The notes under the pieces were generated by a model. The model had not been told where the DNA came from. It did not search any database and was given only the letters and a program-made list of their open reading frames with translations. 64,000 bases of DNA from Dactylosporangium siamense. GTDB lineage: Bacteria; Actinomycetota; Actinomycetes; Mycobacteriales; Micromonosporaceae. The position numbers and the translations under genes are program-made. Of this stretch, positions 1 through 64,000 are shown one piece after another. Position 1 is the stretch's first letter, and each line of letters begins with the position of its first letter. The DNA lies in NCBI RefSeq assembly GCF_016862795.1, contig NZ_BONQ01000029.1, forward strand, positions 62,001 to 126,000, read 5' to 3'.

Positions 1-357
1 GTAGCGGTCGGCGGCGTCGGCGTTGGTGAGCATCGAGCGCAGGACCGCCAGGGAGGCGGCCGGCTCGCTGGTCAGGCGCCGGCCCAGCGACGTGAGCAGC
101 GCCTCGGCGACCTCGCCCGAAGTGCCGCCGGGCAGCTCGTCGGCGGGCACCTCGACGGCCCGGGCGAAGAGCAGGTCCTTGCTGCCGAAGTAGTGCATGA
201 CCAGACCGGCGTCGACGCCGGCGGCCGATGCCACAGCCCGGATGGTGGTCCGGTCGTAGCCGAGCTCGGCGAAGATCTGGCGGGCCGCGGCGAGGATCCG
301 CTCCTCGGTCCGGTGGCGTTGCTGCGCTCTGGTCGGGCGGGCGCTCGGTTCGGTCAC
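1..357 (-). CDS. TetR-family transcriptional regulator (partial, C-terminus beyond window)
   Basis: The visible 119 residues are a TetR DNA-binding domain plus the first ligand-domain helices. The helix-turn-helix holds GYDRTTIRAVASAAGVDAGLVMHYF, read in two parts as GYDRTTIRAVASAAG and VDAGLVMHYF, followed by GSKDLLFARAVE. The GTG at 357 is chosen because the domain begins about 20 residues later and the next upstream bases are the shared promoter. It is divergent from the SnoaL-like gene at 442, and a dyad lies between them at 403-430, so local repression of that gene and autoregulation are likely (inference). The gene runs off the left edge, so the ligand pocket cannot be judged. Confidence 0.9.
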   Translation of the reverse strand, partial: MTEPSARPTRAQQRHRTEERILAAARQIFAELGYDRTTIRAVASAAGVDAGLVMHYFGSKDLLFARAVEVPADELPGGTSGEVAEALLTSLGRRLTSEPAASLAVLRSMLTNADAADRY

Positions 358-375
358 GGGTTCATTCTACGGCCG

Positions 376-404
376 TTGACCGACAGCCCTCGCCGTTCTA
401 CACT
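376..404 (+). promoter_or_regulatory. Sigma70-type promoter for the SnoaL-like gene
   Basis: TTGACC at 376-381 and TACACT at 399-404 are separated by exactly 17 bases, close to the housekeeping consensus. The predicted transcription start near 411 falls inside the dyad at 403-430, which would let a bound TetR repressor block initiation. The promoter reads toward the gene starting at 442. Confidence 0.65.
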
Positions 405-430
405 CGTTCAATCAACAAGCGTTGAATGAG
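403..430. promoter_or_regulatory. Putative TetR operator
   Basis: CTCGTTCAAT (403-412) and GTTGAATGAG (421-430) match as inverted arms at 8 of 10 positions around an 8-base spacer. A second, inner dyad TCAAC/GTTGA (412-416, 421-425) shares the same centre. The site overlaps the start point of the promoter at 376-404 and reaches the ribosome binding site of the gene at 442. Binding by the adjacent TetR protein is inferred from position and symmetry. Confidence 0.6.
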
Positions 431-441
431 AGGAGGCGACG

Positions 442-873
442 GTGACCGTCACGTCCCGCGAAGTCGCCGAGCAGCTCCTGCGCGCGAGCCGCGAGCAGGA
501 CACCGAACGGTTCGTCGACCTGTTGGCGCCGGACTGCTGCATCGAGTGGCCGTTCCGCCCGGCCGGCGTCCCGGGCCGCGTGCAGGGCCGCGACCGGATC
601 CGCGAATTCCTGACCACGCAGGCCAACGGCTTCGTCACGTTCGACGAGTACCGCGGGACGGTGTTCCACGAGACGACCGACCCTGAGGTGGTGATCGTCG
701 AATACGAGGCGCACGGCACCGTGGTCCCCACCGGCGCACCCCTGCACCAGACGATCATCGCCGTGTTGCGGATCAGGGACGGCCTGGTCGTGTCGTACCG
801 CGACTACCTCAACCCGCTGGTCCTGGCCGAAGCCCTGGCGAGCGTCAGCTCCGGTGCGGATCGCCTCCGGTGA
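442..873 (+). CDS. SnoaL-like / NTF2-fold polyketide cyclase-type protein
   Basis: This is a 143-residue single-domain protein with the SnoaL/NTF2 pattern. An N-terminal helix (REVAEQLLRASREQDTERFVDLLAPD) is followed by the W-P-F motif near residue 33, the GRDRIREFL segment, and closing strands with IIAVLRIRDGLVVSYRDYLNP. Family members are small conical-barrel proteins that act as isomerases, cyclases or hydrolases, or simply bind small molecules; the substrate here cannot be told. The GTG at 442 has a strong GAGAGGAGG-type ribosome binding site 6-8 bases upstream. It is divergent from, and probably repressed by, the TetR gene at 357. Confidence 0.85.
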   Translation: MTVTSREVAEQLLRASREQDTERFVDLLAPDCCIEWPFRPAGVPGRVQGRDRIREFLTTQANGFVTFDEYRGTVFHETTDPEVVIVEYEAHGTVVPTGAPLHQTIIAVLRIRDGLVVSYRDYLNPLVLAEALASVSSGADRLR

Positions 874-952
874 CCGACCGAAGTCGTGTCTGACCCGTCG
901 CGGCGCGGGCCCGGTTTGGCCCACCGCCACCTGGACGGCTACCGTGCCGTCG

Positions 953-1387
953 ATGCGTGACCAGCCGACCGCTCAGCAGCTGCTGACCCTCGCCCGTGCG
1001 GGCGACCTCGAGCCGATCCTGCACCTGTGCGACCTCGACGGCCACGGCGACCTCCTCGCCTACAAGTGGCTCACCGTCGCCGCCGACTTCGGTCACGACG
1101 ACGCCGACGACCTGATCGACGACGTCCTGCAGGTGACGTCGCTGCGCTACGACGACGACAGTTCCCTGACCGGCGAGGTCCACTTCGAGCTCGGCGTGGC
1201 GTACCTGACCGGCGGCGACGGCCTCCCCGTGGACCCCGAACTGGCCCGGCGGCACCTCACCGCCGCGGCGGACGCCCGCTACCCGGCCGGCATCCAGGGC
1301 GGCGACGAACTGGTCGAGGCCGCCCGGGCCGCGCTGACCGGCGGGGACCGGCCGCTCTTCGACGCGATCTACCCGCCCGCGACGTGA
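953..1387 (+). CDS. Hypothetical protein with a Sel1/TPR-like segment
   Basis: A 144-residue acidic protein of unknown function. An N-terminal helical part (RDQPTAQQLLTLARAGD) leads to a Sel1-repeat-like stretch (FELGVAYLTGGDGLP, then DPELARRHLTAAADARYPAG) near residues 75-115, suggesting a short helical-repeat scaffold. ATG 953 is preferred over the longer frame from 854, whose extra N-terminus is low-complexity and Arg/Trp-rich. GTG 944 is an alternative start. The last 15 codons and the stop lie in the first copy of a 66-bp tandem duplication (1345-1476); the second copy carries the end of the convergent gene at 1435. Confidence 0.75.
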   Translation: MRDQPTAQQLLTLARAGDLEPILHLCDLDGHGDLLAYKWLTVAADFGHDDADDLIDDVLQVTSLRYDDDSSLTGEVHFELGVAYLTGGDGLPVDPELARRHLTAAADARYPAGIQGGDELVEAARAALTGGDRPLFDAIYPPAT

Positions 1388-1476
1388 CCGGCGACGCCCG
1401 CCGGCGCGGTGGACCGGTCGCTCTTCGACGCGATCTACCCGGCCGCGACGTGACCGGCAACGCCCGCCGGCGCGGT
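1345..1476. repeat. 66-bp tandem duplication spanning two convergent gene ends
   Basis: Two copies, 1345-1410 and 1411-1476, differ at three positions. Copy 1 holds the last codons and stop of the plus-strand gene ending at 1387. Copy 2 holds the last codons and stop of the minus-strand gene ending at 1435. The unit is a multiple of three, so reading frames survive duplication. Confidence 0.9.
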
Positions 1477-2769
1477 TGACTCGACCTGCTGCAACGTCGT
1501 CGGGTCGATGCTCCACGCCGCCGCGACCCGCATGACGGTGTCCTCGTCGATGTCCCAGTCGTCCTCGGTCATCGCCGGGACACCGAGGTCGGTCTCCACG
1601 GCGGTGGGCTGCCCCTGCTGCTCAAGCGTGCCGTCGCAGCGCAGGTGACGGACGAGCCGGCCACCGGTGGCCAAGGCCCACTCGTGATACTCCGACCCCC
1701 GGTGGGTGCCGAAGAACTGGACCTCGGTGCCGAGGCGGGCGCTGAGGTCCGCCACGGCGAGCCCGTCGAACGACAGCACGGCGCCGACGACGAAGACCCA
1801 TCCCGCGGTCGGCGGCGAGACGAACACCTGCTCGTCGTAGGCCGCCTGCACACCGTCATACCAGTCGACCGGCTGGGCGCCGAGCAGCCCGACGGCGGCG
1901 GCGACCTCGTCGAGCCGGCCGTCGCGGACCGCCAGCCAGCAGCACTTGTATCCGAAGGCCGCGGCCGGGGTCGTCGGTGCCGGCGGCAGGTCCCGGAGCA
2001 GCCGCGCCGCCTCGACGCATGCCTCGGCGAGCCGGTCGACCCGGCCGAGCCACGGCGGACCCCAGACATCCTCGCCGTCCGTCGTGTGGGCGCCGGTCAC
2101 CCGGATCGTGCCGTCGGACAACTCCTCCAGCGACACCGACGCCCTGCCGATCGAGCCCGGCTTGACCGACACCGCCGCCAGCGCCGCCTCATACGCCGGG
2201 GCCTCGGTGTGGTCGCGGTCGCTATCGGTGAGCCCCGCGCGGACCGCATCGGGCAGGGCCGGCCCGCCGGCGGTGAGGTCGAGGACCCGGGCGGGCCCGA
2301 CGGACCATCCGCCGATGCTCGGCATGACCACCAGCTGCCGCGCCGCCGTGGTCAGCAGCACGACCTGGCGCAGGGTGGGCCACCGCGGCTGCATCAGCGC
2401 CAGCTCGCGGCGCACCTCGGCACCCAGCGCGGCGAGGTCCCCGGGCACCGCCCGCGCCGGGGCGTCCCGGTCCTCCGGTTTCGCATCGACCTGCCACCTG
2501 CGGTCGACCTGATATGCGCGGACCCGTTTCTCCGGGCGATACCGGCGGGTCGCGACGCCGGCCACCTCCTCGCAGAACACGTCCCACGGGGTCCGCTCGA
2601 CCGGGGGTGACCACGGGTAGCGGCGTTCGGTGCGCAGGTGCTCGTGGTGGCGGATGAGCAGGCCCAGGTCCGCGTCGCCGACGGTGTCGGCGACGCGGAC
2701 GCCGGACGATCCCCAGGTGCCCGTCACATACGTCCGGCCCTGGAACACGTGGATCTCGGCCCAGCTCAC
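1435..2769 (-). CDS. Hypothetical protein, 444 residues
   Basis: I do not recognise this family. The protein is soluble-looking, with no signal peptide or membrane segment. The N-terminus (SWAEIHVFQGRTYVTGTWG) looks like a beta-rich domain with repeated 'G-T-W/V' strands, and a similar element (ISLEELSDGTIRVTGAHTTDG-type wording) recurs near residue 230. The C-terminal third has a WVFVVGAVLSFDG strand and the motif FFGTHRGSEYHEWAL. GTG 2769 is chosen because it lies 4 bases after the stop of the LacI-type regulator at 2774-3733, implying co-transcription. The upstream part of the open frame is antisense to that regulator and is not coding. Its C-terminus sits in the second copy of the duplication at 1345-1476. 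Confidence 0.8.
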   Translation of the reverse strand: MSWAEIHVFQGRTYVTGTWGSSGVRVADTVGDADLGLLIRHHEHLRTERRYPWSPPVERTPWDVFCEEVAGVATRRYRPEKRVRAYQVDRRWQVDAKPEDRDAPARAVPGDLAALGAEVRRELALMQPRWPTLRQVVLLTTAARQLVVMPSIGGWSVGPARVLDLTAGGPALPDAVRAGLTDSDRDHTEAPAYEAALAAVSVKPGSIGRASVSLEELSDGTIRVTGAHTTDGEDVWGPPWLGRVDRLAEACVEAARLLRDLPPAPTTPAAAFGYKCCWLAVRDGRLDEVAAAVGLLGAQPVDWYDGVQAAYDEQVFVSPPTAGWVFVVGAVLSFDGLAVADLSARLGTEVQFFGTHRGSEYHEWALATGGRLVRHLRCDGTLEQQGQPTAVETDLGVPAMTEDDWDIDEDTVMRVAAAWSIDPTTLQQVESTAPAGVAGHVAAG

Positions 2770-2773
2770 GGGA

Positions 2774-3733
2774 TCAGCTCGATCCGCGCAGGGTGAGGGT
2801 GGTCGGCAGGCGGCCCGGCGGGGGCAGCGCCGGGTCGAGCAGCCGGCGGATCGCCGACTCCGCCTCCTCCTCCACGGGCATGTAGACCGACGACAGGTCC
2901 GCGGCCTCGGCCAGGGCGCTGCCGTCGAAGCTGACGACGGCGACGTCGTGACCGACCCGCCGGCCCGCCTCGCGCAGCGCCTGCAGGACCCCCATCGCGG
3001 ACACGTCGCAGGCGGCGAACACCGCGTCGAGCTCCGGGTCCCGGGCCAGCAGCTCCTTCGCGGCCGCATACGCCCGCGCGCGGGTGAAGTCGCCGTCGAT
3101 CGACGCGACGGGCTGGGCCGCGCCGGCCATCACCCGCAGGAAGCCGGCCTTGCGCTCCAGCGCGCACGGGGTCGGCGGGCCGAACACGGCGCCGATGCGG
3201 CGGCGGCCGGTGCTGACGAGATGGTCGGCGGCCTGGTGCCCGCCGCCGTCGTTGTCGGGGGCGACGAACGGGATGCCGGGCGCCGTCTCACCGAGCGCGA
3301 TCGTGCGGTTGCGGCGCAGCCGGGCCGCCGCCGCGGCGGGCATGTTGATGAGGACCTGCCCGAACGGCGGGTCCACATCTCCCGCCGGCGGGGTCGCGAC
3401 CCGCCTGACCTGCAGCGCCACGTCCTGGCCGGCGAGGGCGCGCAGCGCGCCGGTCAGCACCCGGCCGTAATACGGCTTGACGCTCAGCGCGTCGGGATCG
3501 GGGTCGACGATGAGGACCTCGATGCGCTCCACCGGACCCGCCGTCATCCGGCCGGTCGCCAGCGCCCGCGCCGCCGCGTGCGGCTGGAAGCCGAGCTCCT
3601 CGGCGGCGTCACGGACCCGCCGGCGGACCGCCTCCGTCGTGCCGGGCAGGCCGTTCATCGCCCGCGACGCGGTGGCCCGGGACACGCCGGCCACGCGCGC
3701 CACGTCGGCGAGTTTGGGACGCTGGTTCTCCAC
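2774..3733 (-). CDS. LacI-family transcriptional regulator
   Basis: A 319-residue protein of normal LacI length. The N-terminal helix-turn-helix is KLADVARVAGVSRATASRAM followed by the hinge helix (GFQPHAAARALATG). The periplasmic-binding-like effector domain ends with the usual DLSSVYMPVEEEAESAIRRLLD segment. Such proteins bind operators as dimers and are released by a sugar or related ligand, which cannot be predicted here. The GTG start at 3733 directly abuts a perfect 17-base palindrome (3734-3750), a likely autoregulatory site. It precedes the hypothetical gene at 1435-2769 by 4 bases, so the two probably form an operon. Confidence 0.92.
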   Translation of the reverse strand: MENQRPKLADVARVAGVSRATASRAMNGLPGTTEAVRRRVRDAAEELGFQPHAAARALATGRMTAGPVERIEVLIVDPDPDALSVKPYYGRVLTGALRALAGQDVALQVRRVATPPAGDVDPPFGQVLINMPAAAAARLRRNRTIALGETAPGIPFVAPDNDGGGHQAADHLVSTGRRRIGAVFGPPTPCALERKAGFLRVMAGAAQPVASIDGDFTRARAYAAAKELLARDPELDAVFAACDVSAMGVLQALREAGRRVGHDVAVVSFDGSALAEAADLSSVYMPVEEEAESAIRRLLDPALPPPGRLPTTLTLRGSS

Positions 3734-3750
3734 GCGGCTAACTTAGCCGC
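3734..3750. promoter_or_regulatory. Perfect palindrome at the LacI gene start (operator)
   Basis: GCGGCTAA-C-TTAGCCGC is a perfect 17-base dyad lying immediately upstream of the GTG at 3733. Its position and symmetry fit an autoregulatory LacI-type operator. Because it touches the start codon, binding would block initiation or elongation of a short-leader transcript. Confidence 0.7.
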
Positions 3751-3810
3751 TACCACCGACAAAAAACCGCGCCGAGTTTCGTCGCGACGGCGCACGGGCA
3801 TCCCGGCACC

Positions 3811-3903
3811 ATGACTCCAGCGATGTGGATCGGTGTCGCCATCGCCCTGCTGGCCGGCATCATCGGGGTGCCGCTGGCCCTCGGCGTGTTCCGGAAGCGA
3901 TGA
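3811..3903 (+). CDS. Possible 30-residue single-span membrane peptide
   Basis: A short frame from ATG 3811 encodes one hydrophobic helix (residues 5-26, WIGVAIALLAGIIGVPLALG) capped by FRKR, the layout of small positive-inside membrane peptides. It overlaps by 44 bases, tail to tail, with the TOPRIM gene ending at 3860, and no strong ribosome binding site is visible. It could equally be a chance frame. I list it because composition and topology are unusually membrane-like for so short a frame. Confidence 0.35.
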   Translation: MTPAMWIGVAIALLAGIIGVPLALGVFRKR

Positions 3904-4492
3904 CCGCCAGCAGCCCGTCCAGCGGTCCCGGCAGGGCGTCCCGGGCGGCGGCGGCCTCGACCAGCAGGCTCGCGTAGCGCAGCTTGCGCCGTGAGCCGGC
4001 GCCCAGGAACCGCCGCAGCTGCGCCGGCGCGGGCCGGTCCCGCCACGCCGGCTGCCGCTGCATGGACCGCAGCGACCCGAGGTCGCCCTGGGCGTCGAAG
4101 AGCGCCTCGACGCCCGCGACACCGACCGCCCGGATCAGCTCGTCCTCCAGATCGTCGACGCAGACGCACACGCCGAGCGGCGTCGACGAGGCGGTGGCCA
4201 GTCCGCGCCGGAACAGGCCCTCCTCCCGCAGGTCGCACAGTCCGGCGAGGCGCACCGGACCCAGCGTGGGCACGAGGCGGCCGATCGCGTGCGCGCCGCC
4301 GATCGGCACGACCACGACCCGCTCCGCGTCGAGGTCCCGGCCGCGGGCGGCGGCGGCCGTCTCCACCGCGATCTGGTCGCTGATGCCTTCCACCAGCACC
4401 AGCGTCGCGGCGCCGCCGGCCTTGGCGAGGGCGCGGGCGGTGGCCCGCGGCGGCGCGTCGGGTCCGTGCGGGTAGCCCGCGAGCTCGGCCAC
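3860..4492 (-). CDS. TOPRIM-domain protein (OLD/RecR-like nucleotidyl transferase-hydrolase fold)
   Basis: A 210-residue protein. An N-terminal TOPRIM core begins with TLVLVEGISDQIAVETAAAA, which contains the conserved catalytic Glu (VEG) near residue 27, followed by VVVPIGGAHAIGRLVPTL. The later acidic D-x-D element is replaced by LCDLREEG and CVDDLEDEL. The family includes stand-alone TOPRIM proteins of actinobacteria related to the nuclease half of OLD-type ATPases; activity is unproven. GTG 4492 has a GGAGG 9 bases upstream and sits 5 bases after the stop of the copper monooxygenase-like lipoprotein gene, so translation is probably coupled. The reading frame upstream of 4492 is antisense and not coding. 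Confidence 0.8.
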   Translation of the reverse strand: MAELAGYPHGPDAPPRATARALAKAGGAATLVLVEGISDQIAVETAAAARGRDLDAERVVVVPIGGAHAIGRLVPTLGPVRLAGLCDLREEGLFRRGLATASSTPLGVCVCVDDLEDELIRAVGVAGVEALFDAQGDLGSLRSMQRQPAWRDRPAPAQLRRFLGAGSRRKLRYASLLVEAAAARDALPGPLDGLLAVIASGTRRGPAAPR

Positions 4493-4497
4493 GTGCC

Positions 4498-5637
4498 TCA
4501 GCCTCCGGTGGCCATGATGACCAGGCCGAGACACATCTCGTCGCTGGTGCCGTCGCCCCACACCACATACCGCGGCGCCGTCCCGCGCAGCTGCGGCAGC
4601 ACGGCCCGCAGCGCGGCGTCGTGGGTGCAGGTGACCCGCAGCGTGTCGCCGGGCCTCAGCGCGACGGGCTCGGCGAGGGGCCGGATCGCCTGGTCGTCGA
4701 AGTTGTACGCCGGGACGTCCAGCAGCGTCCGCGCACCGGGCCGGCCGGGGTTGAGCTCGATCCTGACGGCGCGGCCCAGCAGGTGCATGTGCCCGGCCAC
4801 GGCGTACACCGTGCCCGGCCGCGAAACGGGTCGGTCGCAGTGTTGCGTCGGCCCCGCGACGGGCGGTTTGCCCTGGTAGCACAGCCGCACGAGCTGTTCC
4901 TCCCGGCCGCCGACCTCCTCCCCGAACCGCGCGGTCACGTCGGCGATCGCGGCGGACCGCTCGCACAGCGGGCCGGACTCGCCCGCCGTGCACGGCAGCT
5001 CGATCGGTGCGAGCAGCAGCGAGGTCTGCAGCGGCGTCATCGCCTCGGTGGTGTCGTTCAGCCGCAACCGGATGCTCGACTGATCGGCCCCCTTGGTGGC
5101 CAGCAGGTTGTAGTGGATCTGCATCACCAGCAGGCTGCCGGGCGGCATCGGGTAGCCGAGGTTCGGCGCGAGCAGGGTCTCGTTCGAGCCCGGCGCCCAG
5201 GACGCGACCCAGGTGTCACCGGCGACACCCGAGTCGCCGAAGCACGTCCAGCCGTCGCCGGGCGTGCCGGCGTCGAGCTTGCGGGCCGCCGCGGCGGAGC
5301 CCGGCCCGATCCGGAAGAAGATCGCGTGGTGCACGATGTCGGCGTTCTGCGGCCGGAACTGGCTGCCGGTCAGGTACGCCTCGCTGGTCAGCTCCGGGTC
5401 GATCAGGAAGCAGCGGTACTCGTCCGTGCCGCCGTTCGGCGCCTTCGGCGTGTACCGCGCGGGCATGGACAGGTCCTGGAACCGCTCACCCGCCCGCAGC
5501 GGCGCGGCCGGCTGGGCCGAGACGTGCCCGGCGTGCGCACCGGCCGGCGGCGTGGCGACCGGTTGCGGGTCACCGGTGCCCTTCGCGCACGACGCGACCA
5601 GGACGACCGCCGCGAGCGCGGCGACGAATCCTCGCAT
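4498..5637 (-). CDS. Copper type II (PHM-like) monooxygenase-related lipoprotein
   Basis: A 379-residue exported protein. Residues 1-17 form a lipoprotein signal ending in the lipobox VASC. The mature part has the two-domain layout of peptidylglycine alpha-hydroxylating/dopamine beta-monooxygenases. All six copper ligands of that family can be placed: H103 and H104 (IVHHAIF), H175 (MQIHYN), H283 and H285 (GHMHLLG) and M368 (SDEMC). This suggests a membrane-anchored, ascorbate-type copper hydroxylase at the cell surface; the substrate is unknown. ATG 5637 gives a proper signal peptide; ATG 5664 would add nine residues. It is followed after 5 bases by the TOPRIM gene, an odd pairing of an exported oxidase with a cytosolic protein. 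Confidence 0.8.
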   Translation of the reverse strand: MRGFVAALAAVVLVASCAKGTGDPQPVATPPAGAHAGHVSAQPAAPLRAGERFQDLSMPARYTPKAPNGGTDEYRCFLIDPELTSEAYLTGSQFRPQNADIVHHAIFFRIGPGSAAAARKLDAGTPGDGWTCFGDSGVAGDTWVASWAPGSNETLLAPNLGYPMPPGSLLVMQIHYNLLATKGADQSSIRLRLNDTTEAMTPLQTSLLLAPIELPCTAGESGPLCERSAAIADVTARFGEEVGGREEQLVRLCYQGKPPVAGPTQHCDRPVSRPGTVYAVAGHMHLLGRAVRIELNPGRPGARTLLDVPAYNFDDQAIRPLAEPVALRPGDTLRVTCTHDAALRAVLPQLRGTAPRYVVWGDGTSDEMCLGLVIMATGG

Positions 5638-5672
5638 GGCACCCCCCGGTATCCGACCGGACATCGACGACG

Positions 5673-6479
5673 TTACCTCCCATCGAGGGGTTTCCGGCCC
5701 CACGCCGAGATCATCGGTGAGGTGGCGAGGTCGAGCCGCCCCGCCGTGACGTTGTCCAGGTGCTCGTCGATCTCGCCGTCCGTGGCCAGACCGGCGGCGA
5801 CGAGGCGGTCGCGGATCTGCCGCACCGTGGCCGCCTCCAGCGCCGCGCAGGCTCCCCCGGTGATCGGGAAGTAGGCGTCGGCCCCGACGTCGGTCAGGCC
5901 GGCGGCGCGCAGCAGTCGGGGCAGGGTCCGCCCGTAGGACAGGTCGACGCCGCGCCCGGCCATCAGGGTGCGGAAGCCGTGCTTGAGCCGGTTCGCCAGC
6001 CGCTGCTCCGGGCCCGACTCGTCGGGGCTGACGAGCGGCTGCAGCGCCGGGTCGGCCTCCTCCAGCAGCAGCCACCCGCCGGGGCGCAGCGCTGCGACCA
6101 TCGCGGTGAGGGCCGCGGCCCGCTGCGGGACGTGCACGAGGACCAGCCTCGCGTGGACGAGGTCGAACCCGTCGCCGGGCGGCGGTTCGGCGCCGACGTC
6201 GTGGCGCAGGATGCGGTACCCGGTGCCGGCCGCCGTCCAGGTGACGTCGATGTCGGTGGCCAGGACGTGTCCCGACGGTCCGACCCGCCCGGCGAGCCAG
6301 GCCGGCACGCTCGCGCCACCCGCGCCGACCTCCCAGCACCGCCAGCCCTCGGCGATGCCGAGCGCGTCGATGTGCCGGAACGTGGACGGGTCGAACAGCG
6401 CCGCCAGGGCGTCGAAGCGGGCGCCGGCCTCCGCCTGCTGGTTGTCGAGGAGGTACCCACGCTCGTCGCCGCCGTCCAT
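5673..6479 (-). CDS. SAM-dependent methyltransferase
   Basis: A class I Rossmann methyltransferase of about 268 residues. Motif I is GWRCWEVGAGGASVPAWLA, with an acidic residue ending the second strand (ATDIDVTW). Motif IV is GFDLVHARLVLVHVP, and GGWLLLEEADPAL is the post-motif strand. The C-terminal half (LKHGFRTLMAGRGVDLSYGRTLP) resembles ubiquinone/menaquinone-type and small-molecule methyltransferases. The start is taken at ATG 6479; GTG 6485 would add two residues, and no clear ribosome binding site decides between them. The acceptor substrate is unknown. It lies 27 bases downstream of the TetR gene on the same strand and may be controlled by it. Confidence 0.88.
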   Translation of the reverse strand: MDGGDERGYLLDNQQAEAGARFDALAALFDPSTFRHIDALGIAEGWRCWEVGAGGASVPAWLAGRVGPSGHVLATDIDVTWTAAGTGYRILRHDVGAEPPPGDGFDLVHARLVLVHVPQRAAALTAMVAALRPGGWLLLEEADPALQPLVSPDESGPEQRLANRLKHGFRTLMAGRGVDLSYGRTLPRLLRAAGLTDVGADAYFPITGGACAALEAATVRQIRDRLVAAGLATDGEIDEHLDNVTAGRLDLATSPMISAWGRKPLDGR

Positions 6480-6506
6480 TGGCACCAGCGTAGAAGCTAC
6501 GTCGCC

Positions 6507-7178
6507 TTACCGCGGGCCGGACATGCCCGTGAGGATGAGGTCGATGCCGGCCAGGAACTGTTCGCGGTCGTCGTGGTCGCGCAGCTGGTCCGCGACGCCG
6601 CGGGTGAACGGGTACTCCTCCGCGTCGAGCCCCGACCACACCGCCGCCGCGGCCTCCAGGACGGCGGTGCGGTCCGTGCCCGGCTCCTGCGAGCGGGCCA
6701 GCGCCGCGTTCTGCTGGGCGACCCCGAGGATGTAGTGCAGCACCGCGGACGCGGCCGTGAACTGCCCGGCGGCGGGCACGCCGAGCGCCTGCACCTGCCG
6801 CCCGACGCGTTCGAAGATCCGCAGCAGCGCCGGCTGCGCGGGCGTGCGGGACAGCTGCGTGCCCGCCCACGGGTGCACGTCGATCGCGTCGAACACGCCG
6901 AGCGCGACCGCCCGGATGGCGTCCCGCGGCGTCTCGCCGGCGACGCCGGGCACCGTCGCGGGGATGAGCACGGCGTCGGTGGCGGCGATGAGCAGCTCGC
7001 TCTTGTTCGCCACGTGCCAGTAGATCGCACCGGGCCCGGTCCTCAGGCGCGCGGCGAGCGCACGGAACGTCAGCCCGCTCTCACCGGCGTCGTCGAGCAG
7101 CTCAACGGCGGCGGCGACGATCCGCTCCCGGGAGAGGGCGTCCTCGCGCCGCTCCGGACTCCGCGTCCTGACTGCCAT
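6507..7178 (-). CDS. TetR-family regulator (TetR class C-terminal domain)
   Basis: A 223-residue regulator. The helix-turn-helix is GLTFRALAARLRTGPGAIYWHVANKSELL near residues 35-63; the W-H-V variant of the recognition helix is typical of the TetR(D)-like subgroup. The long C-terminal ligand domain ends in a GIDLILTG segment usual for that subgroup. ATG 7178 is chosen for the standard spacing to the DNA-binding domain. A perfect dyad TGGAAC-ACC-GTTCCA lies 22-36 bases upstream (7200-7214), implying autoregulation. It likely shares a transcript with the methyltransferase downstream. Confidence 0.9.
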   Translation of the reverse strand: MAVRTRSPERREDALSRERIVAAAVELLDDAGESGLTFRALAARLRTGPGAIYWHVANKSELLIAATDAVLIPATVPGVAGETPRDAIRAVALGVFDAIDVHPWAGTQLSRTPAQPALLRIFERVGRQVQALGVPAAGQFTAASAVLHYILGVAQQNAALARSQEPGTDRTAVLEAAAAVWSGLDAEEYPFTRGVADQLRDHDDREQFLAGIDLILTGMSGPR

Positions 7179-7199
7179 GCACCGCATCCTGCCACAACC

Positions 7200-7214
7200 T
7201 GGAACACCGTTCCA
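7200..7214. promoter_or_regulatory. Putative TetR operator
   Basis: TGGAAC-ACC-GTTCCA is a perfect 15-base dyad located just upstream of the TetR start at 7178, in the region shared with the small membrane gene at 7222. The symmetry and spacing match common TetR-type sites; the binding partner is inferred from proximity. Confidence 0.6.
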
Positions 7215-7221
7215 CAGACCG

Positions 7222-7419
7222 TCAAGCGTGCCTGGCGAGCCGCCACGCACACAGCAGGACCGCGAGGGGCAGCGGGATCGCCGGCCACCACGGCCAGCCC
7301 TGTTCGACGAACACGGCCACCCCGGCCAGCACGAACGCCAGGGCGGACCCGGCCACGCCGGCGAGCAGCAACGGGCCGCCGCAGATCGATGGATTCGCGA
7401 CGGTACCCAATGACGGCAA
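7222..7419 (-). CDS. Small two-span membrane protein
   Basis: The frame encodes up to 65 residues with two hydrophobic helices (LLLAGVAGSALAFVLAGVAVFV and WPAIPLPLAVLLCAW) joined by a short EQGWPW turn and ending in RLARHA. No family is recognised. The only start giving the full frame is TTG at 7419; starts within the first helix are possible. It ends 7 bases before the TetR operator at 7200-7214, reading toward the TetR gene on the same strand, so it may be co-expressed or serve partly as leader. Confidence 0.45.
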   Translation of the reverse strand: MPSLGTVANPSICGGPLLLAGVAGSALAFVLAGVAVFVEQGWPWWPAIPLPLAVLLCAWRLARHA

Positions 7420-7436
7420 CGACTATCGTGGAGATC

Positions 7437-8114
7437 ATGAGCAACGGACTGGCTGACGACTTCCTGCTGCTGGCGCTCGACGACCGCGGCACGAACCTGG
7501 TCGGCGACCCCGGCCTCGACTACGGCCTCGCCGGCGCCGTGTTGCTGGACCTGATGCTGGCCGGGCGGCTCGGCCTCACCGACGGGCGGGTCGTGGTGAC
7601 CGACCCGGCGCCGGTCGACGACCCGGTCGCGGACGCGGCGCTGACCCGCGTCGTCAAGGAGGCCACGCCACGCAAGCCCGACGCGTGGATCCAGCCGCTC
7701 ACCGACGGGCTGCGGGCCAGGGTGCTCGAGCGGCAGGTCGAGGCCGGGGTGCTGCGCGTCGAGCGGGACAAGGTGCTGTGGGTCTTCCCGCGCACCAGGT
7801 ACGCGTCGGCGACCGGCGACGAACCCGTCACGGAGACCGCGGTGCGGCGGGAGCTGGCGGAGGCGGTCGACGGCACCGGTGCGGTGCCGGCCCGGACCGC
7901 GGCGCTGCTGGGGCTGGTGCAGGCGGTCGGCCTGGCCGGCCAGGTGTTCCCCGACCACGACAAACGGCACCTGCGGGCGCGGCTGGACGAGATCGCCGAA
8001 GGGAACTGGGCGGCCGAGGCGGTGCGCCAGGCGATCGCCCAGATCCAGGCGGTCATCGCGTCGATGGCGGCGATGACCGCGGCCACGATGGTCATCACCA
8101 CCGCCACCGGCTGA
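7437..8114 (+). CDS. GOLPH3/VPS74 family protein
   Basis: A 225-residue protein with the GPP34 fold pattern. It begins DDFLLLALDDRGTNL and contains GLAGAVLLDLMLAGRLGL, where the opening helix bears the family's conserved Gly-Ala-Leu motif. Later elements are LTDGLRARVLERQVEAGVLRVERDKVLWVFPRTRY and the C-terminal RTAALLGLVQAVGL. Eukaryotic members bind phosphatidylinositol-4-phosphate on Golgi membranes; the role in actinobacteria, where the family is common, is unknown and may involve membrane-surface binding. ATG 7437 has no strong ribosome binding site but fixes the usual family start. The stop codon lies inside a perfect 26-base palindrome shared with the convergent gene. Confidence 0.88.
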   Translation: MSNGLADDFLLLALDDRGTNLVGDPGLDYGLAGAVLLDLMLAGRLGLTDGRVVVTDPAPVDDPVADAALTRVVKEATPRKPDAWIQPLTDGLRARVLERQVEAGVLRVERDKVLWVFPRTRYASATGDEPVTETAVRRELAEAVDGTGAVPARTAALLGLVQAVGLAGQVFPDHDKRHLRARLDEIAEGNWAAEAVRQAIAQIQAVIASMAAMTAATMVITTATG

Positions 8115-8129
8115 CGCGTCAGCCGGTGG
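8104..8129. terminator. Bidirectional terminator-like palindrome holding both stop codons
   Basis: C-CACCGGCTGACG / CGTCAGCCGGTG-G is a perfect 26-base palindrome. It contains the TGA of the GOLPH3 gene (8112-8114) and, on the other strand, the TGA of the MarR-like gene (8121-8119). No T-tract follows on either side. It probably acts as a shared hairpin at the end of the convergent transcripts, although a zero-base loop would need a few pairs opened. Confidence 0.6.
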
Positions 8130-8577
8130 TGTTGCGGATCATCCGCCGCAGCACCTGCAGCGCCGTGACGTAGTCGGCGTCGTCGATGCCGTCGTGGATC
8201 AGGGCGCGGATGGCCGGTGCGTGCCGTTTGAGGCCGGCGCGGGCCTCGTCGCCCGCCTCGGTGATCCACAGCCGGTCGTCGCCGTCGCGGGTGAGCCAGC
8301 CGCGCTCCACCAGGACCGCGGACTCGGCCTCCAGGTCGTCCTCGGACCTGAGGTAGGTGCGCATCGCCTCGCGGAGCTGGGGGACGGTCATGCCGTGGCC
8401 GTCGGTGGACAGGTCGTGTTTCGACAGGTTGCGCAGCAGCCAGTACTGCGGCTGCGTGAACCCGAGCTCGGCCTGCCGCGCGCGGGTGAAGGCGATGAGC
8501 GACTCGTAGGCCACGCCGGTCCAGAAGGCGGCGGGCTGGTCCACGAGGTCGGCGTCGGTCAGGTACTCCACGGTCAT
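8119..8577 (-). CDS. MarR-like winged-helix regulator
   Basis: A 152-residue protein of MarR size. The DNA-binding part runs FTQPQYWLLRNLSK, then MTVPQLREAMRTYLRSEDDLEAESAVLVERGWLTRDGDDRLWITEAGDEAR, i.e. helix, recognition helix, and a wing rich in D/R. ATG 8577 has an AGGGGAGC ribosome binding site and excludes the antisense-like extension upstream. The promoter at 8604-8634 has a 19-base spacer with a central dyad, the layout used by MerR activators, so this gene may itself be induced by a MerR/SoxR-type protein encoded elsewhere. Target genes are unknown; the divergent membrane protein at 8680 is the nearest candidate. Confidence 0.82.
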   Translation of the reverse strand: MTVEYLTDADLVDQPAAFWTGVAYESLIAFTRARQAELGFTQPQYWLLRNLSKHDLSTDGHGMTVPQLREAMRTYLRSEDDLEAESAVLVERGWLTRDGDDRLWITEAGDEARAGLKRHAPAIRALIHDGIDDADYVTALQVLRRMIRNTTG

Positions 8578-8603
8578 GTGCGCTCCCCTGTGCTGGTGCG
8601 ACC

Positions 8604-8634
8604 ACCGTAGAACCTCAAGTTTGGTTGAGGTCAA
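8604..8634 (-). promoter_or_regulatory. MerR/SoxR-type promoter with 19-base spacer
   Basis: On the minus strand, TTGACC (8634-8629) and TACGGT (8609-8604) are separated by 19 bases. Within and beside the spacer, plus-strand CCTCAAGTTTGGTTGAGG (8613-8630) is an 18-base dyad that differs from the enterobacterial SoxR box core only in its central three bases. An over-long 19-base spacer with a central dyad is the hallmark of MerR-family activation. It reads into the MarR-like gene at 8577. Confidence 0.6.
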
Positions 8635-8679
8635 CCGCGCCTGGCACGATGCGGCGACGTGCTACCCGGGGGAGACTGC

Positions 8680-9324
8680 ATGTCCGACGCTGCCACAACC
8701 CAGTTCGTGCTGGTCCGCTCGCGGCGGCGGGCAGGTCTCCCGCTCGCCGTGACGGTGCTGTTCCGCGGGCTCGTCGTCGCGTACGCGGTGCTGCTGGGCG
8801 CCGAAGGCCCCTACCTGCTCCTCGTGATCGGGATCTTCGGGCTGGCCGGCGTCATCGGCCTGGTCGCGTTCATCGCGACGCTCAACTCGCCGCCGGCCAC
8901 GCTGAGCGCCGACGGGCTCCGGGTGCGCGCGGAGGCCATCTCACCGGGCCTGACGGACATCGCCTGGTCCGACGTCCGCGAGGCGTGGTTCGCGTACTAC
9001 GGCAGCCAGCGCAGCCTCGGCGTGCTCGCCGGAACGCGGGAGCGGGCGTACGTGACGCCGATCCCCGACGGCACGATCGACCCGGCGGAGGTCGCCGCGG
9101 CCGTGCACGAGCTCAGCGGCGGCCTGGTCACCGTCGCCGACACTCCCCCGGCCCGCCCGCAGACCGGCTCGGCGATGTTCCGGCGCGGCGGCTACGGCCG
9201 GGAACGCAAGACGTCGCTGCTGATCGCCGTCCTGCCCTGGGTGGCGATCCTCGCGCTGCTGCCGTGGCTGCTGGACACGCCCCAGCCATGGGACCAGTCC
9301 TGGTGGCCCGGTTACCACCAGTAG
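8680..9324 (+). CDS. Membrane protein of unknown function (PH-like centre)
   Basis: A 214-residue protein. Residues 20-68 hold two membrane helices (VTVLFRGLVVAYAVLL and LLLVIGIFGLAGVIGLVAFIA). A central soluble stretch with LSADGLRVRAEAISPGLTDIAWSDVREAWFAYY follows, the strand order of bacterial PH-like/YdbT-type domains. A final helix (LLIAVLPWVAILALLPWLL) precedes a Trp-rich tail. ATG 8680 is chosen for the GGGGGAG ribosome binding site at 8668-8674. The last 13 bases overlap the convergent aldo-keto reductase. No function can be assigned. Confidence 0.75.
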   Translation: MSDAATTQFVLVRSRRRAGLPLAVTVLFRGLVVAYAVLLGAEGPYLLLVIGIFGLAGVIGLVAFIATLNSPPATLSADGLRVRAEAISPGLTDIAWSDVREAWFAYYGSQRSLGVLAGTRERAYVTPIPDGTIDPAEVAAAVHELSGGLVTVADTPPARPQTGSAMFRRGGYGRERKTSLLIAVLPWVAILALLPWLLDTPQPWDQSWWPGYHQ

Positions 9325-10286
9325 TTGTCCTGCGGCGTGTACGGGGCCTCGAGCGCGGCGATCTCGCTGCCGGTGAGCTCAAGGGCGAGCGCCGCCACGG
9401 CGTCGCGCAGGTGGTGCGGTTTGGTGGCGCCGACGATCGGGCCGGAGACGACCGGTTTGGTCAGCAGCCAGGCCAGGGCGACCTGCGCCATCGGCACCCC
9501 GCGGGCCTCGGCGACCCGCTGGACCGCGTCGACGACCGGCCGGTCGACGTCGCGGTCGAACGCCCGGGCCACCGCGTCGGACGAGGACCGTGCGGTCTGC
9601 TCGCCCCACGGCCGCGCGGCCCGCCCCTTCGCCAGCGGCGAGTAGGGAGTGAGGCCGACGCCCTGGTCGAGGCACATCGGGATCATCTCCCGCTCCTCCT
9701 CGCGCTTGAGGACGTTGTACTGGTCCTGCATGGCCGAGAACGGTGTCCACCCGCCGAGGGCCGCGACGTGCTGGAGCTTGGCGAACTGCCACGCCCACAT
9801 GGACGAGGCACCCAGATAGCGGACCTTGCCCGCCTGCACCAACGTGTGCAGGGCGGCCATGGTCTCCTCCGCCGGCGTGTCGGGGTCGAAGCGGTGGATG
9901 TAGTAGACGTCGATGTAGTCGGTGCCGAGCCGGCGCAGCGACGCGTCGGCCTGCTCCAGGATCGCCTTGCGGGACAGGCCGCTGCCGCCCGGCCCGTCGT
10001 GCATCCTCCCGCTGACCTTGGTCGCCAGCACGATGTCCTCGCGCCGGGAGAACCGGGTGATCGCGCGGCCGACGAACTCCTCCGACGTGCCGCCCTGATA
10101 CACGTTGGCGGTGTCCCAGAACGTCACGCCGAGCTCGACCGCCTGCCGGAAGAACGGCGCCGCGGCGTCCTCGTCCAGGGTCCACTGGTGCATGCCGGCG
10201 GCTGCGGTGCCGTAGCTCATGCATCCCAGCCCGATCCGGCTCACCCGCAGACCCGCCCGGCCCAGCCGTGTGTATTCCACCGTCAT
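9312..10286 (-). CDS. Aldo/keto reductase
   Basis: A 324-residue NADPH-dependent (beta/alpha)8-barrel reductase. The catalytic tetrad is visible: Asp and Tyr in FWDTANVYQGG, Lys in IVLATKV, and His in VYYIHRFDPDTP. The C-terminal cofactor-loop region contains PIVGATKPHHLRDAV. The sequence type (TRLGRAGLRVSRIGLGCMSYG start, 'NYWW' end) matches the large AKR groups that reduce diverse carbonyls; the substrate is unknown. ATG 10286 fits the conserved start. It is divergent from the AraC-type regulator at 10384, a plausible regulator. Confidence 0.92.
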   Translation of the reverse strand: MTVEYTRLGRAGLRVSRIGLGCMSYGTAAAGMHQWTLDEDAAAPFFRQAVELGVTFWDTANVYQGGTSEEFVGRAITRFSRREDIVLATKVSGRMHDGPGGSGLSRKAILEQADASLRRLGTDYIDVYYIHRFDPDTPAEETMAALHTLVQAGKVRYLGASSMWAWQFAKLQHVAALGGWTPFSAMQDQYNVLKREEEREMIPMCLDQGVGLTPYSPLAKGRAARPWGEQTARSSSDAVARAFDRDVDRPVVDAVQRVAEARGVPMAQVALAWLLTKPVVSGPIVGATKPHHLRDAVAALALELTGSEIAALEAPYTPQDNYWW

Positions 10287-10383
10287 GCCCCTCCGCGACC
10301 AGACAGAACCCGGCACAGGATGTCGGGTGGCGCAGGTCCGCGCCCGCTTAGCGTGGTGATCGCAAACAGGAAGGATACCGAGG

Positions 10384-11256
10384 ATGCTGGACCGGCTGAA
10401 CGCGGCGATGGAACACATCGAGCGGCATCTCGACGGGGAGATCGACCTCGCCGACCTCACGAAGATCGTGGTGACGTCGGAGTACCACCTGCGGCGGCTG
10501 TTCGCGTCCCTCGCGGGGATGCCGCTGTCGGAGTACGTCCGGCGGCGCCGGATGACCGTCGCCGGTGCGGAGGTCCTCGCCGGCCGGGAGACGCTGCTCG
10601 ACATCGCGGTCCGGTACGGGTACAGCTCCGGCGAGGCGTTCGCCCGCGCGTTCCGCGCCGTGCACGGCGTCGGGCCCGGCGAGGCGCGCCGGGCCGGCGC
10701 GGCCCTGCACTCGCAGCCCCGGATGTCCTTCCGTCTCGTCGTCGAAGGGAGCAGCAGCATGCGATACCAGATCGTGCACCGGGACGAGTTCCGGGTCGTG
10801 GGCAGGAAGGCCCGCGTCCCGCTCGTCCACGAAGGCATGAACCCGGCGATCGCCGCGTTCATCCGCGGGATCGGGCGGGAGGAACTGCAACGGATCGAGG
10901 CCCTGTCCGACGCCGAACCCGGCGGCATCATCAGCGCGAGCGTCAACATCGCCGAAGGCCGGGCCGAGGGCACGGAACTGGACTACCACCACGGGGTGGC
11001 CACGACCGGCGCCGCGCCCGCCGACCTGGACAGCCTCGACGTCGACAAGGGGACGTGGGCGGTGTTCGACAGCTACGGCCCGTTCCCGCAGGCGCTGCAG
11101 CACCTGTGGCGGGACGTGTTCACGGAGTGGTTCCCGTCCAACCCGTACCAGAGCCGGCCGGGGCCCGAGATCCTGCGGGTGCGGCTGAACGGCGGCGCCA
11201 CCGAGGCCGAGGCACAGCTGTGGATCCCGGTGGAGCCCGCCGCCCAGGTGCGGTGA
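10384..11256 (+). CDS. AraC-family regulator with GyrI-like effector domain
   Basis: A 290-residue protein of Rob/SoxS-with-sensor architecture. Residues 1-105 are the two-HTH AraC domain (DLADLTKIVVTSEYHLRRLFASL and LLDIAVRYGYSSGEAFARAFR). From residue 125 (MRYQIVHRDEFRVVGRKARVP) to the end lies a GyrI-like small-molecule-binding domain with the closing strand AEAQLWIPV. Such proteins couple binding of amphipathic or multidrug-type ligands to activation of efflux or detoxifying genes. ATG 10384 follows an AAGGATA ribosome binding site. It is divergent from the aldo-keto reductase at 10286. A strong terminator follows at 11259. Confidence 0.9.
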   Translation: MLDRLNAAMEHIERHLDGEIDLADLTKIVVTSEYHLRRLFASLAGMPLSEYVRRRRMTVAGAEVLAGRETLLDIAVRYGYSSGEAFARAFRAVHGVGPGEARRAGAALHSQPRMSFRLVVEGSSSMRYQIVHRDEFRVVGRKARVPLVHEGMNPAIAAFIRGIGREELQRIEALSDAEPGGIISASVNIAEGRAEGTELDYHHGVATTGAAPADLDSLDVDKGTWAVFDSYGPFPQALQHLWRDVFTEWFPSNPYQSRPGPEILRVRLNGGATEAEAQLWIPVEPAAQVR

Positions 11257-11258
11257 AC

Positions 11259-11289
11259 GACGGGCCGGCGCGAACCGCGCCGGCCCGTC
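11259..11289 (+). terminator. Terminator hairpin after the AraC gene
   Basis: GACGGGCCGGCGCG (11259-11272) and CGCGCCGGCCCGTC (11276-11289) form a perfect 14-bp stem with a 3-base loop, three bases after the stop codon. There is no T-tract, as is common for actinomycete terminators. Confidence 0.75.
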
Positions 11290-11472
11290 GGCATCGGGTC
11301 TCCTTGCGTCCCGGTCGGTGATCCGCCGGCAGCCACCACCCTCGTCGAGCTCGAGGCCGAGATCCCGCACAACGGGCGACAGCACCGCTGGTCCTGCCCG
11401 ACGGGCACCGGCCGGGCACCTGGGCACGCCGGACGGCATGCCGGGACAACCGCATGTGGATACAGTTCGACG

Positions 11473-12195
11473 ATGCCCGAACCTGGTACGTCGCCGAAAT
11501 CTGACCTGGAAGCACGGCAGCAGGTCATCGACGGGTTGGCCGCCCGGATCCTCGCGTTGCGACTGGGGCACCCGGCCCGGGTGGGGATCGACGGTCACTC
11601 CGCGGCCGGCAAGACGACCCTGGCCGACGAGCTGGCCGCCGCGCTGCGGGCGAAGACGGCGCGGCCGGTGCTCCGGGTCATGATCGACCACTTCAAACGG
11701 CACGTCGACCTGCGCACGCGGTATCCGTCCGGTTCGCCGGAGAGCTACTACCACGAGATGTTCGACGTCGACGCGATCCGCGATGCGCTGCTGGTGCCGC
11801 TCGGGCCCGGCGGCGACCGCCGGTATCGCACCCAGATCATGGACTTCAGCGGCCGCGCGTCGATCGACTCAGGGGTCGTGGTGGCCGCGGACGACGCGAT
11901 CCTGGTCGCGGACGGTGGTTTCCTGCAGAAGCCGGCCCTGGCACCGCACTGGGACCTGTGCGTGTACCTGCACATCGAGGTGGCGGAGGTGCTGACCCGC
12001 GGCACGGCCCGCGACCAGGAGTGGATGGACTCGGCGGAGGCCGCCGCCGAGCGGTATCGCACCTACTACATTCCCGGCGAGGAGCTGTACCTGGCCGAGA
12101 TCCGGCCCGCCGAACGGGCGGACATCGTCATCGACAACCGGGATTTCGACGCACCCCGCGTCATACGTGACGCTTCCGATCGAGCCGCGCCCTGA
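11473..12195 (+). CDS. Uridine kinase-like P-loop kinase
   Basis: A 240-residue protein. The Walker A motif is IDGHSAAGKTTLADEL near residues 38-53. A 'MIDHFKRH' substrate-site segment follows near residue 77, then ILVADGGFLQKPAL and DLCVYLHIEVAEVL, the usual strand order of uridine/phosphoribulokinase-type kinases. A catalytic-lid Arg-rich part (RGTARDQEWM) is present. The likely reaction is ATP-dependent phosphorylation of a nucleoside or related small molecule. ATG 11473 is the only start before the conserved region with a sensible spacing. The 216-base gap upstream contains the terminator at 11259 and otherwise nothing I can name. Confidence 0.82.
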   Translation: MPEPGTSPKSDLEARQQVIDGLAARILALRLGHPARVGIDGHSAAGKTTLADELAAALRAKTARPVLRVMIDHFKRHVDLRTRYPSGSPESYYHEMFDVDAIRDALLVPLGPGGDRRYRTQIMDFSGRASIDSGVVVAADDAILVADGGFLQKPALAPHWDLCVYLHIEVAEVLTRGTARDQEWMDSAEAAAERYRTYYIPGEELYLAEIRPAERADIVIDNRDFDAPRVIRDASDRAAP

Positions 12196-12482
12196 GGTCC
12201 GCTTAAGGAAGCCGGCCGGGACCGTTCGAGCGGTTTCGGACCCGCCGTCCCGTTCCGGCGGGGCTCCCCACTCCCGGATGCCCGCCGACCGGGTCGTGGC
12301 GGTGCCGCTGTCGGCAACCGGGCCGGCCGAACGGCTGATGCGGGTCGCCGGGAGCGGGCCCGCGCTTGCGGAAGACTTAAGTTGACCTGCGGCGGGACGC
12401 CTCATAGCTTTCGAGACGCAGCGGACGGGCCCGGCACCGGGCACCGTCCGCCGTCCATGTCCGGCACCGGCGAGAGGCGACA

Positions 12483-13265
12483 ATGGGCGATCATCGCTTC
12501 CGGGCACGGCGGCACTGGCCCGTGTGGTTCGCCGCCGCCGCGATCCTCGCCGGCCTGTGCGGCATCGCCGTCAACCCGTTGATCGGCGGCCACGGCCCGG
12601 TCGGCGGCAACCGGGCGGTGCAACCGCCGTTCGTGCCGGCGCCGCTGAGTTCGCAGAGCCCAACGGCACCGCCCAGCCCGGCGCCGTCCAGCCCGGCGCC
12701 GTCCACGCCGGCGCGGACCGGGAACCTGCTCGCCAGTCCGGGCGGCGACGACGTGCCGGGCGGCGTCGGCGACGCCACCAAAGGCATCGCCGGGTGGACG
12801 GTCCTGGAGGGCGCCCCGGCCGTCATCCGCTACGGCAGCGACGGCTTCCCCGGCACCGCGAGCCCGGGCCCGGCCGACCGCGGCCAGAACTTCTTCGGTG
12901 GCGGCACCGTCGCGCTCAGCCGCCTCGGCCAGACGGTGCAGCTGCCGGACCATGCCGGTGACGCCCGGTTCAACCTCGCCGGCCTCCTCGGCGGCTATGC
13001 CGAGCAGGGCGACAGCACCACCTGCACCGTGACGTTCGTCGACGCGAGCGGCAAGGCGCTGTCCAGCGTGACGCTCGGCCCGGTCACCGCCGCCGACCGG
13101 GGGCAGCGCACCGGCCTGTTCAAACGGGCCACGACCGGCACGGTGCCGGCCGGGGCCCGCACCGCGGAGGTCGAGCTGTCGTTCGTGCGGGCCGCGGGCA
13201 CCGACAACGACGGCTACGCCGACTCGCTGTATCTCGACGTGACACCGCTGTCAGACGGGTCATAG
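12483..13265 (+). CDS. Membrane-anchored secreted protein, jelly-roll-like ectodomain
   Basis: A 260-residue protein. A basic N-terminus (HRFRARRHWPVW) leads into one membrane helix (residues 13-30, WFAAAAILAGLCGIAV), then a Pro/Ser/Ala-rich linker with repeats of PAPSS/PAPST (residues 52-78). The ectodomain (80-255) shows WTVLEGAPAVIRYG, RGQNFFGGG, and VTAADRGQRTGLFKRA, resembling carbohydrate-binding or coagulation-factor-type beta-sandwiches found on actinomycete surface proteins. Function is unknown. ATG 12483 follows GCGAGAGGCGACA. The 287 bases upstream (12196-12482) show no gene or clear hairpin and probably hold its promoter. It overlaps the LysR gene by 6 bases, tail to tail. Confidence 0.75.
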   Translation: MGDHRFRARRHWPVWFAAAAILAGLCGIAVNPLIGGHGPVGGNRAVQPPFVPAPLSSQSPTAPPSPAPSSPAPSTPARTGNLLASPGGDDVPGGVGDATKGIAGWTVLEGAPAVIRYGSDGFPGTASPGPADRGQNFFGGGTVALSRLGQTVQLPDHAGDARFNLAGLLGGYAEQGDSTTCTVTFVDASGKALSSVTLGPVTAADRGQRTGLFKRATTGTVPAGARTAEVELSFVRAAGTDNDGYADSLYLDVTPLSDGS

Positions 13266-14183
13266 CCCTTCCCCGGCGTGGGTTGAACGCGGCGATCCGG
13301 TCGCGTGCAGGCAACAGGCGACGAAGTCCTGGACGACCGGGTCGCGGTCGGCGGCCGGTGGCCAGGCGACGCCGACCCGGCTGGGGCTGACGCCGCGGAC
13401 CGGCCGGTACGTGACACCGGGGCGGGCGTAGAACCGGGCCGCCGACGCGGGTGCGAGGGCGACACCGTCGCCGTTGGCGATCGCCTGCAGCCAGTCGTCG
13501 GGCTGGTCGGTGACCGCGCCGATGCGCGGCGGACGGCCGTCGCGTTCGCCGGCGGCGAGCCAGTAGTCCCGCCACGGCCCGGTCCCGGCGGGCGCGGCGA
13601 CGAACGGCTCGCCCCACAGGTCCTCGAACGGGATCTCGTCGTGGACCGCCAGCGGGTGCGCGGCGGGCAGGGCGACCCAGCGTGGTTCGGTGATGAGCAC
13701 CCGCACCCGGAATCCACTGGAACCGGGGAACGGCAGGCGCAGCAGGGCGGCGTCGACGTCGCCGTCGGCGAGTCCGGCGGTCGGGTCGGACCAGGACGCC
13801 TGCCGCATGGTGACGTGCCAGTCCGGCCGGATCCGGGTGAACCGCGCGACGATCTCCTGGGTCGCCTCATTGGCGGCGTTGGCGAGGAACCCGACGCGCA
13901 GGACGTGGTCCACGCGCCGGGCCGTGGCCTTCGTCTCCCGCAGCGCGTTGTCGCAGGCGGCGAGCGCGGCCGGCGCCCGCGCGGCGAGGGCCCGGCCGGC
14001 GTCGGTGAGCGCCATCCCGTCGTGCGACCGGGTGAACAGGCGCACGCCGAGCTGGGTCTCCAGCTGTTTGATCTGCTTGCTGAGGGCCGGTTGGGACACG
14101 AACAGCCGCTCGGCGGCGCGGGTCAGGTTCGCCTCGTCGGCGACCGCGAGGAAGTACCGCAGCAGCCGGGTGTCGACGTCCAT
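13260..14183 (-). CDS. LysR-family transcriptional regulator
   Basis: A 307-residue regulator of standard length. The helix-turn-helix is residues 5-60 (RLLRYFLAVADEANLTRAAE, then SQPALSKQIKQLETQLGVRLF). The effector domain begins LRVGFLANAANEATQEIV. The GTG/ATG choice is settled by ATG 14183, six residues before the domain. It is divergent from the DoxX-like gene at 14245 with 61 bases between, the classical LysR arrangement, so that gene is the likely target. The inducer is unknown. Confidence 0.92.
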   Translation of the reverse strand: MDVDTRLLRYFLAVADEANLTRAAERLFVSQPALSKQIKQLETQLGVRLFTRSHDGMALTDAGRALAARAPAALAACDNALRETKATARRVDHVLRVGFLANAANEATQEIVARFTRIRPDWHVTMRQASWSDPTAGLADGDVDAALLRLPFPGSSGFRVRVLITEPRWVALPAAHPLAVHDEIPFEDLWGEPFVAAPAGTGPWRDYWLAAGERDGRPPRIGAVTDQPDDWLQAIANGDGVALAPASAARFYARPGVTYRPVRGVSPSRVGVAWPPAADRDPVVQDFVACCLHATGSPRSTHAGEGL

Positions 14184-14244
14184 GCCGTCAGGTTATCGAT
14201 GCGGGTATTGGACCGTCGCGGTGCGGCCGGTCGAGGGTGGGGGC

Positions 14245-14571
14245 ATGGTCATCATGTACGTCGTGACGGCGGCGCTCACCCTCGCCGCAGCCGCCGCCGA
14301 CCTCGTCCGTCCACAGTGGATTCTGGCGAACATGTCGCGGTACGGGGTGCCGCACGCGTGGTTGCCCCTGCTCGGGGCGGTGAAGGCGGCCGGCGGCCTG
14401 GGGCTCCTGCTCGGGCTGGTCGCGCCGGTGATCGGCGTGGCCGCCGCGGTGGGGCTGGTCCTGTACTTCATCGGCGCGGTCGGCACCGTCGTGCGGGCGC
14501 GCTGCTGGTCACACCTGCCGGCGCCGGGCCTGCTCCTGGCACTGTCCGCCGGCTGCTGCTTAGTGTCGTAG
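14245..14571 (+). CDS. DoxX-like membrane protein
   Basis: A 108-residue, four-helix membrane protein with the DoxX_2 pattern: a first helix MYVVTAALTLAAAAADLV, then a Pro-Trp loop before LLGAVKAAGGLGLLLGLV, VIGVAAAVGLVLYFIGAV, and a final LLLALSAGCCL. Members are inner-membrane proteins sometimes linked to quinone or thiol redox functions; here the role is unknown. ATG 14245 follows GGGTGGGGGC, a usable ribosome binding site; ATG 14254 is possible. It is divergent from the LysR gene and overlaps the TetR gene at 14560 by 12 bases, tail to tail. Confidence 0.82.
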   Translation: MVIMYVVTAALTLAAAAADLVRPQWILANMSRYGVPHAWLPLLGAVKAAGGLGLLLGLVAPVIGVAAAVGLVLYFIGAVGTVVRARCWSHLPAPGLLLALSAGCCLVS

Positions 14572-15114
14572 GACCATGGCGACGAGCGCGTCCACGTCGG
14601 CGTCCACCATCGGCTCGCCGGTCATGCCCATCCGGTGCAGCAGGGTGCCGACCACGACGTCGATGAGGAACAGGACCCGCTGCTCCGGCTCGCCGAGGGT
14701 GTCCTGCAGGGCGAGGCGGTACGGATCCTGCAGCTGCGTGGAGAGGACCTGGCGCAGGGCCGGGTCGTTGACGGCGTCGGTGAACACGCCCGCGAAGGCC
14801 GCGCCGATGCCGGGTTCGCCGATCTTCGCCGCGATCCAGCGGATGGCGGCCGACAGGATCTCCTCCCGGTCCGCGCCGTCCAGCGGCACGGGTCCGAACG
14901 CGTCGACCAGGCACGCGGTGATGAGCGCGCCCTTGGTCGGCCAGCGGCGGTACACCGTCGTCTTGGCGATGCCGGCCGCGGCGGCGATGCGGTCGACGGT
15001 GGCGTGCGCGTAGCCGACCTCGTGGACCGTGCGCAGCGTCGCGGCGAAGACGGCCGCGTCGACACCGGCTCGGGGACGGCCGGGGGTGCGGGCCGGGGTC
15101 GCTGGTCGGGGCAT
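14560..15114 (-). CDS. TetR-family regulator
   Basis: A 184-residue regulator. The DNA-binding domain is YAHATVDRIAAAAGIAKTTVYRRWPTKGALI near residues 37-67, and the C-terminal half (RVLFLIDVVVGTLLHRMGMTGEP) matches TetR_C subfamilies with a 'LxHR' dimer helix. ATG 15114 is used; GTG 15120 would add two residues. It is divergent from the alpha/beta hydrolase at 15190, and the 75-base gap is filled by a 40-base dyad centred at 15150.5. Repression of the hydrolase is therefore the simplest reading. Confidence 0.9.
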   Translation of the reverse strand: MPRPATPARTPGRPRAGVDAAVFAATLRTVHEVGYAHATVDRIAAAAGIAKTTVYRRWPTKGALITACLVDAFGPVPLDGADREEILSAAIRWIAAKIGEPGIGAAFAGVFTDAVNDPALRQVLSTQLQDPYRLALQDTLGEPEQRVLFLIDVVVGTLLHRMGMTGEPMVDADVDALVAMVLRH

Positions 15115-15130
15115 GGACACAGCATACCGA

Positions 15131-15170
15131 GTTATGCTACTTCTAGTATCGATACTTCAGGTAGCGTAAT
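15131..15170. promoter_or_regulatory. Long dyad between TetR and esterase genes (operator)
   Basis: The halves 15131-15150 and 15151-15170 match as inverted repeats at 15 of 20 positions. The core AGTATCGATACT (15145-15156) is perfect and the outer arms GTTATGCTAC / GTAGCGTAAT match at 8 of 10. The AT-rich sequence stands out from its surroundings and lies midway between the divergent starts at 15114 and 15190. Confidence 0.7.
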
Positions 15171-15189
15171 TTGATCGACAGGAGAAGCC

Positions 15190-16143
15190 ATGACCGCTCC
15201 CCTTGGCATCCGGCTGCTGCAGACCCTGCGCAAGGAGCCCGACTGGTCGACCATGCCGGACGACGAGCTGGCGGCGTTCCGCGAGGCCGAGAACCGCCGG
15301 CGCGCCTCCACCCTGATCCGGGTCGTCACCGGCTTCCCGTCCCGCGGCGTCACCATCGGCTGGGAGCCCTTCCCGCTGCCCGATCGTTCGCTGCAGGTCC
15401 GGGTGTACCGCCCGGCGCAGACCCACGCCCGCCTCCCGCTCGTGGTGCACGTCCATGGCGGCGGGTTCGTCGGCACCGCCGTGCAGAGCGACTGGGTCAA
15501 CAGCCACCTCGCCGCGCAGCTGCCCGCCGTGGTCGTGTCGGTCGAGCACCGGCTGCTCGCCCCGGGGGTGCCGCTGTCGGCGGCCGTCGACGACGGCTGG
15601 GACGTCCTGCGCCACGTCGTGGCGAACCCCGCGCGGTGGGGCATCGACCCGGCGCGGGTCGCGGTCTTCGGGGAGAGCGCCGGATCGGTGGTCGCCGCCC
15701 TGTCGGCGATCCGGGCCCGCGACTCGGATCTTGCCCTGCGGGCGCAGGTGCTCGTCAACCCGTGCGTCGACCTGACCACCACCGCGTTCGACTACGCCTC
15801 GATGCGCGAGCACGCCGACAGCCCGACCCTCACCGTGCCGCAGCTGCACCTGTTCCGCCGGCTGGCCGTGCCGTCGGGCACCGACGCCCGCGCGGTCTCA
15901 CCCCTGCACGCCGACAGCCTGAGCGACCTGCCCCCGGCGCTGGTGGTGGTGCCGACCCTCGACCCGGTCGCCGACCACGGCCGCGCCTACGCCCGACGCC
16001 TCCGCGACGCCGGCACGACCGTGCAGCTCACCGAACACCCGGGCGCGACCCACGCGTTCCTCAGCATGCCCGGCGTGGTCCCGCACGCCAAGGCCGCCCG
16101 CGCCGAGATCACCGGCTTCCTCCACGGCCGCCTCACCGCCTGA
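15190..16143 (+). CDS. Alpha/beta hydrolase, HSL/acetyl-esterase type
   Basis: A 317-residue hydrolase of the hormone-sensitive-lipase family. The oxyanion motif HVHGGGFVG lies near residue 90. The nucleophile elbow is VFGESAGSVVA (Ser in GESAG), the acid is in VVPTLDPVADHG, and the catalytic His is in HPGATHAFLSMPG. It probably cleaves short-chain acyl esters in the cytoplasm. ATG 15190 follows AGGAGAAGCC. It is divergent from a TetR gene with a large dyad between, indicating inducible expression. Confidence 0.9.
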   Translation: MTAPLGIRLLQTLRKEPDWSTMPDDELAAFREAENRRRASTLIRVVTGFPSRGVTIGWEPFPLPDRSLQVRVYRPAQTHARLPLVVHVHGGGFVGTAVQSDWVNSHLAAQLPAVVVSVEHRLLAPGVPLSAAVDDGWDVLRHVVANPARWGIDPARVAVFGESAGSVVAALSAIRARDSDLALRAQVLVNPCVDLTTTAFDYASMREHADSPTLTVPQLHLFRRLAVPSGTDARAVSPLHADSLSDLPPALVVVPTLDPVADHGRAYARRLRDAGTTVQLTEHPGATHAFLSMPGVVPHAKAARAEITGFLHGRLTA

Positions 16144-16200
16144 CGACGCCGCGGCCGGTGCGATCTCACGAACGGCGCCACGACAGCGCGCCGCCGGGCG

Positions 16201-16878
16201 TCACGCGGACGTCAGGTCGCGGAACCGGTCCGCGGCGGCCGCGGTCACCGCGCGGCCATGGCCGAACACGGCCACCTCGAACCGCAGCTCCGCCAGCCGC
16301 GCGACGCTCGCGTCGGCCGCGGCGGCGTCGGCCGTCATCAGCCGCGGCGTGCGGCGGACCTTCGTGCCGCCACCGCCCGCCGCGTCACCGGCGAACAGCA
16401 CGCCACCGCCGCGGTCCAGCAGAAACGACACGTGCCCCGCGGTGTGCCCGGGTGTGTGCACGGCGGTGAACCCCGGCACCGAGAACGGCCCGTCGGCAGC
16501 CAGCACCTCGTCGACCGGTGCGGGCTCGGGCACGCCGGTCACCAGCTTCGTCACCCGCTGGAGCGGGGTCAGCGGCATCGGCGCCGCGCCGGTGATGATC
16601 GGCGCGTCGAGGGTGTGCGCCACGGTGCGGGCGCCCGACACCCGGCGGATGTGGGCGGCGCCGCCGGTGTGGTCGGCGTGCCAGTGGGTGAGCAGGACGG
16701 CCCGCACGTCCCCGACCGTGCGCCGGGCCTCGTGCAACGCCTGCTCGACCTTGGCCGAGCGGCGCGGCAGCCCGGTGTCGACCAGCACCACCCCGTCGTC
16801 GACCACGACGAGATGCGCGTGCACGAACGCGATGTCGATCTCGAACACGCCATCGACCACCTGCCGCATGGCGCCCAT
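16201..16878 (-). CDS. MBL-fold metallo-hydrolase
   Basis: A roughly 225-residue metallo-beta-lactamase-fold hydrolase. The metal site is LTHWHADHTGGA (HxHxDH), with further ligands in HTPGHTAGHVSF, FAGDAAGG and VFGHGRAV. It has the glyoxalase-II-like spacing, so hydrolysis of a thioester or lactone is possible; the substrate is unknown. The start is uncertain: ATG 16878 or 16869, or GTG 16902, whose GTGA overlaps the CapA gene's stop by 4 bases and would imply coupling. None has a good ribosome binding site. Confidence 0.88.
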   Translation of the reverse strand: MGAMRQVVDGVFEIDIAFVHAHLVVVDDGVVLVDTGLPRRSAKVEQALHEARRTVGDVRAVLLTHWHADHTGGAAHIRRVSGARTVAHTLDAPIITGAAPMPLTPLQRVTKLVTGVPEPAPVDEVLAADGPFSVPGFTAVHTPGHTAGHVSFLLDRGGGVLFAGDAAGGGGTKVRRTPRLMTADAAAADASVARLAELRFEVAVFGHGRAVTAAAADRFRDLTSA

Positions 16879-16898
16879 CGTAGTCCGTGAAAAGGTGC

Positions 16899-17972
16899 TC
16901 ACGGTTGCGCCGGCGGGGCCGGGGCCAGACCCGTACAGCGGCGCAGATCGGTGAAGCGTTTGAGCAGGGCCGTGGCGGCGGCGCCGGTGACCGGCTTGGG
17001 CTGGCCGGTGCCGGACACCACCGCGGGGACGAGGTCGGCGCCGACGACGGAGCGGCCGCGGACCCGGACCTTCAGCACGCCGGTGTCGGCCGAGCCGACG
17101 TACCAGACGAAGTTGCCCAGACCGTAGGCGACGTACGTGCGGCCGAGCCAGCCGTCGCCCTGCAGGACGTGCGCGTGCGCGCCGATGATCATGTCGGCGC
17201 CGGCGGCGGCGAGGGCGGCGGCGAAGGACTTCTGGTTGGCGTTCGGGCAGGAGTCGGTCTCGGTGCCCCAGTGGTTGAACACGACCACCAGGTCGGCGCG
17301 GTCGCGGGCGGCCCTGACCGCGGCGACGGCGCGCGGCACGTCCCAGGCGAGGGCGATCCCCGAGGTGGTCGGGCCGGCCTTCCAGCTCTCGGCGAGGGTG
17401 TGGATCTGGCTGAAACCGACGATCGCCACCCGCACGCCGCGCGCGGTCAGGATCAGCGGGGCGTACGCCTCGTCGATCGTGCGGCCGCCGCCGAAGACCG
17501 GCACCCCCGCGGCGGCCGCGCCGTCCAGGGTGTCGGCGAACCCGACCCGGCCGTAGTCGAGCGCGTGGTTGTTCGCGACCGACACGGCGTCGACGCCGGC
17601 GGCCCTGACCGCCTCGTACGCCGACGGGGGCGCCCGGAAGTGGAACTCCTTCGGCTCGGGCGTGCCGCGGGTGGTGACCGCGGTCTCCAGGTTGACGACG
17701 GCGAGATCGGCGGCCGACAGCTCACCGGCAAGCGGCCCGAACGCGGTCGCCGGGTTCTTCAGCAGCGCCGCGGTCCGCTCGGTGAAGTGCACGTCACCCC
17801 CGAACGCCAGCGTCAACTCAACCGCCGCCGCCGGTGAGGGTGTGGATGACGGCGACGCGGTCGGCACGGCGCCGGGAACACCGGACGGCGACGGCCGCGC
17901 CGCCGGAGGGCCCGCGTCGCAGCCGGAGAGCAGCACGGCCGCCGCCGTCGCAAGGACCCATCGCGCCTTCAC
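16899..17972 (-). CDS. CapA-family lipoprotein (metallophosphatase-like)
   Basis: A 357-residue exported protein. The N-terminus has a signal with lipobox LLSGC (residues 12-16) and a Pro/Ser-rich linker. The PGA_cap domain follows with LAFGGDVHF, VVNLETAVT, VSVANNHALDYG, VFNHWGTE and MIIGAHAHVLQG, the metallophosphoesterase-type metal ligands. CapA relatives act in polyglutamate capsule synthesis, but most actinobacterial copies are of unknown role. GTG 17972 gives a correct signal peptide; the extension to 18020 overlaps the divergent gene. It is followed directly by the MBL hydrolase, so the two are probably an operon. The divergent HEAT gene starts 19 bases away. Confidence 0.85.
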   Translation of the reverse strand: MKARWVLATAAAVLLSGCDAGPPAARPSPSGVPGAVPTASPSSTPSPAAAVELTLAFGGDVHFTERTAALLKNPATAFGPLAGELSAADLAVVNLETAVTTRGTPEPKEFHFRAPPSAYEAVRAAGVDAVSVANNHALDYGRVGFADTLDGAAAAGVPVFGGGRTIDEAYAPLILTARGVRVAIVGFSQIHTLAESWKAGPTTSGIALAWDVPRAVAAVRAARDRADLVVVFNHWGTETDSCPNANQKSFAAALAAAGADMIIGAHAHVLQGDGWLGRTYVAYGLGNFVWYVGSADTGVLKVRVRGRSVVGADLVPAVVSGTGQPKPVTGAAATALLKRFTDLRRCTGLAPAPPAQP

Positions 17973-17991
17973 AGCGCATAGGGTACGAGCC

Positions 17992-19800
17992 GTGCGAACG
18001 CCCGACGAGCTCGACACCATCGACTGGACGGCCCTGACCCACGCGTACGGCGAGGCGGAGGACCTGCCGGAACTGGTCCGCGCCCTCTACGACGCGGACG
18101 CCGCCGGTGACGCCCTCCACGAGCTGTACGCCACCGTCTGGCACCAGGGCAGCGTCTACCCGGCCACGGCGGCGGCCGTGCCGTTCCTGGCCCACGCGGC
18201 GGTGCACGGCGCCGACCCGGCGGGAGTGCTGCGGCTGCTCACCCATATCGCCGACCGGCCGGCCGAGGAGCTCGGGCACCCCGTGGCGGTGGCCGTCGTC
18301 GAGGCGAGCGCGGCCGCCGCCGTGGACCTGCTGCCCGCCGCGCGGCACGCCGACGCCGACCTGCGCGCCCGGTACGCCCGGCTGGCCGCGGCGGTCCCGC
18401 TGCCGCTGCCCGACACCGTCGTCGCCGAACTCGCCGCGCTCGAGGCCGGCGACCCCGACGTCGACGTGCGCGCCGAGGCACTGACCGCGCTCGCGGCGCA
18501 CCACCCGGTGCCCGAACCGCGCCTGCGGGCCGCGCTTTCCGATGCGTTCGCCGCGGTGCGGCTGACCGCCGCCGTGCTGACGATGCGCCGCAGTGGCACG
18601 CCCTATCCCCCACCGACCGTCGAGGTCGTCGCGGCGGTCGGGGACCGGCCGCGCGGCGACGACCAGGCCAAGCGGATCACCGAGCTGCTCATCGAGGAGC
18701 CGGACACCGGGTTCGCGGTGGCGGCACGATGGATCGACGCCGGCGACCACGACGGTCACGGCTCCACGCTCGCGGCGGAGCTGCACCGCACCTGGCGGGA
18801 CCGGGACGAGCTGACGGCGCGGCTGCTCACCCGCGCCCTGCCGCACCACGACACCGGGCTGTGGCAGCGGCTCGTCGACCTGGAGCTCGCACTGTCCGCG
18901 CTGCCGGCCCTGCCGGACACCACCCGCCGGGCCCTGACCGCGGCGGCCGGGCACGCGGACGAGCGGGTGCCGCCGGTGGCGCTACGCTGCCTGGCCCGGT
19001 TCGACGCGGTGCCGCCGGACGCCGGGCCGCTGCCCGCCGGGGTCCTGGCCGTCCTGCCCGCCGGGAACCGCCCCGTGGCGGCGGTCCGCGGCGCGCTCGC
19101 CACCGCCGAGGGCAACGACGCGATCGCGCTGGTCCAGTCGCTGAGCCCTGACGACGCCGCGCGGCTGCTGCCGGAGCTCCTCGCGCTCGCCGGACGGGGC
19201 ACGGCCGCCGTCGTCATCGTCCGGCTGCTCAGTGACATCCCGGGCGCGGCCGACGACCCTGGGGTCACGGCCGCGCTCGCCGACGCGATGCGCGCCCAGG
19301 AGGGGGTGCTCGCCCCGGACGAGATGCGACGGGCGACCGCCGCCGCCTCGTGGCTCCTGCTCGGCCACCCGCCGGCCGGCGCGCTCGACGTGCTGCGCGA
19401 GGTGCTCACGACGGGCCGGATGCCACCGTGGTACCTCGGCGAGGTCGCCCGCGCCGCGACCGCCGCGGCACCCCTCGCGGACCTGGTCACGCCGATGCTC
19501 GACGGCAGCTACGACTGGACCCGGGTGCGGGCCGCCGCCGCGTACGGGCGTATCACCGGCGACACCGCCACGGCGGCCACCCGCCTCGGGGCGGCCCTGG
19601 GCGCGGTGGGTGACGCGGCGGTGCCCGTACACCTGGCCGCAATGGAAACGCTCGCGGCGTTCGGAGTGGCGGCGGCCGCCGACCGGGTCCGTGAATTCCG
19701 TGACTCGCCGCGCCGGGTGCTCAGCGCGACGAGCTGGCCGGTCGAGATCCCGCATCCCGATGACCGGCTCCGCGACGCGGCCCGGCGCGCGCTGCGCTGA
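17992..19800 (+). CDS. HEAT-repeat protein
   Basis: A 602-residue, almost entirely alpha-helical protein rich in Ala/Leu/Asp. The N-terminus (IDWTALTHAYGEAEDLPELVRAL, then HELYATVWHQGSVYPATAAAVPFL) is a signature seen in many actinobacterial HEAT-repeat proteins that often sit near toxin/immunity genes. Degenerate HEAT units follow throughout (for example DVDVRAEALTALAAHHPVPEP and VPPVALRCLARFDAVPP). No enzymatic motif is visible; it is likely a protein-binding scaffold. GTG 17992 is the first start after the divergent CapA gene at 17972. A fragment of a similar protein appears at 23101-23340. Confidence 0.78.
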   Translation: MRTPDELDTIDWTALTHAYGEAEDLPELVRALYDADAAGDALHELYATVWHQGSVYPATAAAVPFLAHAAVHGADPAGVLRLLTHIADRPAEELGHPVAVAVVEASAAAAVDLLPAARHADADLRARYARLAAAVPLPLPDTVVAELAALEAGDPDVDVRAEALTALAAHHPVPEPRLRAALSDAFAAVRLTAAVLTMRRSGTPYPPPTVEVVAAVGDRPRGDDQAKRITELLIEEPDTGFAVAARWIDAGDHDGHGSTLAAELHRTWRDRDELTARLLTRALPHHDTGLWQRLVDLELALSALPALPDTTRRALTAAAGHADERVPPVALRCLARFDAVPPDAGPLPAGVLAVLPAGNRPVAAVRGALATAEGNDAIALVQSLSPDDAARLLPELLALAGRGTAAVVIVRLLSDIPGAADDPGVTAALADAMRAQEGVLAPDEMRRATAAASWLLLGHPPAGALDVLREVLTTGRMPPWYLGEVARAATAAAPLADLVTPMLDGSYDWTRVRAAAAYGRITGDTATAATRLGAALGAVGDAAVPVHLAAMETLAAFGVAAAADRVREFRDSPRRVLSATSWPVEIPHPDDRLRDAARRALR

Positions 19801-19865
19801 CATCGCCGGTGTCCGGTTCCCGTCGCGAACGGGACCATGGACCTCGATGTCCCTACCTTCGGCGA

Positions 19866-20555
19866 ATGACCCTCCCTCTCGCACCGAAACCGGCCACGGT
19901 GCGCCTCGCCCGCCTCCTGCTGGCGCTGCTCGCCGCGATGCAACTGCTCAGTGGCCTGCTCGCGGTACTGTTCCTCGACGACATCCGGGCCGGCTACGTC
20001 GACGCCTTCGGCGACCCGGACAGCGCCTCCAAGGGCACCGTGTCCGCAGTGACCGGGCTCGTGCTGTGCGCGGTGTACGCGCTGATCATCATCGTCCCGG
20101 CGCTGCTGCTCGGCCGCCCCCGGCAGTGGGTGCGGGTCACGACGATCGTCCTCGCCGGCCTGTCCTACTGCTGCGTCTCCCCGCAGATGTTCGGCGGCGT
20201 GTCGATGGCGTCGCCGCGCATCTCCTCCGGCTCCGGAGGGCCGAGCCGCACGCAGGTGGACCAGAGTCTGGCCGACCACCTCCCCGGCTGGTACGGACTG
20301 GCGAACGTGGCCTTCGCCGTGATCGGGCTGCTCGCCGTGACCGGTATCATCGTGCTGCTGCTCCTGCCGCCGTCGGCCGCCTGGTTCCGCCGGCCGGTCG
20401 TTGCCGGGCCGCCCGCCTACGGTCCGCCGCCGTTCGGCCCTCCTGCCTACGGCCCTCCGCCGTCCGGGCCGCCGGCCTACGGGCCTCCGCCGTCCGGGCC
20501 GCCGGCCTACGGGCCTCCGCCGCAGGGTCAGCAGTGGCGGCCGCCGAACGGGTGA
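19866..20555 (+). CDS. Membrane protein with Pro/Tyr-rich C-terminal repeats
   Basis: A 229-residue protein with four hydrophobic helices: LLLALLAAMQLLSGLLAVLF, VTGLVLCAVYALIIIVPALLL, a shorter VTTIVLAGLSYCC, and ANVAFAVIGLLAVTGIIVLLLL. The cytoplasmic-type tail contains four exact ten-residue GPPAYGPPPx repeats (20406-20525). Such tails occur on many actinomycete membrane proteins of unknown role and are thought to be disordered. ATG 19866 is preceded by CTTCGGCGA, a weak binding site. It is convergent with the PPOX gene, 4 bases apart. Confidence 0.78.
   Translation: MTLPLAPKPATVRLARLLLALLAAMQLLSGLLAVLFLDDIRAGYVDAFGDPDSASKGTVSAVTGLVLCAVYALIIIVPALLLGRPRQWVRVTTIVLAGLSYCCVSPQMFGGVSMASPRISSGSGGPSRTQVDQSLADHLPGWYGLANVAFAVIGLLAVTGIIVLLLLPPSAAWFRRPVVAGPPAYGPPPFGPPAYGPPPSGPPAYGPPPSGPPAYGPPPQGQQWRPPNG
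20406..20525 (+). repeat. Four 30-bp coding repeats (GPPAYGPPPx)
   Basis: Four consecutive 30-base units at 20406, 20436, 20466 and 20496 encode GPPAYGPPPF, GPPAYGPPPS, GPPAYGPPPS and GPPAYGPPPQ. Units 3 and 4 are identical over their first 27 bases, pointing to recent expansion. Confidence 0.9.
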
Positions 20556-20559
20556 CGGT

Positions 20560-20952
20560 TCAGCCGAAGGTCGGCGCCTGGGCGTGGGTCGGTTCGATGA
20601 GGAGCACGACCCGGTCGGTGCGCAGCGGGTACGGGCCGCCGGTGTACTTGTGGGCGATCCGGTCGATGATCCGCCAGGCGTCGGCATCGTCGAGCACCTC
20701 GGCGACGCGACCGCGGATGAGCGCGGTGGCCTTGGGATCGGCCTGGTCGATGATGGAGATGGCGACCCGCGGGTCGCGGGCGACGTTGCGGGCCTTGCGC
20801 GACCCCGGTCCGGTCAGCACCGCGATGCGGTCGCCCTCGCGGTCGACCCAGACCGGCACGACGTGCGGCGAGCCGTCGGGCAGCAGCGTCGCGATGTGGG
20901 CGTAGTTGACGTCGTCGACCAGCCGCGCGACGTCGGCGGAAAGCTCAGCCAC
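20560..20952 (-). CDS. PPOX-class flavin/F420-dependent oxidoreductase
   Basis: A 130-residue split-barrel protein. It has YAHIATLLPDGSPHVVPVWVDREGDRIAVLT, then GSRKARNVARDPRVAISI and the C-terminal KYTGGPYP segment, the typical order of actinobacterial PPOX-class F420-dependent proteins. The cofactor (F420 or FMN) cannot be settled by eye. The GTG start at 20952 overlaps the end of the DUF899 gene by 8 bases, so the two are translationally coupled and controlled together from the HxlR-type region at 21655-21697. Confidence 0.88.
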   Translation of the reverse strand: MAELSADVARLVDDVNYAHIATLLPDGSPHVVPVWVDREGDRIAVLTGPGSRKARNVARDPRVAISIIDQADPKATALIRGRVAEVLDDADAWRIIDRIAHKYTGGPYPLRTDRVVLLIEPTHAQAPTFG

Positions 20953-21628
20953 GGTGGGCTCCGATCGGGTACTCGTCGTGGGGCCGTAGCCACTGCATCG
21001 TCGGGGTCTGCGGCCAGCCGTCGGGTGAGTCCTCCCAGGCCTCCTGCCGCCCGAACGGCGTCAGGTCCAGCAGGTTGAAGTCCAGGCGCAGCCGGTCCAC
21101 GCCGCGGCCGGTGGTGGCGTACGTGCGGAAGACCTCGTCGCTGTCCTCGTCGCGCAGCAGGACGCTCAGCGCGAAGCCGTCGATGCGCAGGTCGTCGTGG
21201 AAGGTGGTGCCGTGGCAGGAGTACCAGGGCACGGTCCAGCCCATCCGGCGGCGCACCGGTTCGATCTCCTCCTGCGGGGCGCGGGACATGAGGATCAGCC
21301 GCGTGTCGCGAGCGCCGAGGTGGGCCTGCGAGTGCTCGGCGAGGTTGTCGGTGAAGGTGCTGCAGCCGGGGCACAGGTGATCGTGGCCGGGCTCCCGCAT
21401 GAAGTGGTAGACGACCAGCTGCCGGCGGCCGTCGAACAGGTCGGTGAGGCCGACCTCGGCGCCGTCCGGCGCCACGAACCGGTAGGACGGGTCGAGGGCC
21501 ACCATCGGCAGCCGCCGCCGCTGCGCCGCGAGCCGGTCGAGGGCGTGGGTGAGTTCCTTCTCCTTGACCAGCAGCGCGTCTCGCGCCGCCTGCCACTCCT
21601 GCGGCGAGACGACCTGTGGGCGTTGCAT
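20945..21628 (-). CDS. DUF899 family protein (thioredoxin-like)
   Basis: A 227-residue protein with the DUF899 layout: EWQAARDALLVKEKELTHALDRLAAQRRRLP, then YRFVAPDGAEVGLTDLFDGRRQLVVYHFM, and CPGCSTFTDNLAEH, whose CPGC is the thioredoxin-like active site. The domain later contains VPWYSCHGTTFHDDL. Members are assumed to be cytosolic redox proteins; substrates are unknown. It is divergent from the HxlR regulator at 21719 with two operator copies between, and is followed by the overlapping PPOX gene. Together they look like a small redox-stress operon. Confidence 0.88.
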   Translation of the reverse strand: MQRPQVVSPQEWQAARDALLVKEKELTHALDRLAAQRRRLPMVALDPSYRFVAPDGAEVGLTDLFDGRRQLVVYHFMREPGHDHLCPGCSTFTDNLAEHSQAHLGARDTRLILMSRAPQEEIEPVRRRMGWTVPWYSCHGTTFHDDLRIDGFALSVLLRDEDSDEVFRTYATTGRGVDRLRLDFNLLDLTPFGRQEAWEDSPDGWPQTPTMQWLRPHDEYPIGAHRG

Positions 21629-21654
21629 GGCGACCTCCGGCTGCGGTTGGGTGC

Positions 21655-21697
21655 GTTCCTTCAGGGAACCCTATCGTAGAGCGTTCCTTAAGGGAAC
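21655..21697. promoter_or_regulatory. Twin HxlR-type operators
   Basis: GTTCCTTCAGGGAAC (21655-21669) and GTTCCTTAAGGGAAC (21683-21697) are 15-base dyads differing at one base, spaced 28 bases apart (nearly three helical turns). They lie between the divergent DUF899 and HxlR genes. Paired identical sites suggest cooperative binding of the HxlR dimer and control of both directions. Confidence 0.78.
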
Positions 21698-21718
21698 CCA
21701 GTCGGCTATGGTTGCGGC

Positions 21719-22174
21719 ATGCAACGCACGCAGTTCGCCGACATGGCGTGCTCCATCGCTCGCACCCTCGACGTCATCGGCGAACCGTGGTCGCCGCTGA
21801 TCCTGCGGGACGTGTATGTCGGCATCAACCGCTTCGACCAGCTGCAGGACGACCTCGGCATCTCCCGCAAGGTCCTGGCCCAGCGCCTCGCCTGGCTGGT
21901 CGAGCAGGACGTCCTGGAGCGCCGGCAGTACACCGACCGGCCGCCGCGACACGAGTACGCGCTGACCGTGAAGGGGCAGGAGCTGTGCGACCTGCTGCTG
22001 GTGATGGTCGGCTGGGGCGACCGCTGGACCGCGGGTCAGGCCGGGCCGCCGGTGCTGTACCGGCACCACGCGTGCGGCGAGATCGCCCACGCCGAACTGC
22101 ACTGCTCGCACTGCGACCGGCCGATGCGCGCCACCGACATCGACGTCCTCCCCGGCCCGGGCGCCGCGCCCTGA
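21719..22174 (+). CDS. HxlR-family transcriptional regulator
   Basis: A 151-residue winged-helix regulator. The signature DVIGEPWSPLILRDVYVGINRFDQLQDDLGISRKVLAQRL is present in residues 18-58, followed by the wing YTDRPPRHEYALTVKG. The C-terminus carries a CxxC-like metal-binding candidate (LHCSHCDRP), with a further Cys at HHACGE, hinting at redox or zinc sensing. ATG 21719 lies 21 bases after the second operator. It is divergent from DUF899/PPOX, its likely targets. Confidence 0.92.
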   Translation: MQRTQFADMACSIARTLDVIGEPWSPLILRDVYVGINRFDQLQDDLGISRKVLAQRLAWLVEQDVLERRQYTDRPPRHEYALTVKGQELCDLLLVMVGWGDRWTAGQAGPPVLYRHHACGEIAHAELHCSHCDRPMRATDIDVLPGPGAAP

Positions 22175-22254
22175 CCCGACGGGCTACCTCTGCGCCGCGA
22201 CCGTCCCGTCGGGGTCCTTGCGCACGCCGGTGAGGCACCCGCGGCAGTCGTGCG

Positions 22255-23100
22255 GTGGCTGCCCATGCACAGGCCGTCAACGACCTGCCATGTCGCGGTC
22301 AGCCGCTCTCGGTGGACACGCTGACGGCGCGGACCGGCGCCTCGGTGCCCGCCGGCCTCGACGACTGGGTCCGCGCCGAGCCGGGCAACCCGACCGCCCT
22401 CGCGGTCCGCGGCGGCGTCGAGGTCATCCGCGCCTGGGAGATCCGCGGCGGTTTCGTCGCGCGCCAGACGCAGGAGCAGCGGCTGCGCGACTTCATCACC
22501 GTCCTCGGCCAGGCCGAGGGCTACTGCCGGGCGGCCGCCCAGGCCGACCCGCGCGATCCGGCGCCCTGGGCCTACCTGCTCCAGATGGCGCGCGGCCAGC
22601 AGGTCGGCACCGACGAGGTGCTGCGCCGCCGGGACGAGCTCGAGGCACGCGCGCCGCAGCACTTCACGTCGCAACTGCACGCGGCCATCGCGCTCGGCCC
22701 GATGTGGGGCGGCTCGGCCGACCTGGCCGTCGACCACATCCGCAAGTGGCTGACCTCGGCCCCGGCCGACTCGACCCTGCCCGCGCTCTTCTTCGTCGTG
22801 CAGTTTCAGCGGTTCCTGCGGGAGGGGCGAGGCTTCGCCCGTGACGCGGAGGTCCGCGCCGACGGTCACCGGGCGGCCGAACAGTTGCCGGCCCGGCCCT
22901 GCGCGACGCCGGACGAGTTCCTGGCCCACAACTACGCGGCCGCCTGGTTCTCGCTGACCCGCGAGCCCGGCGCCGCCAACGGGCACTTCAAGCTCCTGGG
23001 GGGCAACGCCACCGAGTACCCGTGGACGTTCCTCGGCGACCGGCCGCTGGCCACGTTCCGCGGCAAGCGGCAGAGCGCACTGCTCCGCCTGCCGTTCTGA
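22255..23100 (+). CDS. Hypothetical protein, TPR-like helical
   Basis: A 281-residue, mostly helical cytosolic protein. The central part (CRAAAQADPRDPAPWAYLLQMARG, then LRRRDELEARAPQHFTSQLHAAIALGPMWGGSADLAVDHIRKWL) resembles TPR-type hairpins of a family frequent in actinomycetes and of unknown function. The first 20 residues after GTG 22255 are less convincing, so the true start may be a little downstream. It ends immediately before a reversed remnant of a HEAT-type gene, suggesting a rearrangement next to its 3' end. Confidence 0.7.
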   Translation: MAAHAQAVNDLPCRGQPLSVDTLTARTGASVPAGLDDWVRAEPGNPTALAVRGGVEVIRAWEIRGGFVARQTQEQRLRDFITVLGQAEGYCRAAAQADPRDPAPWAYLLQMARGQQVGTDEVLRRRDELEARAPQHFTSQLHAAIALGPMWGGSADLAVDHIRKWLTSAPADSTLPALFFVVQFQRFLREGRGFARDAEVRADGHRAAEQLPARPCATPDEFLAHNYAAAWFSLTREPGAANGHFKLLGGNATEYPWTFLGDRPLATFRGKRQSALLRLPF

Positions 23101-23340
23101 GCCGGAACCCGCGACCGCTGCCGCAATGGCGCGGATCGCGCTGGGATACTCCGTCTGGAGGCAGTGGGCGAGGTGCCAGAGCCCCGCCTCCACCAGTCGC
23201 GGATCGTTTGAGGTCAACCCTTGCAGCTTGGTGGCCGTGTCCGCGGGCGGCCATCCCGTTTCGATGTCGTCGAAACTCTCGAAGGCGGTCCAGTCGGTTT
23301 CTTCGAGGATCGTGCGTGCCTCAGGAAACCCGCCGGCCAT
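23101..23340 (-). pseudogene. Truncated remnant of a HEAT-repeat type gene
   Basis: On the minus strand this stretch reads as convincing protein: EETDWTAFESFDDIETGWPP, then ADTATKLQGLTSNDPRLVEA and GLWHLAHCLQTEYPSAIRAI. That is the N-terminal pattern of actinobacterial HEAT-repeat proteins such as the one at 17992-19800. The frame continues past 23101 only as antisense of the plus-strand gene ending at 23100, where the sequence becomes low-complexity, so the body is missing. Coding-like sequence also continues upstream of 23340 to an in-frame TGA near 23386. I read it as a deletion remnant caught between two intact plus-strand genes. Confidence 0.5.
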
Positions 23341-23382
23341 CGCCAGATCGTCGCACGTGAGCGCTTCGACGGTCTGGTATCA

Positions 23383-23949
23383 ATGGAAGCTGTGCCCGAG
23401 CTGAGCCTGCCAACCGCGCGTGTGCAGCGGTCGTTCCGCGCCGCCATGGCCGAGTTCGGCGGTGAAGGCCGGGGAGAGCCCGCGGACTTCAGCATGATCG
23501 GCAAGGAGATCAGGGGCTTCGCGGAGCGCTGGTCGTCGCCGGACGGCTTCGCCGCCTACGTCGACTGGTTGCGGGCCCAGGCACTGGAGGACACGACCCG
23601 GCCGGACGGCATCGTGCCGTCGACGACACTGTGGTGGGTCGAGGGCGAGGACTACCTCGGTCGCATCGCGATCCGGCACCGCCTGACCGCGAGCCTCCTG
23701 GAGGAGGGCGGTCACATCGGCTATGACGTGCGGCCGTCGGCGCGCCGCCGCGGCCACGCCACCGCGATGCTGCGCGCCGCGTTGCCGCTGGCGCACGGGC
23801 TGAACATCGAGTCCGCGCTGGTGACCTGCGATGCCGGCAACGTCGCCTCCCGCCGGGTGATCGAGGCGAACGGCGGGATCCTCGAGGACCAGCGCGGCGC
23901 CAAGTTGCGCTTCTGGCTGCCCACCGCGCCGCCGGCTCAGCGTTCCTGA
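23383..23949 (+). CDS. GNAT-family N-acetyltransferase
   Basis: A 188-residue acetyltransferase. The acetyl-CoA motif A is HIGYDVRPSARRRGHATAMLRAALPLA (RRRGHAT as the pyrophosphate loop) near residues 115-140. It is followed by motif B ALVTCDAGNVASRRVIEANGG, and the substrate part begins MIGKEIRGFAERWSSPDGFAAYVDWLR. It is of the RimJ/RimL-like or antibiotic-acetylating type; the acceptor is unknown. ATG 23383 is used (GTG 23392 is possible); the upstream extension overlaps the reversed HEAT remnant and is not coding. Confidence 0.85.
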   Translation: MEAVPELSLPTARVQRSFRAAMAEFGGEGRGEPADFSMIGKEIRGFAERWSSPDGFAAYVDWLRAQALEDTTRPDGIVPSTTLWWVEGEDYLGRIAIRHRLTASLLEEGGHIGYDVRPSARRRGHATAMLRAALPLAHGLNIESALVTCDAGNVASRRVIEANGGILEDQRGAKLRFWLPTAPPAQRS

Positions 23950-24016
23950 CATCGCCCGCATCGTCCGCCGGAGAAGCGCTCCCCCACCTGGAGCCGGACG
24001 GCAACGCAGCACCTCG

Positions 24017-24502
24017 TCACCGACGCAGCAGTCGACTGATGCCGCTGCGGCGCGGCCCCTTGAAGTGTGGCCATCGGGGAGCGGGCCACGGGCTGCCGGC
24101 GATCGCCTCCAACGCCGTGGACAGTTCCTGGCGGGTGATGCGCGTCTGCTCACGCGCCCAGAACCAGCCGTTCTCCCGCTCCCTTTCGACCAGTCTGCGG
24201 AGGATGAACACCCTGCGCCAGTTGCGGTGGAAGTCCTCGGCGACGAAGAACGACCAGGTCCTCATGACGCTCTCGGCCAGCCGTGCCCGCCCCAGCGGGT
24301 CAACCGTCGGGAAGGTCACCGAACCGGCGCACCGCTGCAGCTGCTCGTCGCTGCGGTCGTCCCAGAGCTGCAGCGTCCAGCCCGGCCACAGCCGTGGCCA
24401 GTACCCGGCCAGGCCTTGCAGCGGCCGCACCGCGCTCCACACGCCGGCGGTGCGCGTGCCCGGGTCGAGGTGCAGACCTGCCAGGTCGAGGTTGGCGTCC
24501 AT
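24017..24502 (-). CDS. Hypothetical protein, Trp/Arg-rich
   Basis: A 161-residue soluble protein with no recognised domain. It is rich in Trp and Arg (YWPRLWPGWTLQLWDD, VMRTWSFFVAEDFHRNWRRVF) and predicted mixed alpha/beta. ATG 24502 lies 2 bases after the stop of the ECF41 sigma gene, so it is the second gene of that transcript and probably part of the same regulon. No motif suggests an enzymatic role. Confidence 0.7.
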   Translation of the reverse strand: MDANLDLAGLHLDPGTRTAGVWSAVRPLQGLAGYWPRLWPGWTLQLWDDRSDEQLQRCAGSVTFPTVDPLGRARLAESVMRTWSFFVAEDFHRNWRRVFILRRLVERERENGWFWAREQTRITRQELSTALEAIAGSPWPAPRWPHFKGPRRSGISRLLRR

Positions 24503-24504
24503 GC

Positions 24505-25431
24505 TCAGCGGCGCAGGGTGGTCTCCCGCCGCATGTGCGACAGCTTCTCGGGATTGCGGACGACGTAGAGCCCGGTGATGTGCCCGTTGTCGATGCGCAC
24601 CGCCATGACGGTGTCGATCTCGCCGTCGAGCCGGAGCATCAGCGCCGGGTAGCCGTTGACCTGTGCCTGCTGCAGCGACGCCGTGGCGGCGATCCTGCCC
24701 AGCACGTGGGCCACGCTGCCGGCACCGACGACGGGCGTCAGCGCGGCCTGTTTGATTCCGCCGCCGTCACCCAGGAAGACGACGTCCGGAGCGAGGAGGT
24801 CGAGCAGGGATTGCAGATCGCCCGTTTCGATCGCCCGCTGGAACGCGTCGAACGCGCCTCGGGTTTCGGCTGCGGAAACAACTCCGAGCGGTCGGCGCGC
24901 GGCGACGTGGGCCCGGGCCCGGTGGGCGATCTGCCGGACCGCGGCCGGGCTTTTGTCGACGGCTCCGGCAATCTCGTCGTATTCCAGATCGAACACCTCA
25001 CGCAGCACGAACACCGCCCGCTCGGTCGGTTTGAGTGTCTCCAGCACCAGCAGCATCGCCATCGAGACGCTGTCGGCCAGTTCGACATCGTCGGCCACGT
25101 CGGGCGCGGTCAGCAGCGGCTCGGGCAACCAGGGACCGACGTAGGACTCCTTGCGCCGGCGGAGCGTCCGCAGCCGGGTCAGCGCCTGGCGAGTGGTGAT
25201 CTGGACCAGGTACGCACGCTGATTCTGGATCGTGTCCAGATCGACGCCCACCCACCGCAGCCAGGTCTCCTGCAGGACGTCCTCGGCGTCGGCGGCCGAG
25301 CCGAGCATCTCGTAGGCGATGGTGAACAGCAGGTCGCGGTGGGCGACGAACGCCTCGGTGGCGGTCTCCATCCGGTCGCCCCGAGCGACCGGCTCGGCTG
25401 TGTCCGTTGTTCGCTCGCTGCGCTGGTTCAT
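24505..25431 (-). CDS. ECF41-type RNA polymerase sigma factor with SnoaL-like C-terminal extension
   Basis: A 308-residue sigma factor. Region 2 is FVAHRDLLFTIAYEMLGSAADAEDVLQETWLRW and region 4 is LKPTERAVFVLREVFDLEYDEIAGAVDKSPAAVRQIAHRAR. The last 110 residues form a SnoaL/NTF2-like domain (DAFQRAIETGDLQSLLDLLAPDVVFLGDGGG) ending with VVRNPEKLSHM, matching the NPDKL-like motif of ECF41 proteins, where this extension regulates activity in place of an anti-sigma factor. ATG 25431 is chosen because the promoter at 25474-25500 lies just upstream; the longer frame would begin upstream of the promoter. It is divergent from a carboxymuconolactone decarboxylase gene, the classic ECF41 neighbour. 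Confidence 0.93.
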   Translation of the reverse strand: MNQRSERTTDTAEPVARGDRMETATEAFVAHRDLLFTIAYEMLGSAADAEDVLQETWLRWVGVDLDTIQNQRAYLVQITTRQALTRLRTLRRRKESYVGPWLPEPLLTAPDVADDVELADSVSMAMLLVLETLKPTERAVFVLREVFDLEYDEIAGAVDKSPAAVRQIAHRARAHVAARRPLGVVSAAETRGAFDAFQRAIETGDLQSLLDLLAPDVVFLGDGGGIKQAALTPVVGAGSVAHVLGRIAATASLQQAQVNGYPALMLRLDGEIDTVMAVRIDNGHITGLYVVRNPEKLSHMRRETTLRR

Positions 25432-25473
25432 AGCTGGTTCCCGCCTGTTCGCTCTCGACTGCGCCGTCCACGA

Positions 25474-25500
25474 GATGCCGATCCCAGCTTCTTTGTGACA
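25474..25500 (-). promoter_or_regulatory. ECF41-type promoter driving the sigma gene
   Basis: On the minus strand, TGTCACA (25500-25494) is followed after 16 bases by CATC (25477-25474). The known ECF41 consensus is TGTCACA-N16-CGTC, so only one base differs. It implies autoregulation of the sigma gene starting at 25431. Confidence 0.72.
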
Positions 25501-25534
25501 CCCGCGATCAGTGCCTCGCGTCACATCACTGCGC

Positions 25535-25561
25535 TGTCACACGGATCCGGTCGCCGACATC
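25535..25561 (+). promoter_or_regulatory. ECF41-type promoter driving the CMD gene
   Basis: TGTCACA (25535-25541) is followed after exactly 16 bases by CATC (25558-25561), the same variant and spacing as in the divergent promoter at 25474-25500. It reads into the carboxymuconolactone decarboxylase-like gene at 25613. Confidence 0.75.
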
Positions 25562-25612
25562 TCGTGTTCGTCCGGTGCGACAGCACGCAACTGCACGAGT
25601 AGGGACGAAGTC

Positions 25613-26098
25613 ATGGAACCCCGGTTCAATCTGTTCGCCAACGAGATCGGCGCCAAGATCGGCAAGAGGATCGCCAACGTCAGCATGGTGATCGAGCAGT
25701 CGCCGCTGTCCAAGGCCGTCCAGGAGTTGGTCAACCTTCGCGTCAGCCAGATCAACGGCTGCGGATTCTGCGTCGACTACCACACCAAGGAGGCGGCGGC
25801 CGCCGGCGAGACCGCGGTCCGGCTCCACCTGGTCGCCGCATGGCGCGAGTCTACGGTGTTCACCGACGCCGAGCGGGCCGCGCTGGCGCTCGCCGAGGAG
25901 GGGACCCGGCTCGCCGACGCCCACCACGGCGTGTCCGATGAGACCTGGGCCCAGGTGCGCAAGCACTACGACGACGACCAGACCGCCGCGCTCGTCTCCG
26001 GGGTCGCGATGATCAACGCGGCCAACCGGCTCGGCGTGATCCTGCGCAACCCGGGTGGGTCCTACGAGCCTGGCATGTTCTCCGGCATGACGAGCTGA
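25613..26098 (+). CDS. Carboxymuconolactone decarboxylase / AhpD-like protein
   Basis: A 161-residue all-helical CMD-family protein. The AhpD-type motif is INGCGFCVDYHTKEA (CxxC plus a His four residues later) near residues 43-57, the signature of alkylhydroperoxidase-like thiol peroxidases rather than true decarboxylases. The C-terminal helix has GVAMINAANRLGVILRNP. It probably reduces peroxides or supports another redox reaction. ATG 25613 follows GTAGGGACGAAGTC. It lies under an ECF41-type promoter divergent from the sigma gene. Confidence 0.9.
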   Translation: MEPRFNLFANEIGAKIGKRIANVSMVIEQSPLSKAVQELVNLRVSQINGCGFCVDYHTKEAAAAGETAVRLHLVAAWRESTVFTDAERAALALAEEGTRLADAHHGVSDETWAQVRKHYDDDQTAALVSGVAMINAANRLGVILRNPGGSYEPGMFSGMTS

Positions 26099-26244
26099 TC
26101 GGCAGACGAGTCCGGCCCGGCCAGGATCAGCCGATCCAGGCCGGGCCCGCGCATGTCGGTGCGCGGCCGGGCGTCGACTCGCACATCGCGCCAGAAGGGG
26201 ATGTGTATAGTGGATCATTGTCAGCGATGAGGGAGGTGAGCCCG

Positions 26245-26298
26245 ATGAACACCCAATGTCACGTCTGGGCGCTCCACCCGGCCATCCCTTCCAGCTGA
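26245..26298 (+). CDS. Possible 17-residue leader peptide upstream of the epoxide hydrolase
   Basis: ATG 26245 (or in-frame GTG 26236) opens a short frame MNTQCHVWALHPAIPSS preceded by GAGGGAGGTGAG, one of the strongest ribosome binding sites in the region. Its codons TGGGCGCTCC form the left arm of a perfect 9-bp inverted repeat whose right arm (26310-26318) lies just before the epoxide hydrolase binding site. A TATAGT -10-like box lies at 26206-26211. The arrangement resembles a translated leader that controls the downstream gene by hairpin opening. Rest of 26099-26335: no other gene seen. Confidence 0.45.
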   Translation: MNTQCHVWALHPAIPSS

Positions 26299-26318
26299 CC
26301 TCGCGTCGGGGAGCGCCC
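26267..26318 (+). promoter_or_regulatory. Inverted repeat linking leader frame to epoxide hydrolase 5' end
   Basis: GGGCGCTCC (26267-26275) and GGAGCGCCC (26310-26318) are perfect 9-base arms separated by 34 bases that include the leader's stop codon. The right arm ends 6 bases before the CCGGAGGACC binding site of the gene at 26336. Ribosomes on the leader would disrupt the left arm. Confidence 0.5.
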
Positions 26319-26335
26319 TCCAAACCGGAGGACCA

Positions 26336-27487
26336 ATGACCTTCTCCCCCTTCCGTATCGGCGTATCCGATGAGGTACTCGCCGATCTACGGGCCAGACT
26401 GGCCCAGACCCGCTTCACCACCCGCAGCGGCGATCAGCCGTGGCAGGCCGGTGCCGACCCCGACTACCTGCGGGACCTGGTGTCCTACTGGATCGACGGG
26501 TTCGACTGGCGCGCTCAGGAAGCCGACCTCAACGCACTGCCGCACCGCCAGGCCCAGATCGGCGGCAGGCGGTTGCACTTCCTTCACGTACCCGGGACCC
26601 GCCCGGCGGACGCGCCCGCACCACCACCGCTGATCCTGAGCCACGGCTGGCCCAGCAGTTTCGTGGAGATGCTGCCGCTGGTCGATCGCCTGACCAACCC
26701 CGCGCAGTACGGGGAGGACCCCGCCGACGCGTTCGACGTGGTGGTGCCCTCGCTGCCCGGCTTCCTGTACTCCGAGCTGCCCAACGGGCCGCTCACCCGC
26801 GCAGCGATGGCGCGGACGCTGCACGCGCTGATGACCGACGTCCTCGGTTACCAGCGCTACGGCGCCTTCGGCGGCGACATCGGCGGCGTGGTCACCGGCT
26901 GGCTGGGCGCCCTGTACCCCGAGCAGGTAGCCGGCATCCATATGATCCACCCACCGTTCCCGGCCAGCTTCGACTCCCACCCGCTCTCGCCCGCGGAGCA
27001 GGCGTATCTCGATGCCGAGGCGGCGTACGACGAGACCGATGGCGGCTACAGCGCCATCATGGGCACCCGGCCGGACACCATCGCCGCCGCGCTGCATGAC
27101 TCCCCAGCCGGCCTTGCCGCCTGGCTCGTCGACAAGTACCGGGACTGGACCGACAACCGCGGCGACCTGGAGCGCAGTATCGACCGCGATACCCTGCTCA
27201 CGACCATCACCCTGTACTGGGCGACCGGCACGATCGGCTCGTCGTTCCGGCAGTACGTGGACTTCGGCCACAACGGCCCACGGCCCGCCATCACCGTGCC
27301 CGCCGCGTTCACGGTGAGCACCGAACCGTCGCACGCCAACTTCCCTCGCGATATCGCCGAACGCGCCTGCACCGACATCCGGCACTGGAGCGAGCCAGGT
27401 AGGGGCGGACACTTCATGCCGCTGGAGCAACCGGACCTGCTCGCGGGCGAGCTGCGACAGTTCTTCACCTCGCTCCGCCCGCGCTGA
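26336..27487 (+). CDS. Epoxide hydrolase (EHN + alpha/beta hydrolase)
   Basis: A 383-residue protein. The N-terminal EHN domain begins FSPFRIGVSDEVLADLRARLAQTRF and includes WQAGADPDYLRDLVSYWIDGFDW. The hydrolase core has the oxyanion motif LSHGWPSSFVE, the nucleophile Asp in FGGDIGGVVTGW, and the catalytic His in RGGHFMPLEQPDL. The lid Tyr residues lie in the 190-300 region. It hydrolyses epoxides to diols in the cytoplasm; the substrate is unknown. ATG 26336 has GGAGGACCA upstream. A leader frame and hairpin precede it, and a strong terminator follows at 27491. Confidence 0.92.
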   Translation: MTFSPFRIGVSDEVLADLRARLAQTRFTTRSGDQPWQAGADPDYLRDLVSYWIDGFDWRAQEADLNALPHRQAQIGGRRLHFLHVPGTRPADAPAPPPLILSHGWPSSFVEMLPLVDRLTNPAQYGEDPADAFDVVVPSLPGFLYSELPNGPLTRAAMARTLHALMTDVLGYQRYGAFGGDIGGVVTGWLGALYPEQVAGIHMIHPPFPASFDSHPLSPAEQAYLDAEAAYDETDGGYSAIMGTRPDTIAAALHDSPAGLAAWLVDKYRDWTDNRGDLERSIDRDTLLTTITLYWATGTIGSSFRQYVDFGHNGPRPAITVPAAFTVSTEPSHANFPRDIAERACTDIRHWSEPGRGGHFMPLEQPDLLAGELRQFFTSLRPR

Positions 27488-27490
27488 TCG

Positions 27491-27526
27491 GGAGGGAGCC
27501 GGGTCACCGAGGACCCGGCTCCCTCC
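27491..27526 (+). terminator. Terminator hairpin after epoxide hydrolase gene
   Basis: GGAGGGAGCCGGGTC (27491-27505) and GACCCGGCTCCCTCC (27512-27526) form a perfect 15-bp stem with a 6-base loop, three bases after the stop codon and followed by TGTT. Confidence 0.85.
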
Positions 27527-27593
27527 TGTTCCGGTCACCCGGACTGACGTCGTCGACCGTGCGAGTCTCGCGGAACGGCGTATACAGATCACC

Positions 27594-28028
27594 ATGACCA
27601 TCGTGTGGGGAGTCACCGTCGACTGCGCCGACCCGAAACGGCTGGCCGCGTTCTGGCGCGAGGCCCTCGGATACGTGGATGCTCCGGTACCCGACGGCTT
27701 CGCCACCTGGGAGGAGTGGCTGATCCGGTGGGAGGTGCCGGAGGACGAGTGGAACGACGGCGCCTACCTGGTCGACCCCGACGGTGTCCGGCCCAGCCTG
27801 TCGTTCCTGAAGGTGCCCGAGCCGAAGGTGGTCAAGAACCGGCTGCACATCGACCTCAAGGCCGGCGGCCGGGACCAGCCCCAGGACGTGCGGTGGCCGC
27901 AGGTGGCCGCGACCGTCCAGCGGGTCCTCGACGCGGGTGCCACCGTGGTGCGGGAGGTGGCCGTCGGCGGCGTCCCCAGCCACGTCATCATGGCCGACCC
28001 CGAAGGCAACGAGTTCTGCGTCGTCTGA
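27594..28028 (+). CDS. VOC/glyoxalase-like domain protein
   Basis: A 144-residue protein with the paired beta-alpha-beta-beta-beta units of the VOC fold. It begins WGVTVDCADPKRLAAFWREALGY and the second unit holds NRLHIDLKAGG and VIMADPEGNEFCVV. These are the standard positions of metal ligands, with His in LHID and Glu in GNEF; the first-module ligands are less clear. Possible roles include isomerase, lyase or antibiotic binding. ATG 27594 is the only sensible start. It is convergent with the XRE gene at 28048. Confidence 0.85.
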   Translation: MTIVWGVTVDCADPKRLAAFWREALGYVDAPVPDGFATWEEWLIRWEVPEDEWNDGAYLVDPDGVRPSLSFLKVPEPKVVKNRLHIDLKAGGRDQPQDVRWPQVAATVQRVLDAGATVVREVAVGGVPSHVIMADPEGNEFCVV

Positions 28029-28047
28029 CGCCGGCGCAACAGGACGG

Positions 28048-28878
28048 CTACGGCTCCGCCGCGGCCGAGCCGACAACCGCCAGGAGGGCGAGCCTGCTGT
28101 CGGCGTCGCTGCCGGGCTCGGCGGAGTACACGACGATGCGCAGGTCGCCGCGGCTGGTCGTCAGGATGTCGCAGTCCAGGTCGATCGGGCCGACCTCGGG
28201 GTGCAGGACGGTCTTGCGGGACGGCCCGTGCTCGGCGATCTCGTGGCGCTGCCACAGGTCCCGGAAGCGGTCGCTGCGTCCGAGCAGGCGGGTGACGAGC
28301 GCGCGCAGGTCGGGGTCGTCGGGATACCGGCCGGCGGTGCGCCGCAGGTCGGCGACCATGGACGCGTCGAAGTCCGGGTCCGGCGGGTGGCGGGTGGTGC
28401 CGGCGGTGAAGGCGCGCCACACCGTGTTGCGCTCGGCCTCGGGCAGCGCCGTGGGATCACCGACGAGCGCCGCCCAGGTGCGGTTCCACAGCAGCAGGGT
28501 CCACATCGCGTCGAAGATGGCGACCGGCCGGTCGTCGGTGCGCTCAACGAGCCGCCGGATGCTGGCGGGCACCAGCCGGCTGATCCGGCCGCCGCCGGTG
28601 GCGTGCCCGGCCAGGTGCAGCAGGTGCTCCTGTTCGGTGTCGTCGAGCTGCAGCGCCCTGGCGAGCGCGGCGCACACCTGCGGCGACGGCGCTGAGGCCC
28701 GGCCCTGCTCCAGCCGCACGATGTAGTCCGCGGAGACCCCGGCGAGGACGGCGAGCTCCTCGCGCCGCAGCCCGCTGGTGCGCCGGACGGTGTGCGCCGG
28801 CAGGCCCGCCGCGCGGGGCGACAGCCGCCCGCGCCAGACCCGCAGCACCGCGGCCAGCTCCCCGGATTCGCCGCTCAT
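28048..28878 (-). CDS. XRE-family regulator with MmyB-like ligand domain
   Basis: A 276-residue regulator. The helix-turn-helix lies at residues 30-85 (VRRTSGLRREELAVLAGVSADYIVRLEQGRASAPSPQVCAALARALQL). The rest is an MLTR_LBD/MmyB-type PAS-like domain (PVAIFDAMWTLLLWNRTWAALVGDP, HPEVGPIDLDCDIL), thought to bind fatty-acid-like ligands. ATG 28878 is preferred over the longer frame. A perfect dyad at 28911-28931, typical for this group, lies between it and the divergent membrane gene at 29012, the probable target. Confidence 0.92.
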   Translation of the reverse strand: MSGESGELAAVLRVWRGRLSPRAAGLPAHTVRRTSGLRREELAVLAGVSADYIVRLEQGRASAPSPQVCAALARALQLDDTEQEHLLHLAGHATGGGRISRLVPASIRRLVERTDDRPVAIFDAMWTLLLWNRTWAALVGDPTALPEAERNTVWRAFTAGTTRHPPDPDFDASMVADLRRTAGRYPDDPDLRALVTRLLGRSDRFRDLWQRHEIAEHGPSRKTVLHPEVGPIDLDCDILTTSRGDLRIVVYSAEPGSDADSRLALLAVVGSAAAEP

Positions 28879-28910
28879 GCCCCCATCGTGCCAGCCCACG
28901 CCCTGGGCAG

Positions 28911-28931
28911 CCTGGTACCACCGATACCAGG
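28911..28931. promoter_or_regulatory. XRE (MmyB-type) operator
   Basis: CCTGGTA (28911-28917) and TACCAGG (28925-28931) are perfect 7-base arms around a 7-base spacer, located between the divergent XRE gene and membrane gene. The position and CTGGTA/TACCAG arms fit control of both genes by the XRE protein. Confidence 0.7.
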
Positions 28932-29011
28932 AAGCGGCACGCCTGGACCGGGCCGGAGGCGGGCCACACACTCGGCGTCAGTCCGCACCGCCGTCCGAGA
29001 GAGGCACCGTC

Positions 29012-29530
29012 ATGCCCGAACCCCGCTTCAGGACCCTGGCCCTGCTGCCCATCGTGCTCTTCATCCCGTCGCTGGTGTCCTTCGCCGTCTCCGAACCCGG
29101 CGTCGTGTGGCCGGAGTACAGCGGCGTCTTCTTCCACCTCGCCATCCTGTTCCTGGTCGCGCGGATGGACGCCCCCCAATGGGCGAAGGCCGCCGGCTAC
29201 AGCTGGATCGCCCTGGACGTGCTCACCGGCATCCTGTCGATCAACGACGTGCCGTACGAGATCACCTGGCCGGTGCGTCTGGGCGGGCACGTGTTCGCCG
29301 GCCTGTGGATCGCCGTCAGCTCCGTGCACGCCCGGTCGGTGGCGATCCGCGTCGTGGGTGTCCTGACCGGTGTGTGGCTCGGCGCGTTCTCGTTCGTCGC
29401 CGACGTCGCCCCGGAGGAGGCCCTCTACCCGGCCGGCCTGCTCATCGTCGTGTGGTTCGGGCTGTTGGCCGTCCGGTACGAGCAGGATCAGCGCCGCCGC
29501 GGGACCCAGAACTCGATCTCGGTGCCCTGA
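29012..29530 (+). CDS. Integral membrane protein of unknown function
   Basis: A 172-residue protein with five predicted membrane helices: LALLPIVLFIPSLVSFAV, FFHLAILFLVARM, SWIALDVLTGILSI, FAGLWIAVSSVHARSVAIRVVGVLTGVWLGAFSFVA and PAGLLIVVWFGLLAVRY. No family motif is recognised. It is divergent from the XRE/MmyB regulator with an operator between, so it is probably its regulated partner. The 3' end overlaps the sensor kinase gene on the other strand by 43 bases. Confidence 0.75.
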   Translation: MPEPRFRTLALLPIVLFIPSLVSFAVSEPGVVWPEYSGVFFHLAILFLVARMDAPQWAKAAGYSWIALDVLTGILSINDVPYEITWPVRLGGHVFAGLWIAVSSVHARSVAIRVVGVLTGVWLGAFSFVADVAPEEALYPAGLLIVVWFGLLAVRYEQDQRRRGTQNSISVP

Positions 29531-31488
29531 CCGGGACGGCTGAAGATGTCGATGGTGCCGCCGAGGTCGGTGATCCGGCCGCGGATCGACTGCGCGACGC
29601 CGAGGCGGCCCTCACCGGCCGCTTCGGCCAGGCGGACCGGGTCGAAGCCGACCCCGTTGTCCCGGACCGTGACCCGCACCCCGTCGCCCTCGTCCTCCAG
29701 CAGCACCCAGGCCCGTGCGTCCGGACCGGCGTGGCGCCGCACGTTGTCCAGGGCCGCCAGCACCACGGCGGTCACCTCACCGGCGGCGGGTTGCGGCAGC
29801 GGTACCGGATCCGCCGGCGCCGCCACTTCCACGGTCGCCGATGCCAGGGCGGTCAGCGTCGTACGCAGGTCGTCGGAAGCCGGTGGTTTTTCACCCGGTG
29901 GGGTGGGCGCGCCGCCGCTGAGCAGGCTGCGCAGCGCCACCTCCTGCTCGCCGGCGAGCGCGGCCAGCTGCGAGCCGGTGCCGCCGAGGTCGGCGCCGTG
30001 CCGCTGGACGAGGGCGAGGACCTGCAGCACGCCGTCGTGGATGGGGCGGGCCAGGCGGTTGCGCTCCGCCTCGGCGGCCTCGAGGCGGATCTGCTCGGCG
30101 AGGCGGCGTTCGGCCCGCCGATTGGCCCACTGCCGGGCCAGCCCCAGGCCGCCGACCCCGGCGGCGGCGACGAGCAGCAGCCAGACGGACACGTCGAGGT
30201 CCGCGGCGCGGCCGTAGCCGGACCAGACCGCGGTGCCCCGTGGGTTGGTGCCGTTGACGACCTGCAGCCCGCCGATCGCCAGCATGCCGGCGAGCGGGCC
30301 GAGGGCGGCCGGCACGACACCGGCCGGGGTGAGGGCGGTCGCGGTCGCGCCGACGACGGCGGTCGCCGCGGCCGTGACGACCACCGCGAGCAGCACCCCC
30401 GGGATGACGCTCTCCTGGTCCGCGAGTTTCTCCGGCCGGCCGCTGGTGGCGACGGAGACGATGATCAGGGCGACGGCGGCGGTCACCGTGACCGCGGCAC
30501 TGAGCGGGTAGCGCCAGCGGCTGCCGGCCAGCGTCGCGCCGAGGGCCAGCCCGGCGAGCACGGCGACCCAGGACGCCGGGCCCAGCTTCAGCGACGTCAG
30601 CGCGAGCAGCATCGGGCCGACTGCGGCGACCTGCACGACCGCCGCGGTCAGCGCGCCGCCGAGCGACCACGGCCCGGTCATCGCGGCCAGCACCGCCACG
30701 ATGACGACCGCGATCGCGCCGATGACCGCCGACTGGGCGTACTGGTGGCGGTTCAGCGAGCTCTCCGACACGCCGATGAGCACCGAGAGCCGGTCGCTGG
30801 TCAGCTGCCCCAGCGGCCAGGTGAGCGCGATCGCCAGCCCGCCCGCGACGACGAGCCGCCACCGCCGGCCCCGGCTTCCGCCGGCCGGGAGCACCGCGGT
30901 GTCGCCCCGGCGCAGCAGCCACCCCGCCGGGACGGTGCCGGCCAGCGCGGCGACCGCAAGGCCGGCGAACCAGTCCAGGCCGCCGCCCCGGCCGGTCCCG
31001 AACCAGTACTGCAGCACGGACGCCGAACCGATCATGGCGGCGCCGACGCACGACCCGGCGACGACGGCGCCGAGCCGGATCTCCCCGCACCGGATCAGCG
31101 ACTGGGCGGCGGCGAACACGCCGATGACGACGAGGGGCCGCACCGCGAGCAGCAGCGAGCCGAACCACTCGGGGGTCGCCACCCCGGCGACGCCGCACAG
31201 CAGCGCGGTCAGCGTGAGCAGCGCCGCGGCCGACAGCAGCCACGGCCACCGCCGGATCGCGAGCAGCCCGGCGACCACGGCGACGACCGGCGCGCCGACC
31301 GCGACGACGGCGTCCAGAGCTCCGGACACGCCGACCGGCCGCCCCTGCAGCGGCACGTCGAGCAGCAGCGGCATGGGGCCGCTCCGGCGCAGCGGCACCA
31401 CCAGCAGCACCGCGGCGGCCAGCGCGGCGGTCACGGTGGCGGCGCGCAGCGCGGGCGTCGTGGTCGGCTCCTCCATGCGAACGATCAT
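29488..31488 (-). CDS. Orphan sensor histidine kinase (HisKA_3/NarL-type), multi-span membrane
   Basis: A 666-residue protein with about 12-14 hydrophobic helices in residues 15-455, then a dimerisation helix with the phosphoacceptor His484 (LARPIHDGVLQVLALVQRHG). A HATPase domain follows with N-box-like LAALDNVRRHAG, the G1 motif VRDNGVGFD and the G2 motif GRLGVAQSIRGRI. This is the NarX/DesK class, which normally phosphorylates a LuxR-type response regulator, but none is adjacent. ATG 31488 overlaps the carboxypeptidase stop by 4 bases (ATGA), proving coupling and fixing the start. The very long membrane domain suggests sensing of a membrane or envelope signal. Confidence 0.88.
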   Translation of the reverse strand: MIVRMEEPTTTPALRAATVTAALAAAVLLVVPLRRSGPMPLLLDVPLQGRPVGVSGALDAVVAVGAPVVAVVAGLLAIRRWPWLLSAAALLTLTALLCGVAGVATPEWFGSLLLAVRPLVVIGVFAAAQSLIRCGEIRLGAVVAGSCVGAAMIGSASVLQYWFGTGRGGGLDWFAGLAVAALAGTVPAGWLLRRGDTAVLPAGGSRGRRWRLVVAGGLAIALTWPLGQLTSDRLSVLIGVSESSLNRHQYAQSAVIGAIAVVIVAVLAAMTGPWSLGGALTAAVVQVAAVGPMLLALTSLKLGPASWVAVLAGLALGATLAGSRWRYPLSAAVTVTAAVALIIVSVATSGRPEKLADQESVIPGVLLAVVVTAAATAVVGATATALTPAGVVPAALGPLAGMLAIGGLQVVNGTNPRGTAVWSGYGRAADLDVSVWLLLVAAAGVGGLGLARQWANRRAERRLAEQIRLEAAEAERNRLARPIHDGVLQVLALVQRHGADLGGTGSQLAALAGEQEVALRSLLSGGAPTPPGEKPPASDDLRTTLTALASATVEVAAPADPVPLPQPAAGEVTAVVLAALDNVRRHAGPDARAWVLLEDEGDGVRVTVRDNGVGFDPVRLAEAAGEGRLGVAQSIRGRITDLGGTIDIFSRPGQGTEIEFWVPRRR

Positions 31489-32177
31489 TGCCGATCCGCT
31501 CCGGCGGCGATGAGCCCGGGGGTGCCGGCGATGAGCCCGGGGGTGCCGGCGACGAGCCCGGGAGTGCCGGCGACGAGCCCGGGAGTGCCGGCGACGAGCC
31601 CGGGAGTGCTGCAGAGCGTGAGGCCGGAGTGCGGCAGGCGGACCGGGCGGCCGTCCGGGCGGTACTCGAAGTGCCACCACTCGTTGTCGTAGGTGCGGTA
31701 GAGGCTGTGCCGGTCGCCGTGCCGTTCCAGCCAGCGGGCGCCCTCGCTCGGGCGGACGTCCAGGGCGGTGCCGGCGACGTGCCGGGACGCGTGCGGTGGC
31801 AGCACCCGCCGGGTCGCCGCCGCGACCGACCCCTCGTCCGCCACCGCCTGCCGGAACAGCCGGGCCTGCTCGATGGGGTCGCGGTAGCCGGACGTCAGCC
31901 CGATCAGCTCACCGTCGCGCCACAGCGCCTCGGCCCGGGCGGCTTCGAACGCCGCCCGGGTCGCCCCCGTCAGCCCGCCGAGGTCCTCGGCCGGGAACCG
32001 CGCCGCGAGCGCCCACTGGCACGCCGTGTGCCTGGCCCGCCCGGGCGCGGCCACCCACGCCGCCGGGATCAGCACGACCGCGAGCGTCCGGGTGATCCGC
32101 CGGTACACCCCGTCGCGCCGTCGGATGGGCGCGGTACGGGCGGGGCCGGTGCTACGTTCGGTGATCGCGAGCGGCAT
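31485..32177 (-). CDS. D-alanyl-D-alanine carboxypeptidase (VanY/M15 type)
   Basis: A 230-residue protein with a basic N-terminus and one hydrophobic segment (RTLAVVLIPAAWVAA) acting as signal or anchor. The M15 zinc-peptidase motifs are LTSGYRDP, SRHVAGTALDVRP (SxHxxGxAxD) and the catalytic DNEWWHFEYRP, so trimming of peptidoglycan stem peptides outside the cell is likely. The C-terminus consists of five TPGLVAG-type repeats (31509-31613), unusual for this family. Its stop overlaps the sensor kinase start, suggesting that wall trimming and wall sensing are linked. Confidence 0.85.
   Translation of the reverse strand: MPLAITERSTGPARTAPIRRRDGVYRRITRTLAVVLIPAAWVAAPGRARHTACQWALAARFPAEDLGGLTGATRAAFEAARAEALWRDGELIGLTSGYRDPIEQARLFRQAVADEGSVAAATRRVLPPHASRHVAGTALDVRPSEGARWLERHGDRHSLYRTYDNEWWHFEYRPDGRPVRLPHSGLTLCSTPGLVAGTPGLVAGTPGLVAGTPGLIAGTPGLIAAGADRQ
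31509..31613 (-). repeat. Five 21-bp coding repeats (TPGLVAG)
   Basis: Five 21-base units begin at 31509, 31530, 31551, 31572 and 31593. The first two are identical and so are the third and fourth; the fifth ends in a diverged triplet. They encode a hydrophobic seven-residue repeat at the C-terminus of the carboxypeptidase. The in-frame unit length suggests copy number can vary without frameshift. Confidence 0.92.
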
Positions 32178-32331
32178 GCCAAGGACGATGCCAACCGCGC
32201 CGCCCCGCGGTCCTGAGTCGGGTTACCCATCTCGGGTAGGTACCGCCACTCAGACCGGCACGGGTGCGAGAACGCCCGTTTCGCACCTGAGCGGCGCTCA
32301 GGGCGGGCCGGCGGGGGCCGATAGTGCGGCC

Positions 32332-34719
32332 ATGAGCGCCTCGCCACCCACCAGCCGCCCGACCGGTGGCGTGGTGGCACCGTTGCGGGTGACCGGCTCC
32401 CTCGCTGTCGCCGCCGCTCTGGTCGTCCTGTCGACGCTGTGGTTCGGCGTCGGGCTGGTGTACGAGACACCGTCGCTGCTCGGCTGGTCGGCGCTGCTGG
32501 TGAGCGTCCCCGTCGCCGCGGCCAGCTCGTGGCGGGCCGGCGGCTCACCGGGCGGGGACCAGCCGCGCACGTTCTGGCGGTATGTCAGCGTCGGGCTGGT
32601 GCTGGTCGGGTGCGGCGCGATGAGCAACGCCCGCGACAACCTCATCGGCACCGACCGCAACCAGCACGTCAGCGGTGTCACCTCGGCCATCTACCTCAGC
32701 GGCCTGCTGGTCATGATGATCGGCCTGCTGCGCATCCCCGGGACGCGTCGCACCGGCGGCGCCTGGACCCGGTTCGGGCTCGACATCGCCACGGTCATCG
32801 TCACCACCCTCACGTTCGCGTGGCATCTGGTGTACCCGCGCTGGGAGACCTGGTTCGCCGGCAGCGCCGGGGACACGTGGTCCGCGCTCACCGTCGTCGG
32901 CGGCGGCTTCATCTGCGTCTTCGCGTTCATCAAGGTCGCGTTCACCGGGACCGGCCCGATCGACCGGCGGGCGCTGCACCTGCTCGCGCTCACCGGCGCC
33001 GTCGGCGCGGGCGGCGGGTCGCTCGCGCCGCTGCTGGCGTCCCGGCCGCACCTCAACACCGCCCACCTGATCCTGCCGGCGACCTGCCTGGTGCTGTGCC
33101 TGGCCGCCGACCGGCAGCTGCGGGCCGCGTCCCTCGCACCCGTCCCCGACCGGCCGCCGGGCCGCAAACTGAGCACCATGCCCTACGCCGCGGTCGTGGC
33201 CACCGGCGGGCTGCTGCTGCTGTCGTCCATCCAGGGCTCCCCCGACAACGTCGTCGTCGCCGTCGGCGCGATCACCGTCACCGTGCTCGTCGCCGCCCGG
33301 CAGATCATCGCGTTGCGCGACAACGCGGCCCTGCTGCAGCAGCTCGACGCCCGGCTGCAGGACAACGCCCGGCTGGTCAAGCAGCTGGACTCGCGGGTGC
33401 GCGACCTGCACTCGTACCAACGCAAGCTCGCGCATCAGGCCAGCCATGACGCGCTCACGGGACTGGCGAACCGCACCGTGTTCGCCGACGCCACCACCGC
33501 GGCGCTGGCGACCGGTGACGACGCGGTGAGCGTGGCGGTCATCGACCTCGACAACTTCAAGGGCATCAACGACGAGCTCGGCCACGCCGTCGGCGACGCC
33601 CTGCTCCAGGCGGTCGGCGAGGTCCTCACCGCGCACGTCCCGGCCGGCGCCACCGTGGCCCGGCTCGGCGGCGACGAGTACGCGCTGCTGCTGCACAGCA
33701 CCGACCAGGCCGCGCACGAGCGGACCCTGAACACCATCACCACGTCGCTGCGGCTGCCGCAGCACTGCGCCGGGCACGACCTCGTCGTGGAGGCCAGCAT
33801 CGGCCTCGCCGCGGCCCGCACCGGCGACACCGCGGCGGAACTGCTGCGCCGCGCCGACGTGGCCATGTACGAGGCCAAGAACCAGGGCAAGGGCCGCTGG
33901 AGCAGCTACACGCCGGCCATGGACCAGCGCGGCGCCGAGCAGGCCCGCATCGCCGGCGATCTGCGCACCGCGCTGGACACCGGGCAGCTGCACCTGGTGT
34001 ACCAGCCGATCGTCGACATGAACGACGGCAGCCTGTACGGCGTGGAGGCCCTCATCCGCTGGAACCACCCGGACCGTGGACCGATCCCGCCGGTCGACTT
34101 CATCCCCGCCGCCGAACGCACCGGCCTCATCGTCCCGCTCGGCGCCTGGATCCTTGCCGAGGCGTGCGGCCAGGCCGTCCGGTGGCGGCGCGAGCTCGGC
34201 CCGGCCGCCCCGGAGACCGTCAGCGTCAACGTGTCGGCCCGGCAGCTGCGCGAGGCCGGGTTCGCCGCCGAGGTCGCCGCGATCCTGCGCCGCACCGGAC
34301 TGCCGGCCCGGCACCTGACCGTCGAGGTCACCGAGACCGCGGTGTTCGACGGCGGCGCCGCCCTGCTGGAACTCCACGCGCTCAAGGCCCTGGGGGTGAC
34401 CGTCGCCCTCGACGACTTCGGCACCGGCCACTCGTCGCTGGGGCTGCTGCGCACCTGCCCGGTGGACCTGCTGAAGGTCGACAAGTCCTTCGTGGACACC
34501 GTCACCCACGGCGGTGAGCACGCCGTCATCGCCGCCGCGCTCATCGACATCAGCAACGGCCTGCACCTGCGCGCCGTCGCCGAGGGCGTCGAGACCGCGG
34601 AGCAGGCGGCCGAGCTGCGCCGGCTCGGCTACCGCTACGCGCAGGGATACCACTACGCCCGGCCGCTGCTCCCCGAGGCCCTCGCGCGGCGCCAGGTCCC
34701 GCAGCCCGCCGCGGCGTGA
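32332..34719 (+). CDS. Membrane-bound GGDEF-EAL c-di-GMP enzyme
   Basis: A 795-residue protein. Residues 20-325 hold about nine membrane helices, then a short coiled coil (LQQLDARLQDNARLVKQLDSR). The GGDEF domain (about 370-530) has the catalytic LGGDEY at 445-450 and lacks an RxxD inhibitory site just upstream. The EAL domain (about 540-790) has EAL at 572-574, DDFGTGHSSL and VKVDKSF-type motifs, so both synthesis and hydrolysis of c-di-GMP are possible. ATG 32332 is the first start after a 17-base inverted repeat (32286-32302) in the leader. No partner gene is adjacent. Confidence 0.92.
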   Translation: MSASPPTSRPTGGVVAPLRVTGSLAVAAALVVLSTLWFGVGLVYETPSLLGWSALLVSVPVAAASSWRAGGSPGGDQPRTFWRYVSVGLVLVGCGAMSNARDNLIGTDRNQHVSGVTSAIYLSGLLVMMIGLLRIPGTRRTGGAWTRFGLDIATVIVTTLTFAWHLVYPRWETWFAGSAGDTWSALTVVGGGFICVFAFIKVAFTGTGPIDRRALHLLALTGAVGAGGGSLAPLLASRPHLNTAHLILPATCLVLCLAADRQLRAASLAPVPDRPPGRKLSTMPYAAVVATGGLLLLSSIQGSPDNVVVAVGAITVTVLVAARQIIALRDNAALLQQLDARLQDNARLVKQLDSRVRDLHSYQRKLAHQASHDALTGLANRTVFADATTAALATGDDAVSVAVIDLDNFKGINDELGHAVGDALLQAVGEVLTAHVPAGATVARLGGDEYALLLHSTDQAAHERTLNTITTSLRLPQHCAGHDLVVEASIGLAAARTGDTAAELLRRADVAMYEAKNQGKGRWSSYTPAMDQRGAEQARIAGDLRTALDTGQLHLVYQPIVDMNDGSLYGVEALIRWNHPDRGPIPPVDFIPAAERTGLIVPLGAWILAEACGQAVRWRRELGPAAPETVSVNVSARQLREAGFAAEVAAILRRTGLPARHLTVEVTETAVFDGGAALLELHALKALGVTVALDDFGTGHSSLGLLRTCPVDLLKVDKSFVDTVTHGGEHAVIAAALIDISNGLHLRAVAEGVETAEQAAELRRLGYRYAQGYHYARPLLPEALARRQVPQPAAA

Positions 34720-34738
34720 CCCGCGGCCGGTCGGCCGC

Positions 34739-37255
34739 TCACCAACCGGCACCGAAACAGACCAGCGGCGGCGGGTCCTCGTCCGGGTCGAGCGCACCGA
34801 TCGCGCCGGCCAGCGCCGCTGCCGGCGACAGCCCACCGCGCAGCCCGGTGTGATGCGCGGCCGCGACCCGGCAGGCGATCGCGTCGGACACCAGCGCCAC
34901 CCCCGCGACCACGCTGCCGGCGCCGGCGTGCAGGATCGCGACCGTCATGCCGAGCGTCTCGTCGGCCGGCCGCGCACCGGCCAGCCCGAGCTCGCAGGCG
35001 GACAGCACCACGTGGTGCGGCAGTTTCGCGAGCCGCTCGAACTCGTAGCCGAACAGCGGCCCGTCGCCGAGGACCAGGTGCGAGAACAGGGGGTTGTCGG
35101 GCTCGTGCGTGCCGTGCGCCACGACGTGCAGGATGTCCGCCCGGGCCGCCGCCGCGCGCACGCCCGCGGCGGTCGTCACCGCCGTGGCCGAGCTCGACCA
35201 GACTCCGGCCAGCAGCCCGATCTCCTCCGCGGACCGGGCCAGGTCCGGACCGGCGGCGAACGCGACGACGGGCGCGGCCGGCATCGGCGGGCGTTCATGC
35301 GCCGCGAGCCACGCCGTCACCGACGGGACCACGGCGACGGCCCGGCCCCGCAGCGTCGACATGAGCGTCCACGGCGCCGTCGCCAGTTGCGCCGACGGCG
35401 CGAGCAGCACGGGGCCGTCCTCGACCGCGGCCCGCAACGGGTGCCACAGCGCGGCGTCGAGGCGGGCGAGCGCGGAGCGGCGGCTGGCCCGGATCGTCTC
35501 GCGCACCTGCTTGGGCACCGTCGACAGGGCCAGCAGGTCCAGGTCGCGGCGCAGCCTTCGCTGCGTCTCCAGCACCGGTTCGGCGCTGCCGAGGTCGACC
35601 ACCGACTGGCGCCGCGCCGTGACGACGAGGGCGCACAGCCGGTCCCCCGCGATGAGGTGCGCGACGAACGTCGCCGACGCCGCGCCGAGCCGCTCCCGAA
35701 GCTGCGGCAGCGGCGCCGCGGCGCGCGTCTGCGCCGGTCCCGGCGTATACCAGGAACGCTGCCGGACCAGCTGCTCCAGCTGCGCGCAGCGGACCCGCAA
35801 CCGCGCGTCCACCCGCCCGGCAAGCAGTTGCTCGTGCAGCTCCCGCCGGGCGTGCCGCAGGTCCTCCAGCAGGTCGGCCGCCTCGTCGTTGTCCGGCGGC
35901 AGCACCGGCGGCAGCCGCGCGGACAGGGCCCTGGCGCGCTCCGCCCAGCCGAACACGGTCGCCGGCCGGCCGGTCGACAGAGCCCGGGCGAGGCCGTCCT
36001 CGGCGATGCGGTGGGCGTGGCTGCCGATCGCGGTCTGCAGGTCCAGGCTGCCGAAGGAGGCCTGGTACCGGTGGACGTCGGCCATCGCGGCGCGCCGCTC
36101 CCGGTCGGCGGCGGCGGGCCGGCCGCCCGCGTCGGCGAGCGCCGCCCGGACCGTGCGCGCCTGGAGGCGGGTCGCGATCGGGTCCCGCGCCCGCAACGCG
36201 ATCGCCTGGCCGGCGGCCCGGCGGGCCCGGGCGACCCGGCCTGGCCCGGCACCCGCGAGGGCGGCGAGCGCGGCGGTCAGCCGGCTGCGGCGGGCCTCGT
36301 CGTGCAGGCCCGCGCCCTGCAGCCGGTCGGCCAGCCGGAGCGCCTGGACGGTGGCCGCCCGGTGCATGCCCGCGCCGACCCTGGCGGCGATGGCGACGTG
36401 CCCGGCCAGCATCGCCCAGGCGCTGGTGCCCCGGCCGGCGAACCGGCGGCGGGCCCGCGCCGCCGTGGCCCCCGCGTCGGTCCACCGCTCATCCAGCAGC
36501 GCCAGCTGGGCCTGCCCGAGCTCGGCGACCGCGAGGTCGTGGGTCGAGCGGGCCGCCTGGAACAGGGTCGCCGCCGTGCGCAGCTCGTCGTCCGCCTCCC
36601 GGAACAGCCCGGCGGCGACCAGCGCCTGCGACCGGTCGACGTGGCAGACGCCCGCGTGCAGCGGCGACTGGGTCATCAGCACCGGCGCCACGCCGTCCAT
36701 CATGCGCAGCGCGGTCGGCAGGTCCCCGGCGAGCATCTGCAGGTAGCCGAGGTTGTGGGAGGCCTTGGCGGCGAGGACGTCCAGCTTGTGCCGGGCGGCG
36801 ACCTCCGCGCAGCGGGCGAAGTCCGACCGGGCGGCCCGGTTGCGGCCGCGCTGCATGTTGACGAGCCCCCGGTTGAGCAGGTTTCGGCACATGCCCTCCG
36901 GTTCGGCCTCGCTGAACAGGCCGAGCGCCAGGTCGTAGCTGGCGGCCGCGCGGTTGAGCTCCCCGGCCCGCTGGTACAGCAGCCCGCGCTGGCTGGCCGT
37001 CAGCCCCCGCAGTGCGGCCGGCAGGTCCGGCAGGGAGTCCGCCTCGTCGAGCAGCGCGAGGCCGTCCATCAGCCGGCGCCGCTCCGCCTCGTGATAGGAC
37101 AGGCTGATCAGGATGTGCGCCCGGCGCACCGGATCCGGGTCCCGGGTGAGCGCCCGCTGCAGCAGCACGTACGCCGCCGACCTGCGCCCCCGTTCGGCCT
37201 CGCGCTGTGCCTGCTGGTGCAGTTCGGTAGCGGTCGCCGCGCCCATGGGGGCCAT
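34739..37255 (-). CDS. TPR-CHAT protein (caspase-like cysteine protease)
   Basis: An 838-residue cytosolic protein. Residues 1-430 are helical TPR-like repeats (AYVLLQRALTRDPDPVRRAHILISLSYHEAERR, ASHNLGYLQMLAGDLPTALRMM). A helical linker leads to a C-terminal CHAT domain (about 560-838) with the catalytic His714 in LHVVAHGTHE and Cys754 in VVLSACELG, so the dyad is intact. CHAT proteins belong to the caspase-separase clan and often cleave specific partners. It is the last gene of a four-gene unit with an S8 protease, a small protein and a sigma factor. A strong hairpin (37293-37326) lies upstream. ATG 37255 or 37246 are possible starts. Confidence 0.9.
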   Translation of the reverse strand: MAPMGAATATELHQQAQREAERGRRSAAYVLLQRALTRDPDPVRRAHILISLSYHEAERRRLMDGLALLDEADSLPDLPAALRGLTASQRGLLYQRAGELNRAAASYDLALGLFSEAEPEGMCRNLLNRGLVNMQRGRNRAARSDFARCAEVAARHKLDVLAAKASHNLGYLQMLAGDLPTALRMMDGVAPVLMTQSPLHAGVCHVDRSQALVAAGLFREADDELRTAATLFQAARSTHDLAVAELGQAQLALLDERWTDAGATAARARRRFAGRGTSAWAMLAGHVAIAARVGAGMHRAATVQALRLADRLQGAGLHDEARRSRLTAALAALAGAGPGRVARARRAAGQAIALRARDPIATRLQARTVRAALADAGGRPAAADRERRAAMADVHRYQASFGSLDLQTAIGSHAHRIAEDGLARALSTGRPATVFGWAERARALSARLPPVLPPDNDEAADLLEDLRHARRELHEQLLAGRVDARLRVRCAQLEQLVRQRSWYTPGPAQTRAAAPLPQLRERLGAASATFVAHLIAGDRLCALVVTARRQSVVDLGSAEPVLETQRRLRRDLDLLALSTVPKQVRETIRASRRSALARLDAALWHPLRAAVEDGPVLLAPSAQLATAPWTLMSTLRGRAVAVVPSVTAWLAAHERPPMPAAPVVAFAAGPDLARSAEEIGLLAGVWSSSATAVTTAAGVRAAAARADILHVVAHGTHEPDNPLFSHLVLGDGPLFGYEFERLAKLPHHVVLSACELGLAGARPADETLGMTVAILHAGAGSVVAGVALVSDAIACRVAAAHHTGLRGGLSPAAALAGAIGALDPDEDPPPLVCFGAGW

Positions 37256-37292
37256 TGTGCGCCAGTGCGTTGTCGCGGCGGCACAGGGGCGC

Positions 37293-37326
37293 GCCGTTCC
37301 CGGCCGGTGGCCCGGCCGGGAACGGC
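37293..37326 (-). terminator. Strong hairpin between S8 and CHAT genes
   Basis: GCCGTTCCCGGCCGG (37293-37307) and CCGGCCGGGAACGGC (37312-37326) form a perfect 15-bp stem with a 4-base loop. It begins 11 bases after the S8 stop codon and ends 38 bases before the CHAT start. It may be a partial terminator, an attenuator or an RNA stabiliser that sets the ratio of the two proteases. Confidence 0.7.
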
Positions 37327-37336
37327 TCCGGACGGG

Positions 37337-38968
37337 CTACCTCGCGATGACCTGCCGGACCGCCTCGCTGCGCAGCTTGATCTGCTGCAGGTCGAGGGCG
37401 CCCAACGCGGCGAGCCGCTTCGCGATCCGGCCGGCGACCACGGGCGTGGCGAACGACGTGCCCGAGCCGATCGCGAACCCGCTCGAGAAGTCGTCCGGGT
37501 CCACGCTGGCGCGGTCCTGGCTGGAAGCCTCGTCCCTGGTCCGCGCGCTCGCCTGCAGGCTGAACTGGAAGTCCTCCGGCATCGTGCTGACCAGCGCGGC
37601 GCCGCACGCCCACGCGGTGACCCACGCGCCCGTGTTGCTGAACATCGCCACCGTCCTGCCGTCCGGGTTGAGCGCGCCGACACTCACCACGGGCACCCCG
37701 TCCCACTGGTACCTGCCCGGCTCGGCGAGCGCGGCCGGGTAGTTCTCCCGGGCCGTGCAGTCGTTTCCGGCGGACATGACCACCACGACACCGAGCGCGG
37801 TCAGCGTCCGCAGCGACGAATACAGGGCGTTCGTCGCGGCGACGTCGTCGGGGTCCTCGTGGTAGTGACCCATCGAGATCGACACGACGTCGACCGGGTC
37901 GCCGCCCTTGACCATCGCGGTGATCTGGTTGACGGCCGCGATCAGGTTGCTCTCCGGGATCGTGCCGTCAGCCTCGATCACCGGGATCGCGATGATGTCC
38001 GCCTCGGGGCACACCTGCCGCACCAGACCGCAGATGAACGTGCCGTGCCCGGCGAGCGGGTCGCGGAGCCCGTCCAGCGGCCGGTTCGCCGCACCCCGGT
38101 ACTCCCTCGGCGCCGTGGCGGCGCCGGCGCCCGCCTTCTGCAGCGGCGTCCACCGCACCTTGGCCAGCCACTGATGCTCACCGCAGCCGGTGTCCACGAC
38201 GGCAACGACCGGCACACGCCGGGCCGGCGGCTCCAGATCCGGATCGCATGGTCCGTCCGGTCCTGGCCTGGTCGACGCCGGCAGGGCCGCCTCCGGTCCG
38301 GCCGGTTCCGGTCCCGTCGGTGCGGGGAGGTCCAGCACCAGCGCGATCGGTCGCGGGCCGCTGTAGGCCAGATCGGCGTACGGATGCGGCGAGTCGAACG
38401 GGTGCGGCGAGTCGAACGGATGTGGCGAGTCGAACGGTGCCGGACGGTACGGCTGGATCGACATCAGGTGGTCCAACCCGACACCGGGCAGGCGTGGATA
38501 GCCGGGCCCGTCCAGTCTCGCGGCCGGGTCCGGGTCGGCGAGCCGCCGGGCCCGCTGCAGCACCGTCCAGGCGTCGACGTTGACCGCGTTGCCCTCCGAT
38601 GTCGGCGCCAACCGCATCGTGAACGTGGTGACCCCGCCGTCGGAGCCGTCCGTGCGGTCCGCGGTGTCGGCGGTGAGCTCGGCAACGGTGTCACAGGTGG
38701 CGTCAAGACCGACGTCGCGGGCGGCGGTGCAGAGCAGGTCCACGACGGTCGGCCGCCACTCGGCCCGTGCCCGGCTCCAGCTCGTCGGTGGTTCGGTCGT
38801 GATCAGCAGCCGGTCCGCCAGGTAGACGGTCGGGCGGATGCGCTGCCCCGGGAACAGCGGGGCGGTCAGGGGATCGAGCAGCCGGGCACCGTAGCGGGAC
38901 AGGATCTCCGCACCCGGCATGACTGGGTCGTAGTCGGACTCAGGTCCGTCCGATCGGGGCGTCGTCAT
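37337..38968 (-). CDS. S8 family (subtilisin-like) serine protease, apparently cytosolic
   Basis: A 543-residue protein without a signal peptide. The subtilase core occupies about residues 250-520 with the catalytic triad Asp259 (VAVVDTGCG), His308 (AGHGTFICG) and Ser505 (GSGTSFATP), and oxyanion Asn402 (SAGND). The N-terminal 240 residues are a family-specific region that may act as prodomain or partner-binding part. They end in three FDSPHP repeats (residues 179-196) and a Pro-rich linker. It sits between a small beta-rich gene (26 bases upstream) and the CHAT gene. A cytosolic subtilase paired with a CHAT protease suggests a regulated proteolytic cascade. Confidence 0.9.
   Translation of the reverse strand: MTTPRSDGPESDYDPVMPGAEILSRYGARLLDPLTAPLFPGQRIRPTVYLADRLLITTEPPTSWSRARAEWRPTVVDLLCTAARDVGLDATCDTVAELTADTADRTDGSDGGVTTFTMRLAPTSEGNAVNVDAWTVLQRARRLADPDPAARLDGPGYPRLPGVGLDHLMSIQPYRPAPFDSPHPFDSPHPFDSPHPYADLAYSGPRPIALVLDLPAPTGPEPAGPEAALPASTRPGPDGPCDPDLEPPARRVPVVAVVDTGCGEHQWLAKVRWTPLQKAGAGAATAPREYRGAANRPLDGLRDPLAGHGTFICGLVRQVCPEADIIAIPVIEADGTIPESNLIAAVNQITAMVKGGDPVDVVSISMGHYHEDPDDVAATNALYSSLRTLTALGVVVVMSAGNDCTARENYPAALAEPGRYQWDGVPVVSVGALNPDGRTVAMFSNTGAWVTAWACGAALVSTMPEDFQFSLQASARTRDEASSQDRASVDPDDFSSGFAIGSGTSFATPVVAGRIAKRLAALGALDLQQIKLRSEAVRQVIAR
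38381..38434 (-). repeat. Three 18-bp coding repeats (FDSPHP) in the S8 protease
   Basis: Three consecutive 18-base units at 38381, 38399 and 38417 encode FDSPHP three times just before the Pro-rich linker of the S8 protease. They differ from each other at one or two bases. Confidence 0.9.
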
Positions 38969-38994
38969 CGTGTGGTCTCCAGACTCGAGCGAGG

Positions 38995-39456
38995 TCAGAT
39001 CGAAATCGCCGGTGTCGCCACCGGATGGTCGAGGCGCACCGCGGCGCCCGCCGTCGGCTCGACGGTGAAATGCACGAACCCACCGGCCACGTCCACGAAT
39101 GCGAACCGGCCGTCCTCATCAGCAGTCTCCTCCAGCACGCCCTGGGCGCCGTGCAGGCACACCCGCAACGCTGCTGACGGACTGATCCACCCGTCGACCC
39201 GGCGGCGCTGCCGCAGCCGCCCGTCGGAGACCGTGATGGTCAACGCCAGCCGCTGCGACTCGAAGATGACCGTGTCGGTCACTTCCGTGGTGCGCGCTCC
39301 CGCCCCGGTCAGCGCCGACTGGAAGACCATCAGCTCGACGTCCGGTTGCTCCAGGCCCAGCCGGAACAGCACCCGCTCGGCGAGATCCGGCGGGCACGGA
39401 TCGGTGCGCTCCCACATGGTGCGCATGGCGGCCAACAGCTGCTCATCAGGACTCAT
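38995..39456 (-). CDS. Small protein between sigma factor and S8 protease (possible sigma partner)
   Basis: A 153-residue protein. The first 45 residues are helical (SPDEQLLAAMRTMWERTDPCPPDLAERVLFRLGL), and the rest is beta-rich with VDGWISPSAALRVCLHGAQGVLEETADEDGRFAFVDVAGG, resembling carboxypeptidase-regulatory-like/transthyretin-type sandwiches. No membrane helix is present. ATG 39456 overlaps the sigma-factor stop by 4 bases (ATGA), the usual sign of a sigma/anti-sigma or obligate partner pair. It could be an anti-sigma factor or the substrate of one of the downstream proteases; neither is shown by sequence alone. Confidence 0.78.
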   Translation of the reverse strand: MSPDEQLLAAMRTMWERTDPCPPDLAERVLFRLGLEQPDVELMVFQSALTGAGARTTEVTDTVIFESQRLALTITVSDGRLRQRRRVDGWISPSAALRVCLHGAQGVLEETADEDGRFAFVDVAGGFVHFTVEPTAGAAVRLDHPVATPAISI

Positions 39457-40109
39457 TGGTCGCTCCATTCCGGATCGCCGTCGAGATTGCGGCGCAACTT
39501 CTCCAGGCACCGGCCCCTGGTCGGCCCGATCGCACCGACCGGCATGTCCATCTCGGCGGACAACGTGGCGTAGTCCGGCCGCTCGGCGAAGGCGATCACG
39601 CGCAGCAGCCGCCGGCAGCGCTCGGGCAGCTCCGCGACGTGGTGCCAGAGCCGCGCGACGCTGCTGTGCAGGACGACCTCGACCGCGGGGTCCGGCGACC
39701 CGTCGATCTCCCCGTCCACCCGCAGCAGGTCGGCCGGCCGCTCCCGCAGCCCGTGCCGGGTCACCCGCCACGCCTCCCGCCGAGCGACGGTGGTGATCCA
39801 ACGGCCCACGGCGTGCGGCTCGCGGACGGTGCCCGCCTTGCCCATGACCGCCAGCCAGGTCGTCTGGACGACGTCCTCCGCCTCCGCGCGGTCCAGCCCG
39901 TACGCCCGCACGACCTGCCACAGCACCGGCGTCAGCAGCCGGACGAGCCGGTCCAGCGCCTCGCGGTCGCCGCGATCCCGCCAGTCGCCGAACGCCTGCG
40001 CCACGGCGTCCCAGATCGGAGCGTCGCCGCCGACGATCGGAGCCCCCGGAACGGGGGCGTCGCGTTGCATCACGCACACAGGTGTGCCGGCGGGGGCCTC
40101 CTGATACAT
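39453..40109 (-). CDS. ECF-like sigma-70 family RNA polymerase sigma factor
   Basis: A roughly 218-residue sigma factor. Region 2 is LDRLVRLLTPVLWQVVRAYGLDRAEAEDVVQTTWLAVM and region 4 is LWHHVAELPERCRRLLRVIAFAERPDYATLSAEMDMPVGAIGPTRGRCLEKLRR. It is the first gene of the module with the small protein, S8 protease and CHAT protease. ATG 40109 lies 10 bases from an AT-rich patch (about 40119-40136) that is probably the promoter, giving a near-leaderless message. ATG 40070 (MQRDAPV) is a credible alternative start. The reading frame upstream is antisense to the oxidoreductase gene. Confidence 0.88.
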   Translation of the reverse strand: MYQEAPAGTPVCVMQRDAPVPGAPIVGGDAPIWDAVAQAFGDWRDRGDREALDRLVRLLTPVLWQVVRAYGLDRAEAEDVVQTTWLAVMGKAGTVREPHAVGRWITTVARREAWRVTRHGLRERPADLLRVDGEIDGSPDPAVEVVLHSSVARLWHHVAELPERCRRLLRVIAFAERPDYATLSAEMDMPVGAIGPTRGRCLEKLRRNLDGDPEWSDQ

Positions 40110-40156
40110 CCCCGCGCGAAAAAGATCCGGAAACTTTTGACCGCCCCTTGCGCCGT

Positions 40157-41095
40157 TCAGTTGACCAGGACGATCTTTCCCGGGGCGTGACTGCGTCCGG
40201 CGAGGTCGTGGGCGGCGGCGGCCCCGGTGAGCGGGAACGCCGCCGCGACCGGCACCCGCAGCCGGCCCTGCCCGGCCAGCCCCGCCGCGATGTCCAGGCT
40301 GTGCACGGCCAGCGGGTCCGCGCCCGCGCCGGTGTCGCCGGCCGGGGCGCTGCGCGAGAAGTGGACGCCGTGGGCGGCGGCCGCGAAGTCCGCGATCGTC
40401 ACCACGCGGGCCGGGTCCCCGGCGATCGCGATCAGGTCGGGCAGCGCACCCCGGGCGCAGTCGAACACCGCGTCCACGCCGTGCGGTGCCAGCGCGCGGA
40501 CCCGCCCGACCAGACCCGGACCATAGGTCGTCGGCGTCACGCCCAGCGAGCGCAGGAAGTCGTGATTGCGTTCGGCGGCGGTACCGATGACGGTGGCCCC
40601 ACGAGCCGCCGCGAGCTGGACGGCGACGGCGCCGACCCCGCCGGCCGCGCCCTGCACGAGGACCGTGTGCCCGGCGCCGACCCGGAGCCGGTCCAGGACC
40701 CGGATGCCGGTCTCGACGGTGCCCGCGGCGCCGCCCGCCTCCTCCCAGCTCCACCCGACGGGTTTCGGCGCCCAGGCGGTCAGGACCGCGTGGTCGGCGT
40801 TGGCGCCGCGACCGGTCGTGCTCGTCATGCCGAACACCGGGTCTCCGACGTCGACACCGGTGACGCCGGCGCCGATCTGGTCGACGACGCCGGCCGCGTC
40901 GAACCCGGTCCGGTAGGGAAACGCCACCGGCACCAGGTCCCGCAGCGTCCCGGCGCGGATGAGGGTCTCCCCCACCGACAGCCCGGACGCCCGCACCGCG
41001 ATCCGGATCGTGCCCGGCCCGGCGTGCGGCGCCTCGACCTCCGCTACGTGCACCACGCCGGGCGGGCCGTAGTCGCTGAACTGCACAGCTCTCAT
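40157..41095 (-). CDS. NADP-dependent quinone oxidoreductase / MDR-type alcohol dehydrogenase
   Basis: A 312-residue zinc-independent MDR-family reductase. The N-terminal domain begins MRAVQFSDYGPPGVVHVAEV, with FPYRTGFDAAGVVDQIGAGVTGVDVGDPVFG. The cofactor site is VLVQGAAGGVGAVAVQLAAARGATVIGTA (AxxGxxG-type). The ending GRSHAPGKIVLVN is typical of quinone oxidoreductases, which reduce quinones or enones. ATG 41095 fits the family. It is divergent from the TetR gene at 41144, with an inverted repeat at 41107-41126 between them, so it is probably its target. Confidence 0.92.
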   Translation of the reverse strand: MRAVQFSDYGPPGVVHVAEVEAPHAGPGTIRIAVRASGLSVGETLIRAGTLRDLVPVAFPYRTGFDAAGVVDQIGAGVTGVDVGDPVFGMTSTTGRGANADHAVLTAWAPKPVGWSWEEAGGAAGTVETGIRVLDRLRVGAGHTVLVQGAAGGVGAVAVQLAAARGATVIGTAAERNHDFLRSLGVTPTTYGPGLVGRVRALAPHGVDAVFDCARGALPDLIAIAGDPARVVTIADFAAAAHGVHFSRSAPAGDTGAGADPLAVHSLDIAAGLAGQGRLRVPVAAAFPLTGAAAAHDLAGRSHAPGKIVLVN

Positions 41096-41106
41096 GGCCG
41101 GACCGT

Positions 41107-41126
41107 AACGGAGCACCCCGTCCGTT
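41107..41126. promoter_or_regulatory. TetR operator candidate between oxidoreductase and TetR genes
   Basis: AACGGA (41107-41112) and TCCGTT (41121-41126) are perfect 6-base arms with an 8-base spacer, in the 48 bases between the divergent starts at 41095 and 41144. Confidence 0.5.
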
Positions 41127-41143
41127 TGGCTAAAGTGAGAGCG

Positions 41144-41755
41144 GTGACGGATCAAGTGAGTCTCCGCTCCGACGCGCGCGACAACCGTTCGCGCATCCTC
41201 GCCGCCGCCCGCCTCGCCTTCGCCACGGAGGGGCTCGACGTGCCGCTGCGGGAGATCGCGCGGCGCGCCCAGGTCGGCGTGGCGACGCTGTACCGCCGGT
41301 TCCCGACGAAGGAGGCGCTGCTGGCCGAGGCCTTCGCCGAGCAGATGGCGCTGTGCTCGAGCGTCGTGCGGGAGGGCCTGGCGGCGGAGGATCCGTGGGA
41401 CGGGTTCCGGCTCGTCATCGAGCGGCTGATGGAGGTCCACGCCCTCGACCGCGGGTTCGCCCGGGCGTTCACGTCGCCGCCGTCGCCGTATCTCACCGCC
41501 GACCGGGACACGACGCTGCGCCTGCTGCTCGAGCTCATCCGCCGGGCGCAGGCCGCCGGCGCGCTGCGGGCCGACTTCGTGCTGGAGGACGTGATCCTCG
41601 CGCTGATGGCGAACGACGGCATCCGGGCCGAGTCGCCGCGCCTGCGGGTGGCCGCGACGCGGCGCTTCGCGGCCCTGATGCTCCAGTCGTTTCAGGCCGA
41701 CCCGGTCCGGGCGCCGCTGCCCCCACCGGTCCGCCTGCCGCTGCCGGCCCGCTGA
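41144..41755 (+). CDS. TetR-family regulator
   Basis: A 203-residue regulator. The DNA-binding domain is residues 12-60 (RILAAARLAFATEGLDVPLREIARRAQVGVATLYRRFPTKEALL). The C-terminal part (LLLELIRRAQAAGALRADFVLEDVILALMAN) matches the SbtR-like C-terminal domain. GTG 41144 has a GAGAG binding site. It is divergent from the quinone oxidoreductase gene, its likely target, and converges on the DUF1622 gene with 2 bases between. Confidence 0.9.
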   Translation: MTDQVSLRSDARDNRSRILAAARLAFATEGLDVPLREIARRAQVGVATLYRRFPTKEALLAEAFAEQMALCSSVVREGLAAEDPWDGFRLVIERLMEVHALDRGFARAFTSPPSPYLTADRDTTLRLLLELIRRAQAAGALRADFVLEDVILALMANDGIRAESPRLRVAATRRFAALMLQSFQADPVRAPLPPPVRLPLPAR

Positions 41756-41757
41756 GC

Positions 41758-42165
41758 TCAGCTGCCGTCCGCCGACGCCTCGCGGGCCTTGCCGGCGGCC
41801 CGGGCGATGTGCACCGCACCGCTGGTCACCGCGCGGCGCCACGGCAGGGCGCCGTCGATCTCCACCTGCAGCGAGAAGCTCAGGAACGTCCGGATGAGCA
41901 CGATGAGACCGAGCACCGCCACGTTCTCTGTCGTCGGCGCGACGGCCACGGTGCGGATCAGGTCCGCGGCGACGAGCACCTCGAGGCTGAGCAGCAGCAC
42001 GCCGCCGAAGCTCTCCCGCAGCGCCTGATACGCGGGCCTCCCGCCAGCGGACCGCCACGTCCGCAGGGCCAGCCCCACCGACCAGAGCAGCCCGACCACC
42101 AGCACCCCGGCGCCCAACGCGTCGAATCCCTGCGCCGCGTGCTCCATCAGCTCGGTGAACGTCAT
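41758..42165 (-). CDS. DUF1622 family membrane protein
   Basis: A 135-residue protein with three hydrophobic segments (FDALGAGVLVVGLLWSVGLAL, GGVLLLSLEVLVAADLIRTV, NVAVLGLIVLIRTFLSFSL). The conserved Glu in FSLQVEIDG closes the last helix, as in DUF1622 proteins. The cytosolic end is Ala/Arg-rich. Function is unknown. ATG 42165 is the natural start. Confidence 0.85.
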   Translation of the reverse strand: MTFTELMEHAAQGFDALGAGVLVVGLLWSVGLALRTWRSAGGRPAYQALRESFGGVLLLSLEVLVAADLIRTVAVAPTTENVAVLGLIVLIRTFLSFSLQVEIDGALPWRRAVTSGAVHIARAAGKAREASADGS

Positions 42166-42233
42166 GCGGCTCTCCCACCCGTCGATCGAGCCGAACGTAC
42201 CAGCCTCGGAACGGCCGGCGGTCCTCGTCGCCG

Positions 42234-42449
42234 GACTCGCGCCCCGACGGGCTCACGGGTCCACGCCGGTTGTGGAAGCAGGGGCTCACCCGGTTGTTCC
42301 CGGAGACTCCGGCCGCGCTGGACGGGCTGGACCCGTGGGCCGTGCTGCTGTGGTCCGCCGGGCGGCGCGACCTGCCGGGGCACCCACGTCCCGAGCGATG
42401 GCGCTGGCGTGGCGCCCCGCCGGGCGAAGACGGCGACGTAGCGTCATAG
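42234..42449 (+). pseudogene. Coding-like remnant without a recognisable start
   Basis: The 480-base stretch 42166-42645 has no complete gene. Within it, one plus-strand frame ending at TAG 42447-42449 reads GPRRLWKQGLTRLFPETPAA, then LDGLDPWAVLLWSAGRRDLP and GHPRPERWRWRGAPPGE, with about 85-90 percent G/C at third codon positions. This looks like the C-terminal part of a real protein. No ATG or GTG start and no conserved N-terminus is visible upstream, so it is probably a truncated gene. I do not recognise the family with confidence. The rest of the stretch (42450-42645) holds the promoter region of the STAS-sigma gene. Confidence 0.35.
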
Positions 42450-42645
42450 CCACCTACTGCCGTGGTCACCGAACGGGAGTAGTGTGTGGGCCGGGTCACA
42501 TTATGGGGATGCGGCCGGCCGCCAGCCCGTCGGGCGGTGAGTGCACGGACCGCGCTGGGACAACGGCCACCCTTGGGAATGAGCGCCGGGTGATGCCGCA
42601 CGCAGGTGCGTACACCACCGCTGAGCAGGCCCAGGAGGAGAAGGC

Positions 42646-43773
42646 ATGGATCTCACGGTCACGGTGTCGACGCACGAGGACGGTGGTCTGGTCGAGCTGA
42701 CCGGCACGCTGGACTTCGCCGCCGCGCCGTTCGTGCGACACGTGATGTTCGAGCTCTTCGACGACGGACGGCACCACATCGCCGTCGACGTCACCAGGCT
42801 CCGCCTGCTCGACGCCGGCGCCATCAGGGCGCTGCTCTACCTGCTGCGCCGGGCCGAGCAGCTCGGCGGCGGGCTGCACGTGGCCGGTGCGACCGGGGCG
42901 GTGCTGACCGCCCTGGAGATCACCGGAGTCGCGAAGAAGCTGCGGGCCTACGACGAGCTCGACTGGCCCGCGACCGGCCTCGAACGGCGCGTCGTGCCGC
43001 TCGACGGCGCTCCCGCCGCGCACGGACTGTGGCCGGTCGAGGTGACCGACCTGCTCAGCAGCCTGCATCGGCTCGCACCGCAGGACCCGGCCCGGGTCCG
43101 CCTGCGGGACGACATCATCGAGCGGTGCCTGCCGGCCGCGTACCGGCTCGCCCGACGCTTCCACTCCGACTCGATCAATGACCTGCTGCAGGTCGCCGCG
43201 CTGGGTCTGGTCAAGGCGGTCGACGGGTTCGACGCCGTGCGTGGCGTCGAGTTCGGCACCTATGCCACACCGACCGTCATCGGAGAGATCAAACGGCATT
43301 TCCGCGACCGCAACGCCGGCATCCGGCTCCCCCGCCGCCTGCAGGAGCTGCGGCTCGCCGCCAACCGGGCCCGCGACGATCTCACCCAGACGCTCGGGCA
43401 CGCGCCGAGCGCCCCGGAGCTCGCCGCGCACCTCGACGTCGACACCGGGCAGATCCTGGAGATGATGGAGTCGACCGGGTCCACCCGGCCGCTGTCGCTG
43501 GACCTGCCCGTCTCCGGCGCCGACGACGAGCAGACGCTGGGTGACACCGTCGGCGCGGAGGACCCGCGGCTCGACCTCGTCGACGACCGCGCGACGCTGC
43601 AGGCGATCATCGCCCGGCTGCCGGAGCGGGAGCAGCGGATCCTGTCCCTGCGCTTCTACGGCAACCAGAGCCAGTCGGAGATCGCGCTCGAGGTGGGCCT
43701 GTCACAGATGCACGTGTCGCGGCTCCTGCGGCACTCCCTGGACTATCTGCACCGGCACCTGACCGACCGCTAG
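42646..43773 (+). CDS. STAS domain fused to a SigB/SigF-type sigma factor
   Basis: A 375-residue fusion. Residues 1-110 are a STAS (anti-sigma-antagonist) domain, but the usual phosphorylated Ser motif is LLDAGAIRAL, with Ala57-Gly58 after Asp56, so it cannot be phosphorylated in the normal way. Residues about 125-375 are a complete SigB/SigF-like sigma factor. Region 2 is INDLLQVAALGLVKAVDGFDAVRGVEFGTYATPTVIGEIKRHFRD, region 3 is GHAPSAPELAAHLDVD, and region 4 is LPEREQRILSLRFYGNQSQSEIALEVGLSQMHVSRLL. ATG 42646 has an ideal AGGAGGAGAAGG site. It heads the signalling island 42.6-52.8 kb. Confidence 0.92.
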   Translation: MDLTVTVSTHEDGGLVELTGTLDFAAAPFVRHVMFELFDDGRHHIAVDVTRLRLLDAGAIRALLYLLRRAEQLGGGLHVAGATGAVLTALEITGVAKKLRAYDELDWPATGLERRVVPLDGAPAAHGLWPVEVTDLLSSLHRLAPQDPARVRLRDDIIERCLPAAYRLARRFHSDSINDLLQVAALGLVKAVDGFDAVRGVEFGTYATPTVIGEIKRHFRDRNAGIRLPRRLQELRLAANRARDDLTQTLGHAPSAPELAAHLDVDTGQILEMMESTGSTRPLSLDLPVSGADDEQTLGDTVGAEDPRLDLVDDRATLQAIIARLPEREQRILSLRFYGNQSQSEIALEVGLSQMHVSRLLRHSLDYLHRHLTDR

Positions 43774-43803
43774 CCCCGGCCGCACCGGACGCCGGTGACC
43801 GGC

Positions 43804-43828
43804 GTTTCCGGAGGCGACCCGCGGGTAG
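43804..43828 (+). promoter_or_regulatory. SigB/SigF-type promoter
   Basis: GTTT (43804-43807) and GGGTAG (43823-43828) are separated by 15 bases, matching the SigB/SigF-type pattern GTTT-N14-17-GGGTA. It lies between the STAS-sigma gene and the STAS-HATPase gene at 43911, implying that a SigB/SigF-like sigma, perhaps the one just upstream, drives its own regulators. Confidence 0.6.
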
Positions 43829-43910
43829 GCGACGAGAGCCTCGGAAAGGAACGTACCGCTATGTGCGCACCCTTCACGACGTGGTCGTTGCCGGCATCGG
43901 CGGGTGAGCC

Positions 43911-44666
43911 ATGACCGCCGAACCGATGCTCGCCTGCGACCTGGAGCGAGGCTTCCCCGTGTCGGTGGTCCATGCCACCGGCCGGCTCAGCATCGCCTCC
44001 GCACCGGTGCTGCGCCGGGCCGTGCTCAAGGCGCTCGCCGACCAGCCGGAGCTGATCCTGCTCGACGTGTCGGGGCTGCGGGCCGAGGACGACCTGGCCC
44101 TGACGGCGCTGCCGATGCTGGCCCGGCAGTCCGCCGCCGACGGGATCGCCATGATCGTCATCGGTCCACCCACGGACCTGCGGCGGCAGTTGGAGGCAAT
44201 GGCCGTGACCCGGTGGGTGACGGTCGCCGAGTCGCAGACGAAGGCGCTGGAGCTGCACGCCCACGCTCCGGGTCCGTTGCGCGCCGCGCTGCAGCTGCCG
44301 GCCCATCCGTCCGCCACCACCGACGCCCGCCGGCTGGTCGACGACGCCTGCCAGCGCTGGCGGATCACCCACCTGGCGGACACCGCCGCGCTGATCGTCA
44401 CCGAGCTCGTCGCGAACGGCATCCAGCACGCCGGCACCCCGATGCGGCTGCTGCTGTCGCTGCGCGAGCATCACCTGCACGTCTCGGTGCGCGACGGGAG
44501 TTCCCGGCTGCCGCGTCCGACGGTCGCCGACGACGACCTCGAATCGGGTCGTGGACTGCTGATCGTCGAAGGTCTGGCGGCCGCGTGGGGCTCCGTCGCG
44601 GTCGCCGGTGGCAAGGTGGTGTGGGTGACACTGCGGCGCACCCGCCGGCCGTCCGACCCGCGGTAG
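43911..44666 (+). CDS. STAS-HATPase fusion (antagonist + RsbW-like kinase)
   Basis: A 251-residue cytosolic protein. Residues 10-115 form a STAS-like domain whose phospho-site region reads LRAEDDLALTAL, with acidic residues where partner-switching STAS proteins carry Ser. Residues 125-245 are an RsbW/HATPase_c_2 domain (ADTAALIVTELVANGIQHAGTP as N box, VADDDLESGRGLLIVEGLAAAWG as G boxes). A single chain thus combines antagonist-like and kinase-like parts. A close relative lies at 51039-51773. ATG 43911 follows GGGTGAGCC. A SigB-type promoter precedes it. Confidence 0.88.
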   Translation: MTAEPMLACDLERGFPVSVVHATGRLSIASAPVLRRAVLKALADQPELILLDVSGLRAEDDLALTALPMLARQSAADGIAMIVIGPPTDLRRQLEAMAVTRWVTVAESQTKALELHAHAPGPLRAALQLPAHPSATTDARRLVDDACQRWRITHLADTAALIVTELVANGIQHAGTPMRLLLSLREHHLHVSVRDGSSRLPRPTVADDDLESGRGLLIVEGLAAAWGSVAVAGGKVVWVTLRRTRRPSDPR

Positions 44667-44714
44667 GCCGCACGAGCGAGGTGCGGCCGGACACCGGCTG
44701 CGTATGCTCCGGGG

Positions 44715-45980
44715 GTGGCTCACATCGACGCGCCGGTGGTTGCCGCGGTGCTCGCCGCGGCCGAGGACGCGTCGCCGGTGGACGCCGTGGAGGCGGTCAC
44801 CCGGGAGCTGGGGCTGGCCCTCGACGCGCTGATGGTCTCGTTCCTGATCGCCGATCTCGGCGGCCGGGCACTGGTCCGGCTGGCGCACGTGCCGCTCAGC
44901 GGTGCCTACGGCGACGAGGTGGGTCGCCGCCGTGACGACGAGGTCGCCACGGTCGTGCCGCTCGACGGCGGAGGCCCGGAGCAGGCGCTGCGCATGCAGA
45001 CCGTGCGGGTGCGGCCCGACGGTGCCACCTGGACGGTGTGGGCGCCGGTGACGGAGCGCGGCGAGGCGATCGGGCTGCTGGAGCTGACGTTGCCGGCGCA
45101 GCCCGGCCCCCGGGACCTGGCCGAGATCAGCCGGATCGCGCACCTGCTGGGGTTCGTGGTGATCGCGAACCGGCGGCACACGGACCTGTTCGAGTGGGGG
45201 CAGCGCACCACGCCGTTCAACCTGTCCGCGGAGATCCAGCGCCGGCTGCTGCCGGGCGCGTTCACCTGCGAGGCCGGGGCCTTCACCCTGTCGGGGTGGC
45301 TGGAGCCGGCGGCGAGCATCGGCGGGGACACCTTCGACTACACCCTCGCCCGGCATGTGCTGCATTTCAGCGTCACCGACGCGATGGGCCACGGCGTCGC
45401 GAGCGCGCTGACCGCCACCCTGGGGGTGGGCAGCCTGCGCAACAGCCGCCGCCGCGGGCTGGGCCTGCCCGAGCAGGCCGGCGCCGCCAACGCCGCGGTG
45501 GCCGAGCACGCCGGGCCCACGAGCACGTTCGTGACCGCGGTGCTCGGCCAGGTCGACCTGCCCACCGGGGTCTGCCAGCTGGTCAACGCGGGCCATCTGC
45601 CGCCGCTGCTGATCCGCGACGGTGACGTGCGGCCGGTGGAGACGCCGCGCAACTTCCCGCTGGGCATGGTCCCGGACGCGACCTTCGCCGCCGGCGAGGT
45701 GACGTTGCTGCCCGGTGATCGCCTGGTGGTCGTCACCGACGGGATGCAGGAGCGCAGGGCGGCGGGGCTCGACCTGACCGCCGCGCTGCGGGCGATGGCC
45801 GACCTCCATCCGCGGGAGGCCGCCCGCGCCCTGGCCGACGCGGTGCTGGGCGTCGCCGGTCCGACCCTGGCCGACGACGCGACCCTGTTGATCATCGACT
45901 GGTACGGCGGGCACGGCCGGCTCAGGCGCAGTTCCGCCGGCGCCGACCTGGCCCGCGCCAGCGCGCCGCTGCCCGGTTGA
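44715..45980 (+). CDS. SpoIIE/RsbU-type PP2C serine phosphatase
   Basis: A 421-residue protein. The first 170 residues form a GAF-like sensor (LALDALMVSFLIADLGGRALVRLAHVPL ... GLLELTLPAQPGPRDLAEISRIAHLLGFVVI). The phosphatase core begins LSAEIQRRLLPGAF and carries the metal motifs IGGDTFDY, VTDAMGHGVASAL and VVVTDGMQERR, then DDATLLIID. Such enzymes dephosphorylate STAS antagonists to release a sigma factor. GTG 44715 follows CTCCGGGG. It stands between the STAS-HATPase and STAS genes, its logical partners. Confidence 0.92.
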   Translation: MAHIDAPVVAAVLAAAEDASPVDAVEAVTRELGLALDALMVSFLIADLGGRALVRLAHVPLSGAYGDEVGRRRDDEVATVVPLDGGGPEQALRMQTVRVRPDGATWTVWAPVTERGEAIGLLELTLPAQPGPRDLAEISRIAHLLGFVVIANRRHTDLFEWGQRTTPFNLSAEIQRRLLPGAFTCEAGAFTLSGWLEPAASIGGDTFDYTLARHVLHFSVTDAMGHGVASALTATLGVGSLRNSRRRGLGLPEQAGAANAAVAEHAGPTSTFVTAVLGQVDLPTGVCQLVNAGHLPPLLIRDGDVRPVETPRNFPLGMVPDATFAAGEVTLLPGDRLVVVTDGMQERRAAGLDLTAALRAMADLHPREAARALADAVLGVAGPTLADDATLLIIDWYGGHGRLRRSSAGADLARASAPLPG

Positions 45981-45983
45981 CGG

Positions 45984-46343
45984 TCAGCCCGCCCCGTCCG
46001 CCATGACGAGGCCGTCCTCGGCCGCCGCGACGGTGTCGTAGACGTCGACGATGCGCTGCACCGAGGTCAGCTCGAACACCTGCCGCACGATCGGCTGCGG
46101 GGCGGCCAGGCACAGCAGACCGGCCCGCTGCCGCAGCGTCCTGGACACCGACACGAGCGTGCCCAGGGCGCTGGAGTCGATCAGCCGCACACCGGCGAGG
46201 TCGAGCACGATCCGCAGCGCGCCGCCGTCCATCTCCAGCTCGAGGCAGGTCCGCAACTGGGGCACCGTGGCCAGGTCCAGCACCCCGGCCGCCACCACGA
46301 CCGTGCAACCGCGGCCCGGCCGGGTCGACAACGACAGGTCCAC
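45984..46343 (-). CDS. STAS-domain anti-sigma factor antagonist
   Basis: A 119-residue stand-alone STAS protein. The phospho-site is LAGVRLIDSSALGTLVSV (Asp56-Ser57-Ser58), so unlike the fused STAS domains nearby it has the phosphorylatable serine. The domain ends with the usual FELTSVQRIVDVYDTVAAA helix. It is probably the substrate of an RsbW-like kinase and of the SpoIIE phosphatase convergent with it, 3 bases away. Confidence 0.92.
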   Translation of the reverse strand: MDLSLSTRPGRGCTVVVAAGVLDLATVPQLRTCLELEMDGGALRIVLDLAGVRLIDSSALGTLVSVSRTLRQRAGLLCLAAPQPIVRQVFELTSVQRIVDVYDTVAAAEDGLVMADGAG

Positions 46344-46422
46344 GCACGGTCTCCAATCACTGCGCCCGCCTACCGCGTCACCATAGTCACATCCGGGCGC
46401 GGTCGGCCCTGGGACGCGGCGA

Positions 46423-46635
46423 CTACCGGCCGGCCGTGCCGTGCGTGCAGTGCTGGCGCAACGGGGCCATGCAGCGTGCGTGTGAGGAGTCGATGAGCGT
46501 CCTGGCCCGTTCCAGCAGCGCTGCGGAGGCGCGGCGGCGCTCTGCGAGCCGCTCGGCCGCGGCCCGCGCGGAGGTCACCGGGTCGTGCCGCGGCGGTGCG
46601 GCAAGTTGGCCGGTGAGGATGTCGTCGGAGATCAT
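46423..46635 (-). CDS. Small helical hypothetical protein
   Basis: A 70-residue Arg/Ala-rich, predicted helical protein with two Cys and several His near the C-terminus (ARCMAPLRQHCTHG), a possible metal-binding tail. ATG 46635 has a GGGGAGC ribosome binding site, supporting translation. It is divergent from the response regulator at 46690. No family is recognised. Confidence 0.6.
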   Translation of the reverse strand: MISDDILTGQLAAPPRHDPVTSARAAAERLAERRRASAALLERARTLIDSSHARCMAPLRQHCTHGTAGR

Positions 46636-46689
46636 GGCTGCTCCCCTCGCTGGTGGGCGAGTCGTCCGTTACGGTGATACGTTGCGCAG

Positions 46690-47445
46690 ATGGGTGCGGG
46701 GTCGCCGGACCATGGCGAGCAGATCAACACGCCGGCCGGCCGCGAGCCGTTGCAGGCCGAGGTGAGCCGGCCCCTGGTGGCGATCGTCGACGACGAGCCG
46801 GACCTCCTGGCGATGGCGGAGACCTACCTGCGCCGCGACGGCTTCCAGGTGGTGACCGCCGGCGACGCCAGGACCGCCGCCGCCGTCCTGCGGCAACGCC
46901 CAGTCGACCTGCTCGTGCTGGACCTCATGCTGCCCGACGGCAACGGCCTGGACTTCCTGCGCGGCGTCCGCGCCGGCCGGCACCTCCCGGTGATCATCCT
47001 GACCGGACGCACCACCGAGCAGGAGCGGGTCGTCGGCCTCGAGCTGGGCGCGGACGACTACATGGTCAAGCCGTTCTCATTGCCGGAGCTCGCGGCCCGT
47101 ATCCGGGCCGTCCTGCGCCGCACCTACCCGCAGCCGGCGGTCCGCCTGCTGGAGCTCGGCGATCTCGTCGTCGACCTGCAGGCCAGGGAGGTCACCGTCG
47201 GGCCGGCGGCGGTCGAGCTCACGCCGCTGGAATACGGGCTGCTGGCGCAGCTCGCGGCCGCACCCCGGCGGGTGTTCACGACCGGGCAGCTCCTGGCCGC
47301 CGTGTGGGGGTCGGACCCGTCGGTGCAGAGCCCGTCGTCGGTGACCGAACACGTGTACCGGCTGCGGCGCAAGCTCGCCGCCACCGGCGGGTCCGTCCCG
47401 CAGATCACCACCGTCCGCGGCTCCGGATACCGGCTGGACCCGTGA
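46690..47445 (+). CDS. OmpR-family response regulator
   Basis: A 251-residue response regulator. The receiver domain (about 28-145) has DDEP, the phosphoacceptor Asp78 in VLDLMLPDG, Thr in ILTGRT and Lys127 in MVKPF. The winged-helix domain contains ELTPLEYGLLAQLAAAPRRVFTTGQLLAAVWG and TTVRGSGYRLDP. ATG 46690 may be upstream of the true start (GTG 46762 is possible). Its stop overlaps the hybrid kinase start by 4 bases (GTGA), so the pair is translationally coupled. Confidence 0.92.
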   Translation: MGAGSPDHGEQINTPAGREPLQAEVSRPLVAIVDDEPDLLAMAETYLRRDGFQVVTAGDARTAAAVLRQRPVDLLVLDLMLPDGNGLDFLRGVRAGRHLPVIILTGRTTEQERVVGLELGADDYMVKPFSLPELAARIRAVLRRTYPQPAVRLLELGDLVVDLQAREVTVGPAAVELTPLEYGLLAQLAAAPRRVFTTGQLLAAVWGSDPSVQSPSSVTEHVYRLRRKLAATGGSVPQITTVRGSGYRLDP

Positions 47446-49130
47446 CCCGCCCGACGGACGTCGACGACCTCGACTACCGGCGGATGTTCGAGCAGGCCCC
47501 GTCGCCGTACCTGATCATGACCGCGGACTTCACGATCGTCACGGTGAACACCGCCTACGCCGAAGCCACCATGATCGACAGGGACGCGGTGGCCGGCCGG
47601 TACATGTTCGACATCTTCCCCGACAACCCCGACGACCCGAACGCCGACGGCGTGCGCAACCTGCGCCGCAGCCTGCAGGCCGTCGTCGAGACCCGCCGCC
47701 CGGACGCGATGCCGGCGCAACGCTACGACGTGCGGACCGAGGACGGCGGTTTCGTCCTGCGGTACTGGAGCCCGGTCAACACCCCCGTCCTGCGCGACGA
47801 CGGCAGCGTCGCGTTCATCATCCACCGGGTGCAGGACGTCACCGACCTCGTCGAGGCCCGCCGGCACGACCACGACCACGACCGCGACGAGCGCACCGAG
47901 GTGCTGCGGACCCGCGTCGAGCAGATGGAGGCGGACCTGTTCACCCGCGCCGGCGACCTGCAACGCGCCAACCGTGAGCTGCGGGAGGTCAACGACGAGC
48001 TGGCCGCGGCCACCGCGGAGCTGCGCGCACAGCAGGAGGCCAAGGACCGCTTCATCGCGGTGCTGTCGCACGAGCTCCGCAACCCCCTCGCGGCCGCCCG
48101 TGCCGCCCTCGACGTGCTCGCCCTGGACGTCGCCGGGCACCCGGCCAGCGCGGTGCTGGACCGGCAGCTCACCGCCCTGACCCGGTTGACCGACGATCTG
48201 CTGGACGCCGCCCGCCTCGTCTCCGGCCGGCAGCGGGTCGTGCGGCGGCCGCTGGACCTCGCCGACCTGGTGGAGGCCGGCGTCCAGGACGTCGCGGCCG
48301 CGCACCCGGACCGCGCCGCACCGGCGGTCACCGTGCCCGCCACCCCGACGATCGTCACCGGTGACCAGGTCCGGCTGGTCCAGATGATCGCCAACCTGGT
48401 CGACAACACGTACAAGCACACCCCGCCCGGCACGACGGTCACGGTCGACCTCGACGTCGTCGGGGCCCAGGCCCGGCTGTGTGTCCGCGACGCGGGACCC
48501 GGCTTTCCCGCCACCGCCGGCCCCCGGCTGTTCGAGATGTTCACCCGGGCCGTCGTCGGTGACCAAGCGCCCGCCGGCCTCGGCCTGGGCCTCGCGGTCG
48601 TGCGCGGCATCGTGGAGCTGCACGACGGGACCGTGACCGCGCACAGCGACGGCCCCGGCCACGGCGCCGCCTTCACGGTCCACGTCCCGCTCGCCGACGC
48701 GCCCCACCGCGACAGCGCGCCACCACCGACCGGCCCGGGCCGGTCGCCGCTGCGGATCCTGCTCATCGACGACAACGCCGACCTCGCCGACATGTACCGG
48801 CGGCTGCTCGAACGGCACGGAGACACGGTCACCGTGGCCACCACCGCCGTGGACGCGCTGCGGGTGGCGGGGCGCGGCACCTTCGACCTGATCCTGTGCG
48901 ACCTGGTGCTGGGCGACGACCTGAACGGCTACGACGTCGTCGCCCGGCTCCGTAGCAGTGACCTGCACCGGCACACCCGCATCGTGGCCGTCTCCGGTCA
49001 CAGCCAGGACGCCGACCGCCGCGCCAGCCGGGCCGCCGGCTTCGACGCCCATCTCGCCAAGCCCTTGCAGCTGGAGCAGCTCGACCGCCTGCTCGAAGCC
49101 TGGACCGCCGCCGGCGACCGGCTGAGCTAG
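47442..49130 (+). CDS. PAS hybrid histidine kinase with C-terminal receiver
   Basis: A 562-residue soluble kinase. It has a PAS domain (13-135, FEQAPSPYLIMTADFTIVTVNTAYAEA), an odd His/Asp run (HDHDHDRDE), and a coiled coil 150-200. HisKA carries His210 (VLSHELRNPLAAAR), followed by a HATPase with NLVDNTYKHT, VRDAGPGFP and GLGLGLAVVRGI, and a receiver with Asp487 (LILCDLVLGDD). No membrane helix is present, so it senses a cytoplasmic signal. The GTG start overlaps the response regulator stop. The final TAG overlaps the CheR-PAS stop on the other strand in a shared CTAG. Confidence 0.92.
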   Translation: MTRPTDVDDLDYRRMFEQAPSPYLIMTADFTIVTVNTAYAEATMIDRDAVAGRYMFDIFPDNPDDPNADGVRNLRRSLQAVVETRRPDAMPAQRYDVRTEDGGFVLRYWSPVNTPVLRDDGSVAFIIHRVQDVTDLVEARRHDHDHDRDERTEVLRTRVEQMEADLFTRAGDLQRANRELREVNDELAAATAELRAQQEAKDRFIAVLSHELRNPLAAARAALDVLALDVAGHPASAVLDRQLTALTRLTDDLLDAARLVSGRQRVVRRPLDLADLVEAGVQDVAAAHPDRAAPAVTVPATPTIVTGDQVRLVQMIANLVDNTYKHTPPGTTVTVDLDVVGAQARLCVRDAGPGFPATAGPRLFEMFTRAVVGDQAPAGLGLGLAVVRGIVELHDGTVTAHSDGPGHGAAFTVHVPLADAPHRDSAPPPTGPGRSPLRILLIDDNADLADMYRRLLERHGDTVTVATTAVDALRVAGRGTFDLILCDLVLGDDLNGYDVVARLRSSDLHRHTRIVAVSGHSQDADRRASRAAGFDAHLAKPLQLEQLDRLLEAWTAAGDRLS

Positions 49131-51007
49131 GACCCCTCGACGAGCTCGGCCGGGTGCGCGGCGGTCTCCACCTCGCCCAACGCCTCCATCACCAGGATCA
49201 CCCCGACCGCCCCGGCGACCTCGCTGGCCAGCGGGCTGCACACGACCCGCAGGCTCACGGTGCGGCCGCGACGGTTCACCGCGGTCATCGGCGGCGCCTG
49301 CAGCTGCTGCCCACCGGTGAGGACGTCACGGATCAGGGGACGCAGCTGGCCGGTCGGCAGACCGATGTCGATGTTGAGGAAGTGCTGGTTGACGGCCTCG
49401 TCGGAGCGCAGCCCCCACATGTCCTCGGCCCGGCGGTTCCACACCAGGATGTGCATCTCCCGGTTGAGGACCACGACCCCGGCCTGCAGGCTGGTCAGGA
49501 CGGCGTCCATGAACGAGTTGGTGTCGTTGAGCTGGGTGGTGCGGTCGCGGAGCTCGTCGTTGATGGACTGCAGCTCGTCGTTCGTCGACTGCAGCTCCTC
49601 ATTCATCGTCTCCAGCTCCTCGTTGGTGGACTGGAGCTCCTCATTGGTCGTCTCCAGCTCCTCGACCGTGGACTGTAGCTCCTCGTTCGTGGTCTCCAGC
49701 TCCTCGTTGGTGGACTGCAGCTCCTCGTAGGCGGTCTCCAGCTGGCGGTTGGCGATCTCCAGCTCGTCCTGCAGCCGCCGGGCCGCGGTCATGTCCTGGA
49801 AGATGATGACGACGCCGAGCAGCGCGGCGTCGGAGTCGACGAGCGGGTTGATCTGGACGTTGAGGTTGACGACATCGCCGGACCCGTTGGCCAGGTCAAT
49901 ATTGTCGATCTTCACTACCCGCCGCTCCAACTGTGCCTGCTCGATGTATCCGCGCAGCTCCACCGGTCGGTACGACAGGTCCAGGTCGCGGAACGGCCGG
50001 CCGATGTCCCGCGGCGACACCCCGAACAGGCTCTCGGCGTGCCGGTTGGTGAGCGCGACGAGCCCGTCCGCGGTCACCACGACCTGCGCGACCGGGCTGG
50101 CATGGAACGCCTCGTTGCGCAACCGGTCCAGCGCGTGCATCTCGGGCCTGGGCGGCGGCGGATAGGTGTCGGCGAAGTAGGCGCTGCCGTTGGCCATCGG
50201 CCGGGCGACCTTGTGGAACATCCGCCGCTTCAGGTCGATCGGGGCGAACATGCTGGCGTGGCTGAGCAGCATCTCGGCCTTGCCGAGGAACAGCACGCCG
50301 TTGGGCGCGAGCGCGAAATGGAACCGGGACAGGATGCGGGTCTGCGTCTCGGCGTTGAAGTACATCAGCGCGTTGCGGCACACCAGCAGATCGATGCGGG
50401 AGATCGGGGCGTCCTGGACGAGGTCGTTGCGGCCGAAGATCACCGAGCGCCGCAGGTCCTTGCGGAAGACGTACCGCCCCGCGGTGGGCTCGAAATACCG
50501 CTCGACCAGCTCCCGCGGCACGGTCTGCAGGTCACGCTCGGTGTAGATGGCCTGCCGGGCGTGCGCGAGGCTCTCCTCGTCGACGTCCGTGGCGTAGATC
50601 TTGACCCGCTCCCGGAACGCCTCGATCCCCAGCGCCTCCGCCAGGACGATGGCGAGGGTGTAGGTCTCCTCGCCGGAGGCGCATCCGGCGCTCCACACCC
50701 GGAACGTGCCGTCGTGCTGGGAAAGCAGGCCGGGCAGCACCCGCTGGCTCAGCGCGGACCAGGCGTCCGTGTCGCGGAAGAACGCCGTCACGTTGATGAG
50801 GACCGTGTTGAACAGCGCGGTGAACTCATCCGGGTGGACCTGGAGATGGTCCAGGTAGTCACTGTAGTCGTGCAGATCGACCTGGGCCATCCGGCGGTCG
50901 ACGCGGCGCATGAGACTCGAACGCTTGTAGCCGGTGAAGTCGAAGCCGCGGGCCTCTTTGAGATACACCAGCAGCGCTTCGAAGTCCGGATTCGTCTCGG
51001 TCACCAC
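49127..51007 (-). CDS. cheR: CheR methyltransferase fused to PAS sensor domains
   Basis: A 626-residue protein. The N-terminal CheR domain (1-270) starts with FDFTGYKRSSLMRRVDRRMAQV and contains RVWSAGCASGEETYTLAIVLAEAL (SAM motif I), YATDVDEESL, LLVCRNALMYF and NGVLFLGKAEML. A PAS domain follows (AFHASPVAQVVVTADGLVALTNRHAESLFGV). A long coiled coil of near-identical LQSTNEELETTNEE heptads links it to a second PAS (LTSLQAGVVVLNREMHILVWNRRAEDMWGL). GTG 51007 has GGAAGGA upstream. No chemoreceptor gene is present, so its target is probably not a classical chemotaxis receptor. It is last in the CheB operon. Confidence 0.92.
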   Translation of the reverse strand: MVTETNPDFEALLVYLKEARGFDFTGYKRSSLMRRVDRRMAQVDLHDYSDYLDHLQVHPDEFTALFNTVLINVTAFFRDTDAWSALSQRVLPGLLSQHDGTFRVWSAGCASGEETYTLAIVLAEALGIEAFRERVKIYATDVDEESLAHARQAIYTERDLQTVPRELVERYFEPTAGRYVFRKDLRRSVIFGRNDLVQDAPISRIDLLVCRNALMYFNAETQTRILSRFHFALAPNGVLFLGKAEMLLSHASMFAPIDLKRRMFHKVARPMANGSAYFADTYPPPPRPEMHALDRLRNEAFHASPVAQVVVTADGLVALTNRHAESLFGVSPRDIGRPFRDLDLSYRPVELRGYIEQAQLERRVVKIDNIDLANGSGDVVNLNVQINPLVDSDAALLGVVIIFQDMTAARRLQDELEIANRQLETAYEELQSTNEELETTNEELQSTVEELETTNEELQSTNEELETMNEELQSTNDELQSINDELRDRTTQLNDTNSFMDAVLTSLQAGVVVLNREMHILVWNRRAEDMWGLRSDEAVNQHFLNIDIGLPTGQLRPLIRDVLTGGQQLQAPPMTAVNRRGRTVSLRVVCSPLASEVAGAVGVILVMEALGEVETAAHPAELVEGS

Positions 51008-51038
51008 TGCGTCCTTCCGCGTCGGCCTGACCGCTACG

Positions 51039-51773
51039 TTATCGTCCCGCGCGCATCCGCAGCGTCGCCCATACCACCTTGCCGCCCGGCGCCTCGAGGA
51101 ATCCCCAGGACGTGGCGACACCTTCGACAACCAGCAGCCCACGCCCGGACTCGAAATCGTCGTCGGCGGTGATCCTGCGCGGTGGCAGCCGGCTCTGGTC
51201 GCGAACGGCGATGTGCAGATAGCGCTGCCGCACCGCGATCGTGACCGTGCAGGCGGTCCGTGCGTGCAGGACCACGTTGGCGACCAGCTCGGTCACGATC
51301 AGCGCGGCGTCGTCGGCCAGGTACTCCAGCCCCCAACGCCCGCAGAACCGGTCGACGAGCTCCCGCGCGCCCGCGGTCGCCGCCGGGCCCGGCGGCAGGT
51401 CGACCTCGGCAAAGGCCGGCGCGGGGTGGTCGGCGTGCGCGGCAAGCGCCTCGGCACGCGACGCGAACGCCGGCACCTGCCGGGCCACCACCATCGTGCC
51501 CAGCCGCCGGGCGAGCGAAGGCGACGGGCCGCACAGCATCACCGGCACCCCGACTGCCTCACCCTGCCGCACCAGCGCCGGAAACGCCGTCAGGGTGATG
51601 TCGTCCTCGATGCCGAGCCCGCTCACGTCGATGAGCACCAGCTCCGGCCGGTCCGCGAGGGCCTTGAGCACGGCGGCGCGCAGCTGCGGCGCCGTGGCAT
51701 GACCGAGCATCCCGCGGACCGTGACGTGGCACACCGGGAAGTCCCGCTCCAGGAAACACGTCAGACCCGTCAT
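51039..51773 (-). CDS. STAS-HATPase fusion, second copy
   Basis: A 244-residue protein homologous along its length to the one at 43911. The STAS-like part has LGIEDDITLTAF at the phospho-site region, again acidic rather than Ser. The kinase-like part has ADDAALIVTELVANVVLHART and ADDDFESGRGLLVVEGVATSWG. ATG 51773 overlaps the CheB stop by 4 bases and the gene is followed after 31 bases by CheR-PAS, tying partner switching to the CheB/CheR unit. Confidence 0.88.
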   Translation of the reverse strand: MTGLTCFLERDFPVCHVTVRGMLGHATAPQLRAAVLKALADRPELVLIDVSGLGIEDDITLTAFPALVRQGEAVGVPVMLCGPSPSLARRLGTMVVARQVPAFASRAEALAAHADHPAPAFAEVDLPPGPAATAGARELVDRFCGRWGLEYLADDAALIVTELVANVVLHARTACTVTIAVRQRYLHIAVRDQSRLPPRRITADDDFESGRGLLVVEGVATSWGFLEAPGGKVVWATLRMRAGR

Positions 51774-52795
51774 GGCTCACCGGTCACCGGGGTCTTGTCC
51801 TCGATCGACCCGAGCTGGTCGATGAGCTGGCGGATCACCCGCCCCGCGTCCTCGGCGTCGCGACCGACCTCGTTGTACCGCTCGGCGGTCGTCCTGCTGC
51901 CGCGGTTCCAGGCGGAATCCGCCATGCGCCGGCTCAGCGCGGCCTTCTCCTCCAGGCTGCGCAACGCCATCCACAGCGCGCCTTCCAGCACCTCACCCTG
52001 CTCCTCGAGCAGGCCCACCGCGCTCCACGCGTGCCCGACCCGGCAGCGGAATCTCGGCGGCCGGTGGTGGCCGGGCATCTCGAACAATGCCCCGTGGCAG
52101 CTCGGACAGCCGAACCCGGCCGGAATCCCGCCCGCGTCGGCGGCGGTCAGATCGTCCATGGCAACCATCGCGTCCTCCGCGTCCACCTGGGCGTCTCCGG
52201 ATTGGGCGGCCGGGGCCGGGCCCGACATCCCGTCCAGCAGCTCAGCGAGCGCGGCGCCCATCGCGCCCACTGGCATGACTCGCGCATGCGGGACGAGTTC
52301 GGTGGCGTGGGCCGGCATTGAGGGATACAACGCCTCCGCCGGCGCCTGCACCAGACCGAACCCGCCGTGCTGCGTGATGGTGGCCAGTCCGAACGCGCCG
52401 TCGTCGCGGCTGCCGGACAGGACCACGCCGACGACGCCGCTCCCCCACGCCCGCGCGGCGGAACGGAACAGCGGGTCGATCGCCGGCCGGTGACCGTTCT
52501 CCGTCGGGCCGCGCGACAGCCGCAGGCGGCTGTCCGCCACCAGCACATGGAAGTTCGGCGGTGCGACGTAGACCGTCCCGGCCTCCAGCTGGCAACCGTC
52601 GGTCGCGTGCACGACCGGGTGCCGGCCCGCCCGCCGCAGGATGTGCGGCAGCGCGCTGGTGCCGGACCGGGGGATGTGCAGGACCACGCACACGGCGGCG
52701 TCGAGCTTGCCGGGCAGGCCGGCCACGAACGATCGCAGCGCCTCCACCCCGCCGGCTGAGGCACCGACCACGACGAGACCGCGCGGGTCACTCAC
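51770..52795 (-). CDS. cheB: Stand-alone CheB-type protein-glutamate methylesterase
   Basis: A 341-residue protein lacking the receiver domain of chemotaxis CheB. The esterase triad is Ser13 (VVGASAGGVEAL), His in VVLHIPRSGTSALP and Asp in GVVLSGSRDDGAFGL. The C-terminal 130 residues contain a zinc-ribbon-like FGCPSCHGALFEM and FRCRVGHAWS, then a helical tail. Such CheB proteins with a zinc ribbon usually accompany CheR-PAS proteins outside chemotaxis. ATG 52795 is the family start. It is first in the operon; the 321 bases upstream contain a 10-bp inverted repeat at 52849-52888. Confidence 0.9.
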   Translation of the reverse strand: MSDPRGLVVVGASAGGVEALRSFVAGLPGKLDAAVCVVLHIPRSGTSALPHILRRAGRHPVVHATDGCQLEAGTVYVAPPNFHVLVADSRLRLSRGPTENGHRPAIDPLFRSAARAWGSGVVGVVLSGSRDDGAFGLATITQHGGFGLVQAPAEALYPSMPAHATELVPHARVMPVGAMGAALAELLDGMSGPAPAAQSGDAQVDAEDAMVAMDDLTAADAGGIPAGFGCPSCHGALFEMPGHHRPPRFRCRVGHAWSAVGLLEEQGEVLEGALWMALRSLEEKAALSRRMADSAWNRGSRTTAERYNEVGRDAEDAGRVIRQLIDQLGSIEDKTPVTGEP

Positions 52796-52848
52796 CGCGC
52801 CGACCGTTCACACTCGCGGACTCTACGCCCTCCGCGAAAACATACGAC

Positions 52849-52888
52849 GCTCATCTCGATGCCATCTCTCCCGTACCGCGAGATGAGC
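52849..52888. promoter_or_regulatory. 10-bp inverted repeat upstream of CheB
   Basis: GCTCATCTCG (52849-52858) and CGAGATGAGC (52879-52888) are perfect arms separated by 20 bases, i.e. about three turns centre to centre. It lies 54-93 bases upstream of the CheB start in an AT-richer segment. It could be a paired operator or part of the 5' leader. The 321-base gap 52796-53116 otherwise holds the repeats at 52985 and the MerR-type promoter. Confidence 0.5.
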
Positions 52889-52984
52889 CATAACGGCGTC
52901 ACTGTGTTAGTCCACCTGCCCCGGTCCCACGGGCGGCAAACACCTCACCTCTTGACGACGTCGTCATGCGGCCACGCTACGCCT

Positions 52985-53052
52985 CCGGGCTTGACCTTCG
53001 GGCCTGACCTTCCGGGCCTGACCTTCCGGGCCTGACCTTCCGGGCTTGACCT
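52985..53052. repeat. Five degenerate 14-bp repeats, each carrying a -35-like hexamer
   Basis: Units begin at 52985, 52999 (13 bases), 53012, 53026 and 53040 and follow the pattern CCGGGC(T/C)TGACCTT. The last unit supplies the TTGACC -35 box of the promoter at 53046-53076; the others carry TTGACC or CTGACC. Confidence 0.85.
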
Positions 53053-53076
53053 GGAGTCCGCTCCAGGTCATAGCGT
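53046..53076 (+). promoter_or_regulatory. MerR-type promoter of the aldo/keto reductase
   Basis: TTGACC (53046-53051) and TAGCGT (53071-53076) are separated by 19 bases. GACCTGGAG (53048-53056) and CTCCAGGTC (53061-53069) form a perfect dyad with a 4-base centre inside this window. The long spacer plus central dyad is the MerR-family activator layout. No MerR gene is nearby. Confidence 0.72.
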
Positions 53077-53116
53077 GCATGGGGTACCCGGCACGACGAC
53101 GGCAAGGAGCAGCAGC

Positions 53117-54166
53117 ATGCGATACCGCACCCTCGGTCGCACCGGCATCCAGGTGAGCGTCCACTGTCTCGGGACGATGATGTTCGGTGCCGTCGGCAAC
53201 CCCGACCACGACGACTGCGTGCGCATCATCCACGCCGCCCTCGACCGGGGCATCAACTTCGTCGACACCGCCGACATGTACTCCGCCGGCGAGTCGGAGG
53301 AGATCGTCGGCAAGGCGCTGCGGGGCCGCCGCGACGACGTCGTGCTCGCCACGAAGGTCCACTTCCCGATGGGCGAGGGACCGAACCACGGCGGCAACTC
53401 CCGGCGCTGGATCATCCGCGAGATCGAGGACAGCCTGCGCCGGCTCGGCACCGACTGGATCGACCTGTACCAGATCCACCGCCCCGACGCCGACACCGAC
53501 GTCGAGGAGACCCTGTCCGTCCTCACCGACCTGGAACGGCAGGGGAAGATCCGCGCGTTCGGCTGCTCGACGTTCCCGGCCGAGCAGCTCGTCGAGGCAC
53601 ACCACGTCGCGGAACGGCGCGGACTGCACCGGTTCCGCACGGAGCAGCCGCCGTACTCGCTGCTGGCCCGCGGCATCGAGAAGGACCTCCTGCCGGTCGC
53701 CGGGCGCTACGGCATGGGCGTGCTGACCTGGAGCCCCCTCGCGTCGGGGTTCCTGACCGGCCGCTACCGCCAGGGCCGGCCCGTGGACCTGTCGACCGGT
53801 CGCGCCGCGCTCAACCCGCACCGCTTCGACCCGGCGCTGGAGGAGAACGTGCGCAAGCTCGACGTGGTCGAGCAGCTCGTCAAGCTCGCCGAGGACCTCG
53901 GCTGCACGCTGCCGGAGCTCGCCCTCGCCTTCCCGGTCGCCCACCCCGCGGTCACGTCGGTCATCATCGGCCCGCGCACCATGGACCAGCTCGACGCCGC
54001 GCTGCGCGGCGCCGGCCTCACCCTCGACGACGCCGCCCTCGACCGGATCGACGAGATCGTCCCGCCGGGCACCGACCTGTACCGGGCCGACGGCGCCTGG
54101 CGCCCGCCCGCCCTGGCCGACCCGACCCTGCGCCGCCGCCGCACGGGCGACCGCGCCGCCGCCTGA
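53117..54166 (+). CDS. Aldo/keto reductase
   Basis: A 349-residue (beta/alpha)8-barrel reductase. The tetrad residues are in NFVDTADMYSAGESE (Asp, Tyr), VLATKVHFP (Lys) and LYQIHRPDADT (His). The cofactor region has VTSVIIGPRTMDQLDAAL. The start MRYRTLGRTGIQVS is canonical, fixing ATG 53117, which has AAGGAG 9 bases upstream. It is driven by a MerR-type promoter, so it is probably part of an electrophile or redox response. The substrate is unknown. Confidence 0.93.
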   Translation: MRYRTLGRTGIQVSVHCLGTMMFGAVGNPDHDDCVRIIHAALDRGINFVDTADMYSAGESEEIVGKALRGRRDDVVLATKVHFPMGEGPNHGGNSRRWIIREIEDSLRRLGTDWIDLYQIHRPDADTDVEETLSVLTDLERQGKIRAFGCSTFPAEQLVEAHHVAERRGLHRFRTEQPPYSLLARGIEKDLLPVAGRYGMGVLTWSPLASGFLTGRYRQGRPVDLSTGRAALNPHRFDPALEENVRKLDVVEQLVKLAEDLGCTLPELALAFPVAHPAVTSVIIGPRTMDQLDAALRGAGLTLDDAALDRIDEIVPPGTDLYRADGAWRPPALADPTLRRRRTGDRAAA

Positions 54167-54247
54167 GCCGTTCCTGCCGGTCTGCTCCACGGCGCGCTGC
54201 ACCGCGTCCTCCACGGTGTGCCTTGCGGTGTGCTCTACGGTGTGGCG

Positions 54248-54898
54248 ATGGTCAACTGGATCGCCAAGGTCGGCTGCGAAGGCGGTCCACTGCTCGTCTG
54301 CGCCGCCTCAGCGTTCGCCGACTGGGGCGGCGCGGTGCTGGACGAGGACTACGACCTCGACCCCGCCTGCGACCTGCACCGCGCCAACCAGGTGCTGTAC
54401 CCCACCGACGACGACGAGTTCGAGGCCGGCTTCGTCCAGTTCGCCGCACACACCGCACTGGTGTGGGAGATGGACGGATCCGGCGTCGCCGAGATCGCGG
54501 CGGCGGACACCAGCGTGCTCATCATGCGCTCCTGGGTCCGCAACACCGACGCACCGCACCGCTACGTCACCGGGCCGGCCGCGGCGGCCGCCGAACTGCC
54601 GGTCGGCGAGCTCGACCTGACCGGCGGCGGCCTCGCCGTCGTGTGGGCGCCGGTCGTCGCGGCGGAGGTCGGCCCGTTCCCGACGGCACCGCCCGCACCG
54701 GTCACCCTCGACCTGGACCACATCCACGGCGTCGGCGCCGTGCTGCCGGTGCGGCCCGGCCGGTACCAGGTCAGCCGCGGCTCCCTCACCGGCACCCGCG
54801 GGCAGTACGCACCGCTGGAGGAGCAGTACGGGCCGCCGGTCGCCGGCAGCGACGACGACTGGAGCTGCCGCTGGCTGCGGCTGCGGCCCATCGCCTGA
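54248..54898 (+). CDS. Imm21-like protein (putative immunity protein)
   Basis: A 216-residue soluble acidic protein. The N-terminus (WIAKVGCEGGPLLVCAASAFADWGGA) resembles the GGPL...WGG pattern of the Imm21 family, followed by DYDLDPACDLHRANQV. A second similar element (LDLTGGGLAVVWAPVVAAEVG) suggests an internal repeat. Imm21 proteins are predicted to neutralise polymorphic toxins, but no toxin is visible nearby, so the assignment rests on pattern alone. ATG 54248 is the likely start. Confidence 0.55.
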   Translation: MVNWIAKVGCEGGPLLVCAASAFADWGGAVLDEDYDLDPACDLHRANQVLYPTDDDEFEAGFVQFAAHTALVWEMDGSGVAEIAAADTSVLIMRSWVRNTDAPHRYVTGPAAAAAELPVGELDLTGGGLAVVWAPVVAAEVGPFPTAPPAPVTLDLDHIHGVGAVLPVRPGRYQVSRGSLTGTRGQYAPLEEQYGPPVAGSDDDWSCRWLRLRPIA

Positions 54899-54910
54899 TC
54901 CGGCGCCGGC

Positions 54911-55855
54911 CTACATCGGGAAGCGGCCGCTGCGCCACTGCCAGTGACGGCCGGCCTTCAGGTGTTCGGTGACCGCGCGTTGCAGCACGGTGCGGCCCGG
55001 CAACTCCGCCAGCGGTGTGGTCAGGGAGCGGAACACGAACCGCAGCACCTCGACGTCGGCGTCGATACCCTCCGGCTCCTCGTAGGGCTCCAGCTCGAAC
55101 CGCCGCTGGAACCGCACGATGTTCGAGTCCTCCGGCAGGTACTCCAGCAGCTGCGGGTCGAGCAGCCACGAGCCGCACGAGAACGCCGTGTAGTGCTCGT
55201 CGGGGAAGTGGTGCGGAAAGAACGCGCGGGCCCCGTCGAGCGACGCGTCGACCGCCTCCGCGGTCAGCGGGCCCGAGTCGGGGATGTGCAGGCCGATGGC
55301 GGTGTCGCCGCGTTGGTGCTGGAGCCGGCCCAGCTCGTACAGGCCGCCGCGCGAATGCAGGGTCAGCCAGCTCTGCATGACCGGCCAGCCCTCACGCCGC
55401 ATCCGCCGGTCGATCGCGAGGTTGCGACCCAGGTCCGCGAGGGTCGCCCACGACACGGAATCGGGGACGCCGTGGTCACGGTGATACCCCATGGCAACGT
55501 CGACCAAGGCCAGGTACGCGTACACATACAGGTGCCGCCAGGCCGGTCCACGGTCGCGGGGCAGCTCCGGGCCGGGCACCAGCCAGCCGTGACCGCCGAG
55601 GTCGGCGCGCACCAGGGCGATCGAGCGGTCCAGCAGCCAGCGCAGCTCCGCGGTCCACAGTGGAGAGTCCGGGTCCGGCCAGCCCTCCATGACCTCGGCG
55701 GCGTCGTCCGGCCGCACCCCGAGCCGCTCGAGCATCGCGGGCGCGTCGGCCCTGGCGGGCAACGGCGCCGACGGCCAGTCACCGGCGAGCCGCTGCACGC
55801 GCTCGACGTCCTCGACGGGCACCCCGAGCCGTGCGGCGATGTCGTCCAGATCCAC
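54911..55855 (-). CDS. Acyltransferase (GNAT-type, NAT_N/GNAT_C layout)
   Basis: A 314-residue cytosolic protein. The pattern of the two-domain acyltransferase family is seen: a helical N-terminus (DDIAARLGVPVEDVERVQRLAGDWP), WRHLYVYAYLALVDVAMGYHRDHGVP, then SVSWATLADLGRNLAIDRRM. A GNAT-like C-terminal half follows with YELGRLQHQRGDTAIGLHIP and YTAFSCGSWLLDPQLLEYLPEDSNIVRFQRRFEL. The substrate is unknown. ATG 55855 is the natural start. It is convergent with the Imm21-like gene. Confidence 0.78.
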   Translation of the reverse strand: MDLDDIAARLGVPVEDVERVQRLAGDWPSAPLPARADAPAMLERLGVRPDDAAEVMEGWPDPDSPLWTAELRWLLDRSIALVRADLGGHGWLVPGPELPRDRGPAWRHLYVYAYLALVDVAMGYHRDHGVPDSVSWATLADLGRNLAIDRRMRREGWPVMQSWLTLHSRGGLYELGRLQHQRGDTAIGLHIPDSGPLTAEAVDASLDGARAFFPHHFPDEHYTAFSCGSWLLDPQLLEYLPEDSNIVRFQRRFELEPYEEPEGIDADVEVLRFVFRSLTTPLAELPGRTVLQRAVTEHLKAGRHWQWRSGRFPM

Positions 55856-55939
55856 GCGGACGACCCTACCGGCCCATGCCCCGTCTGGACTGCCCCGGAG
55901 GACGAGGATGGACGCCTCCCCCGCGTCGAAGGCCGGCGG

Positions 55940-57040
55940 TCAGGCCGCTGCCCAGAAGGCCATCGCCAGGCCGAGGGCGCGTAGGTCGCCGGTCGTGGTG
56001 CCGGACATCTTGTTCATGACGTAGGCGATCGTGGTGTGCGCGTCCAGGTCGATGATGGCCAGGGAGCCGCCGTAGCCGCCCCAGAACAGCGTGCCCGGGT
56101 TGGGCATCAGCCCGGTGTCGAGGGCGAAGCCCAGGCCGAACCGCATCGGCACGCCGAGGACCAGGTCGACGCCTTCCACCTGCGGCCGCAACGCGCGGCG
56201 GCAGCCGGCCTCGGACATGAACCGGCGGCCTTTCGCGACGCCGCCGTTGGCCAGGATCGTGTGGATCTCGGCGACGGCGCGGGCGTTGCCGATGCCGCCG
56301 ACCGCCGGGATCTCCGCGCCGCGCCAGGCGCGGGTCCGGGTCACCTCGACGTCCAGGGCCGGGTTGCCGGCGACGTTGGCCTGCAGCTCGCTGTCGCCCG
56401 CGCCGCTCATCGGCGGTGGGCCGGCGGGCGGGATCAGCTCGGCGACGCGCGCGTCCTGCGACGCGGGCAGGCCGATGTGGAAGTCGGCGCCCAGCGGCGC
56501 GGCGATCTCCTCGCGGAACACCGTCCCCAGTGACCGCCCGGTGATCCGCCGGACCACCTCGCCGACCAGATAGCCGTGCGTCAGGCCGTGGTAGCCCGAG
56601 GCCGTGCCGGGTTTCCAGAAGGGCTCCTGCGCGGCGAGTAGGGCGGTCATCTTCTCCCAGTCGTACAGGTCGGCCCCGGTGATCGGCTCGCGCCAGCCAC
56701 ACAGTCCGCTGGAGTGGCTCATGAGCTGGGCGACGGTGACGCGGTCCTTGCCGGCGGCGGCGAACTGCGGCCAGTACCGGGCCACCGGCGCGTCGAAGTC
56801 CAGCTCTCCGCGGTCGGCGACGAGCAACGCGGTCAGCGCGGTCATGGTCTTGGTGGTGGAGTACACACCGACGATCGTGTCCCGGCGCCACGGCCGGGCG
56901 CGGGCCGCGTCGGCGAACCCGCCCCACAGGTCGACGACGGTGTCGCCGTCCACCGTGGCGCAGAACGACGCGCCCACGTCCGTGCCGTCGGCCAGGTGCT
57001 GGTCGAACACCGCCCGGACGCCCGCGAACCGATCGCTCAT
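55940..57040 (-). CDS. Beta-lactamase-fold serine hydrolase
   Basis: A 366-residue class C-type serine hydrolase without a signal peptide. The SxxK nucleophile motif is YSTTKTMTAL near residue 60; the Tyr motif is SGYHGLTHGYLVGEV. The HxxG region is YGGSLAIIDL, a variant of the usual KTG/HTG box. This places it with EstB-like esterases/transpeptidase-related hydrolases rather than true beta-lactamases. ATG 57040 is chosen over the extended frame to 57076. The substrate is unknown. It is 40 bases downstream of the NlpC/P60 gene on the same strand. Confidence 0.88.
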   Translation of the reverse strand: MSDRFAGVRAVFDQHLADGTDVGASFCATVDGDTVVDLWGGFADAARARPWRRDTIVGVYSTTKTMTALTALLVADRGELDFDAPVARYWPQFAAAGKDRVTVAQLMSHSSGLCGWREPITGADLYDWEKMTALLAAQEPFWKPGTASGYHGLTHGYLVGEVVRRITGRSLGTVFREEIAAPLGADFHIGLPASQDARVAELIPPAGPPPMSGAGDSELQANVAGNPALDVEVTRTRAWRGAEIPAVGGIGNARAVAEIHTILANGGVAKGRRFMSEAGCRRALRPQVEGVDLVLGVPMRFGLGFALDTGLMPNPGTLFWGGYGGSLAIIDLDAHTTIAYVMNKMSGTTTGDLRALGLAMAFWAAA

Positions 57041-57080
57041 CGACCGACCATGGACGTCCGGGCCGCCCGCGTCCAACCAT

Positions 57081-58082
57081 TTAGGCCGGTCGGCCGTACC
57101 CGTACAACTTGTCGATGTCGACCGGGGCGACCTTCACGACCGTGCGGCTGTTGGGGGCGTGGATGATCTGGTTGTTGCCGATGTAGATCCCGACGTGCCC
57201 GAGGTTGTTGTAGAACACCAGGTCGCCGGGGGCGAGCTGGCTGCGGGTGATGTGGCGGACCTTCTGCCACTGCTGGGCGGCGTTGTGCGGCAACGACACC
57301 CCGGCCGCCTTCCACGCCATCATGGTCAGCCCGGAGCAGTCGAAGGTGTTCGGCCCGGCGGCGCCCCACACGTACTTCTTCCCCAGCTGCGCCCACGCGT
57401 AGTTGACCGCCTTGCCCGCCGAGCCGGACACCGCCGGCGGCTTGCCCGCGGGCGGCGGCGTGGTGGTCGTCGTCTTGGGCTTCGCGGCGGCAGCGGCGGC
57501 CGCCGCGGCTGCGGCCTCGGCCTTGGCCTGCATGGCGTCCAGCCGGGCGATGTCGCCCTCGATCTTCTTGCGGCGGGTCTCCAGCTCGATCTTCTGCTGG
57601 CTCTGCGCCGCCTTGGTGTCGTTGAGCCGGCGCTGCTCGGTGGTGAAGGCGTCCTTCGCCGCGCCGTACGCGGCCAGGTCCCGCTGCTGGCTGAGCGAGA
57701 TCTGCCGGAGGGTGCCGACCCGGTCGGTGAAGCTGTCCGACGATCTCGCGCCGAGCATGAGCGACCAGGTGCCGAGGTTGCCGCCGCTCTTGTACGCGTT
57801 GACCGCGAGCGTGGTGGCCTCGTCCTGGGCGGTGTCCATGGTGGTCTGCAGCGGCGCCAGGTCGGCCTGCAGCTTGGTGATCGCCGCCTCGGTGGCCTCG
57901 AGGTCGCCCTTGACCTTGTTGTACTGCTCGACGACGAGCTCGACCTCTTCGTTGCCCTTGTCGATCTGGGCCTGGAGCTGCTCGGGTGTCGGATCCGCGT
58001 GCGCGGCGCAGGCCGGGGCGATCATCGACGCCACCGCCAGCGCGACGACCGCGGTGCGCAGCGTCGTGCGTCCGTTGAACAC
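57081..58082 (-). CDS. Secreted C40 (NlpC/P60) peptidoglycan endopeptidase
   Basis: A 333-residue secreted protein. A signal peptide (residues 1-29, ending AAHADP) precedes a long coiled coil (30-190), an Ala run and a Thr/Pro linker. The NlpC/P60 domain has the catalytic Cys in NTFDCSGLTMMAW, His in LGHVGIYIG and the third polar residue in IIHAPNSRTV. This RipA/CwlO-like layout cleaves peptidoglycan stem peptides during growth and division. GTG 58082 has GAAGAAGGA 7 bases upstream. Expression is controlled by a c-di-AMP riboswitch (58099-58245). Confidence 0.93.
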   Translation of the reverse strand: MFNGRTTLRTAVVALAVASMIAPACAAHADPTPEQLQAQIDKGNEEVELVVEQYNKVKGDLEATEAAITKLQADLAPLQTTMDTAQDEATTLAVNAYKSGGNLGTWSLMLGARSSDSFTDRVGTLRQISLSQQRDLAAYGAAKDAFTTEQRRLNDTKAAQSQQKIELETRRKKIEGDIARLDAMQAKAEAAAAAAAAAAAKPKTTTTTPPPAGKPPAVSGSAGKAVNYAWAQLGKKYVWGAAGPNTFDCSGLTMMAWKAAGVSLPHNAAQQWQKVRHITRSQLAPGDLVFYNNLGHVGIYIGNNQIIHAPNSRTVVKVAPVDIDKLYGYGRPA

Positions 58083-58098
58083 GGCACAGTCCTTCTTC

Positions 58099-58245
58099 CT
58101 GGACCGCTTACCGGGTTAGCTGACGGATTCGGGCGAGAAGAAGGACGCCCTACCGCGCCGCGGCGCGGATTCACCCCGATGGAGGTTGGTTCCCCGGCTC
58201 GTCGACCTCGTGCGGGACACGCGGCCGACGACTCAGCGGTGGCTG
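58099..58245 (-). ncRNA. ydaO-yuaA type c-di-AMP riboswitch
   Basis: The leader of the NlpC/P60 gene contains the conserved elements of the actinobacterial ydaO class in order on the minus strand: CCGCTGAG (5' side of P1, about 58240-58233), GACGAGCCGGGGAACCAAC, GGGGTGAATCC, a variable hairpin, CGAATCCGTCAGCTAACCC and GGTAAGCGG (3' side of P1, 58110-58104). This class senses c-di-AMP and in actinobacteria typically controls cell-wall hydrolases. GTCCTTCTTC in a hairpin loop (58146-58137) is perfectly complementary to GAAGAAGGAC (58098-58089), which contains the ribosome binding site. The rest of 58083-58423 holds the two divergent promoters. Confidence 0.9.
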
Positions 58246-58423
58246 CCCGGCCACCCCGGCGGGGTGGCGGAGTCCGGCAGGCCAGCCCAAACGTAACGGC
58301 CGGAGACACCGTCGAGCCTCGATCTAAGCCACTCTTAACGAAGACTCAAGACGCACCTGCCTGTCTCCAGCGGCGTGAATATGGCGGTGCGCGACGTGGA
58401 GATCTGCGGCATCGTGGTTGTCC

Positions 58424-58735
58424 ATGGCTGAACGGGTGATGTTCGTGCAGTTGAAGACCGGTCACGGCACCGACCAGGGACCGGCGTGGATCAGTAACGT
58501 CCGGTTCAACCGCACCTGGAAGACGGCCTACTGGCACGGCCGGACCCTGCGCCGCTGGCCCGGGATGTCCGACGCGAACTTCTTCGACGTCGAGACCGAC
58601 GAGCGCTACTGGCTCTCGGGGCCGCACCGCGACCGGGCCGACACCCGGTACAGCAACATCCGGCCGACGATCGACGAGGACGTCCGCGACCTGTACGAGG
58701 CGTTCCTGCGCGGCGGACCCCTGCCGGGCCGGTAG
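58424..58735 (+). CDS. Conserved small hypothetical protein
   Basis: A 103-residue soluble protein with VMFVQLKTGHGTDQGPAWIS, then FNRTWKTAYWHGRTLRRW, and YWLSGPHRDRADTRYSNIRP. It is Trp/Arg-rich with no enzymatic motif. Proteins with this pattern are widespread in actinomycetes; no function is known to me. ATG 58424 is chosen over the in-frame TTG at 58418. It is divergent from the riboswitch-controlled NlpC/P60 gene. Confidence 0.78.
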   Translation: MAERVMFVQLKTGHGTDQGPAWISNVRFNRTWKTAYWHGRTLRRWPGMSDANFFDVETDERYWLSGPHRDRADTRYSNIRPTIDEDVRDLYEAFLRGGPLPGR

Positions 58736-58787
58736 CGCGGGCAGCGGTGGCGGCTCCGGTGCGCCATGATCGGGGCGGGAGGTTACC

Positions 58788-59546
58788 GTGCAGCGATATG
58801 TCGAGCTCGACGGCGTGCGCACCTGGTACGACGAACGCGGCGCGGGCGATCCGGTGGTGCTCCTGCACGGCGCGATCGTCGACTCGCGCTGCTTCGCCGG
58901 CAACCTGGACGCGCTGGACGGCGGGTTCCGGCTGTACGTGCCGGAGCGGCGCGGCCACGGGCACACCGCGGACCCGGGCGGACCGCTCAGCCCGCAGGTC
59001 ATGGCGCGGGACACGGTCGCGTTCCTGCGGGACGTCGTCGGCGCGCCGGCCGCGCTGGTCGGTTACAGCGCGGGCGCGGTCGTGGCGCTGCTGACCGCGA
59101 TCGCCCGACCCGACCTGGTGTCCCGGCTGGTGCTGATCAGCGGGGCCTTCCACCAGGACGGTGTCCTGTCGCCGCCGGCCGGCCCCGCCGACATCCCGCA
59201 GATCATCTACGACCAGCACGCCGAGGTGACCCCGGAAGGACCGGGCCACCTGGTGTCCGTCATCGAGCGGATCGCCGCGTCGTCCGACGCCGGCGACCTG
59301 GCGCTGGCCGCCGCCGACCTGAGCGCGGTGACCTGCCGGACGCTGGTCATGGCCGGCGACGACGACGCCGTGTCCCTGGATCACGTCCTGCGGCTCTACC
59401 GGGCGCTGCCCGACGCCGAGCTCGCCGTGGTGCCCAACGCCTCGCACACCCTGCTCATCGAGCACCCGCAACTGTGCACCGGGCTCGTCACCACGTTCCT
59501 GTCCGGCCCGCCGGCACCCACGCACATGCCGATCCGCCGGGCCTGA
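58788..59546 (+). CDS. Alpha/beta hydrolase
   Basis: A 252-residue hydrolase. The oxyanion motif is VVLLHGAIVDSRC, the nucleophile elbow VGYSAGAVVAL, the acid in VMAGDDDAVS and the His in VVPNASHTLLIEHP. The short lid suggests an esterase or lactonase of broad type. GTG 58788 follows GGGAGGTTACC, a good binding site. It is convergent with the ABC transporter genes. Confidence 0.9.
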   Translation: MQRYVELDGVRTWYDERGAGDPVVLLHGAIVDSRCFAGNLDALDGGFRLYVPERRGHGHTADPGGPLSPQVMARDTVAFLRDVVGAPAALVGYSAGAVVALLTAIARPDLVSRLVLISGAFHQDGVLSPPAGPADIPQIIYDQHAEVTPEGPGHLVSVIERIAASSDAGDLALAAADLSAVTCRTLVMAGDDDAVSLDHVLRLYRALPDAELAVVPNASHTLLIEHPQLCTGLVTTFLSGPPAPTHMPIRRA

Positions 59547-59558
59547 GCAGGGGCGGGC

Positions 59559-61370
59559 TCAGGCATAGTCGGCCGCCTGCATGGTGCAGACGGTGGCGTA
59601 CCAGCCGCCGGTGGCCATCAGCTCCTCGTGCGTGCCGACCTCGGCGACCCTGCCGTCGCGCAGCGTCACGATGAGGTCGGCGGTGCGGACGGTCGAGAAG
59701 CGGTGCGACACGAGCAGCGTGACGCACCCGTTGACCGCCGCGTCCGCCCGCCCGACCTCCAGGCAGCCGGCGAACAGGGCGGCCTCGCTCTCCGCGTCCA
59801 GGCTGGCGGTCGGCTCGTCCAGCACGCGCAGCAGCGGCGCCTCGCGCATCATCGACCGGCCGAGGGCCAGCTTCTGCCACTGCCCCTCCGACGGCAGGGC
59901 GCCACCCGGCATCGACCGGCCCAGCGGCGTCTCCAGCCCGTCGGCGAGCCGGCCGATCACGTCGGCCGAGCCGGCCCTGGTCAGCGCCCCGGCCGCGGCC
60001 TCCCGGTCGCCGAGGCGCGGCAGGTCACCGGCCCCGACGGTGTCGCCGGCGGGCAGCTCGAACCGGCAGAAGTCCTGGAACCCGGCCGCGAGCCGCTCGC
60101 GCACGCTGTGATGGTCGAGCGTCACGAGGTCGACGCCGTCGAGCAGGATCTGGCCGGCGGTCGGCCGGTACAGCCCCATCAGCAGCTTGACCAGGGTCGA
60201 CTTGCCCGCTCCGTTGTGCCCGGCGAGGGCGACGACCGTGCCGGCGGGCAGGACGAGGCTGACGTCGTCGAGCACCGGCGGGCCGTCGGGGGTGTACCGG
60301 AACGTCACGCCCCGCAGCTCGATGCTGTGCCGCAGGCCGGCCGGTGCGGTCGCGCTGCCGGAGCACCGGTCGCCGGCCTGCTCCACGAGGCGCTCCAGCC
60401 AGGTGAACCGCTCCAGGATCGTGCTGAGCCGGCTGAGCTTGCTGAACGTCGTCGCCGCCTGCTCGGCCTGGGCGACCAGTTGCATCGCCAGGACGGCCAG
60501 CAGGAACACCACGCCGCCGCTGCGCACGCCGGGGTCGTCGCGGGACAGCCAGAGCAGCAGCAGGACGCCCGCGGCGAACAGCGTCCACCCGATGGTCATG
60601 ATCCGTCCCGTGCGGAAGCGGGCCAGCCGCTGCCTGCGGTCCGCGGTGCGCAGCAGCTCGTCCTGCCGGTCGGCGACGGCGCCGGTCATGCCGTACTGGC
60701 GCAGCTCGCCGGCCGAGCCCGGCTCGGTCCCGGCCAGGAAGAGCATGCGCGCGGCCCGCATCGGCGCGGAGATGTCGTCGAGCATGCTGGAGATCTCCCG
60801 CTCGGCCCGCATCGACGCGAGCACCGGCAGCAGCACGAGCAGCGGGAGCGGCGTCAGGACCGGAGCGACGAACGCCAACAGGACGGCGGCGGCAGCGAAG
60901 CGCACCGCCAGCGCGACGGTCTCGATGATCGTGGTGATCGAGCCGACGAGGTGCCGCGGCCGCCCGGCGAGGGTGAACACCCGGTCCTGGAAGTCGGGGG
61001 ACTCGACCGCGGACAGGTCGGGCAGCTCGTGCACGAGCCCGCTCAGCCGCTGCTCCAGCCAGTGGTCGGTGCGCTCCTCCAGCACCGTCTGGCTGGTCAT
61101 CGACACCCATTGGGCGCCGACCCAGCACAGGCCGACGGCGCCCATCGCGATCGCGGCGAGCCGGATCCGGCCGGTGTCGTGGGCGGTGAGGCCGTCCACG
61201 AGCGTGCGGACCGTCCAGGCCAGCCCGACCGGCAGCGCCGCCTCCACCAGCGCGACGACGATGACCGCGCCCGCCAGGCCCGGACTGGCCTGGAACGACG
61301 CCCGGAGCACCAGGCGGACGGCCGAGCCCGACGCGGCGAGTGACCGGCGGACGGCACCGGACACGCTCAT
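59559..61370 (-). CDS. ABC exporter, fused membrane-ATPase, degenerate signature
   Basis: A 603-residue half-transporter. Six membrane helices occupy about residues 20-320. The ATPase domain has Walker A GHNGAGKSTLVKLL, a Q-loop region GFQDFCRF, and Walker B LLRVLDEPTASLD with the catalytic Glu; the H-loop is in LLVSHRF. The signature motif is LPSEGQ instead of LSGGQ. It pairs with the gene upstream (61367-63169), whose signature is canonical, so together they form a heterodimeric exporter. ATG 61370 overlaps that gene's stop by 4 bases. The substrate is unknown; a peptide or lipid-like compound is possible. Confidence 0.9.
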   Translation of the reverse strand: MSVSGAVRRSLAASGSAVRLVLRASFQASPGLAGAVIVVALVEAALPVGLAWTVRTLVDGLTAHDTGRIRLAAIAMGAVGLCWVGAQWVSMTSQTVLEERTDHWLEQRLSGLVHELPDLSAVESPDFQDRVFTLAGRPRHLVGSITTIIETVALAVRFAAAAVLLAFVAPVLTPLPLLVLLPVLASMRAEREISSMLDDISAPMRAARMLFLAGTEPGSAGELRQYGMTGAVADRQDELLRTADRRQRLARFRTGRIMTIGWTLFAAGVLLLLWLSRDDPGVRSGGVVFLLAVLAMQLVAQAEQAATTFSKLSRLSTILERFTWLERLVEQAGDRCSGSATAPAGLRHSIELRGVTFRYTPDGPPVLDDVSLVLPAGTVVALAGHNGAGKSTLVKLLMGLYRPTAGQILLDGVDLVTLDHHSVRERLAAGFQDFCRFELPAGDTVGAGDLPRLGDREAAAGALTRAGSADVIGRLADGLETPLGRSMPGGALPSEGQWQKLALGRSMMREAPLLRVLDEPTASLDAESEAALFAGCLEVGRADAAVNGCVTLLVSHRFSTVRTADLIVTLRDGRVAEVGTHEELMATGGWYATVCTMQAADYA

Positions 61371-63169
61371 CGGACGACCGCCGCCTGCGCGTCGAACATC
61401 TGCGCGTACAGGCCGCCCTGCTGGATCAGGGTGGCGTGGTCGCCGGTCTCGACGATCCGGCCGCCGTCGAGCACAACGATGCGGTCCACCCGCCGGACGG
61501 TCGCGAACCGGTGCGACACCAGCAGCAAGGTGTGCTCCCTCGTCGCGTCGATGATGGCGTCGTACACGGCGCGCTCCGCCTCGATGTCCAGGTTGGCCGT
61601 CGGCTCGTCCAGCGCCAGGACGGTCGCGCCGGTGCGCAGTGCGTGCAGGCCACGGGCGAGCGCGACCTTCTGCCACTGCCCGCCGGACAGGTCGGTGCCG
61701 CCGGCCAGCTGCGGGGACAGGACGGTGTCCCACCCGTGCGGCAGGTCGGCCAGGACCGTGTCCAGGTCGGCCTGGGCGGCGACCGCGGCCAGCGTGCGGG
61801 CGTCGGTCGCCCGCCCCGGCCCCGCGACGTTCTCCCGCACCGTCAGCGGCAGCCGCACGAAGTCCTGGGTCATCGTGGCGAGCCGGCTGCGCCACCGTTG
61901 CGGGTCGAGCTCGCGCAGCGGCACCCCGTCGACCAGGATCTCCCCGGACGTCGGCTCGTGGCTGCGCAGCAGCAGCTTCAGCAGGGTGCTCTTCCCGGCG
62001 CCGTTGCGCCCGACGATCGCCAGCGAGCCGCCGGCCGGGATGGTCATCGAGACCCCGTGCAGGACCTGGGTGCCGTCGGGGTACGAGAAGCTGACGTCGC
62101 GCAGCACGATCTCGCGCACCGGCGCCGCGCCCGGGTCACGGTCACCGGTCGGGCCGGCGGGCCGCGTCGCATCCTCGACCTCGACCAGGGCGTCGACGGC
62201 GTCCCAGCCGATGTGGGCCAGCCGGTCCCATTCGGTGACCGCGGCGAACCGCAACAGCCCGATGCCGGCCTGCACCCCGACGACGAGCGCGGCGAGGCTC
62301 ACGGCACCGTCCTGCCAGCCGTCGGCGAGCACGGCGATGCCGGCGGCCTGCCCGGCGCCGAGCAGCACGGCGCCGGCGGCGATCTTCCACCAGGCGATGC
62401 GCCGCCCCTGCCAGGCGGCCGTGGACACCCGCAGCCATTCGGTGTGGTGCAGGCCCAGCAGCCACCGGCCGAGGCCGAAGACCCGGGTCTCCTTCTCCGC
62501 ACCGGGCCGCAGCAGCAGGTCGCGCAGGTAGTGGCCGCGGCGCAGGGCGCCCGGGTCCAGGTGCAGCTGCTGCAGCAGCTGCCGGTAGTTGTCCCGCAGC
62601 CCCCGGCCGACGACCAGGTGCAGCGCCCCCGACCCGGCCGCCAGGACCGGGTCGACCCAGGCCAGCAGGGCGACGCAGCCGACGGCGGTGAGCAGGACCT
62701 GGATCCGGCCGGTCACGCCGAGCAGCCCGCCCGCCGGCCCGCCGAGCCGGTTGGCCAGGCCGTGCGCGGTGGCGATGCGGCCCTGCAGCCGGGGGTCCTC
62801 CAGGTGTCCGAGACCGACCGGCCGGGCCACCGCCTCGATGAGCCGGCGCCGCAGCACGATGTCCATCCGCCGGGCGAGGGCCTCCAGGACGTCGGAGCGG
62901 ACCATGCCGCTCAGCTGTGACAGCGCCAGGACGACGGCCATCGCCGCCACCACCAGCCCGAGCGACCCGGCCGACCCGTCGTCGCGGCGGGCGAGCAGCC
63001 CGACCGCCGTGCCGGACAGGATGATGAACAGGGCGGGGACGGAAGCGCTGAGCAGCGTGGTGGACACCGCGACGGCGGCGAGCCCGGGACTGGCCCGGCC
63101 GACCGCGACGACGGCCGGCCACCAGGACGGCCCGCGGCGGCCGGTCGCGCCCTCGTCAGGTCGCGTCAT
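61367..63169 (-). CDS. ABC exporter, fused membrane-ATPase, canonical signature
   Basis: A 600-residue half-transporter. Membrane helices lie within about residues 15-320. The ATPase has Walker A GRNGAGKSTLLKLL, Q-loop MTQDFVRL, signature LSGGQWQKVALARGL, Walker B VLALDEPTANLD and H-loop LLVSHRFATV. ATG 63169 is used; the extra 41 codons upstream lack coding character. It is the first gene of the pair and is coupled to the next through a 4-base ATGA overlap. The intergenic 63170-63299 holds its promoter; no regulator is adjacent. Confidence 0.9.
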   Translation of the reverse strand: MTRPDEGATGRRGPSWWPAVVAVGRASPGLAAVAVSTTLLSASVPALFIILSGTAVGLLARRDDGSAGSLGLVVAAMAVVLALSQLSGMVRSDVLEALARRMDIVLRRRLIEAVARPVGLGHLEDPRLQGRIATAHGLANRLGGPAGGLLGVTGRIQVLLTAVGCVALLAWVDPVLAAGSGALHLVVGRGLRDNYRQLLQQLHLDPGALRRGHYLRDLLLRPGAEKETRVFGLGRWLLGLHHTEWLRVSTAAWQGRRIAWWKIAAGAVLLGAGQAAGIAVLADGWQDGAVSLAALVVGVQAGIGLLRFAAVTEWDRLAHIGWDAVDALVEVEDATRPAGPTGDRDPGAAPVREIVLRDVSFSYPDGTQVLHGVSMTIPAGGSLAIVGRNGAGKSTLLKLLLRSHEPTSGEILVDGVPLRELDPQRWRSRLATMTQDFVRLPLTVRENVAGPGRATDARTLAAVAAQADLDTVLADLPHGWDTVLSPQLAGGTDLSGGQWQKVALARGLHALRTGATVLALDEPTANLDIEAERAVYDAIIDATREHTLLLVSHRFATVRRVDRIVVLDGGRIVETGDHATLIQQGGLYAQMFDAQAAVVR

Positions 63170-63299
63170 CGATCGCTGTCGCGCTGCCTCGCGAGAAAAC
63201 GGGGGCAACGGTGCTGATCCGTGCCGCATGCAGCATCGAGTCATGCTAACAGCGCAGGCCGTCGCATTCCGTCCCGTTGCGAACCCTGTCAATGCGTCG

Positions 63300-64000
63300 C
63301 TACACCGGCGGGCCGGCCTTCAGCACGCCACGGACGGCGTCCACGGTCACCGACTCCGGGTCGAAGGCGGTCAGCCACCAGGTCGCACCCGCCGCCTCGT
63401 ACGGCCGCAGGTCCGTGCCCGGCGCCAGCTCCACCGCGATGTCATACGGGCCGGGGCCGCGCAGCCCGGCGATGACGGCGGCCGCCTCCGCGAGCTGGTC
63501 CGGGTGTTCGAGGTTGACCGGGACGTATCCGTCGTGGCGCGCGGCGCGTCGCATCGGCCGCTGCTTGCCGGGGAAGCCGCCGACCCACACCGGGACGCCC
63601 GGGCGCTGCACGGGGCGGGGCAGGAACGTCACGTCGTCGACCGTGTAGTGCGTGCCGTGGTGCCGGACCGGCTCGCCCGACCACGCCCCGGTGAGGATCG
63701 ACAGGGCCTCGTCGAGCATCGCGCCGCGGGTCCGCTCGTCGCCGGCCTCGCCGGTGGCCGAGTACTCGGCGCCGAAGCGGTCGCTGCCGACCCCGACGCC
63801 GAGCGTGAGCCGGCCACCGCTGAGCAGGTCCAGGGTGGCCGTCTCGCGGGCCAGCTTGACCGGGCGGCGCCGGGCCAGCGGGGTGATCATCGGGCCGAGG
63901 CGGAGCCGGGACGTCACCATCGCCGCCGCGGTCAGCGTGACCCACGGGTCGGCCACCGCCTGCACGGGTGCGTGCCATCGCACGTGGTCCCACACGAACA
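63300..64000 (-). CDS. LLM-class flavin-dependent oxidoreductase (partial, N-terminus beyond window)
   Basis: The visible 233 residues are the C-terminal three quarters of a luciferase-like monooxygenase: TLTAAAMVTSRLRLGPMITP, RRPVKLARETATLDLLSGGRLTLGVGVGSD and FLPRPVQRPGVPVWVGGFPG. Such enzymes use reduced FMN or F420. The frame is open to the right edge of the window, so the start is missing. The C-terminus (GATWWLTAFDPESVTVD) looks complete. Confidence 0.9.
   Translation of the reverse strand, partial: FVWDHVRWHAPVQAVADPWVTLTAAAMVTSRLRLGPMITPLARRRPVKLARETATLDLLSGGRLTLGVGVGSDRFGAEYSATGEAGDERTRGAMLDEALSILTGAWSGEPVRHHGTHYTVDDVTFLPRPVQRPGVPVWVGGFPGKQRPMRRAARHDGYVPVNLEHPDQLAEAAAVIAGLRGPGPYDIAVELAPGTDLRPYEAAGATWWLTAFDPESVTVDAVRGVLKAGPPV

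Follow-up and report, generated by a model that had tools for sequence, protein, structure and literature searches.

A conserved actinobacterial module of an ECF sigma factor, a small protein, an S8 subtilase with linker hexapeptides and a TPR-CHAT protease

The genes for an ECF sigma factor, a small protein, an S8 subtilase and a TPR-CHAT protease in our window (the whole stretch of DNA that was analysed, 64 kb) form a real, intact and conserved module. Their linkage goes far beyond chance, and the CHAT/S8/sigma module is widespread across actinobacteria. New here are a promoter-like motif, the zymogen-like look of the S8 protease, tandem hexapeptides in its linker that are under strong selection for identity and, as measured by sequence distances, the co-divergence of the repeat unit with the N-terminal TPR third of CHAT and not with its protease part. 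The repeats suggest a wiring that can be tested: one protease carries a peptide address specific to its lineage, to which the TPR region of the other appears to be matched.

Conservation of the four-gene module

All four open reading frames proposed by the first-pass annotation were confirmed on the minus strand, in the order sigma, small protein, S8 and CHAT, as was the 4-base overlap of the sigma stop and the small-protein start (39453-39456). The features of the module, in window positions, are as follows.

39453..40070, minus strand: ECF sigma factor, 205 aa with the corrected start (Sigma70_r2; start revised by the promoter motif)
40080..40107, minus strand: putative sigma-dependent promoter GTATCAG-N16-CACCT, with one mismatch to the family -10 CTCCT
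38995..39456, minus strand: small protein, 153 aa, predicted to have two N-terminal helices, a low-confidence linker (36-56) and a beta-sandwich
39292..39294, minus strand: codon of Arg55 in the small protein, a proposed cleavage site within the low-confidence linker (LAGVRG in the family consensus)
37337..38968, minus strand: S8 subtilase, 543 aa, triad D259 H308 S505, predicted zymogen (Pfam, alignment, predicted model)
38459..38911, minus strand: S8 N-terminal domain, residues 20-170; in the predicted model it aligns with subtilisin-type prodomains from residue 45 onward
38380..38437, minus strand: tandem hexapeptides HPFDSP in the prodomain-protease linker (18-bp unit, 3.2 copies)
38345..38359, minus strand: S8 residues 204-208, GPRPI (family GRxPV), at the prodomain/mature junction position; proposed activating cleavage
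37370..38212, minus strand: S8 catalytic domain, residues 253-533 (Pfam Peptidase_S8, E 1.6e-21)
34739..37255, minus strand: TPR-CHAT protease, 838 aa, dyad H714 C754 (Pfam, alignment)
36416..37195, minus strand: CHAT residues 21-280, the N-terminal TPR region that co-diverges with the S8 unit (distance tests)
34793..35473, minus strand: CHAT protease domain, residues 595-821 (Pfam CHAT, E 2.1e-23)

Among the named loci of 15 kb or more that were located through their S8 gene, the full set of four genes was present in 49 of 53 and the gene order was the same in 48 of 53. Although picked by S8, these loci give a better test of linkage than genome-level counts of the small-protein profile, which at E of at most 1e-30 matched 43/43 S8-positive and 15/206 S8-negative genomes (counted from search tables) and are partly circular, since many of those loci went into building the profile. 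The S8 protease is nonetheless not essential to the module: of the 15 genomes with a strong small-protein match and no S8 in the first search, ten had none at a looser cut either, and one S8-less genome (L151) carries sigma, small protein and CHAT.

Both proteases keep their catalytic residues, as had been claimed. Asp259, His308 and Ser505 are conserved in 45/45 aligned S8 proteins, and in a second set His and Ser are kept in 11/11 and Asp in 9/11 (two incomplete). The CHAT dyad His714/Cys754 is present in 39/40 aligned proteins, the remaining one being cut by a contig end, and in 14/14 of a second set. Neighbourhood conservation and the CHAT dyad, which the first-pass annotation had named as the test that could refute it, thus both speak for the module. 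Neither protease shows a hydrophobic N-terminal stretch by inspection, in agreement with the proposed lack of signal peptides. Pfam TPR matches in the CHAT protein are weak, none reaching the cut-off (best at 89-113), and the sole PDB sequence match of its C-terminal part is 7zoq_A, a 'TPR-CHAT' chain (E 0.0019).

The promoter-like motif

The sigma factor matches Pfam Sigma70_r2 (E 2.2e-9). Its originally proposed reading frame is real, with its stop at 39453, whereas the start given for it, 40109, falls within the conserved motif at 40080-40107; the likely start is therefore the ATG at 40070. When both strands of the window were scanned for GTATCA-N15..17-C[TA]C[CT]T, this was the single match.

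The motif GTATCA-N16-CTCCT lies upstream of 57/70 named modules with a relaxed pattern (shuffle expectation 0.0) and of 55/70 with the strict one (expectation 0.0), counts in which the pattern had been derived from the first loci and the named loci had already been viewed. Loci with fewer than 330 bases ahead of the first module gene were left out of these counts, as were five named loci that are apparent duplicates (including L175, presumed to be one); in one set of upstream regions, 2/40 loci had too little upstream DNA. A further site lies within 150 bp past the CHAT stop in 34/55 (expectation 0.02). We infer that the sigma factor of the module itself uses this motif.

The motif allows a regulon to be read from it. 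Across 28 module genomes, the strict pattern gave 162 matches against 35 for the reversed pattern (summed table) and was present in 27/28. The window genome showed little excess, with 4 against 2 for the reversed pattern, and TGTATCAG alone gave 116 against 40 there. Forty stretches around motif sites were read and ten of them run against Pfam; by eye, the genes after the sites mostly differ between genomes. We make no claim for a regulon outside the module. An uncharacterised 134/135-aa gene and a decarboxylase gene both recur beside motif sites in two congeneric genomes (L099, L106), as yet unproven associations.

The S8 zymogen model, linker repeats and the CHAT TPR region

In its predicted model the S8 protein resembles a zymogen whose N-terminal domain is of the subtilisin prodomain type, although Pfam found no prodomain family in the protein. 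The model aligned over 302 residues with PCSK9 (6u2f_A, Z 27.4, rmsd 3.4, model residues 45-543) and over 283 residues with unprocessed pro-subtilisin E (3whi_B, Z 26.6, model residues 51-543), compared with about 217-233 residues for mature-only PCSK9 chains. Both prodomain and subtilase fold superpose on those of known pro-subtilisins and PCSK9. Model residues 206-208 superpose at PCSK9 153-155, and mature PCSK9 begins at Ser153; an arginine occurs within columns 203-206 in 119 of 130 S8 proteins (four duplicates removed). The window protein differs from these relatives in having no visible signal peptide and in its linker: to our knowledge, neither pro-subtilisins nor PCSK9 carry tandem hexapeptides.

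Linker repeats were scored in 112/134 S8 proteins, against 0/134 shuffles and 1/134 control windows, a count in which f4 loci with longer repeats are misses. After duplicate removal, tandem identical hexapeptides were present in 109/130; the other 21/130 had no scored repeat, though in several of them the repeats are imperfect or longer. Lineages differ in their unit, which is present in 2-8 near-identical copies. The within-protein identity of 99.3% is partly a product of construction, because arrays were chosen by amino-acid likeness (adjacent units with at most two residue differences; first and last units omitted), and it is the contrast with synonymous sites, rather than raw identity, that carries the argument. 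Fourfold sites differ between copies at 554/1131 positions (49%), whereas codon positions 1 and 2 differ at 52/4296 (1.2%). The repeats are therefore under strong selection for identity.

The unit also co-diverges with one region of CHAT. For 72 distinct loci, its distances correlate with those of CHAT 1-280 at r 0.66, with a partial r of 0.53 (permutation p 0.001) once the rest of CHAT is taken into account, compared with r 0.50 (partial -0.14) for 281-560 and r 0.48 (partial -0.04) for 561-838; these are plain distances, with no tree-based correction for kinship. The mean divergence of CHAT 1-280 and 281-560 is equal (0.615 and 0.619), and with one locus per distinct unit (47 loci) the partial correlations of the three regions are 0.42, -0.13 and -0.02. 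The second-strongest correlation of the unit is with the S8 catalytic domain (r 0.62, against 0.71 for the strongest), and covariation of single columns extends beyond the TPR region: residues 1-280 hold 19 of the 40 highest-ranking columns, against 256/723 testable columns. The S8 protein appears to carry a peptide tag matched to a docking surface of CHAT, and co-divergence suggests that it may be tethered to CHAT through the linker repeats.

Before duplicate removal, the repeat, unit and covariation counts included some proteins two times, where a genome was present in both of two collections. Removal of four S8 proteins, three small proteins and two loci left the main counts unchanged in sense; unit DNA identity, the synonymous contrast, the S8-domain correlates and the single-column covariation are from the pre-removal data.

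A proposed cascade, related systems and alternatives

We tentatively favour, with considerable reserve, an autoregulated, ECF54-type, cytosolic cascade of two proteases with a repeat tether. The N-terminal TPR region of CHAT would bind the linker hexapeptides of the S8 zymogen, keeping both proteases together. A signal reaching the TPR protein would activate CHAT, which may then cut after conserved arginines in flexible segments, namely LAGVR55/G in the small protein and GR/xPV at the S8 prodomain junction. Cutting of the small protein would free the sigma factor that it may hold, as the first-pass annotation had already suggested, and cutting of S8 would unlock an executor protease. The free sigma factor would transcribe its own module from GTATCA-N16-CTCCT and, in several lineages, extra genes too. 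Docking, the cleavage sites and the enzyme that cuts them, the anti-sigma role and the trigger are all parts that we infer. The earlier idea that S8 is a target of CHAT, or executes together with it, is refined and strengthened by the zymogen-like model, the linker repeats and the TPR co-divergence.

In layout, the module is a counterpart of the Craspase-sigma switch, in which Csx29 (TPR-CHAT) cleaves Csx30, an inhibitor of CASP-sigma, and thereby relieves inhibition, as described in parts of a published study (PMC10028731). It shares with type III-E Craspase a TPR-CHAT protease with a His/Cys dyad, 7zoq being the only PDB sequence match of the window CHAT part; the Csx29 family model NF041237 scored 23.2 bits against a cut-off of 300. 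It differs in its extra S8 and in the size of the small protein, 153 aa against 565 aa given for Csx30 in those parts (PMC10028731), and the small-protein profile listed no Csx30 among PDB chains up to E 10. The EACC2 caspase conflict systems associate a predicted caspase, TPRs and an ECF sigma factor, with another constant component and no S8 and CHAT pair in the sections of the source that describe them (PMC8195603).

CalpL, a SAVED/Lon-type protease activated by cyclic oligoadenylate, likewise differs from a TPR-CHAT and S8 pair. CalpL-type type III CRISPR cascades use protease signalling around a sigma factor in defence (PMC11417357).

The closest description is of ECF54, for which passages of a 2022 review give carboxypeptidase, subtilase and CHAT genes as context, propose proteolytic regulation and name a model member from Geodermatophilus (PMC8999054). 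The module in the window agrees with this context in encoding an ECF sigma factor together with a subtilase and a CHAT protein, and its small protein, a predicted beta-sandwich that matches nothing in Pfam, probably corresponds to the 'carboxypeptidase' (regulatory-like) item. The first-pass statement that no system of this exact composition had been described does not hold against this published context. The review passages mention no promoter motif, zymogen or repeat tether, and primary papers may report a motif; as far as we found, the literature on the ECF54 module is genome-context description, with no experiment. A rather unlikely yet serious alternative follows from that text, namely that there is no anti-sigma, that the proteases control the sigma factor directly, by degrading or processing it, and that the small protein serves as an adaptor or substrate of the carboxypeptidase-regulatory-like kind. 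In L043, L148 and L149 the small protein accompanies S8 and CHAT at a distance from sigma, and it is therefore not purely an anti-sigma; sigma-small is moreover the lowest (0.09) of the six partial distance correlations among the four proteins, values confounded by protein length. Against this alternative stands the coupling of sigma and small protein: of 73 pairs, 47 have a 4-base overlap, 6 a 1-base overlap and 20 other or unresolved arrangements, and the two remain paired where the module is split (6/6 distant loci read in f15 g20 genomes).

For the small protein, searches of Pfam, NCBIfam and PADLOC with E as high as 1 gave no match; PDB sequences gave none below E 0.02, and no structural relative was significant (best Foldseek E 0.027). 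Position 55 of the small protein is arginine in 116/120 distinct proteins (three duplicates removed) and in 8/9 assessable S8-less genomes, which are mostly close relatives; in f4 the arginine is displaced by two residues. The gene before the sigma-small pair in L123 and L124 encodes an I42 inhibitor (PF09394, E 1.9e-16 and 5.1e-15), and a chagasin component was considered and discarded, as the other four f15 g20 sigma-small loci (one cut by a contig end) do not show it. A fifth gene in Nocardioides (roughly 100 aa), I42-like by eye, was dropped after profile comparison gave a probability of 0.1.

The first-pass annotation had also raised a phage response. Phage defence or cell suicide, with the CHAT TPR region sensing infection and both proteases killing the cell, seems unlikely. 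TPR-CHAT proteases do operate in type III-E CRISPR, as parts of the Csx29 study describe (PMC10028731), in L052 a large gene and a small one, by eye reminiscent of a conflict system, precede an S8 paralogue, and in G030 an EACC1 gene has one motif site upstream of it. Set against these, the module occupies a stable core position between rplA and rplJ in one family (f2), which argues against a mobile phage-defence island, and has recurring neighbours in f4 and f15, while PADLOC returned only weak partial matches to known anti-phage systems (best E 0.0018). The phage claim is weakened by this siting and by these matches.

TPR proteins paired with lineage-specific peptides of 5-8 residues are known from RRNPP and arbitrium signalling, where TPR receptors for such peptides exist; in the window the peptide is repeated inside a protease partner. 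A speculative and quite improbable extension is that the hexapeptides are a multi-copy key read by a TPR lock, a protease-embedded counterpart of those peptides, and that on activation the linker may be cut to yield free hexapeptides, a self-made signal for the TPR protein. Slightly less probable still is that the repeats are a peptide precursor as in RRNPP or arbitrium signalling, whose processing frees a ligand for the CHAT TPR region or another TPR receptor. The near-identical copies, lineage-specific units, selection for identity and TPR co-divergence would all fit a precursor, as would the existence of such receptors, but no export signal is visible, 0/102 units recur in other called genes of the locus, and multivalent docking by the intact linker accounts for the same data in fewer steps.

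Whatever their use, the arrays form a naturally occurring collection of tandem tags in which the co-evolution of TPR proteins with short peptides can be studied. That they are a mere flexible spacer grown by DNA slippage, as low model confidence in the linker and variable copy number might suggest, is highly improbable and already contradicted by synonymous divergence beside fixed amino acids, by the co-divergence of the unit with the TPR region and by DNA identity in just 27/330 adjacent units.

Gene content, linkage and siting of the module

In the window, the module runs on the minus strand from the sigma factor through the small protein and the S8 subtilase to the TPR-CHAT protease, and its Sigma70_r2, Peptidase_S8 and CHAT domains were confirmed with Pfam. 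The Pfam TPR matches of the CHAT protein were weak, and a profile built from 30 CHAT proteins matched TPR structures over positions ~57-237; searches of Pfam, NCBIfam and PADLOC gave nothing for the small protein. The catalytic residues named in the first-pass annotation proved correct and conserved, with the S8 triad present in 45/45 proteins and the CHAT dyad in 39/40, the remaining one being truncated. A second set gave 14/14 for the CHAT dyad, 11/11 for the S8 His and Ser, and 9/11 for the S8 Asp, two proteins being incomplete. The 4-base overlap of the sigma stop with the small-protein start, also noted earlier, is present in the window; among 73 such pairs, the overlap was four bases in 47, one base in six, and other or unresolved in 20.

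The composition had been taken as undescribed, a view that fails, as the set already appears in a 2022 review (PMC8999054). A literature search on ECF54, the sigma factor group concerned, found no experiment, and further searches of the available literature found no account of this gene set.

The S8 gene is present in 43 of 249 genomes of the same order as the window genome. Forty stretches were fetched around the S8 genes of those genomes and the other S8 copies of the window genome, and all four genes occur in 28; the remaining twelve carry S8 and CHAT only (seven, one at a contig end), S8 with sigma and small protein (three, two at contig ends), S8 with small protein and CHAT (one) or S8 alone (one). 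The orders seen include sigma-small-S8-CHAT, S8-sigma-small-CHAT and S8-S8-sigma-small-CHAT-CHAT. Genomes of one genus (f15 g20) have the sigma-small pair sited apart from the S8-CHAT pair, and the distant pairs keep the four-base overlap in 6/6 read; the S8 side of G014 was left out of this comparison, and G235 additionally carries a complete set. At 405-719 in both L123 and L124, a chagasin-family protease inhibitor (I42) is encoded immediately ahead of the sigma-small pair. The proposed four-gene linkage was borne out across actinobacteria, including Nocardioides, Microbacterium, Marmoricola, Cellulomonas and Leekyejoonella: the S8 gene led to 53 named loci that are 15 kb or longer, of which 49 hold all four genes and 48 have the order sigma-small-S8-CHAT; the four without the full set are S8-sigma-small (two), S8-CHAT (one) and small-S8-CHAT (one). 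Among shorter named loci (<15 kb), 10/27 hold the full set. Beyond the order, a sample of 396 genomes drawn from the phylum gave 8 above a strict cut, counting the window genome; six of the seven other loci have all four genes, and L146 is without a called sigma factor. The S8 gene is not universal: of the genomes that match the small protein strongly, 15 gave no S8 on the first search, and ten of these still gave none when the cut was loosened.

Four more S8 matches lie in the window genome (L043-L046, on contigs C118, C154 and C52), three of them adjoining CHAT, and its CHAT matches number nine in all; L046 also has sigma and small-protein genes, with CHAT divergent. Contig C226 of genome G135 holds, along with the small protein, two pieces of S8 (L164, L165), one of them interrupted by a TAG, possibly reflecting decay of S8. 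At L052:3531-9697, an S8 paralogue directly follows two genes, of 1380 aa and 114 aa, which by eye resemble a trypsin-type conflict system.

In family f2 the module lies between rplA, preceded by nusG and rplK, and rplJ-rplL (genes named by Pfam in L048); in f4 and f15 its neighbours are different but recur. This core-chromosome siting speaks against a mobile defence island, though not against a defence role as such.

Linker repeats and the predicted zymogen

In the S8 model (AlphaFold2, mean pLDDT 74), a linker of low confidence joins an N-terminal alpha/beta domain to the protease. Starting at residue 45 or 51 and continuing to the C-terminus, the model aligns structurally with those chains of PCSK9 and pro-subtilisin E that include the prodomain, with ~283-307 aligned residues versus ~217-233 for mature-only PCSK9 chains, and the protein is predicted from this model to be a zymogen. 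A conserved GRxPV sits near residue 205, at a position matching the mature start of PCSK9.

Tandem repeats precede GRxPV in the linker of 112 of 134 S8 proteins (109/130 with duplicates removed), in two to eight copies and with a period of six in 104, compared with 0/134 after shuffling and 1/134 in control windows. The window S8 carries HPFDSP about three times; units vary by lineage around a common core N/S/H-P-F/Y, the count of 87 distinct strings including some that are rotations of each other. The copies within a protein are alike in protein and unlike in DNA: adjacent units are DNA-identical in only 27/330 cases and show 688 synonymous versus 235 nonsynonymous differences (expected synonymous fraction 0.26), and inner units of 92 longer arrays differ at 49% of fourfold sites and at 1.2% of codon positions 1 and 2. 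In these arrays, units of one protein share 99.3% of their amino acids, a figure that partly follows from how the arrays were picked, and units of different proteins 38.5%. Slippage alone does not account for this pattern; selection holds the copies alike.

The distance from unit to unit was then set against that from one protein segment to another, using correlations that ignore kinship. Across 62 four-gene loci the best correlate was CHAT 1-280 (r 0.71; partial 0.55 given sigma), followed by the S8 catalytic domain (r 0.62; partial 0.36), with partial values of 0.17-0.25 for the remaining segments. With 74 loci and 40-residue windows, partial values given the S8 catalytic domain were 0.13 to 0.31 within CHAT 21-280 and -0.20 to 0.17 for windows starting at 281 or later; in bootstraps, r for the TPR region exceeded that for the CHAT domain by 0.12-0.23 and that for the S8 catalytic domain by 0.04-0.12. 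CHAT 1-280 and 281-560 are equally divergent. Given the rest of CHAT, their partial r was 0.53 (permutation p 0.001) and -0.14, respectively, across 72 distinct loci, and 0.42 and -0.13 when each distinct unit was represented by a single locus (47). Column-level co-variation signals were mixed. From the co-divergence of the unit with CHAT 1-280, we propose that the S8 linker docks on the CHAT TPR region.

A proposed cascade and the small protein

The best account of the module is a tethered two-protease cascade that would free the sigma factor. A similar logic is found in Csx29-Csx30-CASP-sigma, as presented in PMC10028731, relative to which the zymogen would be an addition of this module. Direct proteolytic control of the sigma factor is the published alternative, and a bolder rival has the repeats set free as peptides for a TPR receptor.

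For the cascade, the small protein is the candidate link to the sigma factor. In its model, two helices at the N-terminus are followed by a stretch of low confidence (36-56) and a beta-sandwich. Arg55 falls inside this stretch; 116 of 120 distinct sequences carry Arg there, and the family consensus reads LAGVRG. Of nine S8-less genomes that could be assessed, eight keep it, several being near-identical relatives, and G055 has His instead; G066 was left out. Since Arg55 persists in S8-less genomes, CHAT rather than S8 fits as the putative cutter. At L043, L148 and L149, small proteins lie beside S8 and CHAT but apart from sigma, and for this reason the small protein may be both sigma partner and protease substrate or adaptor.

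Promoter motif and candidate targets

On reading the upstream regions, GTATCAG...CTCCT was seen to recur. Its counterpart in the window is:

40107-40080, minus strand: promoter-like GTATCAG-N16-CACCT, one mismatch, the sole such site in 64 kb

The sigma gene of the first-pass annotation stands; the start codon assigned to it falls inside this motif, and the next ATG is at 40070. The relaxed pattern occurred in 24/38 upstream regions of the first locus set (strict, 16/38) and in 57/70 of the named loci, mostly of other families (strict, 55; shuffle expectation 0.0), leaving 13/70 without a match. A further site lies within 150 bp past the CHAT stop in 34/55 loci (expectation 0.02). Use of the motif by a particular sigma factor is inferred.

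Extra motif targets are not alike from lineage to lineage. Several f2 genomes have a second site facing away from the module. In five loci (L015, L061, L062, L065, L110), the divergent gene encodes a HopA1-family protein (PF17914), with a site facing it in four; in L144 it encodes an APH-type kinase instead. In many Microbacterium loci (e.g. L213, L239), a site ~22 bp past CHAT is followed by ~175 nt without a convincing ORF. Its hairpins are strong by folding score (mean z -2.1 in 22 loci versus -0.3 in 12 others), and it is a candidate sigma-dependent small RNA; an Rfam search of one such locus, L225, gave nothing above cut-offs. Seven Nocardioides loci, including L180 (13011-13304), carry a conserved fifth gene of ~100 aa behind CHAT, preceded by the motif; two of three tested had no Pfam match, and the third was weakly ORF126-like, below cut-off. 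In G030 (C1, near 694500-696700; L102), a GTATCA...CTCCT site 55 bp ahead of a gene for EACC1, a conflict-system component, may be due to chance. At 405-719 in both L123 and L124, a chagasin-family protease inhibitor (I42) is encoded immediately ahead of the sigma-small pair.
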